Below are positions 1 to 51,966 of a DNA stretch of 51,966 nt, one piece after another. The notes under the pieces are model-generated. The model saw nothing but the letters and a program-made list of their open reading frames with translations. It made no database searches and had not been told where the DNA came from. A program made the translations under genes and the position numbers. Source of the stretch: Sphingobacteriia bacterium (GTDB lineage Bacteria; Bacteroidota; Bacteroidia; NS11-12g; UBA9320); contig VMDK01000031.1 of the NCBI GenBank assembly GCA_008080835.1, forward strand, positions 1-51,966. Reading direction: 5' to 3'. Positions within the stretch are counted from its first letter, which is position 1. The number at the start of each line of letters is the position of its first letter.

Positions 1-653
1 TGTAAGATCCATGACGGGTCATTGATCCTTTGCAACCCAAAGCCCAGTTGATCCTGAATCTCACCCAGGAGTTCACACATATCTCCCTTAAAGGTAAGAA
101 TAAAAGCTGGCTTCAGATGCCGCAGCTCTAACTCAACAAGCTCTCGGGTTGCTTGATAGTATTCACCTTTTAAATTCCAAGCTAGCCCACCTTCGGGATG
201 TATGTCCTTTTGTCCCTGATTGAGGGAGTATTTATAGAAATTGGTAACTGCCACGTAGTGGTGAACCTCATCCAATGGGATCTTCAATCCATTTCTTATA
301 TAGAGAGCCAATCCTGCTAATGCGGCAGTTACTCCCCTCTTGAATGGCTCTACCTGAACATTGTGAAACGAAAATGAACCTGAAGGATACTTTGTATTCA
401 TTTTGAAATCATAATACAATCGGTCGACCAGCTTATTTGGATTTCCCTGATACATTTCACGTATTCCACCTGTGAACGAAATGTTCTGCGCAGTAGAATA
501 GAGCATAAGCCCGCCTTCCGAGAATTTATTACCTACAAATGGGACATAAGGAGGAAAAAGCTGTCCATTGTCGAACTTGGACGACATCAAATTGCGAAGA
601 TCAGAACTGAAACCAGGATCATAATTTTCGAATTGGTTTCTTAGTCTTTGCAT
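1..653 (-). CDS. Unknown protein, N-terminal part (cut by window edge)
   Basis: Reading the minus strand from the ATG at 653 gives 217 sense codons with no stop to the window edge, so the C-terminus is missing. The start begins MQRLRNQFEN; the body is soluble, with no signal peptide or membrane segment. Visible pieces are a Gly-rich segment near residue 45 (FSEGGLMLYSTAQNI), a TNFYKYS segment near residue 140 and a KPAFILTFKGD strand near residue 190. The order of a glycine loop, an NFYxY stretch and a late KPxxIxxxG strand faintly recalls uracil-DNA-glycosylase-like folds, but I do not recognise a family and this is only a guess. It begins 18 bases after the stop of the DtxR/MntR regulator gene on the same strand, so it may be co-transcribed with it. 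Its codons look somewhat more AT-rich than those of its neighbours. Confidence 0.75.
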   Translation of the reverse strand, partial: MQRLRNQFENYDPGFSSDLRNLMSSKFDNGQLFPPYVPFVGNKFSEGGLMLYSTAQNISFTGGIREMYQGNPNKLVDRLYYDFKMNTKYPSGSFSFHNVQVEPFKRGVTAALAGLALYIRNGLKIPLDEVHHYVAVTNFYKYSLNQGQKDIHPEGGLAWNLKGEYYQATRELVELELRHLKPAFILTFKGDMCELLGEIQDQLGFGLQRINDPSWIL

Positions 654-671
654 GATTCGGGATTGGTTAAG

Positions 672-1331
672 TCAACTTACCGCCTGCACCAGCAAATTCT
701 CCGCTACCTTCTGGCTCAGCACCTCATTTTGTCGGCTACCGTAACTCACGTGTACCGAATTATCGAAAGATTCTACGCTTAGCAGCTTCAAGCGGGTACC
801 GATGCGAATATCACGACCGTCAAGATACAAGAGCAGTTCTTCTGGAGTGGATTTTAAGGCGGAAAGACGAACAGTAGTTCCTGGTTTGCACTCGGTGAGT
901 ACTAGTAATTCCCGTTGAACTACATTCCCCTTTTTGTCGGGGATAGGGGACCCGTGCGGGTCGAGCGTGGGAGAACCCAGCAGTTCATCCATACGGTCGA
1001 AGAAGCGCTGCGATTGTATATGCTCGATCTGTTCGGCTACGTCGTGCACTTCTTCCCATCCAAAGCCCATTTGCTCTACGAGGAACATCTCGGTCAGGCG
1101 GTGCTTCCTAACGATCAGGGCTGCTTTCTTCGCGCCTTTCTTCGTGAGTTTGATGGGTTTGTACTTTTCGTATTTCACAAAGCCCTGCGCATGCAAGTTC
1201 TTGATCATGGAGTTACTGGTCGGACTGCTTACCTGCAAGGCACCGCTGAGATCCGACATGGACACTTGGCCCTTGTCGTCCTGCAGATTGAACAGTGCTT
1301 TCAGATAATTCTCCTCAGTAACCGATGCCAT
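672..1331 (-). CDS. DtxR/MntR-family metal-dependent transcriptional regulator
   Basis: The 219-residue protein should repress metal-uptake genes when loaded with Mn2+ or Fe2+. Residues 1-60 form the winged helix, residues 65-120 carry the dimer and metal site, and residues 145-219 resemble a FeoA/SH3-like domain. Likely ligands are H77, E100, E103 and H104, matching the H77/E99/E102/H103 pattern known from Bacillus subtilis MntR. The ATG at 1331 is preferred because it starts the conserved MASVTEENYL and follows AAAGGCG. The frame stays open to 1415, but that extension would run over a palindrome and into the start region of divergent menB. A near-consensus TATCTTCG -7 box lies at 1363-1356. 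The metal it senses cannot be told from sequence. Confidence 0.9.
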   Translation of the reverse strand: MASVTEENYLKALFNLQDDKGQVSMSDLSGALQVSSPTSNSMIKNLHAQGFVKYEKYKPIKLTKKGAKKAALIVRKHRLTEMFLVEQMGFGWEEVHDVAEQIEHIQSQRFFDRMDELLGSPTLDPHGSPIPDKKGNVVQRELLVLTECKPGTTVRLSALKSTPEELLLYLDGRDIRIGTRLKLLSVESFDNSVHVSYGSRQNEVLSQKVAENLLVQAVS

Positions 1332-1371
1332 GGATCGCCTTTGATTTTCGAGCAACGAAGATAGGACAGAA

Positions 1372-1388
1372 GAACAAACCTTTTGTTC
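1372..1388. promoter_or_regulatory. Perfect inverted repeat, candidate metal-regulator operator
   Basis: GAACAAA-CCT-TTTGTTC is a perfect palindrome with 7-base arms and a 3-base centre. It sits between the start of the DtxR/MntR gene (1331) and divergent menB (1429), just upstream of the regulator's likely -7 box. Autoregulation by the neighbouring regulator is an inference; the sequence does not closely match the B. subtilis MntR box. Confidence 0.5.
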
Positions 1389-1428
1389 GTCCAGAAGTTT
1401 GGATATTTGCGGCATAGATCAACGAGGT

Positions 1429-2271
1429 ATGAGCGATATCAATTGGCAGGAGATCGGTGGTTTTGAAGATATCACCTATAAAAAATGTAACGGCGTTGCA
1501 CGCATCGCATTCAACAGACCGGAAGTGCGGAATGCGTTCCGACCCAAGACAGTTGGAGAACTGTACAAAGCGTTCCTGGATGCACGAGAAGACACCTCCA
1601 TTGGGGTAGTCCTGTTTTCGGCTGAAGGGCCATCACCGAAAGACGGAGTGTACTCTTTTTGCAGCGGAGGTGACCAGCGAACAAGAGGACACCAGGGCTA
1701 TGTCGATGACGACGGAATGCCTCGATTGAATATCCTCGAGGTACAACGCCTGATCCGCTTTATGCCCAAGGTGGTCATTGCAGTGGTTCCGGGATGGGCT
1801 GTTGGCGGTGGACATAGTCTGCACGTAGTATGCGACATGACCCTGGCAAGCAAGGAGCACGCCATTTTCAAACAAACCGATGCCGATGTGACCAGCTTTG
1901 ATGGCGGTTATGGCTCAGCATATCTAGCCAAGATGGTTGGCCAAAAACGAGCCCGCGAGATCTTTTTCCTCGGTCGAAACTATAGTGCACAAGAGGCTCA
2001 CGAGATGGGAATGGTCAACGCGGTGGTACCTCACGAAGAACTGGAAGCCACGGCTTTCGAATGGGCACAAGAGGTACTGGCGAAATCACCGACCTCGATC
2101 AAGATGCTCAAGTTTGCCTTCAACCTCACCGATGACGGAATGGTAGGTCAGCAGGTATTTGCCGGTGAGGCGACCCGACTTGCGTACATGACCGGCGAGG
2201 CCAAAGAAGGACGCAACGCCTTCCTTGAAAAACGCAAACCAAACTTCAAGGACATCAAGTGGATCCCATAA
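1429..2271 (+). CDS. menB: 1,4-dihydroxy-2-naphthoyl-CoA synthase (MenB)
   Basis: MenB closes the naphthalene ring of o-succinylbenzoyl-CoA in menaquinone synthesis, in the cytosol. The 280-residue length and crotonase fold fit the family. Diagnostic pieces are FCSGGDQ near residue 85, the oxyanion-hole GWAVGGGHSL near residue 125 and FDGGYGSAY near residue 165, followed by VGQKRAREIFFLGR. The segment QTDADV has Asp where bicarbonate-dependent enzymes such as E. coli MenB have Gly, so this is probably the type that supplies its own carboxylate and needs no bicarbonate. I chose the ATG at 1429; a TTG at 1399 is in frame but adds ten unconserved residues and overlaps the regulator's promoter region. 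No other men gene is in the window. Confidence 0.93.
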   Translation: MSDINWQEIGGFEDITYKKCNGVARIAFNRPEVRNAFRPKTVGELYKAFLDAREDTSIGVVLFSAEGPSPKDGVYSFCSGGDQRTRGHQGYVDDDGMPRLNILEVQRLIRFMPKVVIAVVPGWAVGGGHSLHVVCDMTLASKEHAIFKQTDADVTSFDGGYGSAYLAKMVGQKRAREIFFLGRNYSAQEAHEMGMVNAVVPHEELEATAFEWAQEVLAKSPTSIKMLKFAFNLTDDGMVGQQVFAGEATRLAYMTGEAKEGRNAFLEKRKPNFKDIKWIP

Positions 2272-2361
2272 GTGGAACGGGATTTGTTAAATATTAACTG
2301 ATCCGCTCAAAAATATAGAGCATCTTTAATACGTATACTTGCATATAATTTGAATCAAACT

Positions 2362-2793
2362 ATGAAAACACTTCTTTCGCTCACATTGCTTCTGACTTTT
2401 GCCGTTAGCGCTGTTGCCGGCGACATCAAGGATTATGTCGGAAAATGGAACTACACAGAATTCGACGTGAACCTTCGCCCTGAGAAAAAAGCCAAGGTCG
2501 ATCAGTTCTTTCAGGACATGTACATCGAATTCAAAAAGGATATGACGTACTCGGCCAAGATCATGGGCACCGTGGAATCAGGAACCTGGGAATTGAATGA
2601 CGATAATTCCATCACGATCACCAACGGACGAGGAGACTCTAAAAAAATGCAGATCTCCGGTTTTAACGGTGAGACCATGACCATCGACATGGGTTACGGA
2701 GGCTTTATCATGAAGAAGGAAAAAGAAGACGAAGAGGAAGCCGAAGAAACAGGTCACGATCACGGTTCACACGATCATGATCACGATCATTGA
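2362..2793 (+). CDS. Small secreted protein with His/Asp-rich tail
   Basis: The predicted 143-residue precursor has a signal peptide (MKTLLSLTLLLTFAVSAVAG), a lipocalin-like small beta domain (GKWNYTEF through FIMKKEKE) and a C-terminal tail that turns from acidic (EDEEEAEE) to His/Asp-rich (HDHGSHDHDHDH). The beta domain resembles short lipocalin-like proteins of Bacteroidota with no assigned role. The tail has the makeup of Zn/Ni/Cu-binding regions, so periplasmic metal binding is plausible, which is interesting two genes away from a metal-dependent regulator. The frame is open from a TTG at 2350, but the ATG at 2362 starts the signal peptide. A strong hairpin follows the stop. Confidence 0.85.
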   Translation: MKTLLSLTLLLTFAVSAVAGDIKDYVGKWNYTEFDVNLRPEKKAKVDQFFQDMYIEFKKDMTYSAKIMGTVESGTWELNDDNSITITNGRGDSKKMQISGFNGETMTIDMGYGGFIMKKEKEDEEEAEETGHDHGSHDHDHDH

Positions 2794-2813
2794 TCGGAAC
2801 CAGGAAGACATAA

Positions 2814-2841
2814 AAAAAGGGAGCCATTGAGCTCCCTTTTT
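2814..2841. terminator. Bidirectional intrinsic terminator
   Basis: AAAAAGGGAGC, loop CATTGA, then GCTCCCTTTTT: an 11-base perfect stem with A and T tracts on both sides. It lies between two converging genes (stops near 2793 and 2858) and can end transcription from both directions. Confidence 0.88.
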
Positions 2842-2857
2842 CTTTATGCAGGTTTTC

Positions 2858-3301
2858 CTAGTGTTTGGATGCGTTCTTGAACCACTCCACGAGCAGCTTG
2901 CGCTGATCATCGGATAAATTCGCTTTGGAGTGCATGATCGCATACCCTTTCAGCGGCATTTCACCCTCACTCACCAGCTCATAACATTCTTCAAATTTGT
3001 GTTTCTTGCGTTTCTCCTTATAGGTTGACCACTCGGAAAAATTCATCTCTTCTCTGCCTTCGTCGATATGATCCTTAATGATCCAGCTCGCCGGAGCGAA
3101 ATTGGAATACCACGGATAGATCGTCTCGAAGGAATGGCAGTCGTAGCACGCTTGCTTGATGATCTCTCCTACTTCATGGTCCACATTCTCTACGGTTAAA
3201 AAGTCCTGCTCAGCAGGATATGCAGGATTCGTTTTGTCGATCCTGAAGAATTGCATGATCACCAGGACCACGAGCAACACCAACAGTATTTTCTTTATCA
3301 T
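2858..3301 (-). CDS. Membrane-anchored c-type cytochrome, Haem_bd family
   Basis: This 147-residue protein has an N-terminal membrane anchor (residues 4-19) and a periplasmic domain with one heme attachment site, CYDCH at 52-56. IYPWYSNFAPASW, a spaced Glu/Lys-rich helix and GEMPLKGYAIMH follow; the last contains the Met region likely to be the second iron ligand. This order is that of the heme-binding family Haem_bd (PF14376), common in Bacteroidota and thought to carry electrons in the periplasm; the partner is unknown. Its start overlaps the stop of the T9SS protein gene upstream by four bases, so the two are probably translated from one message. Confidence 0.88.
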   Translation of the reverse strand: MIKKILLVLLVVLVIMQFFRIDKTNPAYPAEQDFLTVENVDHEVGEIIKQACYDCHSFETIYPWYSNFAPASWIIKDHIDEGREEMNFSEWSTYKEKRKKHKFEECYELVSEGEMPLKGYAIMHSKANLSDDQRKLLVEWFKNASKH

Positions 3302-3783
3302 GGTTTGACAATTGAGCGTCGGAACACGCCGTCGTTGCTCAAGGACACCTCGATGGTGTAGAGCCCTTTGGCAATATCCGAAGTTGAAATTGTAGCCAAG
3401 TTACTATTCGAATACGAACGTTCCAAAACCTTTCGACCATCCACTGAATAGATCCTGATCGAACTGATGGTCTGCCCTTCATCTGCATTCACCTTCAACT
3501 CAGTCGTAAAAGGGTTAGGTGATACCGACAAATGCGTGATCGGCAATACGCGAACTCCAACATCATCCTTCTTGGCCGATTGTTGAAATCCTTGCCTCAT
3601 TTGAAGGGAACCGGCTTGCTTCAGCATCACCACGTTCTCTCCTATCGTATGGCTAACGGTGATTCCACCCGCTGTTCGAACACTCCCTGCGGTGGCAACA
3701 ACCGACCTATCGATCTGCTGCGCCTCGGTGTGGATCGCAGCGCACAACAGGACCGGTAGAATGATCTTCTTTACGATCCTCAT
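3298..3783 (-). CDS. Short secreted protein with T9SS type A sorting domain
   Basis: The 161-residue protein has a signal peptide (residues 1-21, ending HTEAQ), a short repeat-like segment (TAGSVRTAGGITVSHTIGENV) common in Bacteroidota surface proteins, and a C-terminal sorting domain. The sorting domain starts at LSVSPNPFTTELKVN near residue 86, continues with IRIYSVDGRKV and GLYTIEV and ends RRSIVKP. Such domains direct export through T9SS and are then cleaved and replaced by a surface anchor. Its ATG overlaps the upstream gene's stop by one base, so it is coupled to the broken S74 gene. Confidence 0.85.
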   Translation of the reverse strand: MRIVKKIILPVLLCAAIHTEAQQIDRSVVATAGSVRTAGGITVSHTIGENVVMLKQAGSLQMRQGFQQSAKKDDVGVRVLPITHLSVSPNPFTTELKVNADEGQTISSIRIYSVDGRKVLERSYSNSNLATISTSDIAKGLYTIEVSLSNDGVFRRSIVKP

Positions 3784-5768
3784 TATTTCTGCGATTTAAG
3801 TTCTTCTACTTCTTTCTTCAGTTCCTCGATCATCACCTGCTGCTCTTGCAAGGCTTTGGTAAGAACAGGAATGAGAGACATGTAATCTACTGAATTGTAC
3901 TCTTTAGTGATGATATCCTCCTTCTTTTCAGTCGGGTTCTCAATATGCTTTTGTTTGTGAACGAGATTCGGGAAAACTTCCTCAAGGTCCTGTGCAAGGA
4001 AACCGAATTGCTCGCCTTCCGGCAAATTCATTGTGGTCTGCGACTTGTCGAAAGAATAGGTCTTAGGCTGAAGTTGCATTACCTTGTTCAAAGCTGTTGG
4101 CATGGTTTCGATGTCTTTTTTCAAGAACTGATCTGAAGGACCGGTAAGCGTACCTGTATAGGTCAGGTCTCCATCGAAATACCCGGCAACTGCAGTTGAT
4201 GCACTATCGGCAACGGCGTATACACCATAGTTACTGTTCGACGAATTTCTCAATGCCAGGAAGAATCCACCGATGTTAAATGTTCCCGTACCGTTACTGT
4301 AGCTGTATACTCCATAGTTCCGTACATCAGATTCTTCGGCCAGGGTATATAGACCGTATGAGTTATCGGCTTCCGATCCAGCGATCGCAAGGACACCGTA
4401 ACTGGTCGCACCATTCACGGTACTGCTACCGGTAGTCACTGCAAGATTGCCAATCACCTCGGCGCTGGAATTGATGTCTCCTACTTCGCGCACGACCCAA
4501 CCGCCTGCATTTGAAGCCGGACTTGGATAGAGTCTGTAGTCAGCCAAAATGTTCACACCACTTCCGCTGGTAAGCGAATCCCAAACATGAAGTCGGGAAG
4601 TTGGACTGGTTCGGTTGATACCCACGTTGTCGTTTGCGCCTGAGTAAATGTTATTTCCGGACTTGCTCCATACAGACGAACTACTTCCTCCTCCGGAAGA
4701 GTCGTTAGCCGGTGCCCAGTTGCTTCCGTTCCATTTCAGAACTTGTCCGCTGGTCGGTGCAGTGCTGCTCACGTTACGTCCCTGGATCTGATTGGCATTC
4801 CAAATAGCAGAATTGCTACTCGCGCTGATCGTTCCCGATGCAATGGATATGCCTGTACCTGATGAATAGCTGGTGTTATCGTCAGTGGACAATGCCCATG
4901 TGGATCCGTTCCATTTCAAGATCTCACCATTGCTCGGACTTACTCCGGTTACGCTGTTCCCCTGGATGCTCGATGCATTCCACATCGGTGTTGAGGAATT
5001 TGCAGAGAATGTGGTGCCATTCAAAGACAACCCTGACCCCGCATTGTATGAATTCATATCATCATTGGCCAATCCCCAATTGGAACCGTTCCATTTCAAA
5101 ATGCTTGCGTTGGAAGGAGTTGAAGTAGTGACATCTCTTCCTTAAATTTTTGAAGCATTCCAGATGTTGTTGTCGTTCTCGGCAGCGATCTCTGTTCCGT
5201 TGATATCGATACCCGCTCCCTCAGTGTAGCTGCTTCCTGTATTATCTGTTCCGACAACCCAGTTGGTTCCATCGAATTTCAAAACGGCATTGTTTGACGC
5301 ACCGCTCGTGTTCACATCACTCAGATCGTTCAGATTGATGGAAGGAAGTTGCTCAACTTCCATTGCTTTCTTACTGTAAAGCGAGTAAGGCACACTTTGC
5401 AACTGCACGAGTCCCATGTTCACATATCCATCTCCCTTGTCGACTTCTACTTTCACAAAGTGATTGCTTCCGCCCCAATTAATAGAGCCAAAGGAACCGG
5501 AGAGAACCGATCCTTGTCCGACCACCAGACTCACATGTCTGTTATCCGATGTTGATAGTACATGAGTCTCTTCGTATTCTTTCACAGTACCGCTTACGCC
5601 ACTGTATACTCCAACGCGCATGGTGACTGATGTATTTGCCAGGGCATCTCCTGTATTGTCAGTGATGACTGCTTGATAGTTGATCCCTTCGGGCGATTGG
5701 GCCATTGAGTTGACCGCTGCAAAAGCGATGAAGAAGATCGAAAATAGGGTTGCTCGTAGTTTGTTCAT
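3783..5768 (-). pseudogene. Tail-fibre/S74-type surface protein gene interrupted by in-frame TAA
   Basis: One frame of 662 codons runs from the ATG at 5768 to the stop at 3783, broken only by a TAA at 5144-5142. The first part (208 residues) has a signal peptide (FIAFAAVNSMAQ) and the PEGINYQAVITD start typical of Bacteroidota surface proteins. A 60-residue tandem repeat follows, then a short-repeat region and a C-terminal Peptidase_S74 intramolecular chaperone domain (SDQFLKKDIETMP through FGFLAQDLEEVFP and VDYMSLIPVL) with a terminal coiled coil. The stop falls exactly where two later repeats have CAG (4964-4962 and 4784-4782), so it is most simply a CAA-to-TAA change. The part after the stop has no signal peptide and would not be exported alone. 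A sequencing error is possible. The gene is not evidence for a prophage. Confidence 0.82.
4720..5282 (-). repeat. 60-residue (180-base) tandem repeats within the S74-type gene
   Basis: Each unit carries L-K-W-N-G-S-x-W and then W-N-A-x-x-I-Q-G. The Leu codons of the last three anchors begin at 5099, 4919 and 4739, exactly 180 bases apart; the first copy (LKFDGTNW, near 5282) is 3 bases further off and more diverged. The unit probably forms a repetitive stalk. Confidence 0.85.
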
Positions 5769-5786
5769 TTTGTCTGATTAAGTGGG

Positions 5787-5794
5787 GAAAAATA
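5787..5794 (-). promoter_or_regulatory. Possible -7 element for the S74-type gene
   Basis: TATTTTTC matches TAnnTTTG at all but the last base and ends 18 bases before the ATG at 5768. No clear -33 element is seen. Confidence 0.35.
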
Positions 5795-5832
5795 GTAATT
5801 ATAGGTTACTACTTGTCTTTTAGAAATGTCAT

Positions 5833-6525
5833 TTAACGATTTAAGAATTCATTAATGATCGGCCTCACCGTGTCGGGATCCAATTTTTCCAATGGATGCG
5901 GTTGAGCCGTGACTTCCCGATATTCAGCGCTACCAAGACACTCAGTGGCCCAAATGCTTTCTTCACGACTCACCATGTTATCATTTTCTCCCCGCAGAAC
6001 CAGGAATGGAGTAGTGATGTTGTTGAGGTCTTCATCGACAAGTGCGCGACCTTGCTTCCCTAGTCCGATCATCATATCAGCAGTGGCTTGAAGCAATGCT
6101 TTCCAGTTACTTTCCCCATGTTGCATGCTGAGGTGGTTGGCAAAATTGGGCACCTTATCGCTGATAATGTCCGGATCCAATTTGCTGATCTCAGCGTCCG
6201 TCGACTCAGGATCCCAGTGCCATTTGGTTCCAAGAGTAATGATCTTACCGATAATCTCCGGTTGTTTGCCAGCTGCGATGGTGGCTACATATCCTCCCAT
6301 GCTGTAACCGAATATATCCACTCCATTCAAGTCATGCTCCCGAATGAATTCCAGAAGTTGATCGGCTAAAATATCAAGATCGAATGCGCAGTCGTCGGAC
6401 GCTTTATTTCCATGACCTTGGAATTCCATACGTATGACATCGTGATCCATTCGAAGGCTCTCATACATCTTCTGGGTTTGATGATCAGAACCCAATGCAC
6501 CATGCAGAAGGAGAATTTTATTCAT
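5833..6525 (-). CDS. Alpha/beta-fold hydrolase
   Basis: A 230-residue cytosolic hydrolase with the full triad: nucleophile S75 in GYSMGG, D182 in GENDNMV and H210 in AQPHPLEK. The LLLHGALGS segment near the start is the usual HG oxyanion element. The short cap region fits small esterases or MenH-like enzymes, but the substrate cannot be told. It is the last gene of a four-gene run (DoxX, membrane protein, GNAT, hydrolase) with overlaps or tiny gaps, and starts 2 bases after the GNAT stop. A role in menaquinone synthesis should not be assumed, as no other men genes lie beside it. Confidence 0.87.
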   Translation of the reverse strand: MNKILLLHGALGSDHQTQKMYESLRMDHDVIRMEFQGHGNKASDDCAFDLDILADQLLEFIREHDLNGVDIFGYSMGGYVATIAAGKQPEIIGKIITLGTKWHWDPESTDAEISKLDPDIISDKVPNFANHLSMQHGESNWKALLQATADMMIGLGKQGRALVDEDLNNITTPFLVLRGENDNMVSREESIWATECLGSAEYREVTAQPHPLEKLDPDTVRPIINEFLNR

Positions 6526-6527
6526 AG

Positions 6528-6998
6528 TTATTTGGTCTTGAGTTTCATTGAATAGTTTGTGAAAGCCACGCCATCTATACTCACTGTTTGTTCCACTACT
6601 AGTTTAAAACCGAATCTCTCGAAAAATGGGCGTGCGGTGATACTCACATCGCTGGCCATTTCTTCACCTTGTGATAGACCTTCGATGAGATGTTGCATCA
6701 GCTGGCTACCGATGCCTTGACCCTGATGGTCAGCATGGATATAGAATAGAACGAGATATCCATTTTCAGTCCAGGTCACCACTCCAGCGATGTCATCACC
6801 TTTGGTAGCTACCAGGCCACTTTGCTCCGCCAAGCGAGTTTCCATCCGGTCGACCAATTCCAGTCGGCCTGACCATTTCTCCACTTGTTCTGACGAATAA
6901 TCTCTGTTGTTCACTCTTCGCACGGTGTCTGCACACAATTGACAAATCGCCGGAGCATCTGAAACTTGAGTTTTTCTGATCTGCACAGCCTTACTCAT
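6528..6998 (-). CDS. GNAT-family N-acetyltransferase
   Basis: The 156-residue protein has the GNAT layout: an N-terminal strand IRKTQVSDAPAI, the central strand VTWTENGYLVLFYIHADHQGQGIGSQLM with the acetyl-CoA pyrophosphate loop QGQGIG near residue 97, and a C-terminal FFERFGFKLV element typical of the fold. It moves an acetyl group from acetyl-CoA to an amine that cannot be predicted from sequence. Its start overlaps the stop of the upstream membrane-protein gene by four bases, so the two are probably translationally coupled. Confidence 0.87.
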   Translation of the reverse strand: MSKAVQIRKTQVSDAPAICQLCADTVRRVNNRDYSSEQVEKWSGRLELVDRMETRLAEQSGLVATKGDDIAGVVTWTENGYLVLFYIHADHQGQGIGSQLMQHLIEGLSQGEEMASDVSITARPFFERFGFKLVVEQTVSIDGVAFTNYSMKLKTK

Positions 6999-7867
6999 CG
7001 GATAGTGCGCTTTTTCTCGTAGCGATACTTGTATGCGTCGAGCGTTGCTTCCAATGAGAATGGATCCTCCGTAAGATCTTCCAGATCTATGTCGATCCGT
7101 GTCATGAAAGTTTCGGGATCTTCGTCATCGAGTGCATCCGGGATATCCATCTCCAGTTCCACATCCAGAAGGAGCTCGAACAACTTTTGTTGCATAGTCA
7201 GAGCCTTGACCTGATAGTTCTTTATCTGATCCCATCTGTAAAGCACCCCCTGCCATTCGACACCTTTGTCATCAATGACCAGCAACTTTGACTTGCTTCT
7301 GAGTTTTTTCCACTCGAGGAAAGCCAGCACGAAGAATATCAAAGCCGCAATTCCGGCTTTTGGGGTTTCGATCATCAAATAGAGGGAGATAACCAATCCG
7401 ATCGCGTACGCGATGAAGTTCGTGTTTCCCTGTTTGTACTCAGTCCTGTCGGGATACTTCCGGTCGTCGACCTCCTCTAAGGTGGTCGCTTTGTTATCGA
7501 GGACAATGTACAGCTGCTGTAATCGATCTTTCTGGGATCGTGAAACCATTTCCCAGCGGGTGAATATGTGATGTCTGGGCCAAATGAGCTGACGATTGAT
7601 CGCTTTTTGCTCGAGTAATCGATAATCGCTCACTTTGGGATAGGCCCACAGTCTCCATTTGACTGCTTGAACACCCCATAGCCAGGTGCTTAGAAAGATC
7701 CCGATCACCACGGAAACAATTGCAGAGATTACGGCCATGTCTCCGGAAAAACTTTGAAATAACACGTAGGCTATGCCGATGGATCCGGCGAATATTGCCA
7801 GCGGCAGCCATTTGAGAAAGACATTGGCTCTCTTGAGCGCATCTTGAATGCTGAGCTCTCCACTCAT
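6995..7867 (-). CDS. Membrane protein of unknown function
   Basis: The 290-residue protein has two N-terminal membrane segments (about 18-40 and 43-65), a cytosolic loop with many Arg, Gln and Trp, and a second hydrophobic pair (about 152-185). A C-terminal cytosolic domain follows, with a PH-like strand run (LLVIDDKGVEWQGVLYRWDQIKNYQV) and an acidic end. The pattern of hydrophobic pair plus a strand stretch ending in W-x-x-I resembles bacterial PH-domain membrane proteins, but I cannot place it in a family. It overlaps both neighbours by four bases. Confidence 0.8.
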   Translation of the reverse strand: MSGELSIQDALKRANVFLKWLPLAIFAGSIGIAYVLFQSFSGDMAVISAIVSVVIGIFLSTWLWGVQAVKWRLWAYPKVSDYRLLEQKAINRQLIWPRHHIFTRWEMVSRSQKDRLQQLYIVLDNKATTLEEVDDRKYPDRTEYKQGNTNFIAYAIGLVISLYLMIETPKAGIAALIFFVLAFLEWKKLRSKSKLLVIDDKGVEWQGVLYRWDQIKNYQVKALTMQQKLFELLLDVELEMDIPDALDDEDPETFMTRIDIDLEDLTEDPFSLEATLDAYKYRYEKKRTIR

Positions 7868-8274
7868 CGTTTCCGAGAATTGAGGTAATGATCCAGGGAG
7901 TACTTACCCGGACCAAGGAGCATGATGACCATATAGCCCACCAGATATAGCAGGGCAAATTCTTTCTTTCCCCAAGGATCGTCGCCATGCACGATGAATG
8001 CTGCCACCATCATGGTGATGATGGGTGGGATCACTGCCCATCGGGTTTTGAAGCCTACGATCAACAAGACTGCACAAACCAGCTCCGCAAAAATGGTCAG
8101 GTACAATGAAATATCCGGTCCGAGCCAGATCGGGTCAGCAAAGCTGATGTCTCCCGGAGCGAACAACTTCATGAGTTTACTGTAACCATGAGGGATCATC
8201 ATTCCTCCAAATCCCAATCGGGCGATCAATTTAGCTCTGTCGGCAAAAATCTGTTCCCTGTTGTGTGAATGCAT
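7864..8274 (-). CDS. DoxX-family membrane protein
   Basis: A 136-residue, four-helix membrane protein with the DoxX pattern: LIARLGFGGMMIPHGYSKL in helix 1, a loop, LTIFAELVCAVLLIVGFKTRWAVIPPIITMMVAAFIVH and LLYLVGYMVIMLLGPGKYSLD. DoxX proteins are linked to quinone or thiosulfate oxidation in some organisms, but most, including this one, have no proven role. The ATG at 8274 is chosen because an exact -7 box lies 16 bases upstream; a TTG at 8280 is also in frame. It is the first gene of the run down to 5833. Confidence 0.87.
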   Translation of the reverse strand: MHSHNREQIFADRAKLIARLGFGGMMIPHGYSKLMKLFAPGDISFADPIWLGPDISLYLTIFAELVCAVLLIVGFKTRWAVIPPIITMMVAAFIVHGDDPWGKKEFALLYLVGYMVIMLLGPGKYSLDHYLNSRKR

Positions 8275-8290
8275 ATTCAACCTTGAACGA

Positions 8291-8298
8291 CAAATCTA
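8291..8298 (-). promoter_or_regulatory. -7 promoter element for the DoxX operon
   Basis: TAGATTTG is an exact TAnnTTTG match ending 16 bases before the ATG at 8274. It would drive the four overlapping genes from 8274 down to 5833. Confidence 0.65.
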
Positions 8299-8322
8299 GT
8301 GATTCGTTCGCAGCTGCTACGC

Positions 8323-8898
8323 TCACCCGAAATAATGCTTCCACCAGCCTCTGAAGCCGGCATGTTTCCCTGCGTACGGACGAAACCGACCACCGGAACG
8401 GATCACACGGTCGCACCGCTCAGCCTCCTTGCGGGCGCGCAACTGGTGGCTCATGAACACCGGTTTGATCTCCTTCAGGGCCATCTTGTCTCGGTACTTC
8501 GCGAATTGGGTAAAACCATAGGTCTTCAAGTGGGCGTACTTATCCCGAATGGCAAGCAATGCCAGGTCAAAAGTATCCTGATTCCACTCTTCTATCTGCA
8601 CTGCACGTTGCAACAACCGCTCCCTGCCTTCGGGATAATTCAACTGTAAATAGACCGCAACAAAGTATTCAAGCAGTTCTACATCCGTCAAAGGAACCTC
8701 CTCCCAGAACTCTTCAGTGATCTCTTCTGTATCGATCCTTCGTATCTGTGCAGCGATCTTCCTGTCAATGCGCATGAGCTTCAATTCTTTCCTAAGCCAC
8801 TTCCTTTCGGCCCGGGCGACTAATATAAGACGTTCATACGCTTCGATCGTTTCTCTGTCCACGTTCTGATGAGATTTAATGTTCGAAAAGCCATCCAT
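8323..8898 (-). CDS. Uncharacterised soluble protein
   Basis: I do not recognise this 191-residue protein. It has no signal peptide or membrane segment, is largely helical and rich in Glu, Arg and Lys. An Arg/Lys-rich helix (ARAERKWLRKELKLMRIDRK) is followed by an acidic stretch (DTEEITEEFWEEVPLTD), helices with Tyr and Leu, and a basic Gly/Arg-rich tail (RSGGRFRPYAGKHAGFRGW). The basic tail could bind nucleic acid, but that is a guess. It ends 24 bases before the DoxX promoter and has a 114-base gap behind its start, so it is probably a single-gene unit. Confidence 0.75.
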   Translation of the reverse strand: MDGFSNIKSHQNVDRETIEAYERLILVARAERKWLRKELKLMRIDRKIAAQIRRIDTEEITEEFWEEVPLTDVELLEYFVAVYLQLNYPEGRERLLQRAVQIEEWNQDTFDLALLAIRDKYAHLKTYGFTQFAKYRDKMALKEIKPVFMSHQLRARKEAERCDRVIRSGGRFRPYAGKHAGFRGWWKHYFG

Positions 8899-9012
8899 GC
8901 ACTTTCAGTTTTGCATAGTGATAACTCCCTGATACAAGTATACCGGGCACAATTTGAAGAGGGTTTGCGAAGGGAGAAGAATGTATCGCGTTGGGAATAT
9001 TCTCCGGATTTT

Positions 9013-9387
9013 TTAAATCCTTGGTAGATCCTTTTTGGTCAGATCGTGGTCGATGTTCCCGGTGTTGACCGTGCTTGCAGGTTCGAACAGCATGACATGT
9101 ACTTCTTCCGGTGCTATTGGTCTGTGCATGACCCCGCGTGGGACCACAATGAATTCACCCGGACCGATCGTGACCGTGCGTTCATCCGGATCGCGCAGTT
9201 CCATGATCAAGGTTCCTTTGACCACGTAGAACAACTCATCTTCTTCCTGGTGATCATGCCAGATGAATTCACCTTTAAGCTTGGCTAGTTTTACATGCTG
9301 ACCATTGAGTTCGCCCACTATATGCGGTGACCAATGCTCATTGATCTTGTCAAGCTTTTCGGCAATATCGACCGGAGTAAGCTTCAT
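9013..9387 (-). CDS. Cupin-domain protein
   Basis: The 124-residue single cupin barrel carries the two metal-binding motifs: motif 1 around FIWHDHQEEDELFYVVKG (residues 42-60; His, His, Glu) and motif 2 around VPRGVMHRPIAPEE (His). This is the pattern of small cytosolic cupins that bind Mn, Fe or Zn; the reaction, if any, is unknown. The start overlaps the stop of the TMTC-like gene by one base, so it is the second gene of that operon. Confidence 0.88.
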   Translation of the reverse strand: MKLTPVDIAEKLDKINEHWSPHIVGELNGQHVKLAKLKGEFIWHDHQEEDELFYVVKGTLIMELRDPDERTVTIGPGEFIVVPRGVMHRPIAPEEVHVMLFEPASTVNTGNIDHDLTKKDLPRI

Positions 9388-11333
9388 CAGAATGGAGTTT
9401 TGATGTTCGGATTCAACTCCTTGGCTTTGTCATAAGCCTTTTTCGCTTCAACCCGGTTTCCCATATTGTTGTAAGTCAAGCCAAGATAGTAGTAGAGATC
9501 CCCACTATTTGGGGCGTACTTGATCGCCTCCTTGAAATACATCACGGCCTTTTCATGGTCGCCAAGCGTGCCATAGCAGGATGCGATCCCACGCAATCCG
9601 TCGACATAACGAGGATCTTTCTGAATGACTTCCTTATAGATCTCCAGAGCCTTTTTTCGCTGACCTCGGTTGAAATAGATGACAGCCATGTTGTTCAGCA
9701 TGATCGCAGTTCCACCGGTTAGCTCTCTGGCCTTTTGATAGTATTCCAATGCCTTGTCGTGATCATTCAAGCGATAATATGCCAGTCCCAATGCTCCGAG
9801 AGCATCGCCGTATCGAGGATAGATCTCAATGGCTCGCTCAAATGCCACCACCGACTCCTGGAGCCCTTTGAGCTTTTCATTCTGATCTTCGAGTCGAACG
9901 GCCTGTTTCATGGTTCCCAAGCCGTAGTAATAATGCGACCGAGCACTGTTCGAAGAGGTCTTCACGTCAGTCGTATACAAGACCATGTTCTCTGCCCAGG
10001 CTTTGTTTCGATCTATGGTTTTGTAGCCATAAATGAGGACAACCAATACAGTAACGATAGTTGTAGTCTGTCGGCTGTTCCCCAAAAAGTCCTTGATGTC
10101 CTTCGCCTGCCCTTCTTTCGCCTTGAGATACTTCATCAACAAAACACCGATCACCAATGCAAATGCGAACGATGGCACAAAGAGCAGTCGCTCTCCGAAG
10201 TTGGTTCCAATGGTGATGATCAGGTTGGTATAAAGGGAAATGCTCGCGGCGAAGAATAAGATCGCATAACTATAAACACTTTTGCTTTTCCAACCGCGAT
10301 AAGCCAGATAACCAAGCCCGGCTATGACCAGAATACTCAAAAGGAATTTAGGGTCTGAAACTCCGGCAACATCGATCTGCGCCAGTGAATAATCATTGGA
10401 GAGTGGATGCGGGAAAATGAGCTTCCACATATAGAGTCCAACGATCTTTATCGCTGTGGCAAATCGCTCTGCTCCCTCTAGTTTTACAAGAAAATTGTCG
10501 ATCGGATCGACAAAGTCAATGCCTCCTACCTTGCCGATGATGCTACTACGGATCCCGATGTAGGCTAAAGCAGCAGGGACATACATCAAAGTAGTCGTGA
10601 CTACTTTCTTAATTGGAAGATCTCTGAAGAACCATAAGGTCAGCGGAATGACCGCTAAAAATGTGATGGCACTCTCTTTGGCAAGAAAAGCCAGGAAGTA
10701 GACCAGCACAGAACTGACCAATCGCACGACGCCTCCCCTATCTACATAGCGCAGCATGAGCAATAAACTGCCAACGAGCAGGACGAAGCTCAATAACTCA
10801 TCCCGACTCTTGATATTCGCTACCACCTCCGTATGAATAGGGTGAGCGATATATAACGCGGTGATGATGAATGCGAGAAACGGCTTTCGCTCCCTGAACA
10901 TTGCCTGGAGGAAGAGAAACATCAAGACCGCCAAGGCACCATAGAGTAAAATATTCACCCAATGGTGTATGGACGGGTTGTTCGGAGAAAGTTCCCATTC
11001 CACAGCGAACATGACCAGAGACAAAGGACGGTAGAGCGATCCCTGATTATTCCAGTATCCGTAGCGATACGAGGTTTTCCAAATGATCGGGATGCCTTCC
11101 GTACCGCGTTTCACGACCCAATTGCTTTCGATCACCGACATGTCGTCGAGCACGTATTCGTGGTTTCGGGTATTGAAGTACAGTAGGAATGCTTCGGCGA
11201 AGAGCACGAGCATGAGCACTGGCATGAGTTTGCTGGAAACGCGAGCAACACTCTTCTGCGGGGTCGGTCTTTTATTTGACCGTTTCTGCTTGACTGCCTT
11301 ACCCGTGGCTTTCTTCTTTTGTGGACTGCTCAT
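9387..11333 (-). CDS. TMTC-like membrane glycosyltransferase with TPR repeats
   Basis: The 648-residue protein has an N-terminal basic segment, about ten membrane segments (residues 35-430) and a C-terminal TPR domain of about five repeats (residues 455-648; DALGALGLAYYRLNDHDKALEYYQKA and similar). The membrane part carries TMTC/GT-C features: Asp-Asp in the first loop (EYVLDDMSVI), SLYRPLSL, and HPIHTEVVANIKSRDELLS near residue 165, which matches the HPxHTE-x-V-x-R-x-(D/E)LL signature of eukaryotic TMTC O-mannosyltransferases. It is therefore probably a lipid-sugar-dependent protein glycosyltransferase whose TPRs bind substrate. That is an inference from family; sugar and target are unknown. 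It leads an operon with the cupin gene. Confidence 0.85.
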   Translation of the reverse strand: MSSPQKKKATGKAVKQKRSNKRPTPQKSVARVSSKLMPVLMLVLFAEAFLLYFNTRNHEYVLDDMSVIESNWVVKRGTEGIPIIWKTSYRYGYWNNQGSLYRPLSLVMFAVEWELSPNNPSIHHWVNILLYGALAVLMFLFLQAMFRERKPFLAFIITALYIAHPIHTEVVANIKSRDELLSFVLLVGSLLLMLRYVDRGGVVRLVSSVLVYFLAFLAKESAITFLAVIPLTLWFFRDLPIKKVVTTTLMYVPAALAYIGIRSSIIGKVGGIDFVDPIDNFLVKLEGAERFATAIKIVGLYMWKLIFPHPLSNDYSLAQIDVAGVSDPKFLLSILVIAGLGYLAYRGWKSKSVYSYAILFFAASISLYTNLIITIGTNFGERLLFVPSFAFALVIGVLLMKYLKAKEGQAKDIKDFLGNSRQTTTIVTVLVVLIYGYKTIDRNKAWAENMVLYTTDVKTSSNSARSHYYYGLGTMKQAVRLEDQNEKLKGLQESVVAFERAIEIYPRYGDALGALGLAYYRLNDHDKALEYYQKARELTGGTAIMLNNMAVIYFNRGQRKKALEIYKEVIQKDPRYVDGLRGIASCYGTLGDHEKAVMYFKEAIKYAPNSGDLYYYLGLTYNNMGNRVEAKKAYDKAKELNPNIKTPF

Positions 11334-11341
11334 TTCTCAAG

Positions 11342-11349
11342 CAAATGTA
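11342..11349 (-). promoter_or_regulatory. -7 promoter element for the TMTC-like gene
   Basis: TACATTTG, an exact TAnnTTTG match, ends 8 bases before the ATG at 11333, implying a very short leader. No clear -33 element is seen. Confidence 0.6.
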
Positions 11350-11362
11350 TTGAACTTGGTAA

Positions 11363-11683
11363 TTAAGATTCCGGTTCCGCGATGATATGATCCTCTCCCA
11401 CATCTCCGGTAAATTTTGTCTCGATCTTCTCACACGCCTCTCGCATCCGCTTTCGGATGTCCTCCACTTCCGGTGGCATATTATTTCCTGCTTCTTGGTA
11501 AGTCTTCCCATCGGGCCACAATGCGTAGGCAAAGAATTCCCGGACATCGGCTTCTGATCGGTGCAGTCTTGAGCCCAAACTACCCTCGTACTTCCGGATC
11601 ATCAGCGTGAGGTCTTCCCAGGCTTTGACGAATTCGTTCTCCGTTTCCGGATGAGTTCGGAACAGGTAAATGGCAGCGTACAT
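11363..11683 (-). CDS. Antibiotic-biosynthesis-monooxygenase-like small protein
   Basis: The 106-residue protein resembles the dimeric alpha-beta-barrel (ABM) fold: YAAIYLFRTHPETENEFVKAWEDLTLMIRKYEGSLGSRLHRSE, where a strand, a long helix and a G-S-x-G-S-like turn precede a second strand (FFAYALWPDGKTY). It is cytosolic. Proteins of this fold include monooxygenases and heme-degrading enzymes, but many have no known activity and nothing here points to one. It starts one base after the stop of the lipoprotein gene and so shares its message. Confidence 0.8.
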   Translation of the reverse strand: MYAAIYLFRTHPETENEFVKAWEDLTLMIRKYEGSLGSRLHRSEADVREFFAYALWPDGKTYQEAGNNMPPEVEDIRKRMREACEKIETKFTGDVGEDHIIAEPES

Positions 11684-11684
11684 G

Positions 11685-12188
11685 TTAGCGTAATGATTGA
11701 AAATACTTTAATAATATGCGGTCTTCTTGTTGGACGATGGTGTAATAAGCACCTTTCCCTCCATCAGCGGGTTCGTAAGTGGTACTGTCTGCATTCCACC
11801 GATTGTTGGGATCCTCGAAGAGATGATTCACAAATTGAAATACATCCGACTTCGTGATATCTTCCAACATAAAATCGATGCGCACTTGATAGCCGACTTC
11901 GTCGCAATCGTAGTATCGATACTTGATTCCCTCCTCGTATTCGCGTTCCCAATCACATATACAACTGTCGCAATCGGGATAGATCTGAAGGATCTTGCGA
12001 TCCATCGGTGAATAGTATTTGTTCAAATAATTCAGCGTTACCTCAAGCATGGTATCTCGCTGTTCCATGAACCGTTTTGATGGCACCGGAAGAGGCCCGA
12101 AATGATCGTTGGTGGAGTTCTTCAAACAAGACGGCAGGAATAACAGGCCGATGATCAGTGTGATGAGAAATTTGTGCGAAGCCGCCAT
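11685..12188 (-). CDS. Putative lipoprotein of unknown function
   Basis: A 167-residue precursor with a lipoprotein signal peptide ending in a lipobox (FLPSC), so Cys would be lipidated. The mature part has a Cys cluster (DCDSCICDW) near the middle and an aromatic Tyr-rich stretch (EGIKYRYYDCDEVGY) but matches no family I know. The closely spaced Cys could form disulfides or bind metal. I chose the ATG at 12188 because a perfect -7 box at 12216-12209 would make the upstream in-frame codon (12221) untranscribed. Confidence 0.8.
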   Translation of the reverse strand: MAASHKFLITLIIGLLFLPSCLKNSTNDHFGPLPVPSKRFMEQRDTMLEVTLNYLNKYYSPMDRKILQIYPDCDSCICDWEREYEEGIKYRYYDCDEVGYQVRIDFMLEDITKSDVFQFVNHLFEDPNNRWNADSTTYEPADGGKGAYYTIVQQEDRILLKYFQSLR

Positions 12189-12208
12189 AGAGTTGCTGTT
12201 GTGCATGT

Positions 12209-12216
12209 CAAACATA
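12209..12216 (-). promoter_or_regulatory. -7 promoter element for the lipoprotein/ABM pair
   Basis: TATGTTTG is an exact match, with a TTG 16 bases upstream (12235-12233) as a possible -33 element. It lies 20 bases before the ATG at 12188 and fixes that start. Confidence 0.65.
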
Positions 12217-12288
12217 CACAAGCTTGCACGTTCAAGGAAATGGTAGTTCTCTACAAAGTACCGCCGGTGCGAAAGGGAGTGTACAATT

Positions 12289-12828
12289 CTATTGTCCTAC
12301 CAGCTCGGCATCAACAAAGAATTTGGCAAACACATTGACCTCATGATCGCGAGTGATCAATTCATCGGTGACAGTTTCCAGCCGCAGCTGAAAGGTCTCT
12401 TTATCCATGTACTTCTTGACGTTCTCACCGGTAGTCTCGAGGACAAGCTTTTTTCCGATATCCTCGGGAATATCCTCGATCGATGCGATCATTTTCTCAT
12501 CCAATCCCTCTGCTGAAAGAAAAACCCGCAACGCCTTTAGGAAGCCAAAATCGGAATTTTCCGGACTCGTGAGCTCCAATTCTCCCCGTTGAAGAATCAC
12601 TTGCTCGATGCGGTCTTTTCGCGTGTCGTTCAACTCATAATTCGTGGCTGAGTTCGATTCAATATCCGGAGTGAATACGTTGAAAGGTAAGTTTATGGCA
12701 GAGGACGACGGGATGATTGCCGTAGAATGATATTCGATCTCAAACTGGGTGAGTTTGTCTACTCCTTTGCACGACAGGATTCCTGTTAGTGCAAGCAGAA
12801 TGAAGAAGAAGCGAGAGACTATAGACAT
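12289..12828 (-). CDS. Putative lipoprotein of unknown function
   Basis: The 179-residue precursor has a signal peptide and lipobox (LTGILSC). The mature protein is mostly beta with a central helix, beginning FEIEYHSTAIIPSSSAINLPFNVFTPDIES. It resembles predicted surface lipoproteins of Bacteroidota without a known role; I cannot assign a family. It starts 25 bases after the aminotransferase gene stop and is probably co-transcribed with it. Confidence 0.8.
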   Translation of the reverse strand: MSIVSRFFFILLALTGILSCKGVDKLTQFEIEYHSTAIIPSSSAINLPFNVFTPDIESNSATNYELNDTRKDRIEQVILQRGELELTSPENSDFGFLKALRVFLSAEGLDEKMIASIEDIPEDIGKKLVLETTGENVKKYMDKETFQLRLETVTDELITRDHEVNVFAKFFVDAELVGQ

Positions 12829-12853
12829 GCGTAGTGTTCAATAAATAACGAGA

Positions 12854-14119
12854 TTAGCCGTGCGATAGTTTAGTGATCGCATCCACCAATGCCTCTAGTT
12901 CTGACGTGGTGGTATACACATTTGGAGTGATCCTGCATCCCTTCACGCCCGGTCGGTCTATGCCTACAGTCCAGATATTGAATTCATCCATGAGACTTTG
13001 GGCCAGTTGTTTCGGTGGGATACCCTCGATGCCTACGTTGGCTATTGCGCAGGAACGGTCAGGATCTCTTGGAGTATTCATGATCACCTTGGGTAGATCA
13101 CGGACCCTATCAGACCAGTATCTCTGTAAATACCGAAGTCGTTCGGTTTTTCGCTGAGCCCCGATCATGTGAAAGTGATCGATCGCGTCAACGATACCCA
13201 TCATGGTATGCACCGGTGTGGTTCCGGTATGACTCAGTCGTTTGATATCGCCGGGTTCTTTCTTGTCCTCGGCCAACAGTGGCCAGAGTTCAGGAATGCG
13301 CTCTTTTTTTACATACAACAGGCCATTTCCAAGTGGGGCACTCAGCCATTTATGCAGACTGGTACCGTAATAATCACAGTCTAGGTCGCGCACAGAAGTG
13401 CGTACGTGCGCGAATGAATGGGCGCCATCTACCATGACCTGCACTCCGAGACCATGTGCCATATCGCAGATCTTGCGGACCGGCAATACTTGTCCTGTAA
13501 TGTTGACCATATGACAGACCATGAGCAATTTGGTCTTCTCGTTGATCTGAGATCGGTAGAGATCCACGATCTCGTCGTCGCTTTGTGGATCGTTTGGAAG
13601 ACTCACCTTGCGCAACGTGATGCCATACCGCTCTTCCATGAGTCGGAACATATTGAGCATGGCCCCATAATCCTGCAAGGCCATGACCGCTTCATCACCT
13701 TTTTTCCAGTGTATTCCATTGATCACAAGATCCAACGATTCTGTGGTGTTGCGCGTGATGGCGAGCTCGTCCGGCGAACAACCTGACTCGATCGCGAGTC
13801 GATCGATGATCTGTTTCTTCTCCTTGTTCAGACTTTTTCGCATGTAGTGCGAATGTTCCCGGTTAACTCGATGGATGTGGGAAATGTATTTTTCCAACAA
13901 GGGCTCGGGAAGCATGCAGTAGTAGCCGCTTTCGAGATTGATATATTCAGGAGTAAGCAGATAGTTGTTCCTGATATTTTCCCAGAAAGCATCTTCGGAG
14001 GCCAGTTCAGCTGGTCCGAGATTAGACACTTCATCAAAACTTCGGGCGAAGGCATCCCAGGCAAATGGTACGGTGAGTCCGAATGTTGCAGCCTTCTTCA
14101 GGAATTCGCGTTTGTGCAT
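12854..14119 (-). CDS. Class V PLP aminotransferase, isopenicillin-N-epimerase-like
   Basis: The 421-residue protein belongs to the fold-type I PLP family of cysteine desulfurase-like and isopenicillin-N-epimerase-like enzymes. Motifs are RNTTESLDLVING (phosphate loop region) near residue 125, VMVDGAHSFAHV (Asp contacting the PLP ring) near 230 and YYGTSLHKWLSAPLGNGLLYV near 255, whose Lys should form the Schiff base. An N-terminal KREFLKKAATFGLTVPFAWDAFA resembles a signal sequence but lacks the twin Arg, so export is possible but not certain. Many Bacteroidota have such an exported aminotransferase of unknown substrate. It leads a likely operon with the 12289-12828 lipoprotein. Confidence 0.85.
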   Translation of the reverse strand: MHKREFLKKAATFGLTVPFAWDAFARSFDEVSNLGPAELASEDAFWENIRNNYLLTPEYINLESGYYCMLPEPLLEKYISHIHRVNREHSHYMRKSLNKEKKQIIDRLAIESGCSPDELAITRNTTESLDLVINGIHWKKGDEAVMALQDYGAMLNMFRLMEERYGITLRKVSLPNDPQSDDEIVDLYRSQINEKTKLLMVCHMVNITGQVLPVRKICDMAHGLGVQVMVDGAHSFAHVRTSVRDLDCDYYGTSLHKWLSAPLGNGLLYVKKERIPELWPLLAEDKKEPGDIKRLSHTGTTPVHTMMGIVDAIDHFHMIGAQRKTERLRYLQRYWSDRVRDLPKVIMNTPRDPDRSCAIANVGIEGIPPKQLAQSLMDEFNIWTVGIDRPGVKGCRITPNVYTTTSELEALVDAITKLSHG

Positions 14120-14123
14120 AATC

Positions 14124-14131
14124 CAAATGTA
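14124..14131 (-). promoter_or_regulatory. -7 promoter element for the aminotransferase gene
   Basis: TACATTTG is an exact match ending only 4 bases before the ATG at 14119. If the box is centred at -7, the transcript would be leaderless or nearly so. Confidence 0.6.
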
Positions 14132-14178
14132 GGCAATTGAATACTCATGCCGCGGATGATATCGTTCGTCGAATCGAA

Positions 14179-14209
14179 TTTGTACACCTCCGGGGAATTA
14201 ATATCTTAG
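14179..14209 (+). promoter_or_regulatory. Probable promoter of the SPFH/Arc pair
   Basis: TTTG at 14179-14182, a 19-base spacer and TATCTTAG at 14202-14209 (6 of 8 bases of the -7 consensus). A second weaker box (TATCTTTT) follows at 14213-14220. The start codon is at 14228. Confidence 0.45.
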
Positions 14210-14227
14210 TGATATCTTTTTAATATC

Positions 14228-15082
14228 ATGTCAAACGAAAAATTCATCAAACCACCGTCCGGCTTTCTGGGATTACTCCTCTTGCTCGTCATCATCGCTT
14301 TCTCTATGTTCATATTGATCGCCGATGAAAACCCGATCGGAGTACTACCTATTTTTCTCGCTTTGTTGTGCTTACCGGGATTCTTCCTGGTATACCCGAA
14401 CACTTCAAAAGTGATCACCCTATTCGGGAGTTATAAGGGTACTGTGAAGGAGAATGGCTTCTACTGGGCCAATCCTTTCTACATCAAGAAATCGATCTCG
14501 CTTCGTGCCCGCAACTTCGATAGTGAGCGAGTAAAAGTGAACGACAAACTGGGTAATCCGATCATAATCAGCGTGATTCTGGTTTGGCGCGTGGAAGACA
14601 AGTACAAAGCTGCTTTTGAAGTAGATGAATATACCAACTTCGTCCGCGTACAGACAGACGCTGCCGTGCGAAAACTAGCGGGTTCGTACAGTTATGACAA
14701 TTTCGATGATGAGCAAAAAGAGGTAACACTCCGTTCGGGTCTCCACGAAGTGAACGAAGCATTGGAAGAAGAGTTGCGAGAGCGACTCGACATTGCCGGG
14801 ATCGAAGTGCATGAAGCGCGCATCGGCTATCTGGCCTATGCTCCGGAGATCGCCAACGCGATGCTACGCCGTCAGCAGGCCGTAGCGATCGTTGCTGCGC
14901 GTGAGAAGATCGTCGAAGGTGCCGTAGGCATGGTGGACATGGCCTTGGAGATGCTCAACGAAAAACATATCGTGGAACTCGACGAAGAGAAAAAAGCGGC
15001 TATGGTGAGTAACCTGATGGTCGTTCTGTGTGGCGATAAAGATGCGAGTCCGGTTGTGAATACCGGCACCCTCTATCAATAA
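14228..15082 (+). CDS. SPFH/Band 7 (stomatin-like) membrane protein
   Basis: The 284-residue protein has two N-terminal hydrophobic segments (about 13-32 and 38-58), then an SPFH domain: VITLFGSYKGTVKENGFYWANPFY, the sheet through NPIIISVILVWRVED, and helical parts ending EVHEARIGYLAYAPEIANAML. A coiled-coil helix with RRQQAVAIVAAREKIVEGAVGMVDMAL follows. SPFH proteins form ring-like cages or microdomains in the membrane and affect the stability of partner proteins. Its stop codon overlaps the start of a ribbon-helix-helix protein gene by one base, a close coupling that suggests the two act together. Confidence 0.9.
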   Translation: MSNEKFIKPPSGFLGLLLLLVIIAFSMFILIADENPIGVLPIFLALLCLPGFFLVYPNTSKVITLFGSYKGTVKENGFYWANPFYIKKSISLRARNFDSERVKVNDKLGNPIIISVILVWRVEDKYKAAFEVDEYTNFVRVQTDAAVRKLAGSYSYDNFDDEQKEVTLRSGLHEVNEALEEELRERLDIAGIEVHEARIGYLAYAPEIANAMLRRQQAVAIVAAREKIVEGAVGMVDMALEMLNEKHIVELDEEKKAAMVSNLMVVLCGDKDASPVVNTGTLYQ

Positions 15083-15246
15083 TGGCACAGAAGAAATCCT
15101 TCGTACTGCGCACCGATACCGAGACCTACAAGGCTTTGGAGAAATGGGCGGCCGATGAATTCCGTTCGGTGAACGGACAGATCGAGTGGATCATTCACGA
15201 AGCCTTGCGGGAACACGGCCGATTGCCTAAATCGAAGAAAAAATGA
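15082..15246 (+). CDS. Arc-type ribbon-helix-helix small protein
   Basis: This 54-residue gene is easy to miss because it is so short. The protein starts MAQKKSFVLRTDTETY, a beta strand and the first helix of an Arc/MetJ-type ribbon-helix-helix fold, continues ALEKWAADEFRSVNGQIEWIIHEAL (second helix with the N-G turn) and ends in a Lys-rich tail. Dimers of this fold bind DNA with the paired strands. Its ATG shares a base with the SPFH stop. The closest pattern I recall is the small Arc-like protein found directly downstream of SPFH genes in various bacteria; its target is unknown. Confidence 0.87.
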   Translation: MAQKKSFVLRTDTETYKALEKWAADEFRSVNGQIEWIIHEALREHGRLPKSKKK

Positions 15247-15293
15247 AGGAGCCCACGCAGCCTTTTCTCCAAGTTTTCGACTAATTTGGAACT

Positions 15294-16604
15294 ATGGCTA
15301 ACCTGCTTCGCTCTGTAATTCTATCGCTGTTGGTTCTGTGCACGGCGGCCTCATCCGTTTTTGCACAACTTTACTTTCCACCAAAGAACTCGGAGGATTG
15401 GGAAACCACCTCTCCTGAAAGTCTGAACTGGTGTTCCGACTCCATCAATGCACTTTATAATTTCCTGGAGGAAAAGAATAGCAAGGCATTCATTGTCTTG
15501 GAGGACGGTAAGATCGTTCTCGAAAAATACTTCGACAGTTTCGGTCCGGATAGTTTTTGGTATTGGGCTTCAGCGGGCAAGACACTCCGAGCCACATTGG
15601 TGGGCATCGCTCAACGGGAAGGGGCGCTCTCGCTCAACGACAAAGTGAGTCAGCACATTGATACCGGCTGGACCAATTGCTGCCTGGATAAGGAAAACCT
15701 CGTTCAAGTGCAGCATCTGCTTACCATGACCAGCGGACTGGATGACCGCGTAGCTGATCCTTATTGTACGGATGATACCTGTTTGCGTTATTTGGCAAAT
15801 GCCGGCACACGCTGGGCCTATCACAATGGTCCGTATAACCTTACACGGAATGTCCTTGAAAGCGCAACGGACGAATCACTGAATCAGTTCACCAGAACAC
15901 GCGTCCTAAATCTTACCGGTATGGATGGATTTTGGGCTCCAAGTGGATATAACACCCTTTTCTTAAGCACAGCACGATCTATGGCCCGTTTCGGGTTGCT
16001 CATGTTGAATGGTGGAGACTGGGGTGTTCAACCGGTCTTGGCCGATACCAATTACTTCAAAGCCATGACCACAAGAAGTCAGGATCTGAACAAAAGCTAT
16101 GGCTACTTGTGGTGGCTGAACGGACAGGAAACGCACATGCTCCCGGGTACACAGTTCAAATTCACCGGAAGCATCATTCCAAACGCACCTGCCGATATGT
16201 TTGCTGGCTTAGGCAAGAACGACCAAAAGGTCTACGTGGTTCCCTCCCAAGGGTTAGTCGTGGTGCGTATGGGCAATGATGCAGGTGGAAGTCTGTTTGC
16301 TAAGAGCAGCTTCGACGACCAGCTGTGGCGCCGATTGAGCGAATTGGAATGTGCCACCGGTAGTTTGAAGGACAGAGTTCCCGGGACGATCAAGGTTTAT
16401 CCGCAGCCAGCCGATCAGATCTTGAATGTCGAAATCGGAGGCAATCACAAATTTGATGGTAGAATTCTGGATTTGAACGGCAGGGTGGTTATTCGTTTCA
16501 ATGAAAAGGAGCTCAACTTGAGTTCACTGGCGCCAGGTACGTATGTCCTTCGATGTGAAACAGAGAAACAGATTTTCCATCAGCGCATTCATATTACAAA
16601 ATGA
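15294..16604 (+). CDS. Secreted serine hydrolase (beta-lactamase family) with T9SS type A domain
   Basis: The 436-residue protein has a signal peptide (residues 1-24, ending SVFAQ), a class C beta-lactamase/DD-peptidase-like hydrolase domain and a C-terminal sorting domain. The active-site Ser is S93 in SAGK (SxxK, K96); Y176-H177-N178 is the YxN motif. The sorting domain (about 360-436: IKVYPQPADQILNVEIGG, FDGRILDLNGRVV, PGTYVLRCE) begins with a slightly unusual YPQPADQ in place of YPNP. It is likely an esterase or peptidase acting on small or cell-wall substrates at the surface; the substrate is not known. It overlaps the next gene by four bases. Confidence 0.9.
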   Translation: MANLLRSVILSLLVLCTAASSVFAQLYFPPKNSEDWETTSPESLNWCSDSINALYNFLEEKNSKAFIVLEDGKIVLEKYFDSFGPDSFWYWASAGKTLRATLVGIAQREGALSLNDKVSQHIDTGWTNCCLDKENLVQVQHLLTMTSGLDDRVADPYCTDDTCLRYLANAGTRWAYHNGPYNLTRNVLESATDESLNQFTRTRVLNLTGMDGFWAPSGYNTLFLSTARSMARFGLLMLNGGDWGVQPVLADTNYFKAMTTRSQDLNKSYGYLWWLNGQETHMLPGTQFKFTGSIIPNAPADMFAGLGKNDQKVYVVPSQGLVVVRMGNDAGGSLFAKSSFDDQLWRRLSELECATGSLKDRVPGTIKVYPQPADQILNVEIGGNHKFDGRILDLNGRVVIRFNEKELNLSSLAPGTYVLRCETEKQIFHQRIHITK

Positions 16605-17290
16605 TGCTACTTAATTTTTACGGAATGCCCGCCTGGCTGGAATTCGGGTTCCTGATCATAGCCGCGATCACGGTAAACATGGCTTACCGAGCCTCAGGCA
16701 GCAGATCATTTCTCATCATACTGATCGCCTGGAGCATCGTGTTGAGCGTGGCTTCATTCCTGGAATTCTTCATCTTCCCGGCTGAACATCCAGAGCGCAT
16801 TCCTATGGTCATCGGCCCTGGACTCGCCACCAATATCATCCTTCTCCTCACGCCGCGTGGGAGGCGCTGGCTGCGCAGTTGGAATTTGCGAATCACCACT
16901 TATATGCATACGATCCGCATCGGGGTGGAATTGGTACTTTATGCCTTGTACGGACTCGGCATGGTATCCATACTAATGACCTTGGAAGGCACGAATTGGG
17001 ACATCCTGAGTGGGATCACTGCTCCAGTTGTGGCGTATATAGCTTTCAAGGATGGCAAACTCCGACCCGACAAAAAGAAATTGTTCCTCATCTGGAATGT
17101 TGTATGCTTGATCTTATTACTCAATGTGGTCATCACGGCCATCTTGAGTGTGCCAACGCCATTTCAGCAATTCGCCTTCGACCAACCGAACATTGGAGTG
17201 TTCTATTTCCCATTCACCCTATTACCGGGTGTTGTGGTACCATTGATGTTGATGGGACATTTGGCGGCGTTGGTCAATATTAAAGAGTAG
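16601..17290 (+). CDS. Seven-helix membrane protein of unknown function
   Basis: The 229-residue protein has about seven hydrophobic segments (roughly 12-30, 36-58, 72-88, 105-127, 133-150, 162-180, 200-222) and short charged loops, including RGRRWLRSWNLR on one side. I cannot assign a family; the layout is that of small integral membrane proteins common in Flavobacteriia. It starts with ATG overlapping the stop of the hydrolase gene (ATGA). Confidence 0.78.
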   Translation: MMLLNFYGMPAWLEFGFLIIAAITVNMAYRASGSRSFLIILIAWSIVLSVASFLEFFIFPAEHPERIPMVIGPGLATNIILLLTPRGRRWLRSWNLRITTYMHTIRIGVELVLYALYGLGMVSILMTLEGTNWDILSGITAPVVAYIAFKDGKLRPDKKKLFLIWNVVCLILLLNVVITAILSVPTPFQQFAFDQPNIGVFYFPFTLLPGVVVPLMLMGHLAALVNIKE

Positions 17291-17405
17291 GACTTTTGCA
17301 TTTGCCATAGCCTGAAGAAGTCACAAGTTGAACTCAAGACAGACATACGAATTCTTTCGGGGTGCCCCTTTAAAGAGCTGGCTGATCTAACCTCGAAGCA
17401 CCGGG

Positions 17406-17433
17406 AAAGCCTAAAGATATATATTTGGGCTTT
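17406..17433. promoter_or_regulatory. Hairpin in the 17290-17481 gap, overlapping a -7 box
   Basis: AAAGCCTAAA, loop GATATATA, TTTGGGCTTT: a 10-base stem with one G-U pair. It could be a weak terminator of the operon ending at 17290, although it lacks a T tract, and it overlaps the -7 box at 17420-17427. The rest of this 190-base gap shows nothing recognisable. Confidence 0.35.
17420..17427 (+). promoter_or_regulatory. -7 promoter element for the TAG-broken gene
   Basis: TATATTTG is an exact match, 53 bases before the TTG at 17481. It overlaps the hairpin described at 17406-17433. Confidence 0.4.
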
Positions 17434-17480
17434 CGACCAATCGCAAGCTGATTCGGAATACACTCCTTAACAACCAACAA

Positions 17481-18533
17481 TTGATCACCCTCCTCCAACA
17501 CCATGAACAAGACCAGTTGGAACACTGGTACGACCTCGAGGAAAAAGATCAAACTGCATTTTTACGTGCACTGGCGAAATACTTCGAATCGCACCGTGAC
17601 GAACTGAAGGACTATTGCTCTGACCTGAAACCCACCGAGTTCTCGTCGCTGAGTTTGATCTATGAAGGACTATCGACGTACTCATTTCAATTCACCGAAT
17701 TCCTTTTCTCCGAGATCAAGCGGGTAGTTCAACTGGCACTGGACCACGAGATCGATCCGGATCTGACGGAAGTCCTTACGGATATCGAGATGGGCGACAT
17801 CTAGGAGAAGGAGAATGACGCGTACCGCAAGATCATCGAATATCTGCTCGATTCATTGTCGGACCGGCAACCTGACAAACTAAAGATCGCTCTGCTGGAG
17901 GTGCTGGATTATTACCTGGTCGAATCAACAGAAGATGATGAGGACAATGCCCGTTGGCAGGAACGCATTGATGCTTTTCTGGAGAACTCTTCGCAAAAGG
18001 TCCGCAACAACTTCGATAAAGAGCAAGTTCAAACCAAAAGCCGGGGTGGTGCGCTTTGGATGGTATTGTTCTTTGTTGGCCTGATCGCCCAGATCTACGC
18101 GATCAACTACTACCGCAAGACGGCCATTGAGCTCCCGATCTCCCTGGGCATTTATGGTGGTGTGGGCTTGTTGGCTTATATCGGCGTTGGTCGAAAGACC
18201 CGGCATTTTTTACCGCAATGGTATTACCGAATTTTCTTCCTGGTAGTCAGTTTTGGTGGTATTGCGAGTTGGGCAGTGCTGTATACCAACTACGAATTCG
18301 CTTCCAAGGATATCTATCTCGACAAGTACCAGATCATCGAGAAGTCGTCCATGTCGGGCGACCGCAAATCGGAGCGACAACCCTTGGTCTATATCATGAT
18401 TGACAGCACGAAGAAGGAGCTTGTATTCCCGCCTTCTGAAACCGGAGCGGTGCAAACGGCGAAGTACGTGACGATCATGAGATCAGAAGGCTATTTAGGG
18501 TTTAATGTGATCCGGGGGACGGCGCTGGAATAG
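17481..18533 (+). pseudogene. Membrane-protein gene broken by in-frame TAG
   Basis: The same frame runs 351 codons from a TTG at 17481 to the stop at 18531-18533, broken only by TAG at 17802-17804. Residues 1-107 are helical and charged (LEHWYDLEEKDQTAFLRALAKYF). After the stop the coding sense continues as EKENDAYRKIIEYLLDSLSD. Three or four membrane segments follow (near WMVLFFVGLIAQIYAINYY, ISLGIYGGVGLLAYIGV, IFFLVVSFGGIASWAVLYTNY), then a C-terminal soluble part. No ATG is in frame upstream of the helical part; the frame runs back to a TAA at 17412 without one. The single break in otherwise good coding sequence points to a recent nonsense mutation or a sequencing error. I do not recognise the family. 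Confidence 0.75.
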
Positions 18534-18645
18534 CCAAAACCGTCATAATCTATTTCAGGATTTGGGGACTGAAACGAAAGCGGATCTGATGATTGGCATC
18601 CATGTAAATCAGTCTTTCTTTGCAGCACTCAAATGAGCACCAACT

Positions 18646-19527
18646 ATGACCTCCCTCTACAGTTCCCCGGAAGCCAAACGTGAGATCCTGGACCTCTACG
18701 ATCAAAAACTCGAGGAGCTCAATATTTCATGGGAAAGCATGGAAGTTGATACCAGCTTCGGGCATGCCCACGTCATTGCAACCGGACCACAAGATGCACC
18801 GCCAATTATCCTCGTCCACGGCTCCAATGGTTGCGCCCGGATCGCATTGGAGACGTACCCAAACCTGAGTGAGAAGTTCAGGGTATATGCCGTGGATGTT
18901 CCGGCTCAACCGAACAAGAGCAGTGAGACTAGACCGAGCATGAAAGACGAGTCATACGGTATCTGGATGAATGAAGTGATCCGTGCATTGAATATTGAAA
19001 AAGTCACCATGGTGGGATTTTCTTTTGGTGGATTGGTCATCCTCAAGACTCTGGAGCAGGATGTGAGCAAGGTCAAGGAAGTCCATTTGGCCGCGCCGGC
19101 TTATATCGCCAATGGCAATCCGCTGCTTGCGCTTTTCCAAATGTTCATACCGATGCGGAAGTACATGCGTACGCACAACATGAAATACGTGCATAAGTTC
19201 CTGTCCCGACTCTTTTCCGAAGAGGATGAGTTCGCATTGAATTATTTGCCCAAGGTGTTCCGGCATTTCAGCATGGATTTCAGTCCGGTACCGGTCATCA
19301 GATCCCAAAACGCCAATCGCATTACCACGCCGATCCATCTTTACGGTGCAGGCAATGACCTGCTATTCCCCGGTAAAAAGATCATCAATCGAGCCCGAAA
19401 GATATTCCCGTCGTTAGCCGAAAGCAGGTTGTTCGACAACTCCAAACACGTGTTGAGTCGGACAGATAATGATCTCATCGAAAAAACTATAATCAATAAC
19501 TCAAGCTCATCTGATCAACGAGCATGA
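18646..19527 (+). CDS. Alpha/beta-fold hydrolase
   Basis: The 293-residue cytosolic protein has the hydrolase elements ILVHGSNGCARIAL (oxyanion), GFSFGGLVIL with nucleophile S126, YGAGNDLLFPGKK with the likely acid, and SKHVLSRT with the likely His. The cap region includes two long helices with FIPMRKYMRTHNMKYVHKFLSRLF. The substrate is unknown. It has its own 112-base upstream gap with a near-consensus TTTCTTTG box about 30 bases before the ATG. Confidence 0.87.
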   Translation: MTSLYSSPEAKREILDLYDQKLEELNISWESMEVDTSFGHAHVIATGPQDAPPIILVHGSNGCARIALETYPNLSEKFRVYAVDVPAQPNKSSETRPSMKDESYGIWMNEVIRALNIEKVTMVGFSFGGLVILKTLEQDVSKVKEVHLAAPAYIANGNPLLALFQMFIPMRKYMRTHNMKYVHKFLSRLFSEEDEFALNYLPKVFRHFSMDFSPVPVIRSQNANRITTPIHLYGAGNDLLFPGKKIINRARKIFPSLAESRLFDNSKHVLSRTDNDLIEKTIINNSSSSDQRA

Positions 19528-19573
19528 TACCAGAGATTTTGGAGCATCGATCCACTAAATTGCGATCTGCACC

Positions 19574-20308
19574 ATGAAAGACCTGAACGTCATATTCCTG
19601 ATACTTGCACTGATCGCTGAGATCATCGGCACGATCGGCGGCTTTGGCTCCTCGGTGTTCTTTGTGCCGTTGGGGAATTTCTACTTCGACTTCCACTCGG
19701 TATTGGGACTTACGGCACTCTTTCACTTGTCGAGCAATCTGAGCAAGATCTTTTTGTTCAAAAAAGGTCTTGACAAGAAGCTTTTGGTAAATATCGGATT
19801 GCCTTCGGTGGTATTTGTGATCGTCGGTGGGTTGCTGTCGAAAACGATCCAGACCACGTACCTCGAGATCATTCTGGGCGTATTCCTGGTCGGTTTCAGT
19901 CTGCTCTTCATCATCCGGAGAAATTTGGAGATCGCACCGAACAAGCGGAATGCCATACTTGGTGGATCCTTGTCGGGCTTTTCGGCCGGGTTGCTTGGTA
20001 CCGGAGGCGCTATACGCGGATTGACCATGGCGGCGTTCAATCTCGACAAGAGCGTTTTCATCGCAACTTCGGCATTCATAGATCTCATGATCGATTCGTC
20101 GCGAACCTTCGTCTACTATCAAAACGGATACCTTCATGGGCATGATCTGAAATATGTGCCTTTCCTCTTGGTGATCGGACTATTGGGTTCTTTTCTTGGG
20201 AAAAAGATACTGGCCTTTATCCCTCAATCGCGGTTCAGGAGGATGTCGCTGGCATTCATCCTGCTGATCGGGCTTACCACTATTGGGAAATTGGTATTCA
20301 ATTTTTGA
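19574..20308 (+). CDS. TauE/SafE (TSUP) family transporter
   Basis: The 244-residue integral membrane protein has about eight segments and the TSUP signature: IAEIIGTIGGFGSSVFFVPLGNFYF in the first helices and GGSLSGFSAGLLGTGGAIRGLTMAAF in the middle, the duplicated G-rich core of the family. TSUP proteins export or import organosulfur compounds or sulfite, but individual substrates cannot be predicted. It lies 46 bases after the hydrolase gene on the same strand. Confidence 0.88.
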   Translation: MKDLNVIFLILALIAEIIGTIGGFGSSVFFVPLGNFYFDFHSVLGLTALFHLSSNLSKIFLFKKGLDKKLLVNIGLPSVVFVIVGGLLSKTIQTTYLEIILGVFLVGFSLLFIIRRNLEIAPNKRNAILGGSLSGFSAGLLGTGGAIRGLTMAAFNLDKSVFIATSAFIDLMIDSSRTFVYYQNGYLHGHDLKYVPFLLVIGLLGSFLGKKILAFIPQSRFRRMSLAFILLIGLTTIGKLVFNF

Positions 20309-20320
20309 CTGATTTAATAA

Positions 20321-20477
20321 GAACCACGGAGGCACGAAGGAATTAACATAATGAGAACACCACAGCGTAAGGGTGTTAAGTTTCGGCATTCGGGATCACA
20401 CCCAATGGCAAAAGACCAAAGATTAAAGCCCAATTGAACCACGGAGCTTGTCCGCCTCTGGCGGGAGGCACAGAGAG
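20321..20477. repeat. Dispersed intergenic repeat phrases
   Basis: GAACCACGGAGGCACGAAGG at 20321-20340 and a second phrase at 20434-20477 (TTGAACCACGGAGC, then a hairpin CCGCCTCTGGCGG, then GAGGCACAGAGAG). Related copies lie at 27334-27413. Such AACCACRGAGGCAC phrases are known as scattered intergenic sequence in Bacteroidota. No protein is encoded. Confidence 0.75.
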
Positions 20478-20510
20478 ATGCGTGCTAATAGCAAACGGCC
20501 ACAACCCAAC

Positions 20511-21716
20511 TCACCCGACCGAAGGCAATCCCTCTTCCGCATTCGCTCTTCTTCCACCTCGGATAAGTCCTGCTGACATCACCAGGCTTGTAAAAAGAAT
20601 GATGAAAAGAATAATACTCTCCGGGAATTTATCGGTTGTAAGCTCCGGTGGGATATTGTAAAAAAGAAGCACAGTTATCAATCCACGAGGTGCCATTATC
20701 GTCAGGACATTGATGTTCCTACACTTCTTGTTGAATGACTTCAGGAGCGTATGTCTCACGAAGTATATCGACCCAGTGATCACCACACTCAAGGCGAGTG
20801 CTTGTAGATCTAATAGCGACTCCAATACCATCGACAGACCGAACACAATGAAGAAGAAGGTGCGGAGCACGAAAGCGGTTTCACGGGTGATGATATGGAA
20901 ATTGCGTTCCATTAATTTGAGTTCCATTCTTGTCGCCAAATTTGCCAGTCGACCTCGGAACACGAGTTCGTGATTCTTCAGGATGAGACCAAAGAAAAGG
21001 ATCAGAATAAGCGGACTCAAATGAAGGAGTTTCTGCACTCCGTAAAGAAGTATTAGGATCGCAATGAAAAGGAAGATCTTCACATTGGTTCGGATGTACT
21101 TGAACAAGATAACCAATCCAAAACCCGCTATCAATGAGATCACGATCGTGGCAATAAGGTTGATAGTGAAATCCGCAACTGCATTGGCTTTATTCGAATT
21201 CTCGGCCAGTCCGATGACAAAGTAAAAGAACATGATACCAAGTATATCACTCAGACAGCTCTCGTAGATCAGAAATTCCTTATCATCTCCTTTAAGGTTC
21301 TCTACACTGGGTATTACCACAGCACTGCTGATCACGGCCAATGGTGCCGCATAGATCAAGCTCTGCTCGACCGACATCTCAAAGATGTAGTACAATGAGA
21401 AACCAATGATCACCATGCAACCAACGATCCCAAGGGCTGCTACCCAAAGCGATCGCTTGATTAGGGGCAGCTTCTCCCGACTGAGTTCCAGGTCGAGCGC
21501 TCCTTCCAGCACGATCATGATCAATCCAATAATGCCGAGCACCTCCAATGGCTGGAAGAGACTCGATTGGTCAACCGGATATACACGTCCTACAACGATA
21601 CCTGTTAAGATGAGCATCAGGACGGATGGAATGTTGGTTCGTTTCGCAAGCTCGCCGTAGACATAAGACAGCACGATGGCGACCGAACCAGCTATTATTA
21701 GAGCATAAGCCGACAT
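20511..21716 (-). CDS. Cation:proton antiporter (CPA1/NhaP-like)
   Basis: The 401-residue membrane protein has about 11-12 segments and no cytosolic C-terminal domain. Family-typical parts are VLMLILTGIVVGRVYPVD near the start, ILGIIGLIMIVLEGALDLEL (EGALDL replaces the usual EGGLxL), AVISSAVVIPSVENLKGDD and IYESCLSDILGIMFFYFVI. CPA1 antiporters usually have ND in the last position; here it reads SD, with Asp kept. It likely exchanges Na+ or K+ for H+. ATG 21716 is preferred because an exact -7 box lies just before it; ATG 21749 would add 11 residues. Confidence 0.86.
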   Translation of the reverse strand: MSAYALIIAGSVAIVLSYVYGELAKRTNIPSVLMLILTGIVVGRVYPVDQSSLFQPLEVLGIIGLIMIVLEGALDLELSREKLPLIKRSLWVAALGIVGCMVIIGFSLYYIFEMSVEQSLIYAAPLAVISSAVVIPSVENLKGDDKEFLIYESCLSDILGIMFFYFVIGLAENSNKANAVADFTINLIATIVISLIAGFGLVILFKYIRTNVKIFLFIAILILLYGVQKLLHLSPLILILFFGLILKNHELVFRGRLANLATRMELKLMERNFHIITRETAFVLRTFFFIVFGLSMVLESLLDLQALALSVVITGSIYFVRHTLLKSFNKKCRNINVLTIMAPRGLITVLLFYNIPPELTTDKFPESIILFIILFTSLVMSAGLIRGGRRANAEEGLPSVG

Positions 21717-21721
21717 GCCGC

Positions 21722-21729
21722 CAAAGATA
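21722..21729 (-). promoter_or_regulatory. -7 promoter element for the antiporter gene
   Basis: TATCTTTG is exact, 5 bases before the ATG at 21716, suggesting an almost leaderless mRNA. It would lie inside the coding region if the ATG at 21749 were used. Confidence 0.6.
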
Positions 21730-21821
21730 GGTGAATGGCTAAAAACCATAGCTATAAAGTTGGTTGCCGGACGGCGGATTTCAAGTTACGGAATTTGAAC
21801 CAATCATGACTTGTGCTGTTG

Positions 21822-21829
21822 TATCTTTG
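21822..21829 (+). promoter_or_regulatory. -7 promoter element for the giant T9SS protein
   Basis: TATCTTTG is exact, with TTTG at 21794-21797 as a possible -33 element (24-base spacer, rather long). AAGGAATC separates it from the ATG at 21838; the AAGGA may be part of a ribosome site if the transcript begins there. Confidence 0.55.
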
Positions 21830-21837
21830 AAGGAATC

Positions 21838-24800
21838 ATGAAACCTACGCTGTTTGCGCTACTCCTGAGTTGTAGTCTATTCTCTTTTGCTCAGGAACCC
21901 AACTCCATCCGAGATACGGCCAATTATCCGTATTGGGTCGACATGATGGAGGATCCTGAGGCAAATTTCTTTGCCACTCAACGTGCATTTAACTTGTATT
22001 GGGACGGTCGTGAGATCGAGAAAGGCAGCGGTTATAAGGTTTTCAAACGTTGGGAATTCGCAAAATCAGAGATTATTGATCAATACGGAAACATCCCGCA
22101 ACCGGGGGTTCTCGAGAAACGCGTCGAAGATTATATCCAGGCCTATGCTCCTCCCGGATTCGGAGGTTCCAGTGGTTTTACGATCAATGGAACGGGACCA
22201 GCTACGTGCTTGACCAGCGGAAAATGGATCGATATTGGTCCGGATAAGTTATCCGGAAACCGCACAAGCCAACCAAATGGTCTTGGCCGGATCAACGGCC
22301 TTGCATTCCACCCGACGGACAGTTTGCGCATCTTCATCGGCGCTCCTGCCGGTGGTATGTGGTGGACAGAGGATGGTGGACAGACCTGGCAGTCGAATAC
22401 AGATACTTTGGCAACACTTGGTGTCTCAACTATCGCCATTGACCCTGTAAGCCCAGACACGATCTATCTCGGTACCGGAGACCGTGACGCGGGTGATGCC
22501 TATGGTCGAGGAGTGATCCGAAGCTTTGATGGTGGACAGACCTGGCATTTGTCAAATTCGGGAATGGGTAATCAGACCGTCGGAAGGTTGATCATCAATC
22601 CCAACGATCCTTCTATACTTATCGCGGCTACTGCAGGAGGCATATACCGATCTACCAACTACGGTTCGAGTTGGACCAGCGTACAAGGTGGTAACTTCCG
22701 CGATGTGGTCTTTGATGCTGTAAACGCCAATTATGTGTATGCGGCGAGGTACAACAGCGGACGTTTTTATCGGTCCACTGACAACGGGCAGACCTGGACA
22801 CTGATCTCGAGTGGCATCCCGACCAACAAGAGACGAATAGCTATTGCGGTGACACCGGATGATTCGAATTATGTGTACGCCATTGTCACCAATACAAGAA
22901 CATTTGAAGGGTTGTACCTCAGCACGGACCGGGGCGTGAATTTCACGCGAATGAGCAACACCCCGAATATCATGGATTACAGTCATCTTGGTTCGGGAAG
23001 CAGCGGTCAGGCGTGGTATGACCTCGATATCGCTGCAGATCCTACGGATCGCGACGTGATCTATGTCGGCGGGGTGAATATTTTCAAGTCAACCGATAAA
23101 GGAAAAACCTGGAAGATCAATGCGCATTGGGTTGGAAGTGGCGGTGCTCCTGCTATTCACGCCGATCAACACGTTCTGGAGTATCAGCCAGGCACCAACA
23201 CATTGTTCGTCGGAAATGACGGAGGTATCTATCACACCCGAAATGGAGGATCTTCCTGGACTGACATCTCCACGGGTATTGGTATTGCCCAAATATATCG
23301 CCTGAGTCAGGGAGCAAGTGCTCGCGATCATGTACTAAATGGCTATCAGGACAATGGAACAGGCATGATGGAAAGCGGCTCCTGGTATACGGTTCTTGGA
23401 GGTGATGGCATGGATTGCGAGATCGATCCTGCCGATCCTAAATACGGGTACAGCGATCTGTACTACGGAGACGTTCGCCGATATACCAACGGTAGTTATT
23501 CAGGGAAGATCGCCGCCAATGGCACGAATGGGATCAATGAATCTGGAGGTTGGGTGACGCCATTCATACTGCAGGAAGGTACGCCTTCGACCATGTTCAT
23601 AGGTTACAAGAACGTTTGGCGATCAACCAATATACGGAATGCCAGTGCCGGAAGTGTTTCCTGGACGAGAGTCTCCAACAATCTGGCTGGTAAGAATAAT
23701 CAGAACATCCTCCACTTGGAAAATGCACCGGCCGATCCAGCGCGTTTGTTCATGAGTCGGGTCGATAATAAACTGTTCCGCACTGACAATGCCAATGCGG
23801 GAAGTCCGACTTGGACCGATCTCACATCAAGCTTACCGAATAATGCAGATGTGCTATGGATCGAGTCTCATTATACGAACAAAGACGTCTTATGGATCTG
23901 CCAGTCAAACAAGATCTACCGATCCGATAACGCAGGATCGAGTTGGACCAACATCTCCACCGGACTGCCGAACATACCTGTCCTGTGCGTGGTGCATGAC
24001 TCCAGTTCTGAAAAAGAAGGACTCTACCTTGGAACATACATGGGTGTATTCTACCGCGACAGCAGCATGAGCAGTTGGATATGGTACAATACCGGAATGC
24101 CTATAAATACCAGGGTCAGAGATGTAGAGATCTACTATGATCCGTCGGGACGGGACAAAAGTCACGTGATCGCCGGAACATACGGCCGTGGTAACTGGCG
24201 CTCGCCACTGTACGACGAAGAACAACTTCCACCTGTGGCTGAATTTGCTGCAGAGCAGCGCAAAGTGTGTGCGAATGAGGTGGTGAAACTCGAGGATCTG
24301 TCATTGCGGAATCCAACGAGATGGACCTGGACCATTTCCCCCGCAACAGTGACCTATCTCAACGGAACCGACAGCTGCAGCCAGTTTCCCGAAGTAAAAT
24401 TCAATGCCAAAGGGATGTATACCGTCAAGTTACTCGCTGAGAATTGCAGTGGAGAAGATAGCATTACCAAAGTGGACTTGATCGAAATATTGGGCGCTAT
24501 CAATCCAGCCCCCTGTGTAAGCCAAACAACCAATTTGGGCAACTACGGCATTGGGATCCAAAAGGTAAAGATCGACTCGTTCGAGAAAATTACCGGAAGC
24601 TCGTATGCGGATGGCGGCTACCTCGATATGGCGTGTACGGATATCATCACGCTTAAGACTGATACAGGATATTTCACGCAGATAACCACGGGAACATCGT
24701 ATAACGAAAATGTGAAGATCTACATCGACTTCAACAACAACGGTGACCTCAGCGACACCGGTGAATTGGTTTTCAGTACACCCAAGCAAAAGCCTCTTCA

Positions 24801-27288
24801 CGAAGACACGATACATATACCTCAGCGTCCGGAAATCTATCAGTTACTGCGCATGCGAGTGATGTCCGACTACGACACTATTCCAGATGATCCTTGCGAC
24901 ACCATCAAATATGGACAAGTAGAAGATTATGGATTGATCTTCATTCCACGTATCCCGATCCCCGGATTCTATACACTGCAGGATAGCATTTGTCAGTTTG
25001 ATCCAGTCACTGTTTTTGATACATCTTTCGGGGAGATCTCTTCCTACCGATGGGTGATCAGTAACGGCAGCTGGTCAGATTCATCATTTACATCGGGAGA
25101 CCAGATCTGGACACTCCCTCAACCTGGTTTCTACAGTCTTACATTGGATCTCAACAATGGTCAGGTTGTAAAAACTGTGGATAGCTTCGTGTATGTCAGT
25201 TCTATTCCCAGCCTTACTCTTGATGTCCCGGTAGGTGACACAACCGGATGTGAGGAAAGAACCGTACAGCTTCGTGCCAGGGATAACGCAAATGTGGGTC
25301 GAAGCTATGTCTGGTGGAAAGATGGAGTCATTCGATCAACCGATAATAGCAATACAGACCGCTCCATATTGTCAATGGATCCGGTAGCACTTTCGGATTC
25401 TGGTTCATATACTGTCGTGACTTCGAACAATGGATGTTCGGACACGAGCGACAATATCAAAGTAACGGTCCACCCAAAACCGACAGCGAATTTTTCAAAA
25501 GATCCAATGTCGGAGTTTTGCGAAGCAGAAAACTCTGTGGCGTTCATCAATAGCTCCACCGTCAGCTCAGGAACTCTCACCCACTCGTGGGATATGGGCG
25601 GAGATGGCACGAGCAATTCAATGTCACCAACGCATACGTTCAGCGATACAGGATCCTACTCTGTTCGTTTGATCGTAACCAGTGACAGAAATTGCGCAGA
25701 TACAGCCGAAGACATACTGTCTATCCTCGAAAGTCCGAATGCTGCATTCACCAGCAACTATGATTCCACTTGTTTGAAAGGCAATTCATTCACTTTCTCT
25801 GACGCTTCGTCTTTCAATGGAACTTTGAATCTGAGCTGGGATCTTGGTGATGGAAATAGCTCAATGGCCAACTCACCTTCACATCAGTACTTAAATGCGG
25901 GATCGTACAGCGTGCGATTGATTGCTGAAGGGTCGAACTCATGTCGGGACACGATCAATCGAGAGGTTCGTGTATACCCTCAGATCGACCAAATGTTCGA
26001 TCACACGAATCAGGCAGTGAACAGCTCGCTTTGCCTTTCATTGAACGAACATGATTTTGTTGGCACGTCGACCATTTTAACCGGAAGCATAGCCAACTCG
26101 GAGATCTACCCAGGTGATGGATCCAGCTATTCAGGAAATGTCCTCAGCGGATATGCGTACTCTGCTTCGGGCACATATACTCCGGTGCTCATTGAAGTGT
26201 CAAACCAGGGCTGTAGAGATACCATAACCTTGGCCGCAATAACCATCGATCCTGATCCCACCGCAGATTTCACTTTGAATGGGGATATCCAATGTTTGGT
26301 TGGCAATTCCTTCGAGCTCACTGACAATAGTTCGATCTCATCTGGGACACTTAACGTCTTCAACTGGGATCTTGGTAATGGGAACACAACTACCGGTGCA
26401 AATCCAGCAGCACATTCCTATGGAGCCACCGGCACATATACCATAGAGTTGATCGTAAGCTCCGACAAAGGATGCCGCGATACGACCACCCGAACAGTGG
26501 ATGTCCGCCCGAGTCCAAGTATCGATTTCAGTGCAACGGAGGTATGTCTGGGTGATTCAACGCAGTTCACTGATCTGAGCAGCATCCCAACTGGCAGTAT
26601 CACTGCTCTAAATTGGGACTTCGGGGATGGAAGTTCAGGTTCAGGCTCTGCTCCAGCGCATGTGTATGCATCTCCAGGAAGTTACGACGTCAAGCTCGTT
26701 GCATCATCCGACCAAGGATGCTCTGATTCCCTTGTCAAAATGGGACAGGCAGTTGTATTTGCTCTTCCGGCTGCGGAATTCACGTGGAGTAAAGCGCGAA
26801 GTTGGGAACACGAAACGGATATCCAGTTCACAAATGCATCGAGTGCTGATGTCGTTCGTTGGAATTGGTCTCTAGGGATCGCCGGCGCAGCTATAGAATC
26901 GGATCCGCTGGTCACATTCGCTGATACGGGGACTATGAATATCCGACTGAAGGTTTCCAATAGTGACGGCTGCGAAGACACGGTCAGCCGAACGATTTTC
27001 GTGTTCCCCGAAAGTGAGATGTATGTTCCGGGGAGCTTCAGCCCGAACAAGGACGCCCTGAACGAAGACTTTGGAGTGACAGGTATCGCTTTCGTGGCGG
27101 AATATCACATGATCATCCTGAATCGTTGGGGAGGTGTACTTTTTGAAAGTAAGGACATCAACGATACTTGGGACGGCACTTATGACGGAGAACTCGTTCC
27201 ATCCGGCACTTACATCTATTATATCGAGATCCTCGATCTGAACAACGAGAAGCACGCTCTGAAGGGAACGGTGAATGTTGTTTATTAG
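21838..27288 (+). CDS. Giant secreted BNR-propeller/PKD protein with T9SS type B sorting domain
   Basis: The 1816-residue precursor has a signal peptide (about 1-18, ending FSFAQ). Residues about 100-790 contain BNR/sortilin-type propeller repeats with many DGGQTW or DNGQTW boxes and GTYGRGNWR near the end. A GEVED domain follows (about 950-1030, YIDFNNNGD to GQVEDYG), then an Ig-like stretch and about five PKD domains (about 1205-1715, with YxWDLGDG-type motifs). A type B (gliding-motility-associated) sorting domain ends the protein, VPGSFSPNKDALNEDF to NVVY. It is probably a surface adhesin or glycan/protein-binding protein. The ATG at 21838 starts the signal peptide; a TTG at 21811 lies before the promoter box. 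Confidence 0.92.
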   Translation: MKPTLFALLLSCSLFSFAQEPNSIRDTANYPYWVDMMEDPEANFFATQRAFNLYWDGREIEKGSGYKVFKRWEFAKSEIIDQYGNIPQPGVLEKRVEDYIQAYAPPGFGGSSGFTINGTGPATCLTSGKWIDIGPDKLSGNRTSQPNGLGRINGLAFHPTDSLRIFIGAPAGGMWWTEDGGQTWQSNTDTLATLGVSTIAIDPVSPDTIYLGTGDRDAGDAYGRGVIRSFDGGQTWHLSNSGMGNQTVGRLIINPNDPSILIAATAGGIYRSTNYGSSWTSVQGGNFRDVVFDAVNANYVYAARYNSGRFYRSTDNGQTWTLISSGIPTNKRRIAIAVTPDDSNYVYAIVTNTRTFEGLYLSTDRGVNFTRMSNTPNIMDYSHLGSGSSGQAWYDLDIAADPTDRDVIYVGGVNIFKSTDKGKTWKINAHWVGSGGAPAIHADQHVLEYQPGTNTLFVGNDGGIYHTRNGGSSWTDISTGIGIAQIYRLSQGASARDHVLNGYQDNGTGMMESGSWYTVLGGDGMDCEIDPADPKYGYSDLYYGDVRRYTNGSYSGKIAANGTNGINESGGWVTPFILQEGTPSTMFIGYKNVWRSTNIRNASAGSVSWTRVSNNLAGKNNQNILHLENAPADPARLFMSRVDNKLFRTDNANAGSPTWTDLTSSLPNNADVLWIESHYTNKDVLWICQSNKIYRSDNAGSSWTNISTGLPNIPVLCVVHDSSSEKEGLYLGTYMGVFYRDSSMSSWIWYNTGMPINTRVRDVEIYYDPSGRDKSHVIAGTYGRGNWRSPLYDEEQLPPVAEFAAEQRKVCANEVVKLEDLSLRNPTRWTWTISPATVTYLNGTDSCSQFPEVKFNAKGMYTVKLLAENCSGEDSITKVDLIEILGAINPAPCVSQTTNLGNYGIGIQKVKIDSFEKITGSSYADGGYLDMACTDIITLKTDTGYFTQITTGTSYNENVKIYIDFNNNGDLSDTGELVFSTPKQKPLHEDTIHIPQRPEIYQLLRMRVMSDYDTIPDDPCDTIKYGQVEDYGLIFIPRIPIPGFYTLQDSICQFDPVTVFDTSFGEISSYRWVISNGSWSDSSFTSGDQIWTLPQPGFYSLTLDLNNGQVVKTVDSFVYVSSIPSLTLDVPVGDTTGCEERTVQLRARDNANVGRSYVWWKDGVIRSTDNSNTDRSILSMDPVALSDSGSYTVVTSNNGCSDTSDNIKVTVHPKPTANFSKDPMSEFCEAENSVAFINSSTVSSGTLTHSWDMGGDGTSNSMSPTHTFSDTGSYSVRLIVTSDRNCADTAEDILSILESPNAAFTSNYDSTCLKGNSFTFSDASSFNGTLNLSWDLGDGNSSMANSPSHQYLNAGSYSVRLIAEGSNSCRDTINREVRVYPQIDQMFDHTNQAVNSSLCLSLNEHDFVGTSTILTGSIANSEIYPGDGSSYSGNVLSGYAYSASGTYTPVLIEVSNQGCRDTITLAAITIDPDPTADFTLNGDIQCLVGNSFELTDNSSISSGTLNVFNWDLGNGNTTTGANPAAHSYGATGTYTIELIVSSDKGCRDTTTRTVDVRPSPSIDFSATEVCLGDSTQFTDLSSIPTGSITALNWDFGDGSSGSGSAPAHVYASPGSYDVKLVASSDQGCSDSLVKMGQAVVFALPAAEFTWSKARSWEHETDIQFTNASSADVVRWNWSLGIAGAAIESDPLVTFADTGTMNIRLKVSNSDGCEDTVSRTIFVFPESEMYVPGSFSPNKDALNEDFGVTGIAFVAEYHMIILNRWGGVLFESKDINDTWDGTYDGELVPSGTYIYYIEILDLNNEKHALKGTVNVVY

Positions 27289-27413
27289 CTTTTGGCTATG
27301 GCTGTTAGCTAGTAGCTTTTGGCTGTTGGCAAATGAACCACAGAGCTTGCCCGCCTCTGGCGGGAGTGTGAGTGAATAGGGAATTGAACCACAAAGGCAC
27401 AAAGCTCACAAAG
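27287..27413. repeat. Dispersed and direct repeats between two plus-strand genes
   Basis: AGCTTTTGGCT occurs at 27287-27297 and 27314-27324, the first overlapping the stop codon of the giant gene. A TGAACCACAGAGC phrase with the hairpin CCCGCCTCTGGCGGG follows at 27334-27369, and TTGAACCACAAAGGCAC at about 27383-27413. The hairpin and phrases match those at 20321-20477. The remainder of this 209-base gap shows no gene. Confidence 0.75.
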
Positions 27414-27497
27414 TTTGGAACACACATCATGTCCGGTCAGTCCGAATATCGAAAGAATTTTTTTTCATGACCACAGTTTTCTTCTGTTATTTGTGGC

Positions 27498-28067
27498 ATG
27501 GGAGTACGAGCACATTTCGAAGAAGCAAAATCCATTCTGGAACAGTTCCTAGCTGATCCAAAGAATTTTGACAACATAGAGCGAGCCGGTAACCTTATGT
27601 GCGAAGCGTTACGCGCAGGTGGCAAGGTCATTTCCTGCGGAAATGGTGGAAGCCTGTGTGATGCCATGCACTTTGCGGAAGAAATGACGGGTCGTTATCG
27701 CCAGAATCGCCCACCACTGGCCGCAGTAGCTGTTTCTGACGCAAGCCATATGGCATGTATCGCTAATGATTACGGATACGAATATGTGTTCTCTCGTTTT
27801 GTAGAATCGGTCGGACGCGAAGAAGATGTGCTGCTGGCGATCAGTACAAGCGGAAATTCCGAAAATGTCATTAACGCGATCAACAGCGCCAGAGCTAAGG
27901 GTATGATGGTGGTCGGACTAACCGGGAAAACAGGTGGAAAGATGGCTGAGCTGTGCGATGTGGAGATCCGTGCACCCAAATCGGATTGGGCAGATCGCGC
28001 GCAGGAGATCCACATCAAGGTGATCCACTCACTCATTGATTTCATCGAGCAGAATGTTGATGCCTGA
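27498..28067 (+). CDS. gmhA: Sedoheptulose 7-phosphate isomerase (GmhA)
   Basis: GmhA converts D-sedoheptulose 7-phosphate to D-glycero-D-manno-heptose 7-phosphate, the first step of ADP-heptose synthesis for the lipopolysaccharide inner core. The 189-residue SIS-domain protein matches the family's length and motifs: [23 protein letters not shown] near residue 50, [21 protein letters not shown] near 85, and [15 protein letters not shown] near 118, which binds the sugar phosphate. His and Glu residues of [10 protein letters not shown] near the end belong to the active site. The rhomboid gene starts on the last base of its stop. Confidence 0.9.
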
Positions 28068-28885
28068 TGGGCACTATCGACATCATTATCATCGCCTTGA
28101 ATGTGATCTTCTCCATTCAGGGATTCAACAATCGAGCTCTCTTCGATAAGTATTCATTTCAAGTCGGTTCGATCCTCCGTGATCGAGAGTATGTCCGCTT
28201 GATCTCTTCTGCATTCCTGCATGTCGATTACCTCCATTTGGGGTTGAACATGTATGTCTTTTGGAGCTTTTCGGTGGCCCTTCATCAATTCTTCACGCCT
28301 TTTCAATTCATCCTCGTGTATGTCGGGAGTTTGCTCGCGGGCAATCTGCTCGCCTTGTTCATTCAAAGGAACAATGAGGGTTACCGGGCGGTTGGAGCAT
28401 CGGGTGCAGTGAGTGGGGTAGTATATGCCAGTATCCTCCTGATGCCTAACAGTCAGCTCATGCTAGCACTGCTACCTTTCTTCTCATTTCCGGCATGGGT
28501 TTTCGGGATACTCTACATCCTCTACACCATTTTTGGGATCCAGAAAAAATCAGACAATATTGGTCACGAAGCGCACCTGGGAGGTGCAGTTGGTGGTTTG
28601 CTGATCACCCTGGCGATCTACCCGAAGATCGCAACGATCGCACCACTTCTGGTTGCAGGCCTACTACTTCCAACGGTGATCTTTCTGTACATCCTGGTCA
28701 AACATCCGAAGTGGCTTACACGAGGAGCTATCAGTCGAAATACGCAAAACGACCGACCGGGTCTGCGCGATACGGAGAACTGGGAGCGCGGAGAACTCAA
28801 CCGGATCCTCGATAAGATCAACCGCTTCGGTACCGAATCATTATCGGACGAAGAAAAGCGATTTCTGGAGCGCTATCGAGATTGA
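28067..28885 (+). CDS. Rhomboid-family intramembrane serine protease
   Basis: The 272-residue protein has six or seven membrane segments and the rhomboid signatures: HLGLNMYVFW (H57 and N61), catalytic S112 in GASG and catalytic H170 in GHEAHLGGAVGG. It would cleave membrane proteins within or near the bilayer; targets are unknown. A C-terminal cytosolic tail (about residues 220-272) is Arg- and Glu-rich. The ATG overlaps the gmhA stop by one base, so the two are transcribed together. Confidence 0.92.
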   Translation: MGTIDIIIIALNVIFSIQGFNNRALFDKYSFQVGSILRDREYVRLISSAFLHVDYLHLGLNMYVFWSFSVALHQFFTPFQFILVYVGSLLAGNLLALFIQRNNEGYRAVGASGAVSGVVYASILLMPNSQLMLALLPFFSFPAWVFGILYILYTIFGIQKKSDNIGHEAHLGGAVGGLLITLAIYPKIATIAPLLVAGLLLPTVIFLYILVKHPKWLTRGAISRNTQNDRPGLRDTENWERGELNRILDKINRFGTESLSDEEKRFLERYRD

Positions 28886-28916
28886 CGATCGGGTTGCGCA
28901 TTGCCAAGCAGAGAGG

Positions 28917-28924
28917 TATCTTTA
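28917..28924 (+). promoter_or_regulatory. Promoter of the small lipoprotein gene
   Basis: TATCTTTA (7 of 8 bases of the -7 box) with TTG at 28894-28896, a 20-base spacer. The ATG is at 28940. Confidence 0.5.
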
Positions 28925-28939
28925 CCACCAAATAAGACC

Positions 28940-29440
28940 ATGAAAAAGATCCTAATGTTCGGTGCCATTCTGGCTTTTATCCTCACGTCATGCTCCGATG
29001 ATAGTCCGAATGCTACAAACGATAACAACAACGGAACCAACAAGCCCGGCTTCCTGAGTGTGCAGATCAACGGCGATGGCTGGCAAGCTCAGCAAAATTC
29101 CATTGTTTGTATTTACACCAAAGATCCACAGCTAGGAGACATCCTCGACATTGCGGGAACAGCACTTGACGGCAGCCAGATCACTTTGGCCGTCTCAGGG
29201 ATCGAACCGGGAGTTTACAAGTTCAATACAGATAATATGGAATTCGATGGCATTGTCGGTTATACCTACAAGAAGGACGGACAGATCCAGAATCCATTTC
29301 TGAAGACATCACAGGTGACCATCACTGCTCATGACGCAGCTAATAAAACTGTGACCGGAACATTCCAGTTCAAGACCAATAACGATGAATTCACAGGCGT
29401 AAACGGGAGTTTCGGCAATATGGTCTATACGGAAAAATGA
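28940..29440 (+). CDS. Putative lipoprotein of unknown function
   Basis: The 166-residue precursor begins MKKILMFGAILAFILTSC, a lipobox with the Cys at 18. An Asn-rich linker (NATNDNNNGTN) is followed by a beta-rich domain, with FLSVQINGDGWQA and TVTGTFQFKTNNDEFTGVNGSF. This resembles DUF6252-like or lipocalin-like calcium-free beta proteins of Bacteroidota, but I cannot assign it. A TTG at 28901 is in frame, but it precedes the promoter. Confidence 0.83.
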   Translation: MKKILMFGAILAFILTSCSDDSPNATNDNNNGTNKPGFLSVQINGDGWQAQQNSIVCIYTKDPQLGDILDIAGTALDGSQITLAVSGIEPGVYKFNTDNMEFDGIVGYTYKKDGQIQNPFLKTSQVTITAHDAANKTVTGTFQFKTNNDEFTGVNGSFGNMVYTEK

Positions 29441-29455
29441 TCCAATGCACGGGCC

Positions 29456-30256
29456 ATGAAGGAGATCAGCAGCATACAGAACGCCACCTTCAAATCCGTC
29501 GTTAAGCTCGATAAAAAACGCAATCGGGAGAAGTCAAATTCATTTTTGATCGAAGGGATTCGCGAAGTGCAACTCGCCATGCAATCGGGGGTCGAAATAC
29601 GCGAGTTGATCTTCAATTCCAAAGCTATTGACGAAGGTATTCCAGAGCAATTTTCAGCATCGGATCAGGTCGTGCATTACCATTTTACCGACGAGATCTT
29701 CAGTAAGATCGCATACCGAGATCGTGTATCTAATGTGGTTGCGATCGCCACGATCGAACCTAAAGACCTAAGCTCATTGACCGAGTCAGATCCCCGACTT
29801 ATCGTAGTTCTGGAAGCGGTTGAAAAACCGGGCAATCTCGGGGCCATATTTCGTACGTGTGATGCTGCGGGTGTTGATGCGGTACTCATCAGCAATCAGC
29901 GCACAGACATCTACCATCCGAATGTAATACGTGCCAGTTTGGGCAGCATTTTCTCAACGCCATTTTACGTGTGTAGTAATGAGGAAGCCGAGCAATTCCT
30001 GAGTTCGAATGATTTCAGCGTTTTCACTACTTACCTTGAAGGCAGCGTTCCCCACTATGACGTGGACATGAGCGGTCGAACTGCACTAGTTCTTGGAAGC
30101 GAAGCAGAAGGAGTCACGGAGTTTTGGGTGCACTCAGCAGAGAAATGTATCAAAATACCTATGAATGGGCAGGTCGATTCAATGAATGTGAGTACTGCAG
30201 CCGCAGTGGTCATCTACGAAGCGGTGAGGCAGCAAAATCACTCCGAGAACGTATAG
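29456..30256 (+). CDS. TrmH/SpoU-family RNA 2'-O-ribose methyltransferase
   Basis: The 266-residue protein has an N-terminal substrate-binding domain (LDKKRNREKSNSFLIEGIREVQLAM) and a SPOUT methyltransferase domain: EKPGNLGAIFRTCDAAGVDAVLI (motif 1) near residue 125, LVLGSEAEGV (motif 2) near residue 210, and IPMNGQVDSMNVSTAAAVVIYE (motif 3). It uses SAM in a trefoil knot to methylate a ribose in rRNA or tRNA; whether the target is 23S rRNA is not known. Its 3' end overlaps the convergent RluD-like gene by 19 bases. Confidence 0.9.
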   Translation: MKEISSIQNATFKSVVKLDKKRNREKSNSFLIEGIREVQLAMQSGVEIRELIFNSKAIDEGIPEQFSASDQVVHYHFTDEIFSKIAYRDRVSNVVAIATIEPKDLSSLTESDPRLIVVLEAVEKPGNLGAIFRTCDAAGVDAVLISNQRTDIYHPNVIRASLGSIFSTPFYVCSNEEAEQFLSSNDFSVFTTYLEGSVPHYDVDMSGRTALVLGSEAEGVTEFWVHSAEKCIKIPMNGQVDSMNVSTAAAVVIYEAVRQQNHSENV

Positions 30257-31245
30257 TTCTCATTTACACCTCTCCATTTATCAAGAACGGTTTGAAAATC
30301 ATTGGGGAGTTCTGATTCGAAATGGACCTCTTTACCCGTTGCAGGATGAATGAATCCAATGGATTTTGCATGTAAGGCCTGGCGCGGCATGATCTTGAAA
30401 CAATTGTCCACGAATTGCTTGTACTTGGAAAACACCACCCCTTTTCGGATCCTGTCTCCTCCATATTTCTCATCTGAAAAGATCGGATGACCCAGGTGCT
30501 TCATATGCACACGGATCTGGTGGGTACGCCCAGTCTCTAACCTGCACTCCACCAAGCTCGTATAGCTGAGATTTTCCAGCACATCATAATGCGTGATCGC
30601 ATGTTTGCCCACCTCTGGATCATCAGTCACGGTGTATACTCGTCTGTCCCGATGACTCCGTGTGATATTTCCTTCGATCGTTCCGGAGGGTTCCTCGAAC
30701 ACACCCCACACCAACGCCCAGTAACGGCGCTTGATCGTATGGTCTTTAAATTGTTTGGCCAGTCCGGCAAGCGATTGTGCATTCTTGGCAACTACCAGCA
30801 ACCCGCTCGTATCCTTGTCGATCCGATGAGCCAGATAAGGCCAATGTGTCTCAAGCTCCATGTACTTGGCAAAATGAAATGCCAGGGCGTTGCTCATGGT
30901 TCCTGTATAATTACCATGACCTGGATGCACCGGCATTCCGGGGGCTTTATTGACTATGATCAGTTCGTCGTCTTCGTAGAAAATATCGATCGGGATGTCT
31001 TCAGGGACTACCTCAAAGACCTTCGGTTCCTCTTCTACTCGGATCTGGATCTTGTCTTCCGGCCTAACCTTGTAGTTAGCCTTTACCACTTCTCCATTCA
31101 CAAATACCTTTTCATTGCTAATAGCTGCTTGCACTTTGGCACGAGATATTTTTTCGATGCGATCCACAATGAACTTATCGATGCGCAACGGCGTTTGCCC
31201 TTTGTCGGCTATGAATTCGTGAAGTACGTACGGCAGTTCAGGCAT
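30238..31245 (-). CDS. RluA/RluD-family pseudouridine synthase
   Basis: The 335-residue protein has an N-terminal S4 RNA-binding domain (LRIDKFIVDRIEKISRAKVQAAI, residues 20-70) and a catalytic domain with HRIDKDTSGLLVVAK. The Asp before Thr (D145) is the catalytic nucleophile of the family. GRTHQIRVHMKHLGHPI and the final HPATGKEVHFES are also typical. It converts uridine to pseudouridine in rRNA, probably in the large-subunit positions handled by RluD. Confidence 0.92.
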   Translation of the reverse strand: MPELPYVLHEFIADKGQTPLRIDKFIVDRIEKISRAKVQAAISNEKVFVNGEVVKANYKVRPEDKIQIRVEEEPKVFEVVPEDIPIDIFYEDDELIIVNKAPGMPVHPGHGNYTGTMSNALAFHFAKYMELETHWPYLAHRIDKDTSGLLVVAKNAQSLAGLAKQFKDHTIKRRYWALVWGVFEEPSGTIEGNITRSHRDRRVYTVTDDPEVGKHAITHYDVLENLSYTSLVECRLETGRTHQIRVHMKHLGHPIFSDEKYGGDRIRKGVVFSKYKQFVDNCFKIMPRQALHAKSIGFIHPATGKEVHFESELPNDFQTVLDKWRGVNENYTFSE

Positions 31246-31282
31246 TTTACTTTGTGATAATCAGTCGACGACGAGGAAATTT

Positions 31283-31290
31283 TAAATTTG
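31283..31290 (+). promoter_or_regulatory. -7 promoter element for the Pgi/Pmi gene
   Basis: TAAATTTG is exact, 23 bases before the ATG at 31314, and makes the in-frame GTG at 31254 an unlikely start. Confidence 0.6.
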
Positions 31291-31313
31291 CGACCAAAAT
31301 TAAACCAATAGCG

Positions 31314-32324
31314 ATGATAACACACGAAAGCTCTCTTCACGATTATTCATCTCAACTACGTTTTGTGGTGAATAACTATACGGATCACGGATTACGTTCC
31401 GGTGATTTCAACAATGTAGTACTCGGTGGATTAGGTGGATCGGGTATCGGTGCAGCCATTGCCAAGAACTGGTTCTTCGACAAGATGGAGCTCCCTATCG
31501 AAACGGTGAACGATTACCATTTGCCGGCTTATGTGAATGAGCGCTCGTTGGTGATCCTTAATTCCTACTCCGGAAATACGGAAGAGGCTCTTCAAATGTT
31601 TGAGGAAGCCATCGGAACAGGTGCTAAGATCATTGTCCTCTCTTCAGGTGGAAAGATCACTGAATTGGCGGAGCAACATGGCCTGCCGTTATATCGCATT
31701 GAGACGGGTTTTCAACCTCGCATGACCATTGGTTATGGGTTGAGTTATCTGCTTCTCATCTTGAGTGACTTGATGGGAACAGACTTGAAGGAAGAGATCG
31801 CTCAGATCGCAGATGATCTGGAAGAGAAGCAAGAGCGACAGATCGATTCAGCCAATACGATCTTCCAATTCTTCAAGAACAAGCTCAATAGCAAATTCGT
31901 GATCGTTGCGGATCGATTTTTCCATGCAAGTGCAGTTCGATTCTCCCAACAGCTCAACGAGAATTCAAAGCTCGAGGCATTCGTTCACGCTCTGCCGGAA
32001 ACGAATCACAACGTTCTGGAATCCTATACAGAAAAGCTCGATACAAACTTCATTTTCCTATACTGTGAGGAAAATCCACGTGTGGCTGCGCGTTTCGATT
32101 TCCTGGTGGGACACCTTGAGATGGACAACAACAAGGTATTACCACTGTTGATCCCAAACTACGATCTGTTCACGATCTATGACATCATCTACCGACTGGA
32201 TTGGGTGTCGGTAATGATGGCAAATGAACTGGATGCTCCCTTAATGGAAGTCCCGATGATCAGCACATTGAAAGAATACTTGGCTGATCTTGAGATAGTA
32301 GAAGAAGACGGCGATGGCGAATAA
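31314..32324 (+). CDS. Bifunctional phosphoglucose/phosphomannose isomerase
   Basis: The 336-residue protein has two SIS domains: VVLGGLGGSGIGAAIAKNWF near residue 37, LVILNSYSGNTEEALQMFEEA near residue 80, and a C-terminal PMI-like domain with FVIVADRFFHASAVRFSQQLNENSKLEAFVHALPETNHN. The NENSK and ETNHN pieces are characteristic of the bifunctional Pgi/Pmi enzymes of archaea and some bacteria, which interconvert glucose 6-phosphate or mannose 6-phosphate with fructose 6-phosphate. I infer this activity from family. It converges on the T9SS propeller gene, with 4 bases between stops. Confidence 0.9.
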   Translation: MITHESSLHDYSSQLRFVVNNYTDHGLRSGDFNNVVLGGLGGSGIGAAIAKNWFFDKMELPIETVNDYHLPAYVNERSLVILNSYSGNTEEALQMFEEAIGTGAKIIVLSSGGKITELAEQHGLPLYRIETGFQPRMTIGYGLSYLLLILSDLMGTDLKEEIAQIADDLEEKQERQIDSANTIFQFFKNKLNSKFVIVADRFFHASAVRFSQQLNENSKLEAFVHALPETNHNVLESYTEKLDTNFIFLYCEENPRVAARFDFLVGHLEMDNNKVLPLLIPNYDLFTIYDIIYRLDWVSVMMANELDAPLMEVPMISTLKEYLADLEIVEEDGDGE

Positions 32325-32328
32325 GCGT

Positions 32329-34806
32329 CTAGCGATTCACGACGATCTTGCGAACAAAGTCCAGGCTTTCCCCTTGCACATGTATGAGATAGGTGCCGTT
32401 GCCGAGCGCGCTTAGATCAACTTGACCCGCTTCAACTTTCGCTTCCTTGACCACTCTACCGGTCAGATCATGCAATAGAGCCGTGCCCCGGTTAACCCCT
32501 TCGATATTTAGAAAATCGACCACCGGATTCGGATAGAGTGAAATACCCTCCTCTTTGCGAACTGTTGGACTGGAAGTCACCTGATTTGAAAGATCTGCAG
32601 TCCATGCTCCACGACCATGCGTATAAATGAACAACTTTCGATCTGAATTTCGAAGCTTTATCATGTGGATAGACACATTGGGAATTCCCTCAACCTTTTC
32701 CCACCATCCACCGCCGTTGACGGTTGTATACAAACCGAAATCGGTAGCTGCAATGATGTGGTCAGAGTTCAATGGGTCTACCTCTATCCAGTTGACCGGT
32801 AATTGTTCCGGAAGATTACTTCCAATGGCTTCCCATACAGGAGTTGATGTATGAGTACGAGTGACTTTCCAGATACTCGAAAAAACGCTTGTATTGCTCA
32901 TGGCAAGATATATCGTCGAATCCTCATTCGGGTCGATCTCTATGTTTGCTATGAAGCCTCTGGCCTGAGATGGCGCTATCCCGTTATCAAGGCGTGTCTC
33001 GTCTCCTGCCACCGCAGTTTTGGCTCCATCTAGCCTATATAGGGTACCGGACGCTCCACCGAAATATAAGATCGGATCATCCGTTTCCGAAGCTGCGATG
33101 GCGTATGTGTTCCCTATTGTCCTTTCAGTTATCAACTGAAACGTGTTTCCTGCATCCGTAGTTCGTGCTACATAATTTTTTGTTGGGAAGTACAATTGAG
33201 CCCCATCCTTCCTATTGATCGTGAATGGATTGATGAACCAAAAATCACTAGTTCCGGTAGATCCATTAAGGTTTCGGTACAAGCTAGTTTTACCGTTGGT
33301 CGTGAGGTTCTTCCTCCCCAACACTCCGTTTTGTGAAGAGTAGTATAGTCTTTCCGCTAAGGCGTCGACTTCACAGTACGCACCGTCACCCCCATTGTGC
33401 TTCACATAGAAGTCGTTGTCATTCATTCCTCCCCAGGTACCATTATCCTGGGTTCCACCCACTATATTCTCTCCTTCCGGGTAGTAGGTCCCGGCATAGT
33501 ACTGAAAAGTATTATACTGGTCATTCAGACTGGTATAACTGAAAGAGCGTGAAGAATTGTTATATGTATATCTAAAAACGCCACCATCGTTTCCCACCAA
33601 GGCATTACTCGTGTTCGGGTAAAAAGTGGCAATATGATAGTCAGCATGCGAGTTTGATAGCGTTCGCCAAGTCTGTCCGCCATCGACTGTGTATGCAGCA
33701 TATTGATATCCGGTGATCACAATATCCGGATCGATGGGGCTCACATCCAATAAGTGAGCATACCAACCAAAACGAAATGAAGTAGTCAAGGATCGATCAG
33801 GATTCGTTAGTTCGCTCCATGTTTCTCCTCTGTCATCAGTTCGATAGATCCCAATGATCTCATCGCTGCTGGCATGGTACAATGAAAGGTAAAGCGTGCT
33901 ATCCACTGCTTTGCAATAATCAATATTACATCGACCAATTGAAGTGGTCGGTAGTCCGTTTGTCAGACGAGTGAAGACACCCGGATCTGATTCATTTCCC
34001 CGATAAACACCATGTTGTTCACGCGTGAAGAAAATGGTGCTATCAGGTAAAGTTTTCACTCTATATAAACGACGCGACGAAGAGAAGACCCGGACCACGG
34101 AATCCATTCCGGGAAGACGCTTGTACAAGCCATATTTGTTTTGAGTATTTGTCGGATTAGCAGCATTAGTCGCTATGTAGAATGCATCAGGCTCAGTTTT
34201 AGAATATTCAACGTCCCATATGTATTCGAATGTGCCGCCTTCCGTTGATGACATTCTCTCAAAAGTTTCACCGCCATCCCTAGAGATAAAAACACCTTCA
34301 CCCGGCACTCCTGCCGAATTTCCACGCCCTTCTCCCGTTCCATAAACGATCTCTTGTGGGTTGAAAGGGTTCTGAGCCAAACAGGTTACAGCCAAACTCG
34401 AACTGTAGTCGTTGACCGGATTCCATGTTGATCCTCCGTCTTTGCTTTTCCAAAGGCCTCCTGAGATAGCGGCTGCCCAGATCGTGTTGGGATTTCGCTG
34501 ATCAATGAGAATGGCTCTCGTTCTTCCACCGAATGAGATCCCTCCGTTTGTCTTTATTGGTCCTTCAACTTGCTCAATGTTTTCTAAAAGTCCGTTTCCG
34601 GCCTTCATTAATTTGTTTTGCTCGTTCCACCTGGAGCGAAGCCCTGCTGGGATCTCGCCATTGGAATTGGCTTTCATCTCCATGTACTGTGCAAAGTAGC
34701 CAGGATGTTCAGTCAATTCTGCCGATTGATCGTCGTCAGTTGAGGCTGAAAAATATACCGTTGCCGTTACGACAAGTAATGCGGTTAGTGTCTTGAGTAA
34801 TTTCAT
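32329..34806 (-). CDS. Secreted BNR/sortilin-like propeller protein with T9SS type A domain
   Basis: The 825-residue precursor has a signal peptide (about 1-20, TLTALLVVTATVYFSAS) and propeller repeats: KDGGSTW near residue 127, SRDGGETF near 175, TDDRGETW near 325 and TVDGGQTW near 375. A shared segment, GTQDNGTWGGMNDND, corresponds to GYQDNGTGMMESGSW of the giant protein. The last 70 residues (LYPNPVVDFLNIEG, LLHDLTGRVVKEA, GTYLIHVQ) form a type A sorting domain. It is probably a surface protein that binds glycans or proteins; the ligand is unknown. It is a likely relative of the 21838-27288 propeller but has the other type of sorting signal. Confidence 0.92.
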   Translation of the reverse strand: MKLLKTLTALLVVTATVYFSASTDDDQSAELTEHPGYFAQYMEMKANSNGEIPAGLRSRWNEQNKLMKAGNGLLENIEQVEGPIKTNGGISFGGRTRAILIDQRNPNTIWAAAISGGLWKSKDGGSTWNPVNDYSSSLAVTCLAQNPFNPQEIVYGTGEGRGNSAGVPGEGVFISRDGGETFERMSSTEGGTFEYIWDVEYSKTEPDAFYIATNAANPTNTQNKYGLYKRLPGMDSVVRVFSSSRRLYRVKTLPDSTIFFTREQHGVYRGNESDPGVFTRLTNGLPTTSIGRCNIDYCKAVDSTLYLSLYHASSDEIIGIYRTDDRGETWSELTNPDRSLTTSFRFGWYAHLLDVSPIDPDIVITGYQYAAYTVDGGQTWRTLSNSHADYHIATFYPNTSNALVGNDGGVFRYTYNNSSRSFSYTSLNDQYNTFQYYAGTYYPEGENIVGGTQDNGTWGGMNDNDFYVKHNGGDGAYCEVDALAERLYYSSQNGVLGRKNLTTNGKTSLYRNLNGSTGTSDFWFINPFTINRKDGAQLYFPTKNYVARTTDAGNTFQLITERTIGNTYAIAASETDDPILYFGGASGTLYRLDGAKTAVAGDETRLDNGIAPSQARGFIANIEIDPNEDSTIYLAMSNTSVFSSIWKVTRTHTSTPVWEAIGSNLPEQLPVNWIEVDPLNSDHIIAATDFGLYTTVNGGGWWEKVEGIPNVSIHMIKLRNSDRKLFIYTHGRGAWTADLSNQVTSSPTVRKEEGISLYPNPVVDFLNIEGVNRGTALLHDLTGRVVKEAKVEAGQVDLSALGNGTYLIHVQGESLDFVRKIVVNR

Positions 34807-34836
34807 GAATTCGTTTGAGTTACCTATGAATAACGA

Positions 34837-35895
34837 TCAATCTTTCTTTCTGTTCAGTGACAGAGATCGCAGCATCCAATTCGGTAGTGATTTCTTAGAA
34901 TCCCTCTTGCGAAGATCCAGGTACCATCCGATCTTTTTCAGGATGGGTATCTTATGTGTTTCGACAAATTCGATCAGCGTTCCATCAGGGTCCTCTGTAT
35001 AGGTAAAATGACCTGCCGCTTCGCCCATGTCAAATGAATTGGCGCTGTCAACCGTGAACATATGTCCTCCCGCTTCACATTCTTCTTTGAGTGCGGCCAT
35101 GTTGGTCACGTCAAAACACAGATGTATATAGCCAAGGTCTCCCCAGAATCTGTCCTTGAACAACTTTCTTCCTCCGCCCTCCACGAGTTGGAACAGCTCG
35201 ATCTCGGTATGCCCGAGCATCTTGCTGAATGCCCCTTGGCGTGGCTTGCTGTGACGTAATAATACACGTCGGAATTCCTTCTCCCCGCCATGAACCCCGC
35301 CCAGGTCATTGAAGATGCCGGTCTCATCATATACCACTTGATCGTACCCAAGTATGTCGGAATAGAATTTTACGGATTTATCCATTTCACTCACACCAAT
35401 AGCAACTCCGGAAACACCTCCTGAAGGTTGGTCGGTCGTACGGAAAAAATCATCGAATTCAACGATATCAAAATAGTTGTTGAAGGGATCCTTGATAATG
35501 AAATGTTCCCTCCCGTCGGGAGCCTTTTGGATTCCGTCTGACATCACCATTCCCTCAGCATTCAACTTGTCAAAAGCCTTCTTGATGTTATTGCTCTTCA
35601 TTCTGCAAATGAAGATCCCAAGATCACCCAGATCCGGCAGGAACGTAGGAGGTTCGGGAGCACGACTGGTGTATTGCCAGATCTCGAATCCACCTCCACC
35701 CTGCATGCTAAGCGCAAGAATTGCATGACGGTCATGAGGTTTCCCTCCGGTGTACGGTAACATCAGGTCGGCCGTGGCTGCTTCCTCGAAGATGGGCACA
35801 TCCATACCAAGATGTTTGCGATACCATGCCCAAGCTTCATGAACGTTAGGAATACCTATCCCGACTTGCTGAATTCCGCTGATGTGTGTTGACAT
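34837..35895 (-). CDS. Two-domain VOC-family protein (glyoxalase/dioxygenase superfamily)
   Basis: The 352-residue protein has two vicinal-oxygen-chelate halves. The first (about 1-135) begins GIQQVGIGIPNVHEAWAWYRKHLGMDVP; the second (about 155-320) has GVAIGVSEMDKSVKFYSDILGYDQVVYDE and ends with LIEFVE, whose Glu is a metal ligand in this fold. Related proteins cleave or isomerise carbonyl compounds with an Fe or other metal centre. The function is not known. A near-consensus -7 box (TATTTTCG, 35907-35900) precedes the ATG. Confidence 0.85.
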   Translation of the reverse strand: MSTHISGIQQVGIGIPNVHEAWAWYRKHLGMDVPIFEEAATADLMLPYTGGKPHDRHAILALSMQGGGGFEIWQYTSRAPEPPTFLPDLGDLGIFICRMKSNNIKKAFDKLNAEGMVMSDGIQKAPDGREHFIIKDPFNNYFDIVEFDDFFRTTDQPSGGVSGVAIGVSEMDKSVKFYSDILGYDQVVYDETGIFNDLGGVHGGEKEFRRVLLRHSKPRQGAFSKMLGHTEIELFQLVEGGGRKLFKDRFWGDLGYIHLCFDVTNMAALKEECEAGGHMFTVDSANSFDMGEAAGHFTYTEDPDGTLIEFVETHKIPILKKIGWYLDLRKRDSKKSLPNWMLRSLSLNRKKD

Positions 35896-35951
35896 GTCGC
35901 GAAAATAGCCTTGTCAGGGCAATTTTTTGCGCCATCAGGTATGATGTGACG

Positions 35952-36743
35952 CTATTCAGGATTTATGCGTCTGGCAATCAATCTAAAGACTGAAGGAAAG
36001 AATTTATAGATCCAAACAAGAATGATCTCCTTGCGGGTGATGTAGGTGATGTATTTGCCTTTGCGAACGGCTCTTTTGATCTTTCGGGCACATTTGCGGA
36101 CATCCATTCCACCGGCCAGCCCTTTATCCATTGTGCCTTTCTGAGAGCCATCGCCTTTCAGGGCACTCAAACTGATAGGAGTGTTTATCCTTCCCGGCAA
36201 GATCATGCACACTTTGATGCCTTGCTTGCTGTATTCGAGATCCATGGCTCCAAAGAAGCCGAGTATGGCATGCTTGCTTGCGGAGTACGAGGACCTGAGC
36301 GGGAAACCAAATCGTCCAGTGATGCTGCTCATCACGACCATGGTGCCTCCGCCTTTCTCGATCATCCATTCAAGTACCAGTCTGGCTAATTCTATAGTAC
36401 CGAAATAGTTGATCTCCATGAGCTTTCGGTGCGTACTCAAGCTTGTCTCCAGAACTTTGGATCGCTGACTGATACCGGCATTGTTGACGAGCACATCCAC
36501 GCGATCCACTTTCTCGCGTAGAGTTTCTACTTTGGCCTGGAGCTGGTCCGTAACGGAAATGTCCAACGGAAAGACAAGTGCCTCGGCGCCTCTTTCCTGA
36601 CATTTATCTGCGACAGATCGGAGCTTGTCTTCGCTTCGACCACTCAAGATGAGTCTAACTCCCGGTGCGGCATACTCAATGGCCAATGCCTCTCCTATCC
36701 CGGAACTTGCGCCGGTGATCCAGATCGTTTCTTGAATTTTCAA
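35952..36743 (-). CDS. Short-chain dehydrogenase/reductase (SDR)
   Basis: The 263-residue classical SDR has the NAD(P)-binding TGASSGIG near residue 10, NNAGISQ near residue 90, SSITGRFGFPLRSSYSASKHA with catalytic Ser and YSASK near residue 150, and a C-terminal membrane-prone basic tail (ILVWIYKFFPSVFRLIARRINPE) as seen in DHRS7-like enzymes. The substrate cannot be told. There is no ATG start: a TTG at 36743 (residues LKIQETIW) lies 20 bases after an exact -7 box, and the earlier TTG at 36776 lies upstream of that box. Confidence 0.85.
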   Translation of the reverse strand: MKIQETIWITGASSGIGEALAIEYAAPGVRLILSGRSEDKLRSVADKCQERGAEALVFPLDISVTDQLQAKVETLREKVDRVDVLVNNAGISQRSKVLETSLSTHRKLMEINYFGTIELARLVLEWMIEKGGGTMVVMSSITGRFGFPLRSSYSASKHAILGFFGAMDLEYSKQGIKVCMILPGRINTPISLSALKGDGSQKGTMDKGLAGGMDVRKCARKIKRAVRKGKYITYITRKEIILVWIYKFFPSVFRLIARRINPE

Positions 36744-36763
36744 TGCTTGCGTGCCTCGATGTG

Positions 36764-36771
36764 CAAAGCTA
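36764..36771 (-). promoter_or_regulatory. -7 promoter element for the SDR gene
   Basis: TAGCTTTG is exact. It lies 20 bases before the TTG start at 36743 and inside the gap after the universal-stress operon. Confidence 0.6.
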
Positions 36772-36788
36772 GACAACTTCCTCTTACC

Positions 36789-37619
36789 TCACGAATTGAC
36801 GTCGTGAAGGACGATCATTGGGAGCTCTGCCTTCATGAGCATGGAATGGGAAATACTATTGCCCAGAATACGATTGATGAAAGAATCTCTGCGTTGGACG
36901 AGCATGAGCAGATCGGGTTTCTTCGTGTCGATGTAATGCTCGAGCCCTTTCTCGATGCTGTCGTCCACGATATTCATGTATTGACAGTTCCCAGAACTGC
37001 ATAATTGATCCATGTAGTTGCGTGACTCCTCTCTGATCTCTGTTTTCTCGGGAGAAATGTAGAATAATTCCAGATGGACTTTGCGGGTATCTGTATTCAT
37101 TGCATCGATCATTTTAGCAATTTGATCGCGGCCCTTGAATGGTTTGAGGTCAGTGCCAAAAGCAATATTGAATTCTCCGCCATCGTCCAGCACTGTAGTA
37201 CCAGGAACTGTGATGATCGGTATGTCCACTTTGCGTATCACACTGGATGCGTTGCTACCCATCAACTTGCCTTTGATCCCGGTTTCGCCTTTGGTACCCA
37301 TGATGATGAGGTCAATATCCCAATCATTGATCACCTCATGAATGTAACTCGTTAGCGTACAGTTTCGCACGAAGCCGTTCACTTTCATCTCCGTACTTTT
37401 CAGATCCTCGATCCGAGCCATTTCCTTGGCCATTTTCTCATCTGCTTCTTTCTTCAGAATATCATCGATAGATATGAGCATACTTCCGTCTGAACGGTTG
37501 GTGCCATAGGCATTGTAGATGAACAGGCTCACATCGGTGCCTTGAAAAAGCCAAATGGCATAATTCACTGCCTTTCGGGCATTCTCTGAGAAGTCGGTAG
37601 GTATGAGGATATTATACAT
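36789..37619 (-). CDS. Universal stress protein (tandem UspA)
   Basis: The 276-residue protein consists of two UspA-like domains. The first begins ILIPTDFSENARKAVNYAIWL and has the nucleotide-binding IIMGTKGETGIKGKLMGSNASSVI near residue 110 (the G-2x-G-9x-G-S/T pattern). The second (about 145-276) is more diverged, ending with HSMLMKAELPMIVLHDV. Such proteins bind ATP and help survive starvation or stress. It is the third gene of the operon from 38804 and starts 3 bases after the stop of the small duplicated gene. Confidence 0.92.
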   Translation of the reverse strand: MYNILIPTDFSENARKAVNYAIWLFQGTDVSLFIYNAYGTNRSDGSMLISIDDILKKEADEKMAKEMARIEDLKSTEMKVNGFVRNCTLTSYIHEVINDWDIDLIIMGTKGETGIKGKLMGSNASSVIRKVDIPIITVPGTTVLDDGGEFNIAFGTDLKPFKGRDQIAKMIDAMNTDTRKVHLELFYISPEKTEIREESRNYMDQLCSSGNCQYMNIVDDSIEKGLEHYIDTKKPDLLMLVQRRDSFINRILGNSISHSMLMKAELPMIVLHDVNS

Positions 37620-37622
37620 AAC

Positions 37623-37973
37623 TTATCGTACTGAGTCGAGCTGCTGTGCGATCGTCCAATGATCCGTATTCACCGTTTCGATCCAATTCAGTCCAGCCTT
37701 GCGAAACACCTGCACATTCAGTCCAAGATGATCACGGAAGCGCGTTTCAACCTCCCCCACTGTTTGGTCTTTTGTGATGTCCAGGCTCACTTCTTCTCCT
37801 TCTCCGCTGAGTTCCTTGACGGTCATGTCATCTTTGATGATGTCCGATTTGCTGGAACCTTCTCCTTCTCCATGAGCGTGCTTTACGAATTCGATCTTCA
37901 AGCCGGGAAAGGCATTGGAGAATTCGCTTTGGATCTGACTGATGGTCTGGTCATTATTGATGGTTAGTTGCAT
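37623..37973 (-). CDS. Small internally duplicated protein in the Usp operon
   Basis: This 116-residue protein is unlike any family I know. It is two copies of a 30-residue motif: LTINNDQTISQIQSEFSNAFPGLKIEFVK (4-32) and LDITKDQTVGEVETRFRDHLGLNVQVFRK (65-92), each a strand with D-Q-T, a helix and a second strand ending F-x-K. A Gly/Glu-rich linker (HGEGEGSS) separates them, and the C-terminus continues with LNWIETVNTDHW. The strand-helix-strand halves hint at a beta-grasp-like fold, but that is a guess. It lies between two Usp genes with gaps of 15 and 3 bases. Confidence 0.82.
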   Translation of the reverse strand: MQLTINNDQTISQIQSEFSNAFPGLKIEFVKHAHGEGEGSSKSDIIKDDMTVKELSGEGEEVSLDITKDQTVGEVETRFRDHLGLNVQVFRKAGLNWIETVNTDHWTIAQQLDSVR

Positions 37974-37988
37974 ATTTCGTTCTTTGAT

Positions 37989-38804
37989 TTAGTCGTGATA
38001 AATCACAAGTGGCACGTGCGTGTGGTATGCCATTTTGCTGGTGATACTGCTGTGAAAGAGGTTCTCAAAAAATCCTCTATTGTGGCGCTTCACCGCCATG
38101 ATGTCGACCTTGTCGCGGATCACATAATCCTCGAGCGCATGTTCTACATCATCTGCTTTTAATTCTACTCGCTTGATTCGATCGTACTCGTCCACCACCT
38201 TCGACACGTGATGATGTCCCGGCAGCTGAGCCAGTTTCTCATTGACCTCCACGTGTACCACATGTAGCTCCGGGTCAAAATGCTCGAGCAAGTCGCTGAA
38301 AGCTCTTATCTCCTCTGCGTCATTATCGGAAAGATCTGTAGCAAAGGCCACGATCTTTGGAGTGCTGAATTTTGTACCCACAGGGATAGCCATCACCGGG
38401 CGTGAAGACTTTTTCGCAACACCTGCCGTAACACTTCCCAAAAGTTGTTCGAGGATATTTCCCGCACCTTTGGTGCCCATGGCTACAAGGTCGACGTTCA
38501 TCTCCTTAGCCGTTGAACAAATCAGGTCTACAGCAAATCCAAAATCTGTAATGACGGTCGGCTCGGAGCCTACCTCTTGTCTTACAACATTGGCAAGATC
38601 ATCCAATTTGCTTTTACACAGATTCTTCTGATCCTCGATGATCTCTGCACTGCTGTCAACCGGTGTATTGCCATCGATCGCAGGGATGTGCATAGCGTGT
38701 AGAATGATCAACTCAGCATCGGCTTCTTGAGCCAGCTGTGCTGTATATCTCAGTGCGTTCATCGCATTATCTGAGAAATCGGTTGGAAAGAGGATCTTTT
38801 TCAT
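37989..38804 (-). CDS. Universal stress protein (tandem UspA)
   Basis: The 271-residue protein begins ILFPTDFSDNAMNALRYTAQLA and has two UspA domains. VAMGTKGAGNILEQLLGSVTAGVA near residue 110 carries the ATP-binding pattern, followed by PVMAIPVGTKFS; the second half ends SITSKMAYHTHVPLVIYHD and lacks a full G-rich loop. It is the first gene of the Usp operon and sits behind a consensus -7 box and two palindromes, in a gap next to a Crp-type regulator that may act on it. Confidence 0.92.
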   Translation of the reverse strand: MKKILFPTDFSDNAMNALRYTAQLAQEADAELIILHAMHIPAIDGNTPVDSSAEIIEDQKNLCKSKLDDLANVVRQEVGSEPTVITDFGFAVDLICSTAKEMNVDLVAMGTKGAGNILEQLLGSVTAGVAKKSSRPVMAIPVGTKFSTPKIVAFATDLSDNDAEEIRAFSDLLEHFDPELHVVHVEVNEKLAQLPGHHHVSKVVDEYDRIKRVELKADDVEHALEDYVIRDKVDIMAVKRHNRGFFENLFHSSITSKMAYHTHVPLVIYHD

Positions 38805-38817
38805 GTTTTCAACTATT

Positions 38818-38825
38818 CAAATGTA
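38818..38825 (-). promoter_or_regulatory. -7 promoter element for the universal-stress operon
   Basis: TACATTTG is exact, 13 bases before the ATG at 38804. No -33 consensus is present; instead a palindrome (38840-38850) occupies that region, as expected for a promoter that needs an activator. Confidence 0.65.
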
Positions 38826-38839
38826 CTTTTTGAAATTAT

Positions 38840-38850
38840 ATGAGACTCAT
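38840..38850. promoter_or_regulatory. Short palindrome overlapping the -33 position of the Usp promoter
   Basis: ATGAG-A-CTCAT: an 11-base perfect palindrome with a 1-base centre, in the region where the -33 element would lie. Confidence 0.4.
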
Positions 38851-38855
38851 TATTC

Positions 38856-38877
38856 ATGTCAAGCATTTAGTTGACAT
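38856..38877. promoter_or_regulatory. 22-base inverted repeat, candidate Crp-type regulator site
   Basis: ATGTCAA, an 8-base spacer, TTGACAT: perfect 7-base arms. Its centre is about 52 bases upstream of the expected Usp transcript start, a usual activator position. The order (GTCAA outside, TTGAC facing in) is not that of FNR/Crp sites, so the match to a known motif is weak. Confidence 0.5.
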
Positions 38878-38907
38878 TTATCAGCCCTCATTCTATAATA
38901 TTTTCGA

Positions 38908-39960
38908 TCAGTAAGGCGCCTTGCGCAGTACATCCGGCTTCAACACCTTGATGGCGCTGCCATGTATCTCCACCAATCCTGATGCTTTGAATTCCGAAAG
39001 CATGCGTATTGCGCTTTCTGTGCTTGTGCCTACAATACTCGCCAGATCTTCGCGACTGATCGCCATCTCAAATGGCTGTCCTTCCTTTCGGTATTTATCG
39101 TGTAAGGCAACCAAGGCATCAGCCACTCTTTTTCTGACAGTCTTATAAGCCAGATCGAGCAATTGTTTCTCCTTTTCTTCCAAGTTGTTGGACATCATTT
39201 GGATGAAGGACGCAGCAACCTCCCGGTTCCTCGTTATGAGTTTCAGGAAATCTTCCTTTGGGATCAGGATAACCTCGCTATCCTCCAAGGCCTCTGCAGA
39301 ATCAAAGTAATTCGTATCTCTCAGAATTGCTTCGTATCCAAAATAGTCACCCGGTTTCAACAAGGTGCCGGTCATTTCCTTTCCATCGTTGTTCACCTGG
39401 AAGATCCGCACTTTACCCTGCTTCAGCACGTACAAGTATCGCGGTGAATCGTCATTGGAGAATATGATGTTCTTCTTGGGGTATTGTTTGACCTTTCGAT
39501 CATTCGAAAGATCATTAAGGGACGCCAATCCTCTTGCAGTTGCAATGAATTCCTCCACATTGGAGGAGTCAGCCGATGCCTGGTGCAACTTTTCACTTCT
39601 TTGGATCCTTGCCTCGAGGGCTTGCAACAGATCGGTCTCTTCGAATGGTTTGGTTATGTAGTCATCCGCTCCGAGATTCATCCCTTTTCTTATATCACTT
39701 TGTTCGGTCTTGGCGGATAAATAAATGAAAGGGATCCGCGCCGTTTTGGGATCATTACTCAGGATCTGTAGTACTCCGTATCCATCCAAATTCGGCATCA
39801 TTATATCACACAAGATGATATCCGGCAAAACCTCTTTCGCCAGCTGCACACCCCGCTTCCCGTCTTCCGCTGTGTGCACTTCGTAATTCGCGAGTTCAAG
39901 GATCTCCGCGATGTTTTCACGCACATCCGTGTTATCGTCAATTATGAGAACTTTCTTCAT
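38908..39960 (-). CDS. Response regulator with cNMP-binding and Crp-type HTH domains
   Basis: The 350-residue protein has a REC domain (1-125; phospho-acceptor D52 in CDIMMP, acid pair D8/D9, Lys in YITKPF), then a cNMP-binding-type beta barrel (about 160-270; LYVLKQGKVRIFQ, LKPGDYFGYEAILRD) and a winged helix (about 280-345; ISREDLASIVGTSTESAIRMLSEFKASGLVEIHG) of the Crp/Fnr type. This joins two-component input to a Crp-like output. It follows the histidine kinase gene with a 23-base overlap, so the two form a pair. The next gene downstream on this strand is the Usp operon, a likely target. Confidence 0.92.
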   Translation of the reverse strand: MKKVLIIDDNTDVRENIAEILELANYEVHTAEDGKRGVQLAKEVLPDIILCDIMMPNLDGYGVLQILSNDPKTARIPFIYLSAKTEQSDIRKGMNLGADDYITKPFEETDLLQALEARIQRSEKLHQASADSSNVEEFIATARGLASLNDLSNDRKVKQYPKKNIIFSNDDSPRYLYVLKQGKVRIFQVNNDGKEMTGTLLKPGDYFGYEAILRDTNYFDSAEALEDSEVILIPKEDFLKLITRNREVAASFIQMMSNNLEEKEKQLLDLAYKTVRKRVADALVALHDKYRKEGQPFEMAISREDLASIVGTSTESAIRMLSEFKASGLVEIHGSAIKVLKPDVLRKAPY

Positions 39961-41557
39961 TTTCTGATTTTAAAGCCAACTTGAGTTTCATACATGTTCC
40001 TTCACCCTCCACACTCTCACACCGTATGCTACCGCCTATCAAATCTACGTAGCTTTTCACAATATGCAAACCCAGACCGGTTCCCTGAATATTACCTGCA
40101 TTGGAGGCTCTGTAGAACCGTCCGAACAACTTGGCCTGATCGGATTCGGGAATTCCTATTCCATGATCCTGAACTTCCAAATCGATCGATTGAGGGCGAA
40201 ATTCGATCCTCACTTCGATCGGGCTGTGTTCAGGAGAGTATTTCGAAGCATTTGAAAGCAGGTTTACCAGGATATTCTTAAAGACCACCTTATCCAGCAT
40301 GACCGGTCTGGCCTTTCCCGAGACTTGCAGATCTACACTTTGTCCGGATTTCAGTATGCCTTCGGTTTCTTCTATACATTCTTTCACGAAGGGAGCAAGT
40401 TCGATCTGAACCGGATTGAACGTGAGTTTTCCGGCATTCAGTTTTTCAAGCGAGAGAAAATCCTCCAATATGGAATTGAGATTCTCGACATTGCTCTGGA
40501 TCCTGTTCACATGCTTTGTCCTCTTTTCTTGCTGTTCGCCTTCGGTGTATTTGGAAATGAGTGTGGCTGAACTAAGGATCGCACTCAGAGGCGTTCGGAA
40601 TTCATGAGAGGCCATGGACACAAAGCGCGATTTGAGCTCATTGAGTTCGATCTCTTTGGCCAATGCTCTGGCCATTTCCTCTTCGGCTCTTTTCCGCTGA
40701 GTGATATTGGTTTCCACCACAAGGATCTGCTCTACTTCACCACTCACTTTGAACAGAGGTTCCGCTCGCATGAAATAGACGTTTCCCTTGGTATTGATCT
40801 CAAAGTTGGTCGGGTTCCCCTCAAACACCTGAAGGAGTTTCTCCCGGACTGTCTCTCGCAGATCCTCGTCAATTCGCTCTATGAAGCTTGAACCGATAAG
40901 GTCCTCCGTCTCAATCCCCATTTCGAGAAGACCCTTTCCTTCGACAAAGACGTAATTCAGATCCGTGTCGAACACGTTGATCGTTCCATTCGGGAAGTTC
41001 TGTGCGATCCGTTTATAAAGCTTCTGGCTTTCTTGCAGCGCCTGATCCGATCGTTTTTTGCTACGGATCTCTTTCTGCAATTGTCGGTTCGCATCTTCCA
41101 GATCGTGGGTACGCTCCTTCACTTGACGCTCGAGCGTTTCGGCATGTTCTTTCAGCGCTTCTTTTGCACGAACCTCCTCACTGAGGTCGTGAATGATACC
41201 GGTGAAAAATTTCTCACCGTCGAGCTCGAATTCGCTGACCGCAAGACGAAATGGGAAACTCGAACCATCCTTCCTTTTTCCTGATACTTGTCGGCCTTTC
41301 TCAATAATGTGGCCCACTCCAGTATGCAAATACCGCTCGATATATCCCTGATGAGCCGAATGATCCGGTTCAGACATCAAAGCATTGATATTCTGACCGA
41401 GAAGCTCATCATAGTCATACCCGAAATATTGGAGGGCGCTGGGGTTGATGTCACGGATGACACCGCGGGTATCGATCAGGATGATCCCGTCGATTACCGT
41501 TTTAAATACTGATGTGAAAAACTCCTTCTTCTGTTCTCTTAAAGGGATGGTTTTCAC
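39938..41557 (-). CDS. PAS-domain histidine kinase
   Basis: The 539-residue cytosolic kinase has two PAS domains (about 10-125, 175-290) with a coiled coil between them, then HisKA with the phospho-acceptor H318 in SMASHEFRTPLSAIL. An HATPase domain follows: N box LLSNASKYSPEH, G1 VQDHGIGIPESDQAKLF, G2 GTGLGLHIVKSY. No membrane segment is seen, so it probably senses a cytosolic signal; PAS domains can bind heme, flavin or small molecules, but nothing shows which. It overlaps the response regulator by 23 bases and follows the coiled-coil gene by 18 bases. Confidence 0.93.
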   Translation of the reverse strand: MKTIPLREQKKEFFTSVFKTVIDGIILIDTRGVIRDINPSALQYFGYDYDELLGQNINALMSEPDHSAHQGYIERYLHTGVGHIIEKGRQVSGKRKDGSSFPFRLAVSEFELDGEKFFTGIIHDLSEEVRAKEALKEHAETLERQVKERTHDLEDANRQLQKEIRSKKRSDQALQESQKLYKRIAQNFPNGTINVFDTDLNYVFVEGKGLLEMGIETEDLIGSSFIERIDEDLRETVREKLLQVFEGNPTNFEINTKGNVYFMRAEPLFKVSGEVEQILVVETNITQRKRAEEEMARALAKEIELNELKSRFVSMASHEFRTPLSAILSSATLISKYTEGEQQEKRTKHVNRIQSNVENLNSILEDFLSLEKLNAGKLTFNPVQIELAPFVKECIEETEGILKSGQSVDLQVSGKARPVMLDKVVFKNILVNLLSNASKYSPEHSPIEVRIEFRPQSIDLEVQDHGIGIPESDQAKLFGRFYRASNAGNIQGTGLGLHIVKSYVDLIGGSIRCESVEGEGTCMKLKLALKSENEESSHN

Positions 41558-41575
41558 AAGAAGAAGTTATGAGGT

Positions 41576-42499
41576 CTATCTCAAATTGCAGGACGCTTGG
41601 CCAATGATGTGGTCTTCGCAGAACAGGTATGCCTCGTAGTCTCCCGCGATCATAGAAGGTGACTTGTCCCAGTAGAAAGCCAACTCCTCATTGTCGTTGT
41701 TGAAGTTGAAGCGCTGCTTGGCAGTGTAAAGCGATTCTTCCCCTTTGTAGGTGAAGGTTCCTGAACCTCTTTCTTCGTTGTGTAGGGTTGCCTTGGAAGG
41801 GGTTATGATCTTCAGGTAAACTGTTTTACTACCTTTCTTGGTGGTCTCGTTCTTCGCGAGCTTGAAAGATACGCGGATCTTTTCGGCACGACCTAAGCGA
41901 GCTGTTTCTTTTTCCTTATCCTGCCAGTTCATGCGTATTCCGCTGGCCTCCAAGTCAACGGCTTCCAATCGGGAAGCGATCTTGATGGTTTCGAGGGCTT
42001 CGTTGTAGTCCGTTTCCAGCTCATCGATGCGCTCGGCACGATTCTCGAGTTCGTCGTCTTTGGTACGAACTTCCTCCTGCAGGAATTCATTCTTGGTACG
42101 CAGCGAGTCCAGTTGCGCCTTGTACGAGGCAATTTCACTGTTCAGTGTACGAATCTGATTCTCTGCTTCGCGGAGTTGGTTCTTTGTGAGTTTATCTCCT
42201 TTGAGCAGAGCTCTGATCTGTGCTACTTTGTTGGCAATGACGCGATCTCTCACATCTACGATGCTGTCGAGACGTTCGGTCTCCCCGCGGTACTCTTCCA
42301 ACTCTTCTTCCGCATCATTGAGCATTTCGCTCAACCGCTCCTTCTCTTCGATGAGTACAACGTTCTTTTCGGTCGACTCTGTCAACCGCTTGTCCTTGTT
42401 GATAAGACTCACGATCAACCAACCATTCAACAGGAATAATCCTGTGATGATCGATATCAAAAGAATCCTACTCCGTTTATCTCGTTTTTCTGCTTTCAA
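41576..42499 (-). CDS. Membrane-anchored coiled-coil protein upstream of a histidine kinase
   Basis: The 307-residue protein has one N-terminal membrane segment (about 11-32), a long coiled coil (about 35-190; Glu/Arg/Lys/Leu heptads) and a C-terminal beta-rich domain (about 195-307; KIRVSFKLAKNETTKKGSKTVYLKIITPS to YEAYLFCEDHIIGQASCNL). I cannot assign a family; such proteins are often misannotated as SMC-like because of the coiled coil. The TTG at 42499 is used because no ATG is in frame near a promoter with an exact -7 box at 42530-42523. It lies 18 bases upstream of the kinase gene and may take part in sensing. Confidence 0.83.
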   Translation of the reverse strand: MKAEKRDKRSRILLISIITGLFLLNGWLIVSLINKDKRLTESTEKNVVLIEEKERLSEMLNDAEEELEEYRGETERLDSIVDVRDRVIANKVAQIRALLKGDKLTKNQLREAENQIRTLNSEIASYKAQLDSLRTKNEFLQEEVRTKDDELENRAERIDELETDYNEALETIKIASRLEAVDLEASGIRMNWQDKEKETARLGRAEKIRVSFKLAKNETTKKGSKTVYLKIITPSKATLHNEERGSGTFTYKGEESLYTAKQRFNFNNDNEELAFYWDKSPSMIAGDYEAYLFCEDHIIGQASCNLR

Positions 42500-42522
42500 A
42501 AATGATAGATTTCAGATTTGTT

Positions 42523-42530
42523 CAAATTTA
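42523..42530 (-). promoter_or_regulatory. -7 promoter element for the coiled-coil/kinase/regulator operon
   Basis: TAAATTTG is exact, 23 bases before the TTG at 42499. It overlaps the inverted repeat at 42526-42547. Confidence 0.6.
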
Positions 42531-42547
42531 CGTTTTTATACGTAAAT
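42526..42547. promoter_or_regulatory. Inverted repeat overlapping the operon promoter
   Basis: ATTTACG, 8-base loop, CGTAAAT: perfect 7-base arms. It spans the -7 box and the region upstream of it, a typical repressor position, in the 86-base gap behind aconitase's stop. Confidence 0.45.
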
Positions 42548-42585
42548 CCGCTCTTATTTAAAATTTCCCTATTCCTGCTGAATCC

Positions 42586-44850
42586 TTAGGAATTCTGCGC
42601 TTTGATCAGGTTCAGTGCACTTCCTGCCTTGAACCACTCGATCTGCGCATCATTGTATGTGTGTTGCGTCTCGATCTTGTCGGAAGAACCGTCGCTGTGA
42701 TTCGCCGTGATCCAGATATTCTGACCTTCTCTGAAGTCGGTCAAACCTTCTACGTCAAAAGTGTCATCCTCCCTGATCAGGTCATAGTCGGATGGATTAA
42801 CAAAGGTCAATCCGAGCATTCCCTGCTTCTTGAGATTGGTTTCGTGAATACGGGCGAATGATTTCACTAAAACTACTCGAACCGCCAGGTGGCGTGGTTC
42901 CATCGCAGCGTGTTCGCGTGAGCTACCTTCACCGTAGTTCTCCTCACCTACTACGATCGAATATTCTCCGGCGCCCTTGATATCACGGGCTACTTTAGGT
43001 ACGCTCTCGTAATTTCCTGTAAGTAGGTTTCTTACAGAATCAGCCTGCTCATTAAATGCATTGATCGCACCGGTAAGCAGGTTATTGGAGATATTGTCCA
43101 AATGTCCTCTGAACTTCAGCCATGGACCGGCCATAGATATATGATCAGTAGTACATTTTCCTTTGGCTTTGATCAAAAGCTTCAATCCTTTGAGGTCGTT
43201 TCCGTCCCATGGTGCAAAACCTTCGAGTAATTGCAAGCGATTTGAGCTAGGGTCTACCACAACTTGAACTCCTGAACCGTCGGCAGCAGGAGCCTGGTAA
43301 CCATTGTCCTCTACAGCAAATCCATTCGGTGGGAAGTCGATCCCCTGAGGTTCAGCAAGCTTGACTTGCTCACCATTCTCATTGGTCAAAGTGTCTGTGA
43401 GTGGATTGAAGTTGAGATCCCCTGCAATGGCCATGGCCGTTACGATCTCAGGCGAAGCCACGAATCCGTGTGTATTTGGGTTTCCATCGTTTCGCTTGGC
43501 AAAGTTCCGGTTGAAACTTGTGATGATGGAGTTCTTCTCTTTTTTCTCAGCACCATGACGTGCCCATTGACCGATACAAGGTCCACACGCATTTGCGAGA
43601 ACCACACCACCGATCTTTTCGAACACATCCAGATATCCATCGCGATACACTGTGTAGCGAACCAGTTCCGAACCCGGAGTTACGGTGTACTCCGATTGTA
43701 CTTTCAAATTCTTATCCAGAGCCTGTTGAGCCACAGATGCTGCTCTGGTGATGTCTTCATAAGAAGAGTTCGTACAAGAACCGATCAACCCAACTTCGAG
43801 TTTTTCCGGCCATCCGTTTTCCTTTACAGCAGCTGAGAACTGGCTGATAGGAGTTGCCAGGTCCGGAGTGAAAGGTCCGTTAATATGCGGCTCCAGAGTA
43901 CTCAGGTCGATCTCGATCACCTGATCGTAGTATTTCTCCGGATTCTCATAAACATCGTTGTCTCCTCGCAAGTGTTCCATGATTCCATCTGCAAGGTCGG
44001 CAACGGCTTCACGTCCCGTACCACGCAGGTATTGTCCCATCTTTTCACCATAGGCAAAGAGTGATGTTGTTGCTCCGATCTCCGCACCCATGTTACAGAT
44101 GGTACCTTTTCCGGTACATGAGATAGCATCAGCTCCGTCACCGAAGTATTCCACGATGCAACCTGTTCCACCTTTTACCGTGAGGATACCGGCCACTTTC
44201 AGGATCACGTCTTTTGCGGAAGTCCAACCACTCAACTTACCTGTGAGCTTAACACCAATGAGTTTCGGGAATTTCAATTCCCAAGGCATTCCGGCCATGA
44301 CATCCACTGCATCCGCGCCACCAACACCAATTGCGATCATTCCAAGACCACCTGCATTTGGAGTGTGTGAATCCGTTCCGATCATCATTCCACCAGGGAA
44401 AGCATAGTTTTCAAGAACCACCTGGTGAATGATACCTGCACCCGGTTTCCAGAATCCAATTCCGTATTTGTTTGAAACAGAAGCGAGGAAATCGTAAACC
44501 TCTTTGTTGGTTTCGTTGGCTGTTTCCAGATCTTCATCTGCGCCTGATTTCGCCTGGATCAAGTGATCACAGTGAACAGTTGAAGGCACAGCGACCTTTT
44601 CTTTTCCGCTCTGCATGAACTGAAGCAACGCCATTTGCGCAGTTGCATCCTGCATCGCCACGCGATCCGGCGCAAAATCCACGTAACTCACACCACGTTC
44701 ATGAGCATCACTGCTATTGCTATCCCAAAGGTGAGCGTAGAGGATCTTTTCCGTGAGAGTGAGTTGTCGGCCGAGCACGTTTCGGGCCTTTTCTATCTTG
44801 CCCGGAAGTTCAGAGTAGTAATTCTTAATGAGGTCGAGATCAAATGCCAT
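42586..44850 (-). CDS. Aconitate hydratase
   Basis: The 754-residue enzyme interconverts citrate and isocitrate in the TCA cycle. Its [4Fe-4S] cluster ligands are visible: Cys in [10 protein letters not shown] and the pair in [11 protein letters not shown]. Other family parts are [28 protein letters not shown] with the catalytic site, and the swivel domain near the C-terminus with [22 protein letters not shown]. The length and the order of domains fit the mitochondrial-type aconitase common in Bacteroidota. An exact -7 box lies upstream. Confidence 0.95.
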
Positions 44851-44873
44851 ATTTCACGCTTATTTAGAGGGTG

Positions 44874-44881
44874 CAAAAGTA
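44874..44881 (-). promoter_or_regulatory. Promoter of the aconitase gene
   Basis: TACTTTTG is an exact -7 box, with TTCG at 44903-44900 (18-base spacer) as a near-consensus -33. It lies 23 bases before the ATG at 44850. Confidence 0.65.
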
Positions 44882-44951
44882 GTGATTTCGCTCATTTTTC
44901 GAAGCGATCCTGCACCTTTCAGCGAGAAAAAAACCAGATAGGTATCGGGGG

Positions 44952-46283
44952 CTAGTCGTACTTGACGACCGTAGTATTCATCAACTCTCCGCGGAGGTCT
45001 GACGTCATACGAACTTTATAGACTCCTGCTGCCAACCAGGATGCATCTACAGTGATCTCAAAATCGCTGATCGCATCGTGCTCCATCACCACCCTTCCAA
45101 GCAGATCTGTCATAACCACATGAACAGGTTCGTCTTCCATTGGTTCGTCGATCACGAAGGTCATTTTTCCCGGAGTCGGATTCGGATACACACTTGTGTT
45201 GTCAAAATCGCGATGAGGCACCTCTACAAATGTTCGGATGGGCAATTCGGCACGAAGGTTATGGAGATTGTATCTCATCACTTCGACTTGCTGTTTGGTG
45301 AACATATTCGTACACGGACCGTTCGAATAATCCATGTAATTCTCCACCTGATCGGGCAGATCATTGGGAGACTCCACACATGTGTTTCTTCCGTACAGAC
45401 AAATACTCCCCTGAGCGGATGTGCGCTCCATCGGAGTATCGCTGAGGTAATCATCTATTTGACAACCATCCTGACCGGTTCTTGCATCTCCCCAGGTATG
45501 TCTTAGTCCCAGGAAGTGGCCAAATTCATGAACCGCTGTTTTCTCAGCGGTATTGAAGCTCGGACTGGTATGGTACGGATTATTCCTTCCGACCGCTGTG
45601 TAGTGCAATACCACACCTTGACGATAGTTCTCTACGTATGACTGACTTGTCCAGAAATTGGCACCCGGTGGTGGGAATGCGTATCCTAACAAAGTCGTGA
45701 TCCCCTGAAATGACAGATTACATACCCATATGTTCAGGTATCGGTTGGGGTCCCAGGCGTTGACACCGCCTGCTACACTTTTCTTCACATAATCGTTGTT
45801 CAAGGTGTTCCCTCCGGAATAGAACGAAGCCAAACTAGTATTTACCCTATTGATACCATTTGTTGCATTTCCATCCGGATCTTGCTCTGCCAATTTGAAT
45901 CGAATGCGCGCCTTTCCTGCAACCGGTTTGAAGATATCTCGTGTTTTGACCGTATCGGCATTTTCCCGATTGAAACACTCATTCAGTGCTTCCATTTGCG
46001 ACATGATCAGGCTGTCAGAGATATTCTGGATAGGTGTGTTCCACACCACGTGCCACACCACTGTGATCTCATACAAGGTGTCAAGCGGTGCCGTCTTTTG
46101 GAGGGTCTTTTCCTGAGCGTGAGCGGCACTCTCTCGGTAATTCTGATCAAGCGTCTCATTGAGTCCCGGGATCTCTTCCTCCAATTGGCGGAGGTAATCT
46201 ACCGTACCGCACGGTATGATCTCCTGGGCTTGTGTGATCGCTCCCATCAAGAGAACTATGAACAAGGGTAAAATTTTTCTCAT
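44952..46283 (-). CDS. Secreted M43-family metalloprotease with T9SS type A domain
   Basis: The 443-residue precursor has a signal peptide (MRKILPLFIVLLMGAITQAQ). The protease domain (about 60-330) carries the zinc motif HEFGHFLGLRHTWGD near residue 248 (HExGHxxGxxH) and a Cys-rich region after it; the downstream ENYMDYSNGPCTNMFTKQQ supplies the Met-turn region. This is the pregnancy-associated plasma protein A/cytophagalysin family. A type A sorting domain (about 362-443; SVYPNPTPGKMTFVI, MTDLLGRVV, GVYKVRM) follows. It is therefore a surface or secreted protease. The frame is open further upstream, but the signal peptide starts at the ATG used here. Confidence 0.93.
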   Translation of the reverse strand: MRKILPLFIVLLMGAITQAQEIIPCGTVDYLRQLEEEIPGLNETLDQNYRESAAHAQEKTLQKTAPLDTLYEITVVWHVVWNTPIQNISDSLIMSQMEALNECFNRENADTVKTRDIFKPVAGKARIRFKLAEQDPDGNATNGINRVNTSLASFYSGGNTLNNDYVKKSVAGGVNAWDPNRYLNIWVCNLSFQGITTLLGYAFPPPGANFWTSQSYVENYRQGVVLHYTAVGRNNPYHTSPSFNTAEKTAVHEFGHFLGLRHTWGDARTGQDGCQIDDYLSDTPMERTSAQGSICLYGRNTCVESPNDLPDQVENYMDYSNGPCTNMFTKQQVEVMRYNLHNLRAELPIRTFVEVPHRDFDNTSVYPNPTPGKMTFVIDEPMEDEPVHVVMTDLLGRVVMEHDAISDFEITVDASWLAAGVYKVRMTSDLRGELMNTTVVKYD

Positions 46284-46335
46284 CCGAAGTTTAACATCAA
46301 ATTGATCAAAGTTGCTTGTAAAGGGAATACCATTT

Positions 46336-47118
46336 TTACTCTCCCTTGAATTCCGGTGGCCTTTTTTCATTGAAAGCAGCCACACCTTCCTTGTAATCTG
46401 CAGAGTTACCTGCGATCTCCTGACAATATGCTTCGTATTGCAACATTTCCTCCAGATCAGAAGTCCCTGATCGGTTGAGCATACTTTTCATGAGCGCTAT
46501 TGCTTTAGTCGGAGCATTCTCGTAATAGTTGCAGTATTCGTCCACGGTTTTATCCAGATCTTCCTCCGAACAGACCCGATTCACCATTCCCCACTCGAAA
46601 GCCTGTTGCGCTTTCACCTTCGTTCCCATGGTCGACATTTCAAATGCCCGGGCGCTTCCCACCAGTCTGGGCAGGAAGTACGAAGATCCTGAGTCCAGGA
46701 CCAATCCCACATTCACAAAAACCTCGATCAGACTTGCTCGCTCTGAGGCAACAATAATATCACACGCCAGAGCCAAAGAACACCCTGCACCGGCAGCAAC
46801 ACCATTGAGTCGGCACACGATCGGTTTGGGCATGTTGCGCATGCTGCGAATGATCGGATTGTACCTTTTGTACAGTGAATCACTCAGACTGCGCTTCTCG
46901 GCACCGGCAATTGCCTTGAGATCCTGTCCGCTGCAAAAAGCCTTGCCCTTACCGGTCAACACGATCACACGAACTTCCGGATCCTTCTTAGCCGCTTTAA
47001 GTGCTGCCTGCAATTCATAACTCTGCTCGTCATTGAATGCATTGAACACGTCAGGACGATTCAATGAGATCGTCAGTCGCTTACCCTGCTTCTCGTATTT
47101 GATGCTGTTAAAATCCAT
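46336..47118 (-). CDS. Enoyl-CoA hydratase/isomerase, PaaG-like
   Basis: The 260-residue crotonase has the oxyanion loops KAFCSGQDLKAI near residue 60 and NGVAAGAGCSLALACDIIVAS near residue 105, then FVNVGLVLDSGSSYFLPRLVG, where the Asp-Ser-Gly-Ser element matches PaaG, the ring-epoxide isomerase of phenylacetate breakdown. The function is inferred from sequence; no other paa genes are in the window, so another acyl-CoA role is possible. It overlaps the upstream membrane-protein gene by 11 bases. Confidence 0.88.
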   Translation of the reverse strand: MDFNSIKYEKQGKRLTISLNRPDVFNAFNDEQSYELQAALKAAKKDPEVRVIVLTGKGKAFCSGQDLKAIAGAEKRSLSDSLYKRYNPIIRSMRNMPKPIVCRLNGVAAGAGCSLALACDIIVASERASLIEVFVNVGLVLDSGSSYFLPRLVGSARAFEMSTMGTKVKAQQAFEWGMVNRVCSEEDLDKTVDEYCNYYENAPTKAIALMKSMLNRSGTSDLEEMLQYEAYCQEIAGNSADYKEGVAAFNEKRPPEFKGE

Positions 47119-47728
47119 AGTATAAAAGGTAACATAAGGCTGTCGCCAAAAATCCCGCCGAATATCCTAAATATAATTCACTTGGACGGTGAGCGTTGAG
47201 TGCTAATCTACTGACTCCTATCAGTCCGGCCAGGACCACAGAGCCCACTACGACCAGGTCCATATTCACCACACTGTAGCCCGAAAGTACGATCAGGTAT
47301 GGTGTGATCCCGCCCCATGCCAGCATGTGTAAACTCACGTTGCGGTATCTGGTGATCACGAAACCCACGGCGGTACAGACTCCAATGGAGAGTAAGTACA
47401 CGCGCAGGATCGGCTCTATGAAAAGTGCGTTAAAGCTAAATGCCATGAAGAAGTACAACACCGTCATGACCAACAGGCTGACTCTCCGTTCCTTACCACT
47501 GAGGGAAGCCAACTCCGAGGGACGGTATTTGCGGAGCAGGAGCATCAACCCAAACACAGGAACCAAAACCAGACTTAGAAAGAAAATGATCAAAAAAAAG
47601 GTCTCCGATCGCTCATTGAGTTTGGACGAGATGACATAGTGAAACTGTACTCCGGTCCAAAGACCATAAAAAGCAAGGAATACCGGATGCCCGGCATATG
47701 ACAATATGTTTGCGATCGTTCTGGTCAA
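47108..47728 (-). CDS. PAP2-like membrane protein
   Basis: The 206-residue protein has six hydrophobic segments. A C-terminal segment GVSRLALNAHRPSELYLGYSAGF resembles the PAP2 phosphatase motif (SR-5x-H-3x-D), but the Asp position is Glu and the N-terminal motif (KxxxxxxRP) is not seen clearly, so enzymatic activity is doubtful. It lies between rpoN (6 bases upstream) and the PaaG-like gene (11-base overlap). Confidence 0.78.
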   Translation of the reverse strand: MTRTIANILSYAGHPVFLAFYGLWTGVQFHYVISSKLNERSETFFLIIFFLSLVLVPVFGLMLLLRKYRPSELASLSGKERRVSLLVMTVLYFFMAFSFNALFIEPILRVYLLSIGVCTAVGFVITRYRNVSLHMLAWGGITPYLIVLSGYSVVNMDLVVVGSVVLAGLIGVSRLALNAHRPSELYLGYSAGFLATALCYLLYYGF

Positions 47729-47734
47729 ACCTGA

Positions 47735-49204
47735 CTACAGTTCCTTTCTCAATCGAGCCACCGGAATATTGAGCTGTTCCCGGTACTTCGCTACGGTCCT
47801 GCGTGCTATCGGATAGCCTTTCTCTTTGAGGATCTCCATCAATTTCCCATCGGTGAGTGGTGATGATTTATCCTCGGCGTCGATGGACTCCTTGAGGATC
47901 TTTTTCACTTCCTTATTACTGACCTCTTCCCCACTCTGAGTGGTGATACCTTCTGAGAAGAAGTATTTGAGCGGGAATATTCCAAAGCCGGTTTCGACGT
48001 ACTTACTGCTTGCCACCCGGCTTATCGTAGAAATATCGAGATTCACCTTTTCGGCGATGTCCTTCAGGATCATTGGGCGCAAATCGGTTTCCTCTCCGGT
48101 GAGGAAAAACTCCCTTTGATAATTCACAATGGCATTCATCGTGAGTAAAAGTGTCTGCTGTCGCTGACGGACTGAATCCACGAACCACTTCGCTGAGTCG
48201 AGTTTTTGCTTGATGAACTGCACAGCCTCCTTTGCAGACTTGTCGGGTTTCTTCGATTTCTCATATCCCCGGAGTGTCTCGAGATAGCGCTGTGACACCC
48301 TGAGTTCAGGCATGTTCGGACTATTTAGGCTCACTTCAAGGTTTCCGTCTTCTTCTCGTACTATGAAATCGGGGATGATGTACTCCGTCTTTCTTGTCTC
48401 CATGCCTGTTCCGGCAGGTTTAGGATTCAGAGTAGTAATAAAATCTATCGCTTCCTTCAAATAGGATTCATTCACATCGAGCTTCTTGAGCAACTTCTTA
48501 TAGTGCTTCTTGGAGAAGTCCTCCATGTGGTCCGTGAGAATATCCCTCGATAACTTGATGATCGGCGTATTGGCTTTTCTCGCCTTTTTCTCCAATTGGA
48601 TCAGCAGGCACTCTCTCAGGTCTCTCGCTCCGATACCGGCAGGGTCACATTGCTGGATCCGCTTGAGCACCTTCGACAATTCCTCTTCGTCCGTCTTCAC
48701 ATTTTGAGAGAATAAAAGATCGTTGGCAATGGATTTGAGAGGTCGTCTCAGGTATCCATCATCGTCGATGGTTCCAATGATCTGTTCAGCCAGGATCTCG
48801 TCATGCTCCGTGCTCAAAGTGGATGCTAGCTGCTCCAGCAGATTTTCACGAAAAGATTGCACACTGACGACAGGGATCGGACCTCTTTCGTCATCGTCGT
48901 TGTATGAATCGTTCAGTCGAACGCCACCGTAATCGTCGTTGGTATATTCGGAAAGGTCGAACAGATCGTCGTCCATACTGTCCGACATGTAATCATCGTC
49001 ATCCCCTGAATCCCGCGTGTCATCAGACAAACGGTCATCGTCAACGTCTTCATCCTTCCCTTTCTCAAGCGCCGGATTGTCAATGAGTTCCTCCTCTACC
49101 CGCTCTTCAAAATTGAGCGAATTCAACTCCAACAGTTTGATAAACTGTATCTGCTGCGGAGACAGCTTTTGGAGCATCTTTTGACTGAGGGTCTGCTTGA
49201 GCAT
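47735..49204 (-). CDS. rpoN: RNA polymerase sigma-54 factor
   Basis: The 489-residue protein is the alternative sigma factor that recognises -24/-12 promoters and depends on AAA+ activators. The N-terminal region I is Gln/Leu-rich (LKQTLSQKMLQKLSPQQIQFIKLLELN), region II is very acidic (about 48-110, many Asp), and region III ends with the HTH (RPMILKDIAEKVNLDISTISRVAS) and the RpoN box ARRTVAKYRE near 467-476, an exact match. No activator gene is in the window. It leads an operon with the membrane protein and PaaG-like genes. Confidence 0.96.
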   Translation of the reverse strand: MLKQTLSQKMLQKLSPQQIQFIKLLELNSLNFEERVEEELIDNPALEKGKDEDVDDDRLSDDTRDSGDDDDYMSDSMDDDLFDLSEYTNDDYGGVRLNDSYNDDDERGPIPVVSVQSFRENLLEQLASTLSTEHDEILAEQIIGTIDDDGYLRRPLKSIANDLLFSQNVKTDEEELSKVLKRIQQCDPAGIGARDLRECLLIQLEKKARKANTPIIKLSRDILTDHMEDFSKKHYKKLLKKLDVNESYLKEAIDFITTLNPKPAGTGMETRKTEYIIPDFIVREEDGNLEVSLNSPNMPELRVSQRYLETLRGYEKSKKPDKSAKEAVQFIKQKLDSAKWFVDSVRQRQQTLLLTMNAIVNYQREFFLTGEETDLRPMILKDIAEKVNLDISTISRVASSKYVETGFGIFPLKYFFSEGITTQSGEEVSNKEVKKILKESIDAEDKSSPLTDGKLMEILKEKGYPIARRTVAKYREQLNIPVARLRKEL

Positions 49205-49248
49205 TTACAAGGCGTTTAGTATTGTCTGTTCGTGTAAGGATTAACCTT

Positions 49249-49256
49249 TATTTTTG
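49249..49256 (+). promoter_or_regulatory. -7 promoter element for asnS
   Basis: TATTTTTG is exact, with TTG at 49222-49224 (24-base spacer, long). It lies 29 bases before the ATG at 49286 in the gap between divergent rpoN and asnS. Confidence 0.5.
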
Positions 49257-49285
49257 CCAAATTTATATAATACCGCCCATAAAAA

Positions 49286-50806
49286 ATGAAGCGCTACATC
49301 CAAGATTTATCGACATGTATAGGTGAGGAAGTGACCCTGCAAGGATGGGTTTATAATAAGCGGGAAAGCAAAGCGCTCATATTTCTGATCCTGAGAGACG
49401 GTTCGGGCATCGTGCAATGCATCATTGCACAGGACGATATCGGCGAAAACAGTTTTGCCGAAGTTTCTTCCCTTGGCCTGGAAAGTTCTGTTCGGATCAC
49501 CGGAAAGGTGGTAGAAGATACCCGTCAGCATGGTGGAGTTGAACTGCACGTGAATGCTGTTGAAGTGATCCAGAATGTGGCTGACTATCCGATCTCGAAA
49601 AAGGAGCATGGTATCGAGTTCCTGATGGACAATCGTCACCTTTGGTTGCGGTCCCGTCGTCAATGGGCGATAATGCGTGTCCGAAACACGATCATCTTCG
49701 CCATCCACAGGTTCTTCCAGAAAGAAGGATTCGTTCAAATGGATGCACCCATCTTCACGGGTAATGCCTGTGAAGGGACTACGGATCTGTTCGAGACCGA
49801 CTTTTACGGCCGTCCTGCATATTTGTCGCAGAGCGGACAACTCTATGGTGAGGCGATGGCAATGGCCATGGGTAAGATCTATACGTTCGGTCCGACTTTC
49901 CGTTCCGAAAAGTCGAAAACAAGACGCCATTTATCCGAATTCTGGATGATCGAACCGGAGATGGCTTACTATGACATCTTTGACAATATGGATTTGATCG
50001 AAGACTTCATCAAAGCAGTTGTACAAGCAGTACTCGCGGAGAACAAAGATGAACTCGAGATACTCGAGCGTGATGTAGAAGCATTGGAAAAAGCCTGTGG
50101 AGAATTCATCCGCCTGAACTATGACGATGCAGTCGCGATCATTAAAGGAGAGAAAGATGTAGACGGCAAAACGACCATCGAAACACTAAAAGCAGATATA
50201 GCTGATCGAGAGGCGGAGAAGTCCGAACTTGAAGCGGATATAGAAGAACGCCAGGCTCTGCTCGACAAAGGGGGAATGAAAAAAGGCAAGGTAGCCTATC
50301 ACCAAAGCACGATCGATAAGAACAAACAGCGCATCAAACAGATCGAAGAGGATCTACGGAACCTTCCCCAATGGATAGAATCTGCCGAGAACTTCAAATA
50401 CGGAAGTGATTTCGGAGGATCCGATGAAACGGTTCTAACGCGCATGTTCGATGTTCCGGTGATGGTATACGACTGGCCGCATGCCGTGAAAGCATTCTAC
50501 CTGAAGCGTAATCCGGAACATCCGGAATTCGCTCGCGGAGTGGACTTGTTGGCTCCTGAAGGATATGGCGAGATCGTCGGTGGTGGTGAACGTGAGACAA
50601 ACGAGGAATGGCTCAAGGAGAAGATCATCGAGCACGAATTGCCTATGAGCGAATTCGAGTGGTATCTGGATCTGCGTCGATTCGGTTCTGTACCTCATGC
50701 CGGTTTCGGGCTTGGACTTGAGCGTCTGGTAGCATGGATCTGTAAGTTGTCACACGTACGTGAAACGATTCCGTTCCCTAGAATGTACGGACGACTCGAA
50801 CCGTAG
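49286..50806 (+). CDS. asnS: Asparaginyl-tRNA synthetase with coiled-coil insertion
   Basis: AsnRS charges tRNA-Asn. The 506-residue protein has the OB anticodon domain (about 1-110; VTLQGWVYNKRES), motif 2 (FGPTFRSEKSKTRRHLSEFWMIEPE) near 210 and motif 3 (GFGLGLERLVAWIC) near 475. Between motifs 2 and 3 an insertion (about 250-365) forms an acidic/basic coiled coil (LEILERDVEALEKA; ADIADREAEKSELEADIEERQALLDKG). Related insertions occur in other Bacteroidota AsnRS. The function of the insertion is unknown. Confidence 0.95.
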   Translation: MKRYIQDLSTCIGEEVTLQGWVYNKRESKALIFLILRDGSGIVQCIIAQDDIGENSFAEVSSLGLESSVRITGKVVEDTRQHGGVELHVNAVEVIQNVADYPISKKEHGIEFLMDNRHLWLRSRRQWAIMRVRNTIIFAIHRFFQKEGFVQMDAPIFTGNACEGTTDLFETDFYGRPAYLSQSGQLYGEAMAMAMGKIYTFGPTFRSEKSKTRRHLSEFWMIEPEMAYYDIFDNMDLIEDFIKAVVQAVLAENKDELEILERDVEALEKACGEFIRLNYDDAVAIIKGEKDVDGKTTIETLKADIADREAEKSELEADIEERQALLDKGGMKKGKVAYHQSTIDKNKQRIKQIEEDLRNLPQWIESAENFKYGSDFGGSDETVLTRMFDVPVMVYDWPHAVKAFYLKRNPEHPEFARGVDLLAPEGYGEIVGGGERETNEEWLKEKIIEHELPMSEFEWYLDLRRFGSVPHAGFGLGLERLVAWICKLSHVRETIPFPRMYGRLEP

Positions 50807-50809
50807 AGA

Positions 50810-50839
50810 GGGTTTCGGGTGTCGGGTTCGGGATTCGGG
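50810..50839 (+). repeat. G-rich repeat with five GGG tracts between asnS and folA
   Basis: Five GGG tracts separated by loops of 4, 4, 3 and 4 bases (TTTC, TGTC, TTC, ATTC). This meets the usual pattern for a G-quadruplex. It lies between the converging stops of asnS and folA. Short GGGTTTCGGG-type repeats are also known as scattered sequence in Bacteroidota. Confidence 0.7.
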
Positions 50840-50841
50840 TG

Positions 50842-51354
50842 TTAGCCTTTTCGAGAATATTTTTTGAAGGTGAACGCAAATTCGTTGCGTTCGTTTTGAG
50901 GGAAGGATTCTTCCTCTGAAACTTCCCATTCATTCCAGTCAACTTCGGGGAAGTGCGTATCCGCATCGGGAAATTCTGAGTGCACGTGAGAGATGTACAA
51001 ATAGTCGGCGTCGGAAAGCGTCTGTCGGTAGATCTCCCCTCCTCCCAGGATGAAGACCTCCTCGTCACTATCAGCGAATAGTGCGTAGACTTCATCGAGC
51101 GAGGAAACCACTTCCGCACCTTCGATCGAATAGTCATCACGACGGGTGACTACAATATTCCTGCGCTTAGGTAAAGGTTTACCGATCGCTTCGAAACTCT
51201 TTCGCCCCATCACCACTGCGTGCTCCACAGTAACCCGTTTGAACAATGCCAGATCATCGCGCAGTTTCCAGATCAGATCATTATCGCGACCGATCGCCCG
51301 GTCATCTGCTACTGCTGCGATCAATGAGATTTTAAAGCTTCTTCCGTCTGACAT
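50842..51354 (-). CDS. folA: Dihydrofolate reductase
   Basis: DHFR reduces dihydrofolate to tetrahydrofolate with NADPH. The 170-residue protein has the family parts LIAAVADDRAIGRDNDLIWKLRDDLALFK near the start (Asp in the active site), VVMGRKSFEAIGKPLPKRRNIVVTR near residue 48 and FILGGGEIYRQTL near residue 98. It starts immediately after the nadC stop, so the two are probably on one message. Confidence 0.95.
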   Translation of the reverse strand: MSDGRSFKISLIAAVADDRAIGRDNDLIWKLRDDLALFKRVTVEHAVVMGRKSFEAIGKPLPKRRNIVVTRRDDYSIEGAEVVSSLDEVYALFADSDEEVFILGGGEIYRQTLSDADYLYISHVHSEFPDADTHFPEVDWNEWEVSEEESFPQNERNEFAFTFKKYSRKG

Positions 51355-51966
51355 TCAATCGGTATGTTTCAAACTGATATCTAAACTCTTCACACTATGT
51401 GTAAGTGCACCTATGCTCACAAAATCGACACCAGTTTCTGCATATGAAACCAGGTTCTCTTCCGTGATCCCTCCGCTTGCTTCGGTTTCACATTTCCCAT
51501 CTATCATCACCAGTGCCTCACGTAGTTCTCCCGGGGTGAAGTTGTCTAACATGATGCGATCGACTCCATCACAAGTTAGGGTCTCGCGAACTTCATCCAG
51601 GTCGCGTGTTTCCACTTCGATCTTGAGATCCAGTCCTTTGTCCTTTAAGTAGGCACGACTCATTTCCACGGCCTCTCGGATCCCACCTGCGTAATCAATA
51701 TGATTGTCCTTCAACATGACCATGTCGTTCAGACCCGCTCGATGATTCATCCCACCACCCACTGTAACGGCCCATTTCTCAAGGAACCGCAAACCGGGTG
51801 TGGTCTTTCGTGTGTCAAGTATGCGAGTATTGGTATGCTCGATCATTTTGACCAGACTGCTCGTATAGGTTGCCACACCGCTCAATCGCTGCATGCAGTT
51901 CAAGAGCAATCGCTCCGATCCGAGTATGGCTCTGACCTTCGCCGTGACCACAAAGCCTTCGTCTCC
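51355..51966 (-). CDS. nadC: Nicotinate-nucleotide pyrophosphorylase, C-terminal part (cut by window edge)
   Basis: The frame runs to the right edge without a start; 203 residues are present of a usual 270-290, so the N-terminal part is missing. Visible parts are RILDTRKTTPGLRFLEKWAV, GGGMNHRAGLNDMVMLKDNHI, IEVETRDLDEV and MLDNFTPGELREAL, ending with EASGGITEENLVSYAETGVDFVSIGALTHS, which are quinolinate phosphoribosyltransferase motifs (conserved Arg and Lys of the phosphate sites). NadC turns quinolinate into nicotinate mononucleotide for NAD synthesis. A GTG inside (51951) is not the start. Confidence 0.93.
   Translation of the reverse strand, partial: GDEGFVVTAKVRAILGSERLLLNCMQRLSGVATYTSSLVKMIEHTNTRILDTRKTTPGLRFLEKWAVTVGGGMNHRAGLNDMVMLKDNHIDYAGGIREAVEMSRAYLKDKGLDLKIEVETRDLDEVRETLTCDGVDRIMLDNFTPGELREALVMIDGKCETEASGGITEENLVSYAETGVDFVSIGALTHSVKSLDISLKHTD

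Follow-up and report, generated by a model that had tools for sequence, protein, structure and literature searches.

Tandem FNR/FixK-type boxes before a universal-stress operon in Bacteroidota, and a predicted low-oxygen switch made of a FixL-like kinase and a Crp/Fnr-type response regulator

Several known bacterial systems connect a heme-based or iron-sulphur sensor to boxes in promoter DNA. In rhizobia, the FixL-FixJ-FixK cascade has a heme-PAS kinase on top and FNR/FixK boxes at the bottom. In E. coli, FNR-controlled promoters carry a box resembling TTGAT-N4-ATCAA, centred at -41.5 in class II promoters, together with a poor -35 element. In mycobacteria, DosR and the heme kinases DosS and DosT drive the expression of Usp, Hsp20 and CBS-domain proteins via tandem boxes; DosR is a LuxR/NarL-type regulator, and DosS and DosT sense through GAF domains. 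For Bacteroidetes, we found no description of FixL, REC-Crp or tandem FNR sites in open-access full texts, a body of literature outside which most subscription papers fall, and a 2005 signalling census makes no mention of Crp or FixL. Here we analyse a contig of 51,966 nucleotides (the window), in which the genes for a PAS-containing sensor kinase and a Crp-type response regulator lie directly upstream of an operon encoding two universal-stress proteins.

Tandem boxes in the promoter gap

The gap between the stop codon of the response regulator (RR) gene and the start of usp1 (38805-38907) had been annotated, in a first pass made from the letters alone, as holding an exact -7 promoter box, an 11-base palindrome and a 22-base inverted repeat, ATGTCAA-N8-TTGACAT. 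All of these letters are present in the gap, but the inverted repeats as drawn do not exceed what chance would give. The -7 box stands as annotated: TACATTTG (38818-38825, minus strand) is an exact TAnnTTTG, an element mapped to positions -12 to -5 in Flavobacterium psychrophilum (PMC9723704), and the predicted transcription start of usp1 lies near 38813. The palindrome ATGAGACTCAT (38840-38850, no strand) fared less well. Dinucleotide shuffling of the gap yields a palindrome with 5-base arms and a loop of at most 3 bases in 44% of cases, and any 5-1-5 palindrome was found in the corresponding spacer of only 2 of 40 related promoters; being at chance level and unconserved, it was rejected as an element. 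The inverted repeat (38856-38877, no strand) is present in a single copy genome-wide by pattern search of the window's genome, and dyads with 7-base arms and a spacer of up to 20 bases appear in 17% of the same kind of shuffle.

The letters of this dyad are, judged from the sequence, best parsed as parts of two FNR/FixK-type boxes on the minus strand. The distal box, TGATAAATGTCA (38872-38883), is a perfect TGAYN4RTCA and, with its flanking bases, reads TTGAC-ATTT-ATCAG at 38871-38884, a palindromic arrangement like TTGAT-N4-ATCAA; the proximal box, TGACATGAATAA (38850-38861), which is nearer the gene, has one mismatch. Because the two lie 22 bp apart, centre to centre, the right half of one box faces the left half of the next, and it is these inner halves that spell out the dyad, whose distal half is overlapped by TGATAAATGTCA. 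The dyad had been taken to fall outside the FNR/Crp arrangement and perhaps to mark a new type of site, a suggestion which this parse does not support. Between TGACATGAATAA and TACATTTG there are 24 bases, 1 bp more than the usual 23, so that the boxes lie 34 and 56 bp from the -7 box, or at about -42.5 and -64.5. None of 1000 shuffles of the gap produced a pair of TGAYN4RTCA boxes in tandem at the 22-bp distance when up to one mismatch was allowed. When both boxes and the -7 box were combined in a composite score with a maximum of 22, the window scored 21, its only match of at least 19 over 52 kb; 2 Mb of Markov sequence gave none at or above 19, and 2 Mb of sequence given the AT-rich base composition of the gap itself reached a maximum of 20.

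Conservation, genome-wide distribution and targets

The recurring FNR/FixK core TGAY-N4-RTCA was first seen just past the RR stop codon in relatives. Among 142 distinct RR loci, it occurs within 200 bp past the stop in 57, where 0.05 per 200 bp would be expected, and a composite score of at least 19/22 was reached just after the RR gene in 39, compared with none of 142 control stretches inside RR genes. The other 103 loci score below 19, which is accounted for in some by a convergent next gene. In 19 cases the box centre is 55 bp from an exact TAnnTTTG, in another 13 it is 33 bp away, and six of the seven remaining cases lie within 2 bp of one of these values; given a -7 box at -12 to -5, most relatives' boxes are centred at -41.5 and -63.5. 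Both the 33/55 bp of the relatives and the 34/56 bp seen here are distances of the class II and class I kinds, and the spacing holds even in relatives with one box only. The distal box is kept at the same place in relatives, most of which, where that box is perfect, also pair it with a proximal box bearing one mismatch. When the gap was compared across relatives that keep the gene order, the core of the dyad was found to persist only within the tandem box array. In several relatives the distal box (TGAT...ATCA) starts at the regulator's own stop codon.

Since a genome scan for single boxes gave 266 sites, too many to be useful, the tandem pattern was used to identify targets. Of 395 genomes in the class, 182 have exact tandem boxes; the reversed pattern, run as a control, gave counts near zero. 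Of 103 elements, 41 have an exact -7 box 23 nt past their second box, and no other offset accounts for more than 3; as the elements were collected by the box pattern alone, of which the -7 box is not a part, this spacing constitutes independent evidence. Tandem boxes occur in 124 of 195 RR-positive genomes and in 57 of 199 others (odds ratio 4.35), an association whose p value of 4e-12 overstates the independence of genomes that are related to one another. Within 1.5 kb of an RR gene their density is 0.044 per kb which, with about 2.1 tandem boxes per RR-positive genome and assuming genomes of about 4 Mb, makes them some 80-fold denser there. The matches in one genome (G415) were discarded as a probable repeat artefact or repeat family, numbering 109 against 61 for the reversed control. 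Another genome (G321) has 18 tandem elements overall, compared with the usual one to a few, six of those listed falling within about 20 kb (C56:45200-65100).

In the window, the operon behind the boxes comprises usp1 (37989-38804), a gene for a 116-residue protein without a Pfam or NCBIfam match (37623-37973) and usp2 (36789-37619), all on the minus strand, with both usp products matching Pfam Usp. Relatives of the 116-residue protein, 116-132 residues long, recur directly downstream of tandem boxes in several genomes. The 85 genes found directly downstream of tandem elements include those for Usp (8), COX1/ccoN (7), hemerythrin (6), histidine kinases (4), baeRF-type proteins (4), DoxX (4), response regulators (3), Hsp20 (3), ScdA/RIC (3), rhodanese (2) and FixS/CcoS (2), and in several genomes the boxes precede the kinase and RR genes themselves. 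One of the baeRF-type proteins, when tested, matched a ribosome hibernation factor model with a score under its cut-off, and predicted genes of this baeRF/hibernation-factor-like kind follow tandem boxes at four loci, which suggests that low oxygen may be tied to a shutdown of translation. Besides the element in the window, its genome has two near-exact tandem elements (composite 20/22), one before a gene for a CBS-domain protein and one before a gene for a sulphur-transport protein, each with a -7-like box at the usual distance of 23 bases; this genome has one COX1-family match. The tandem matches with two mismatches that were inspected in the same genome (C4 and C11) lie within open reading frames and were discounted.

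The kinase, the regulator and candidate binders

The gene for the kinase (39938-41557, minus strand) encodes a soluble, FixL-like PAS-HisKA-HATPase sensor. Its N-terminal PAS domain (41147-41521, minus strand) aligns to the FixL heme domain structures 1dp6 and 8js5 (E 7e-30), and the proximal heme histidine, His69, is kept together with both arginines, Arg75 and Arg89. Among RR loci with a detectable PAS domain of the FixL heme kind nearby, the heme histidine is retained in 107 of 114 adjacent kinases. The position of the distal arginine of FixL, Arg220, is occupied by Met, Leu or Ile in many relatives, so the ligand may vary. Against the FixL equivalog NF041777 the kinase scores 164 bits, below the curated cut-off of 850. 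We predict that this kinase binds heme and responds to O2, or to another heme ligand, which narrows the cytosolic signal proposed in the first-pass annotation.

The adjacent response regulator (38908-39960, minus strand) has the architecture REC-cNMP-HTH_Crp (PF00027, PF13545). Its cNMP-binding fold and an HTH_Crp domain with a Glu-x3-Arg recognition helix place it in the Crp/Fnr superfamily. This helix, TESAIR (residues 314-319, codons at 39004-39021, minus strand), contains Glu315 and Arg319, both invariant in 19 aligned relatives, and a Thr precedes the Glu in most of the wider regulator set; we take it to resemble the helix of FNR rather than that of CRP (Arg-Glu). An N-terminal Fe-S cysteine cluster is absent from the translation, in which the one cysteine, Cys51, lies inside the receiver domain. 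The protein scores 71.8 bits against the FixJ model (cut-off 255), its output being cNMP and HTH_Crp, not a LuxR/GerE-type HTH, and 71.5 bits against the FixK model NF050806 (cut-off 300), from whose stand-alone form it departs in having a REC domain. We infer that this regulator is probably the protein that binds the tandem boxes.

How certain one can be of the binder is limited, since a wider group of proteins probably reads the box. Tandem boxes also occur in 57 genomes without a strong full-length RR match; of these, the ones looked at, with several tandem elements each, carry stand-alone FNR-like Crp/Fnr proteins, most with N-terminal CxxC clusters and many or most with a GTATExxIR-like helix. 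These probably sense O2 themselves, given that cysteine cluster, and the boxes are probably not exclusive to REC-Crp regulators. The boxes of the window could then be real and yet be bound by a stand-alone Fe-S FNR or another Crp/Fnr protein, with the neighbouring two-component system acting elsewhere. No stand-alone Fe-S FNR was found in the window's genome, where the only other confident Crp-family protein has the helix SREVISR, and the boxes cluster beside RR genes and are associated with RR presence. As this genome is 94.55% complete, an unseen FNR is possible, but we consider this assignment unlikely.

If, instead, the boxes served mainly as a repressor site, or were bound weakly at the usp1 promoter, the mismatch in the proximal box and the 24 rather than 23 bases to the -7 box would find an explanation. 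However, known Crp/Fnr promoters are activated from class I and class II positions, and most relatives with a perfect distal box share the one-mismatch proximal box, making such a role quite improbable. We give even less credence, indeed very little, to recognition of ATGTCAA-N8-TTGACAT by the regulator as a single operator of a new type: the dyad is indeed perfect and has no second copy in the genome, but shuffling produces its like too often, and conservation tracks the TGAY-N4-RTCA boxes at their fixed 33/55 spacing, even where a relative has a single box. The dyad was rejected as a single site on these grounds.

A predicted low-oxygen switch and its known counterparts

The best explanation of the locus, which we consider likely to be correct, is that a FixL-like kinase and a REC-Crp/Fnr regulator activate the usp genes from tandem boxes at low oxygen. 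The soluble heme-PAS histidine kinase would sense O2, or another heme ligand, and phosphorylate the response regulator encoded beside it. Dimers of the regulator would then bind the two TGAY-N4-RTCA boxes near -64 and -42, at class I and class II positions separated by two helical turns, and recruit RNA polymerase to a TAnnTTTG promoter that has no -33 element. This would switch on, at low oxygen, the usp1-orf116-usp2 operon together with a small number of further genes, such as those for the CBS-domain protein and the sulphur transporter. What can be read in the DNA and its translations is the presence of the boxes at a conserved spacing, the signature of a heme-PAS domain and the clustering with the regulator gene. 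Phosphorylation would presumably be what activates the regulator, low O2 the signal and activation the effect. The earlier observation and its interpretation are each partly supported: an activator-type promoter, likely control by the adjacent kinase and REC-cNMP-Crp regulator as a local activating circuit, and a cytosolic signal find computational support, and the new site type does not.

Since many Bacteroidota show the same arrangement next to a predicted oxygen-sensing heme kinase and its partner regulator, it looks more like a widespread low-oxygen switch than a new type of site. More tentatively, we see a serious possibility that this is a Bacteroidota-wide switch for low oxygen and dormancy, in which a FixL-like kinase would act through a fused FixJ/FixK regulator whose two dimers, bound cooperatively to the adjacent boxes, simultaneously contact RNA polymerase from a class I and a class II position, with Cys-cluster FNR reading the same boxes in other lineages. 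If so, about half of the sampled genomes of the class would carry an oxygen-response two-component system apparently undescribed in the open-access literature. Its promoter code would be readable (two TGAY-N4-RTCA boxes 22 bp apart, with TAnnTTTG 23 bases on), and low-oxygen regulons would become predictable in Bacteroidota, covering cbb3 oxidase, Usp, hemerythrin, Fe-S repair, ribosome hibernation factors and Hsp20.

With DosR/DosS/DosT the likeness is one of working only: a heme kinase and regulator, Usp, Hsp20 and CBS targets, and tandem boxes. The output domain of the window's regulator is Crp-type, and so not homologous to the NarL/LuxR-type output of DosR. The E. coli FNR class I and class II promoters resemble the locus in the box itself, in the class II centre at -41.5 and in the poor -35 element, whereas here two abutting boxes lie at -63.5/-41.5 and the regulator has a receiver domain and no Fe-S cysteine cluster. 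The rhizobial FixL-FixJ-FixK cascade shares with it both the kinase at the top and the boxes at the bottom, as well as cbb3 oxidase and its assembly genes as targets. In contrast to rhizobia, the boxes here are in tandem with a 22-bp spacing, the promoters are the TAnnTTTG promoters of Bacteroidota and the Usp operon adjoins the regulator gene; and with a receiver domain joined straight to a Crp/Fnr output, one protein would take over the steps of both FixJ and FixK. A further counterpart is found in the stand-alone FNR-like proteins of Bacteroidota, which mostly have the same GTATExxIR type of helix and apparently use the same tandem boxes, but which have no receiver domain and, for the most part, carry an N-terminal cysteine cluster. 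If the model holds, the two kinds of protein would offer a natural comparison between a phosphorylation-controlled regulator and a Cys-cluster FNR acting on the same DNA.
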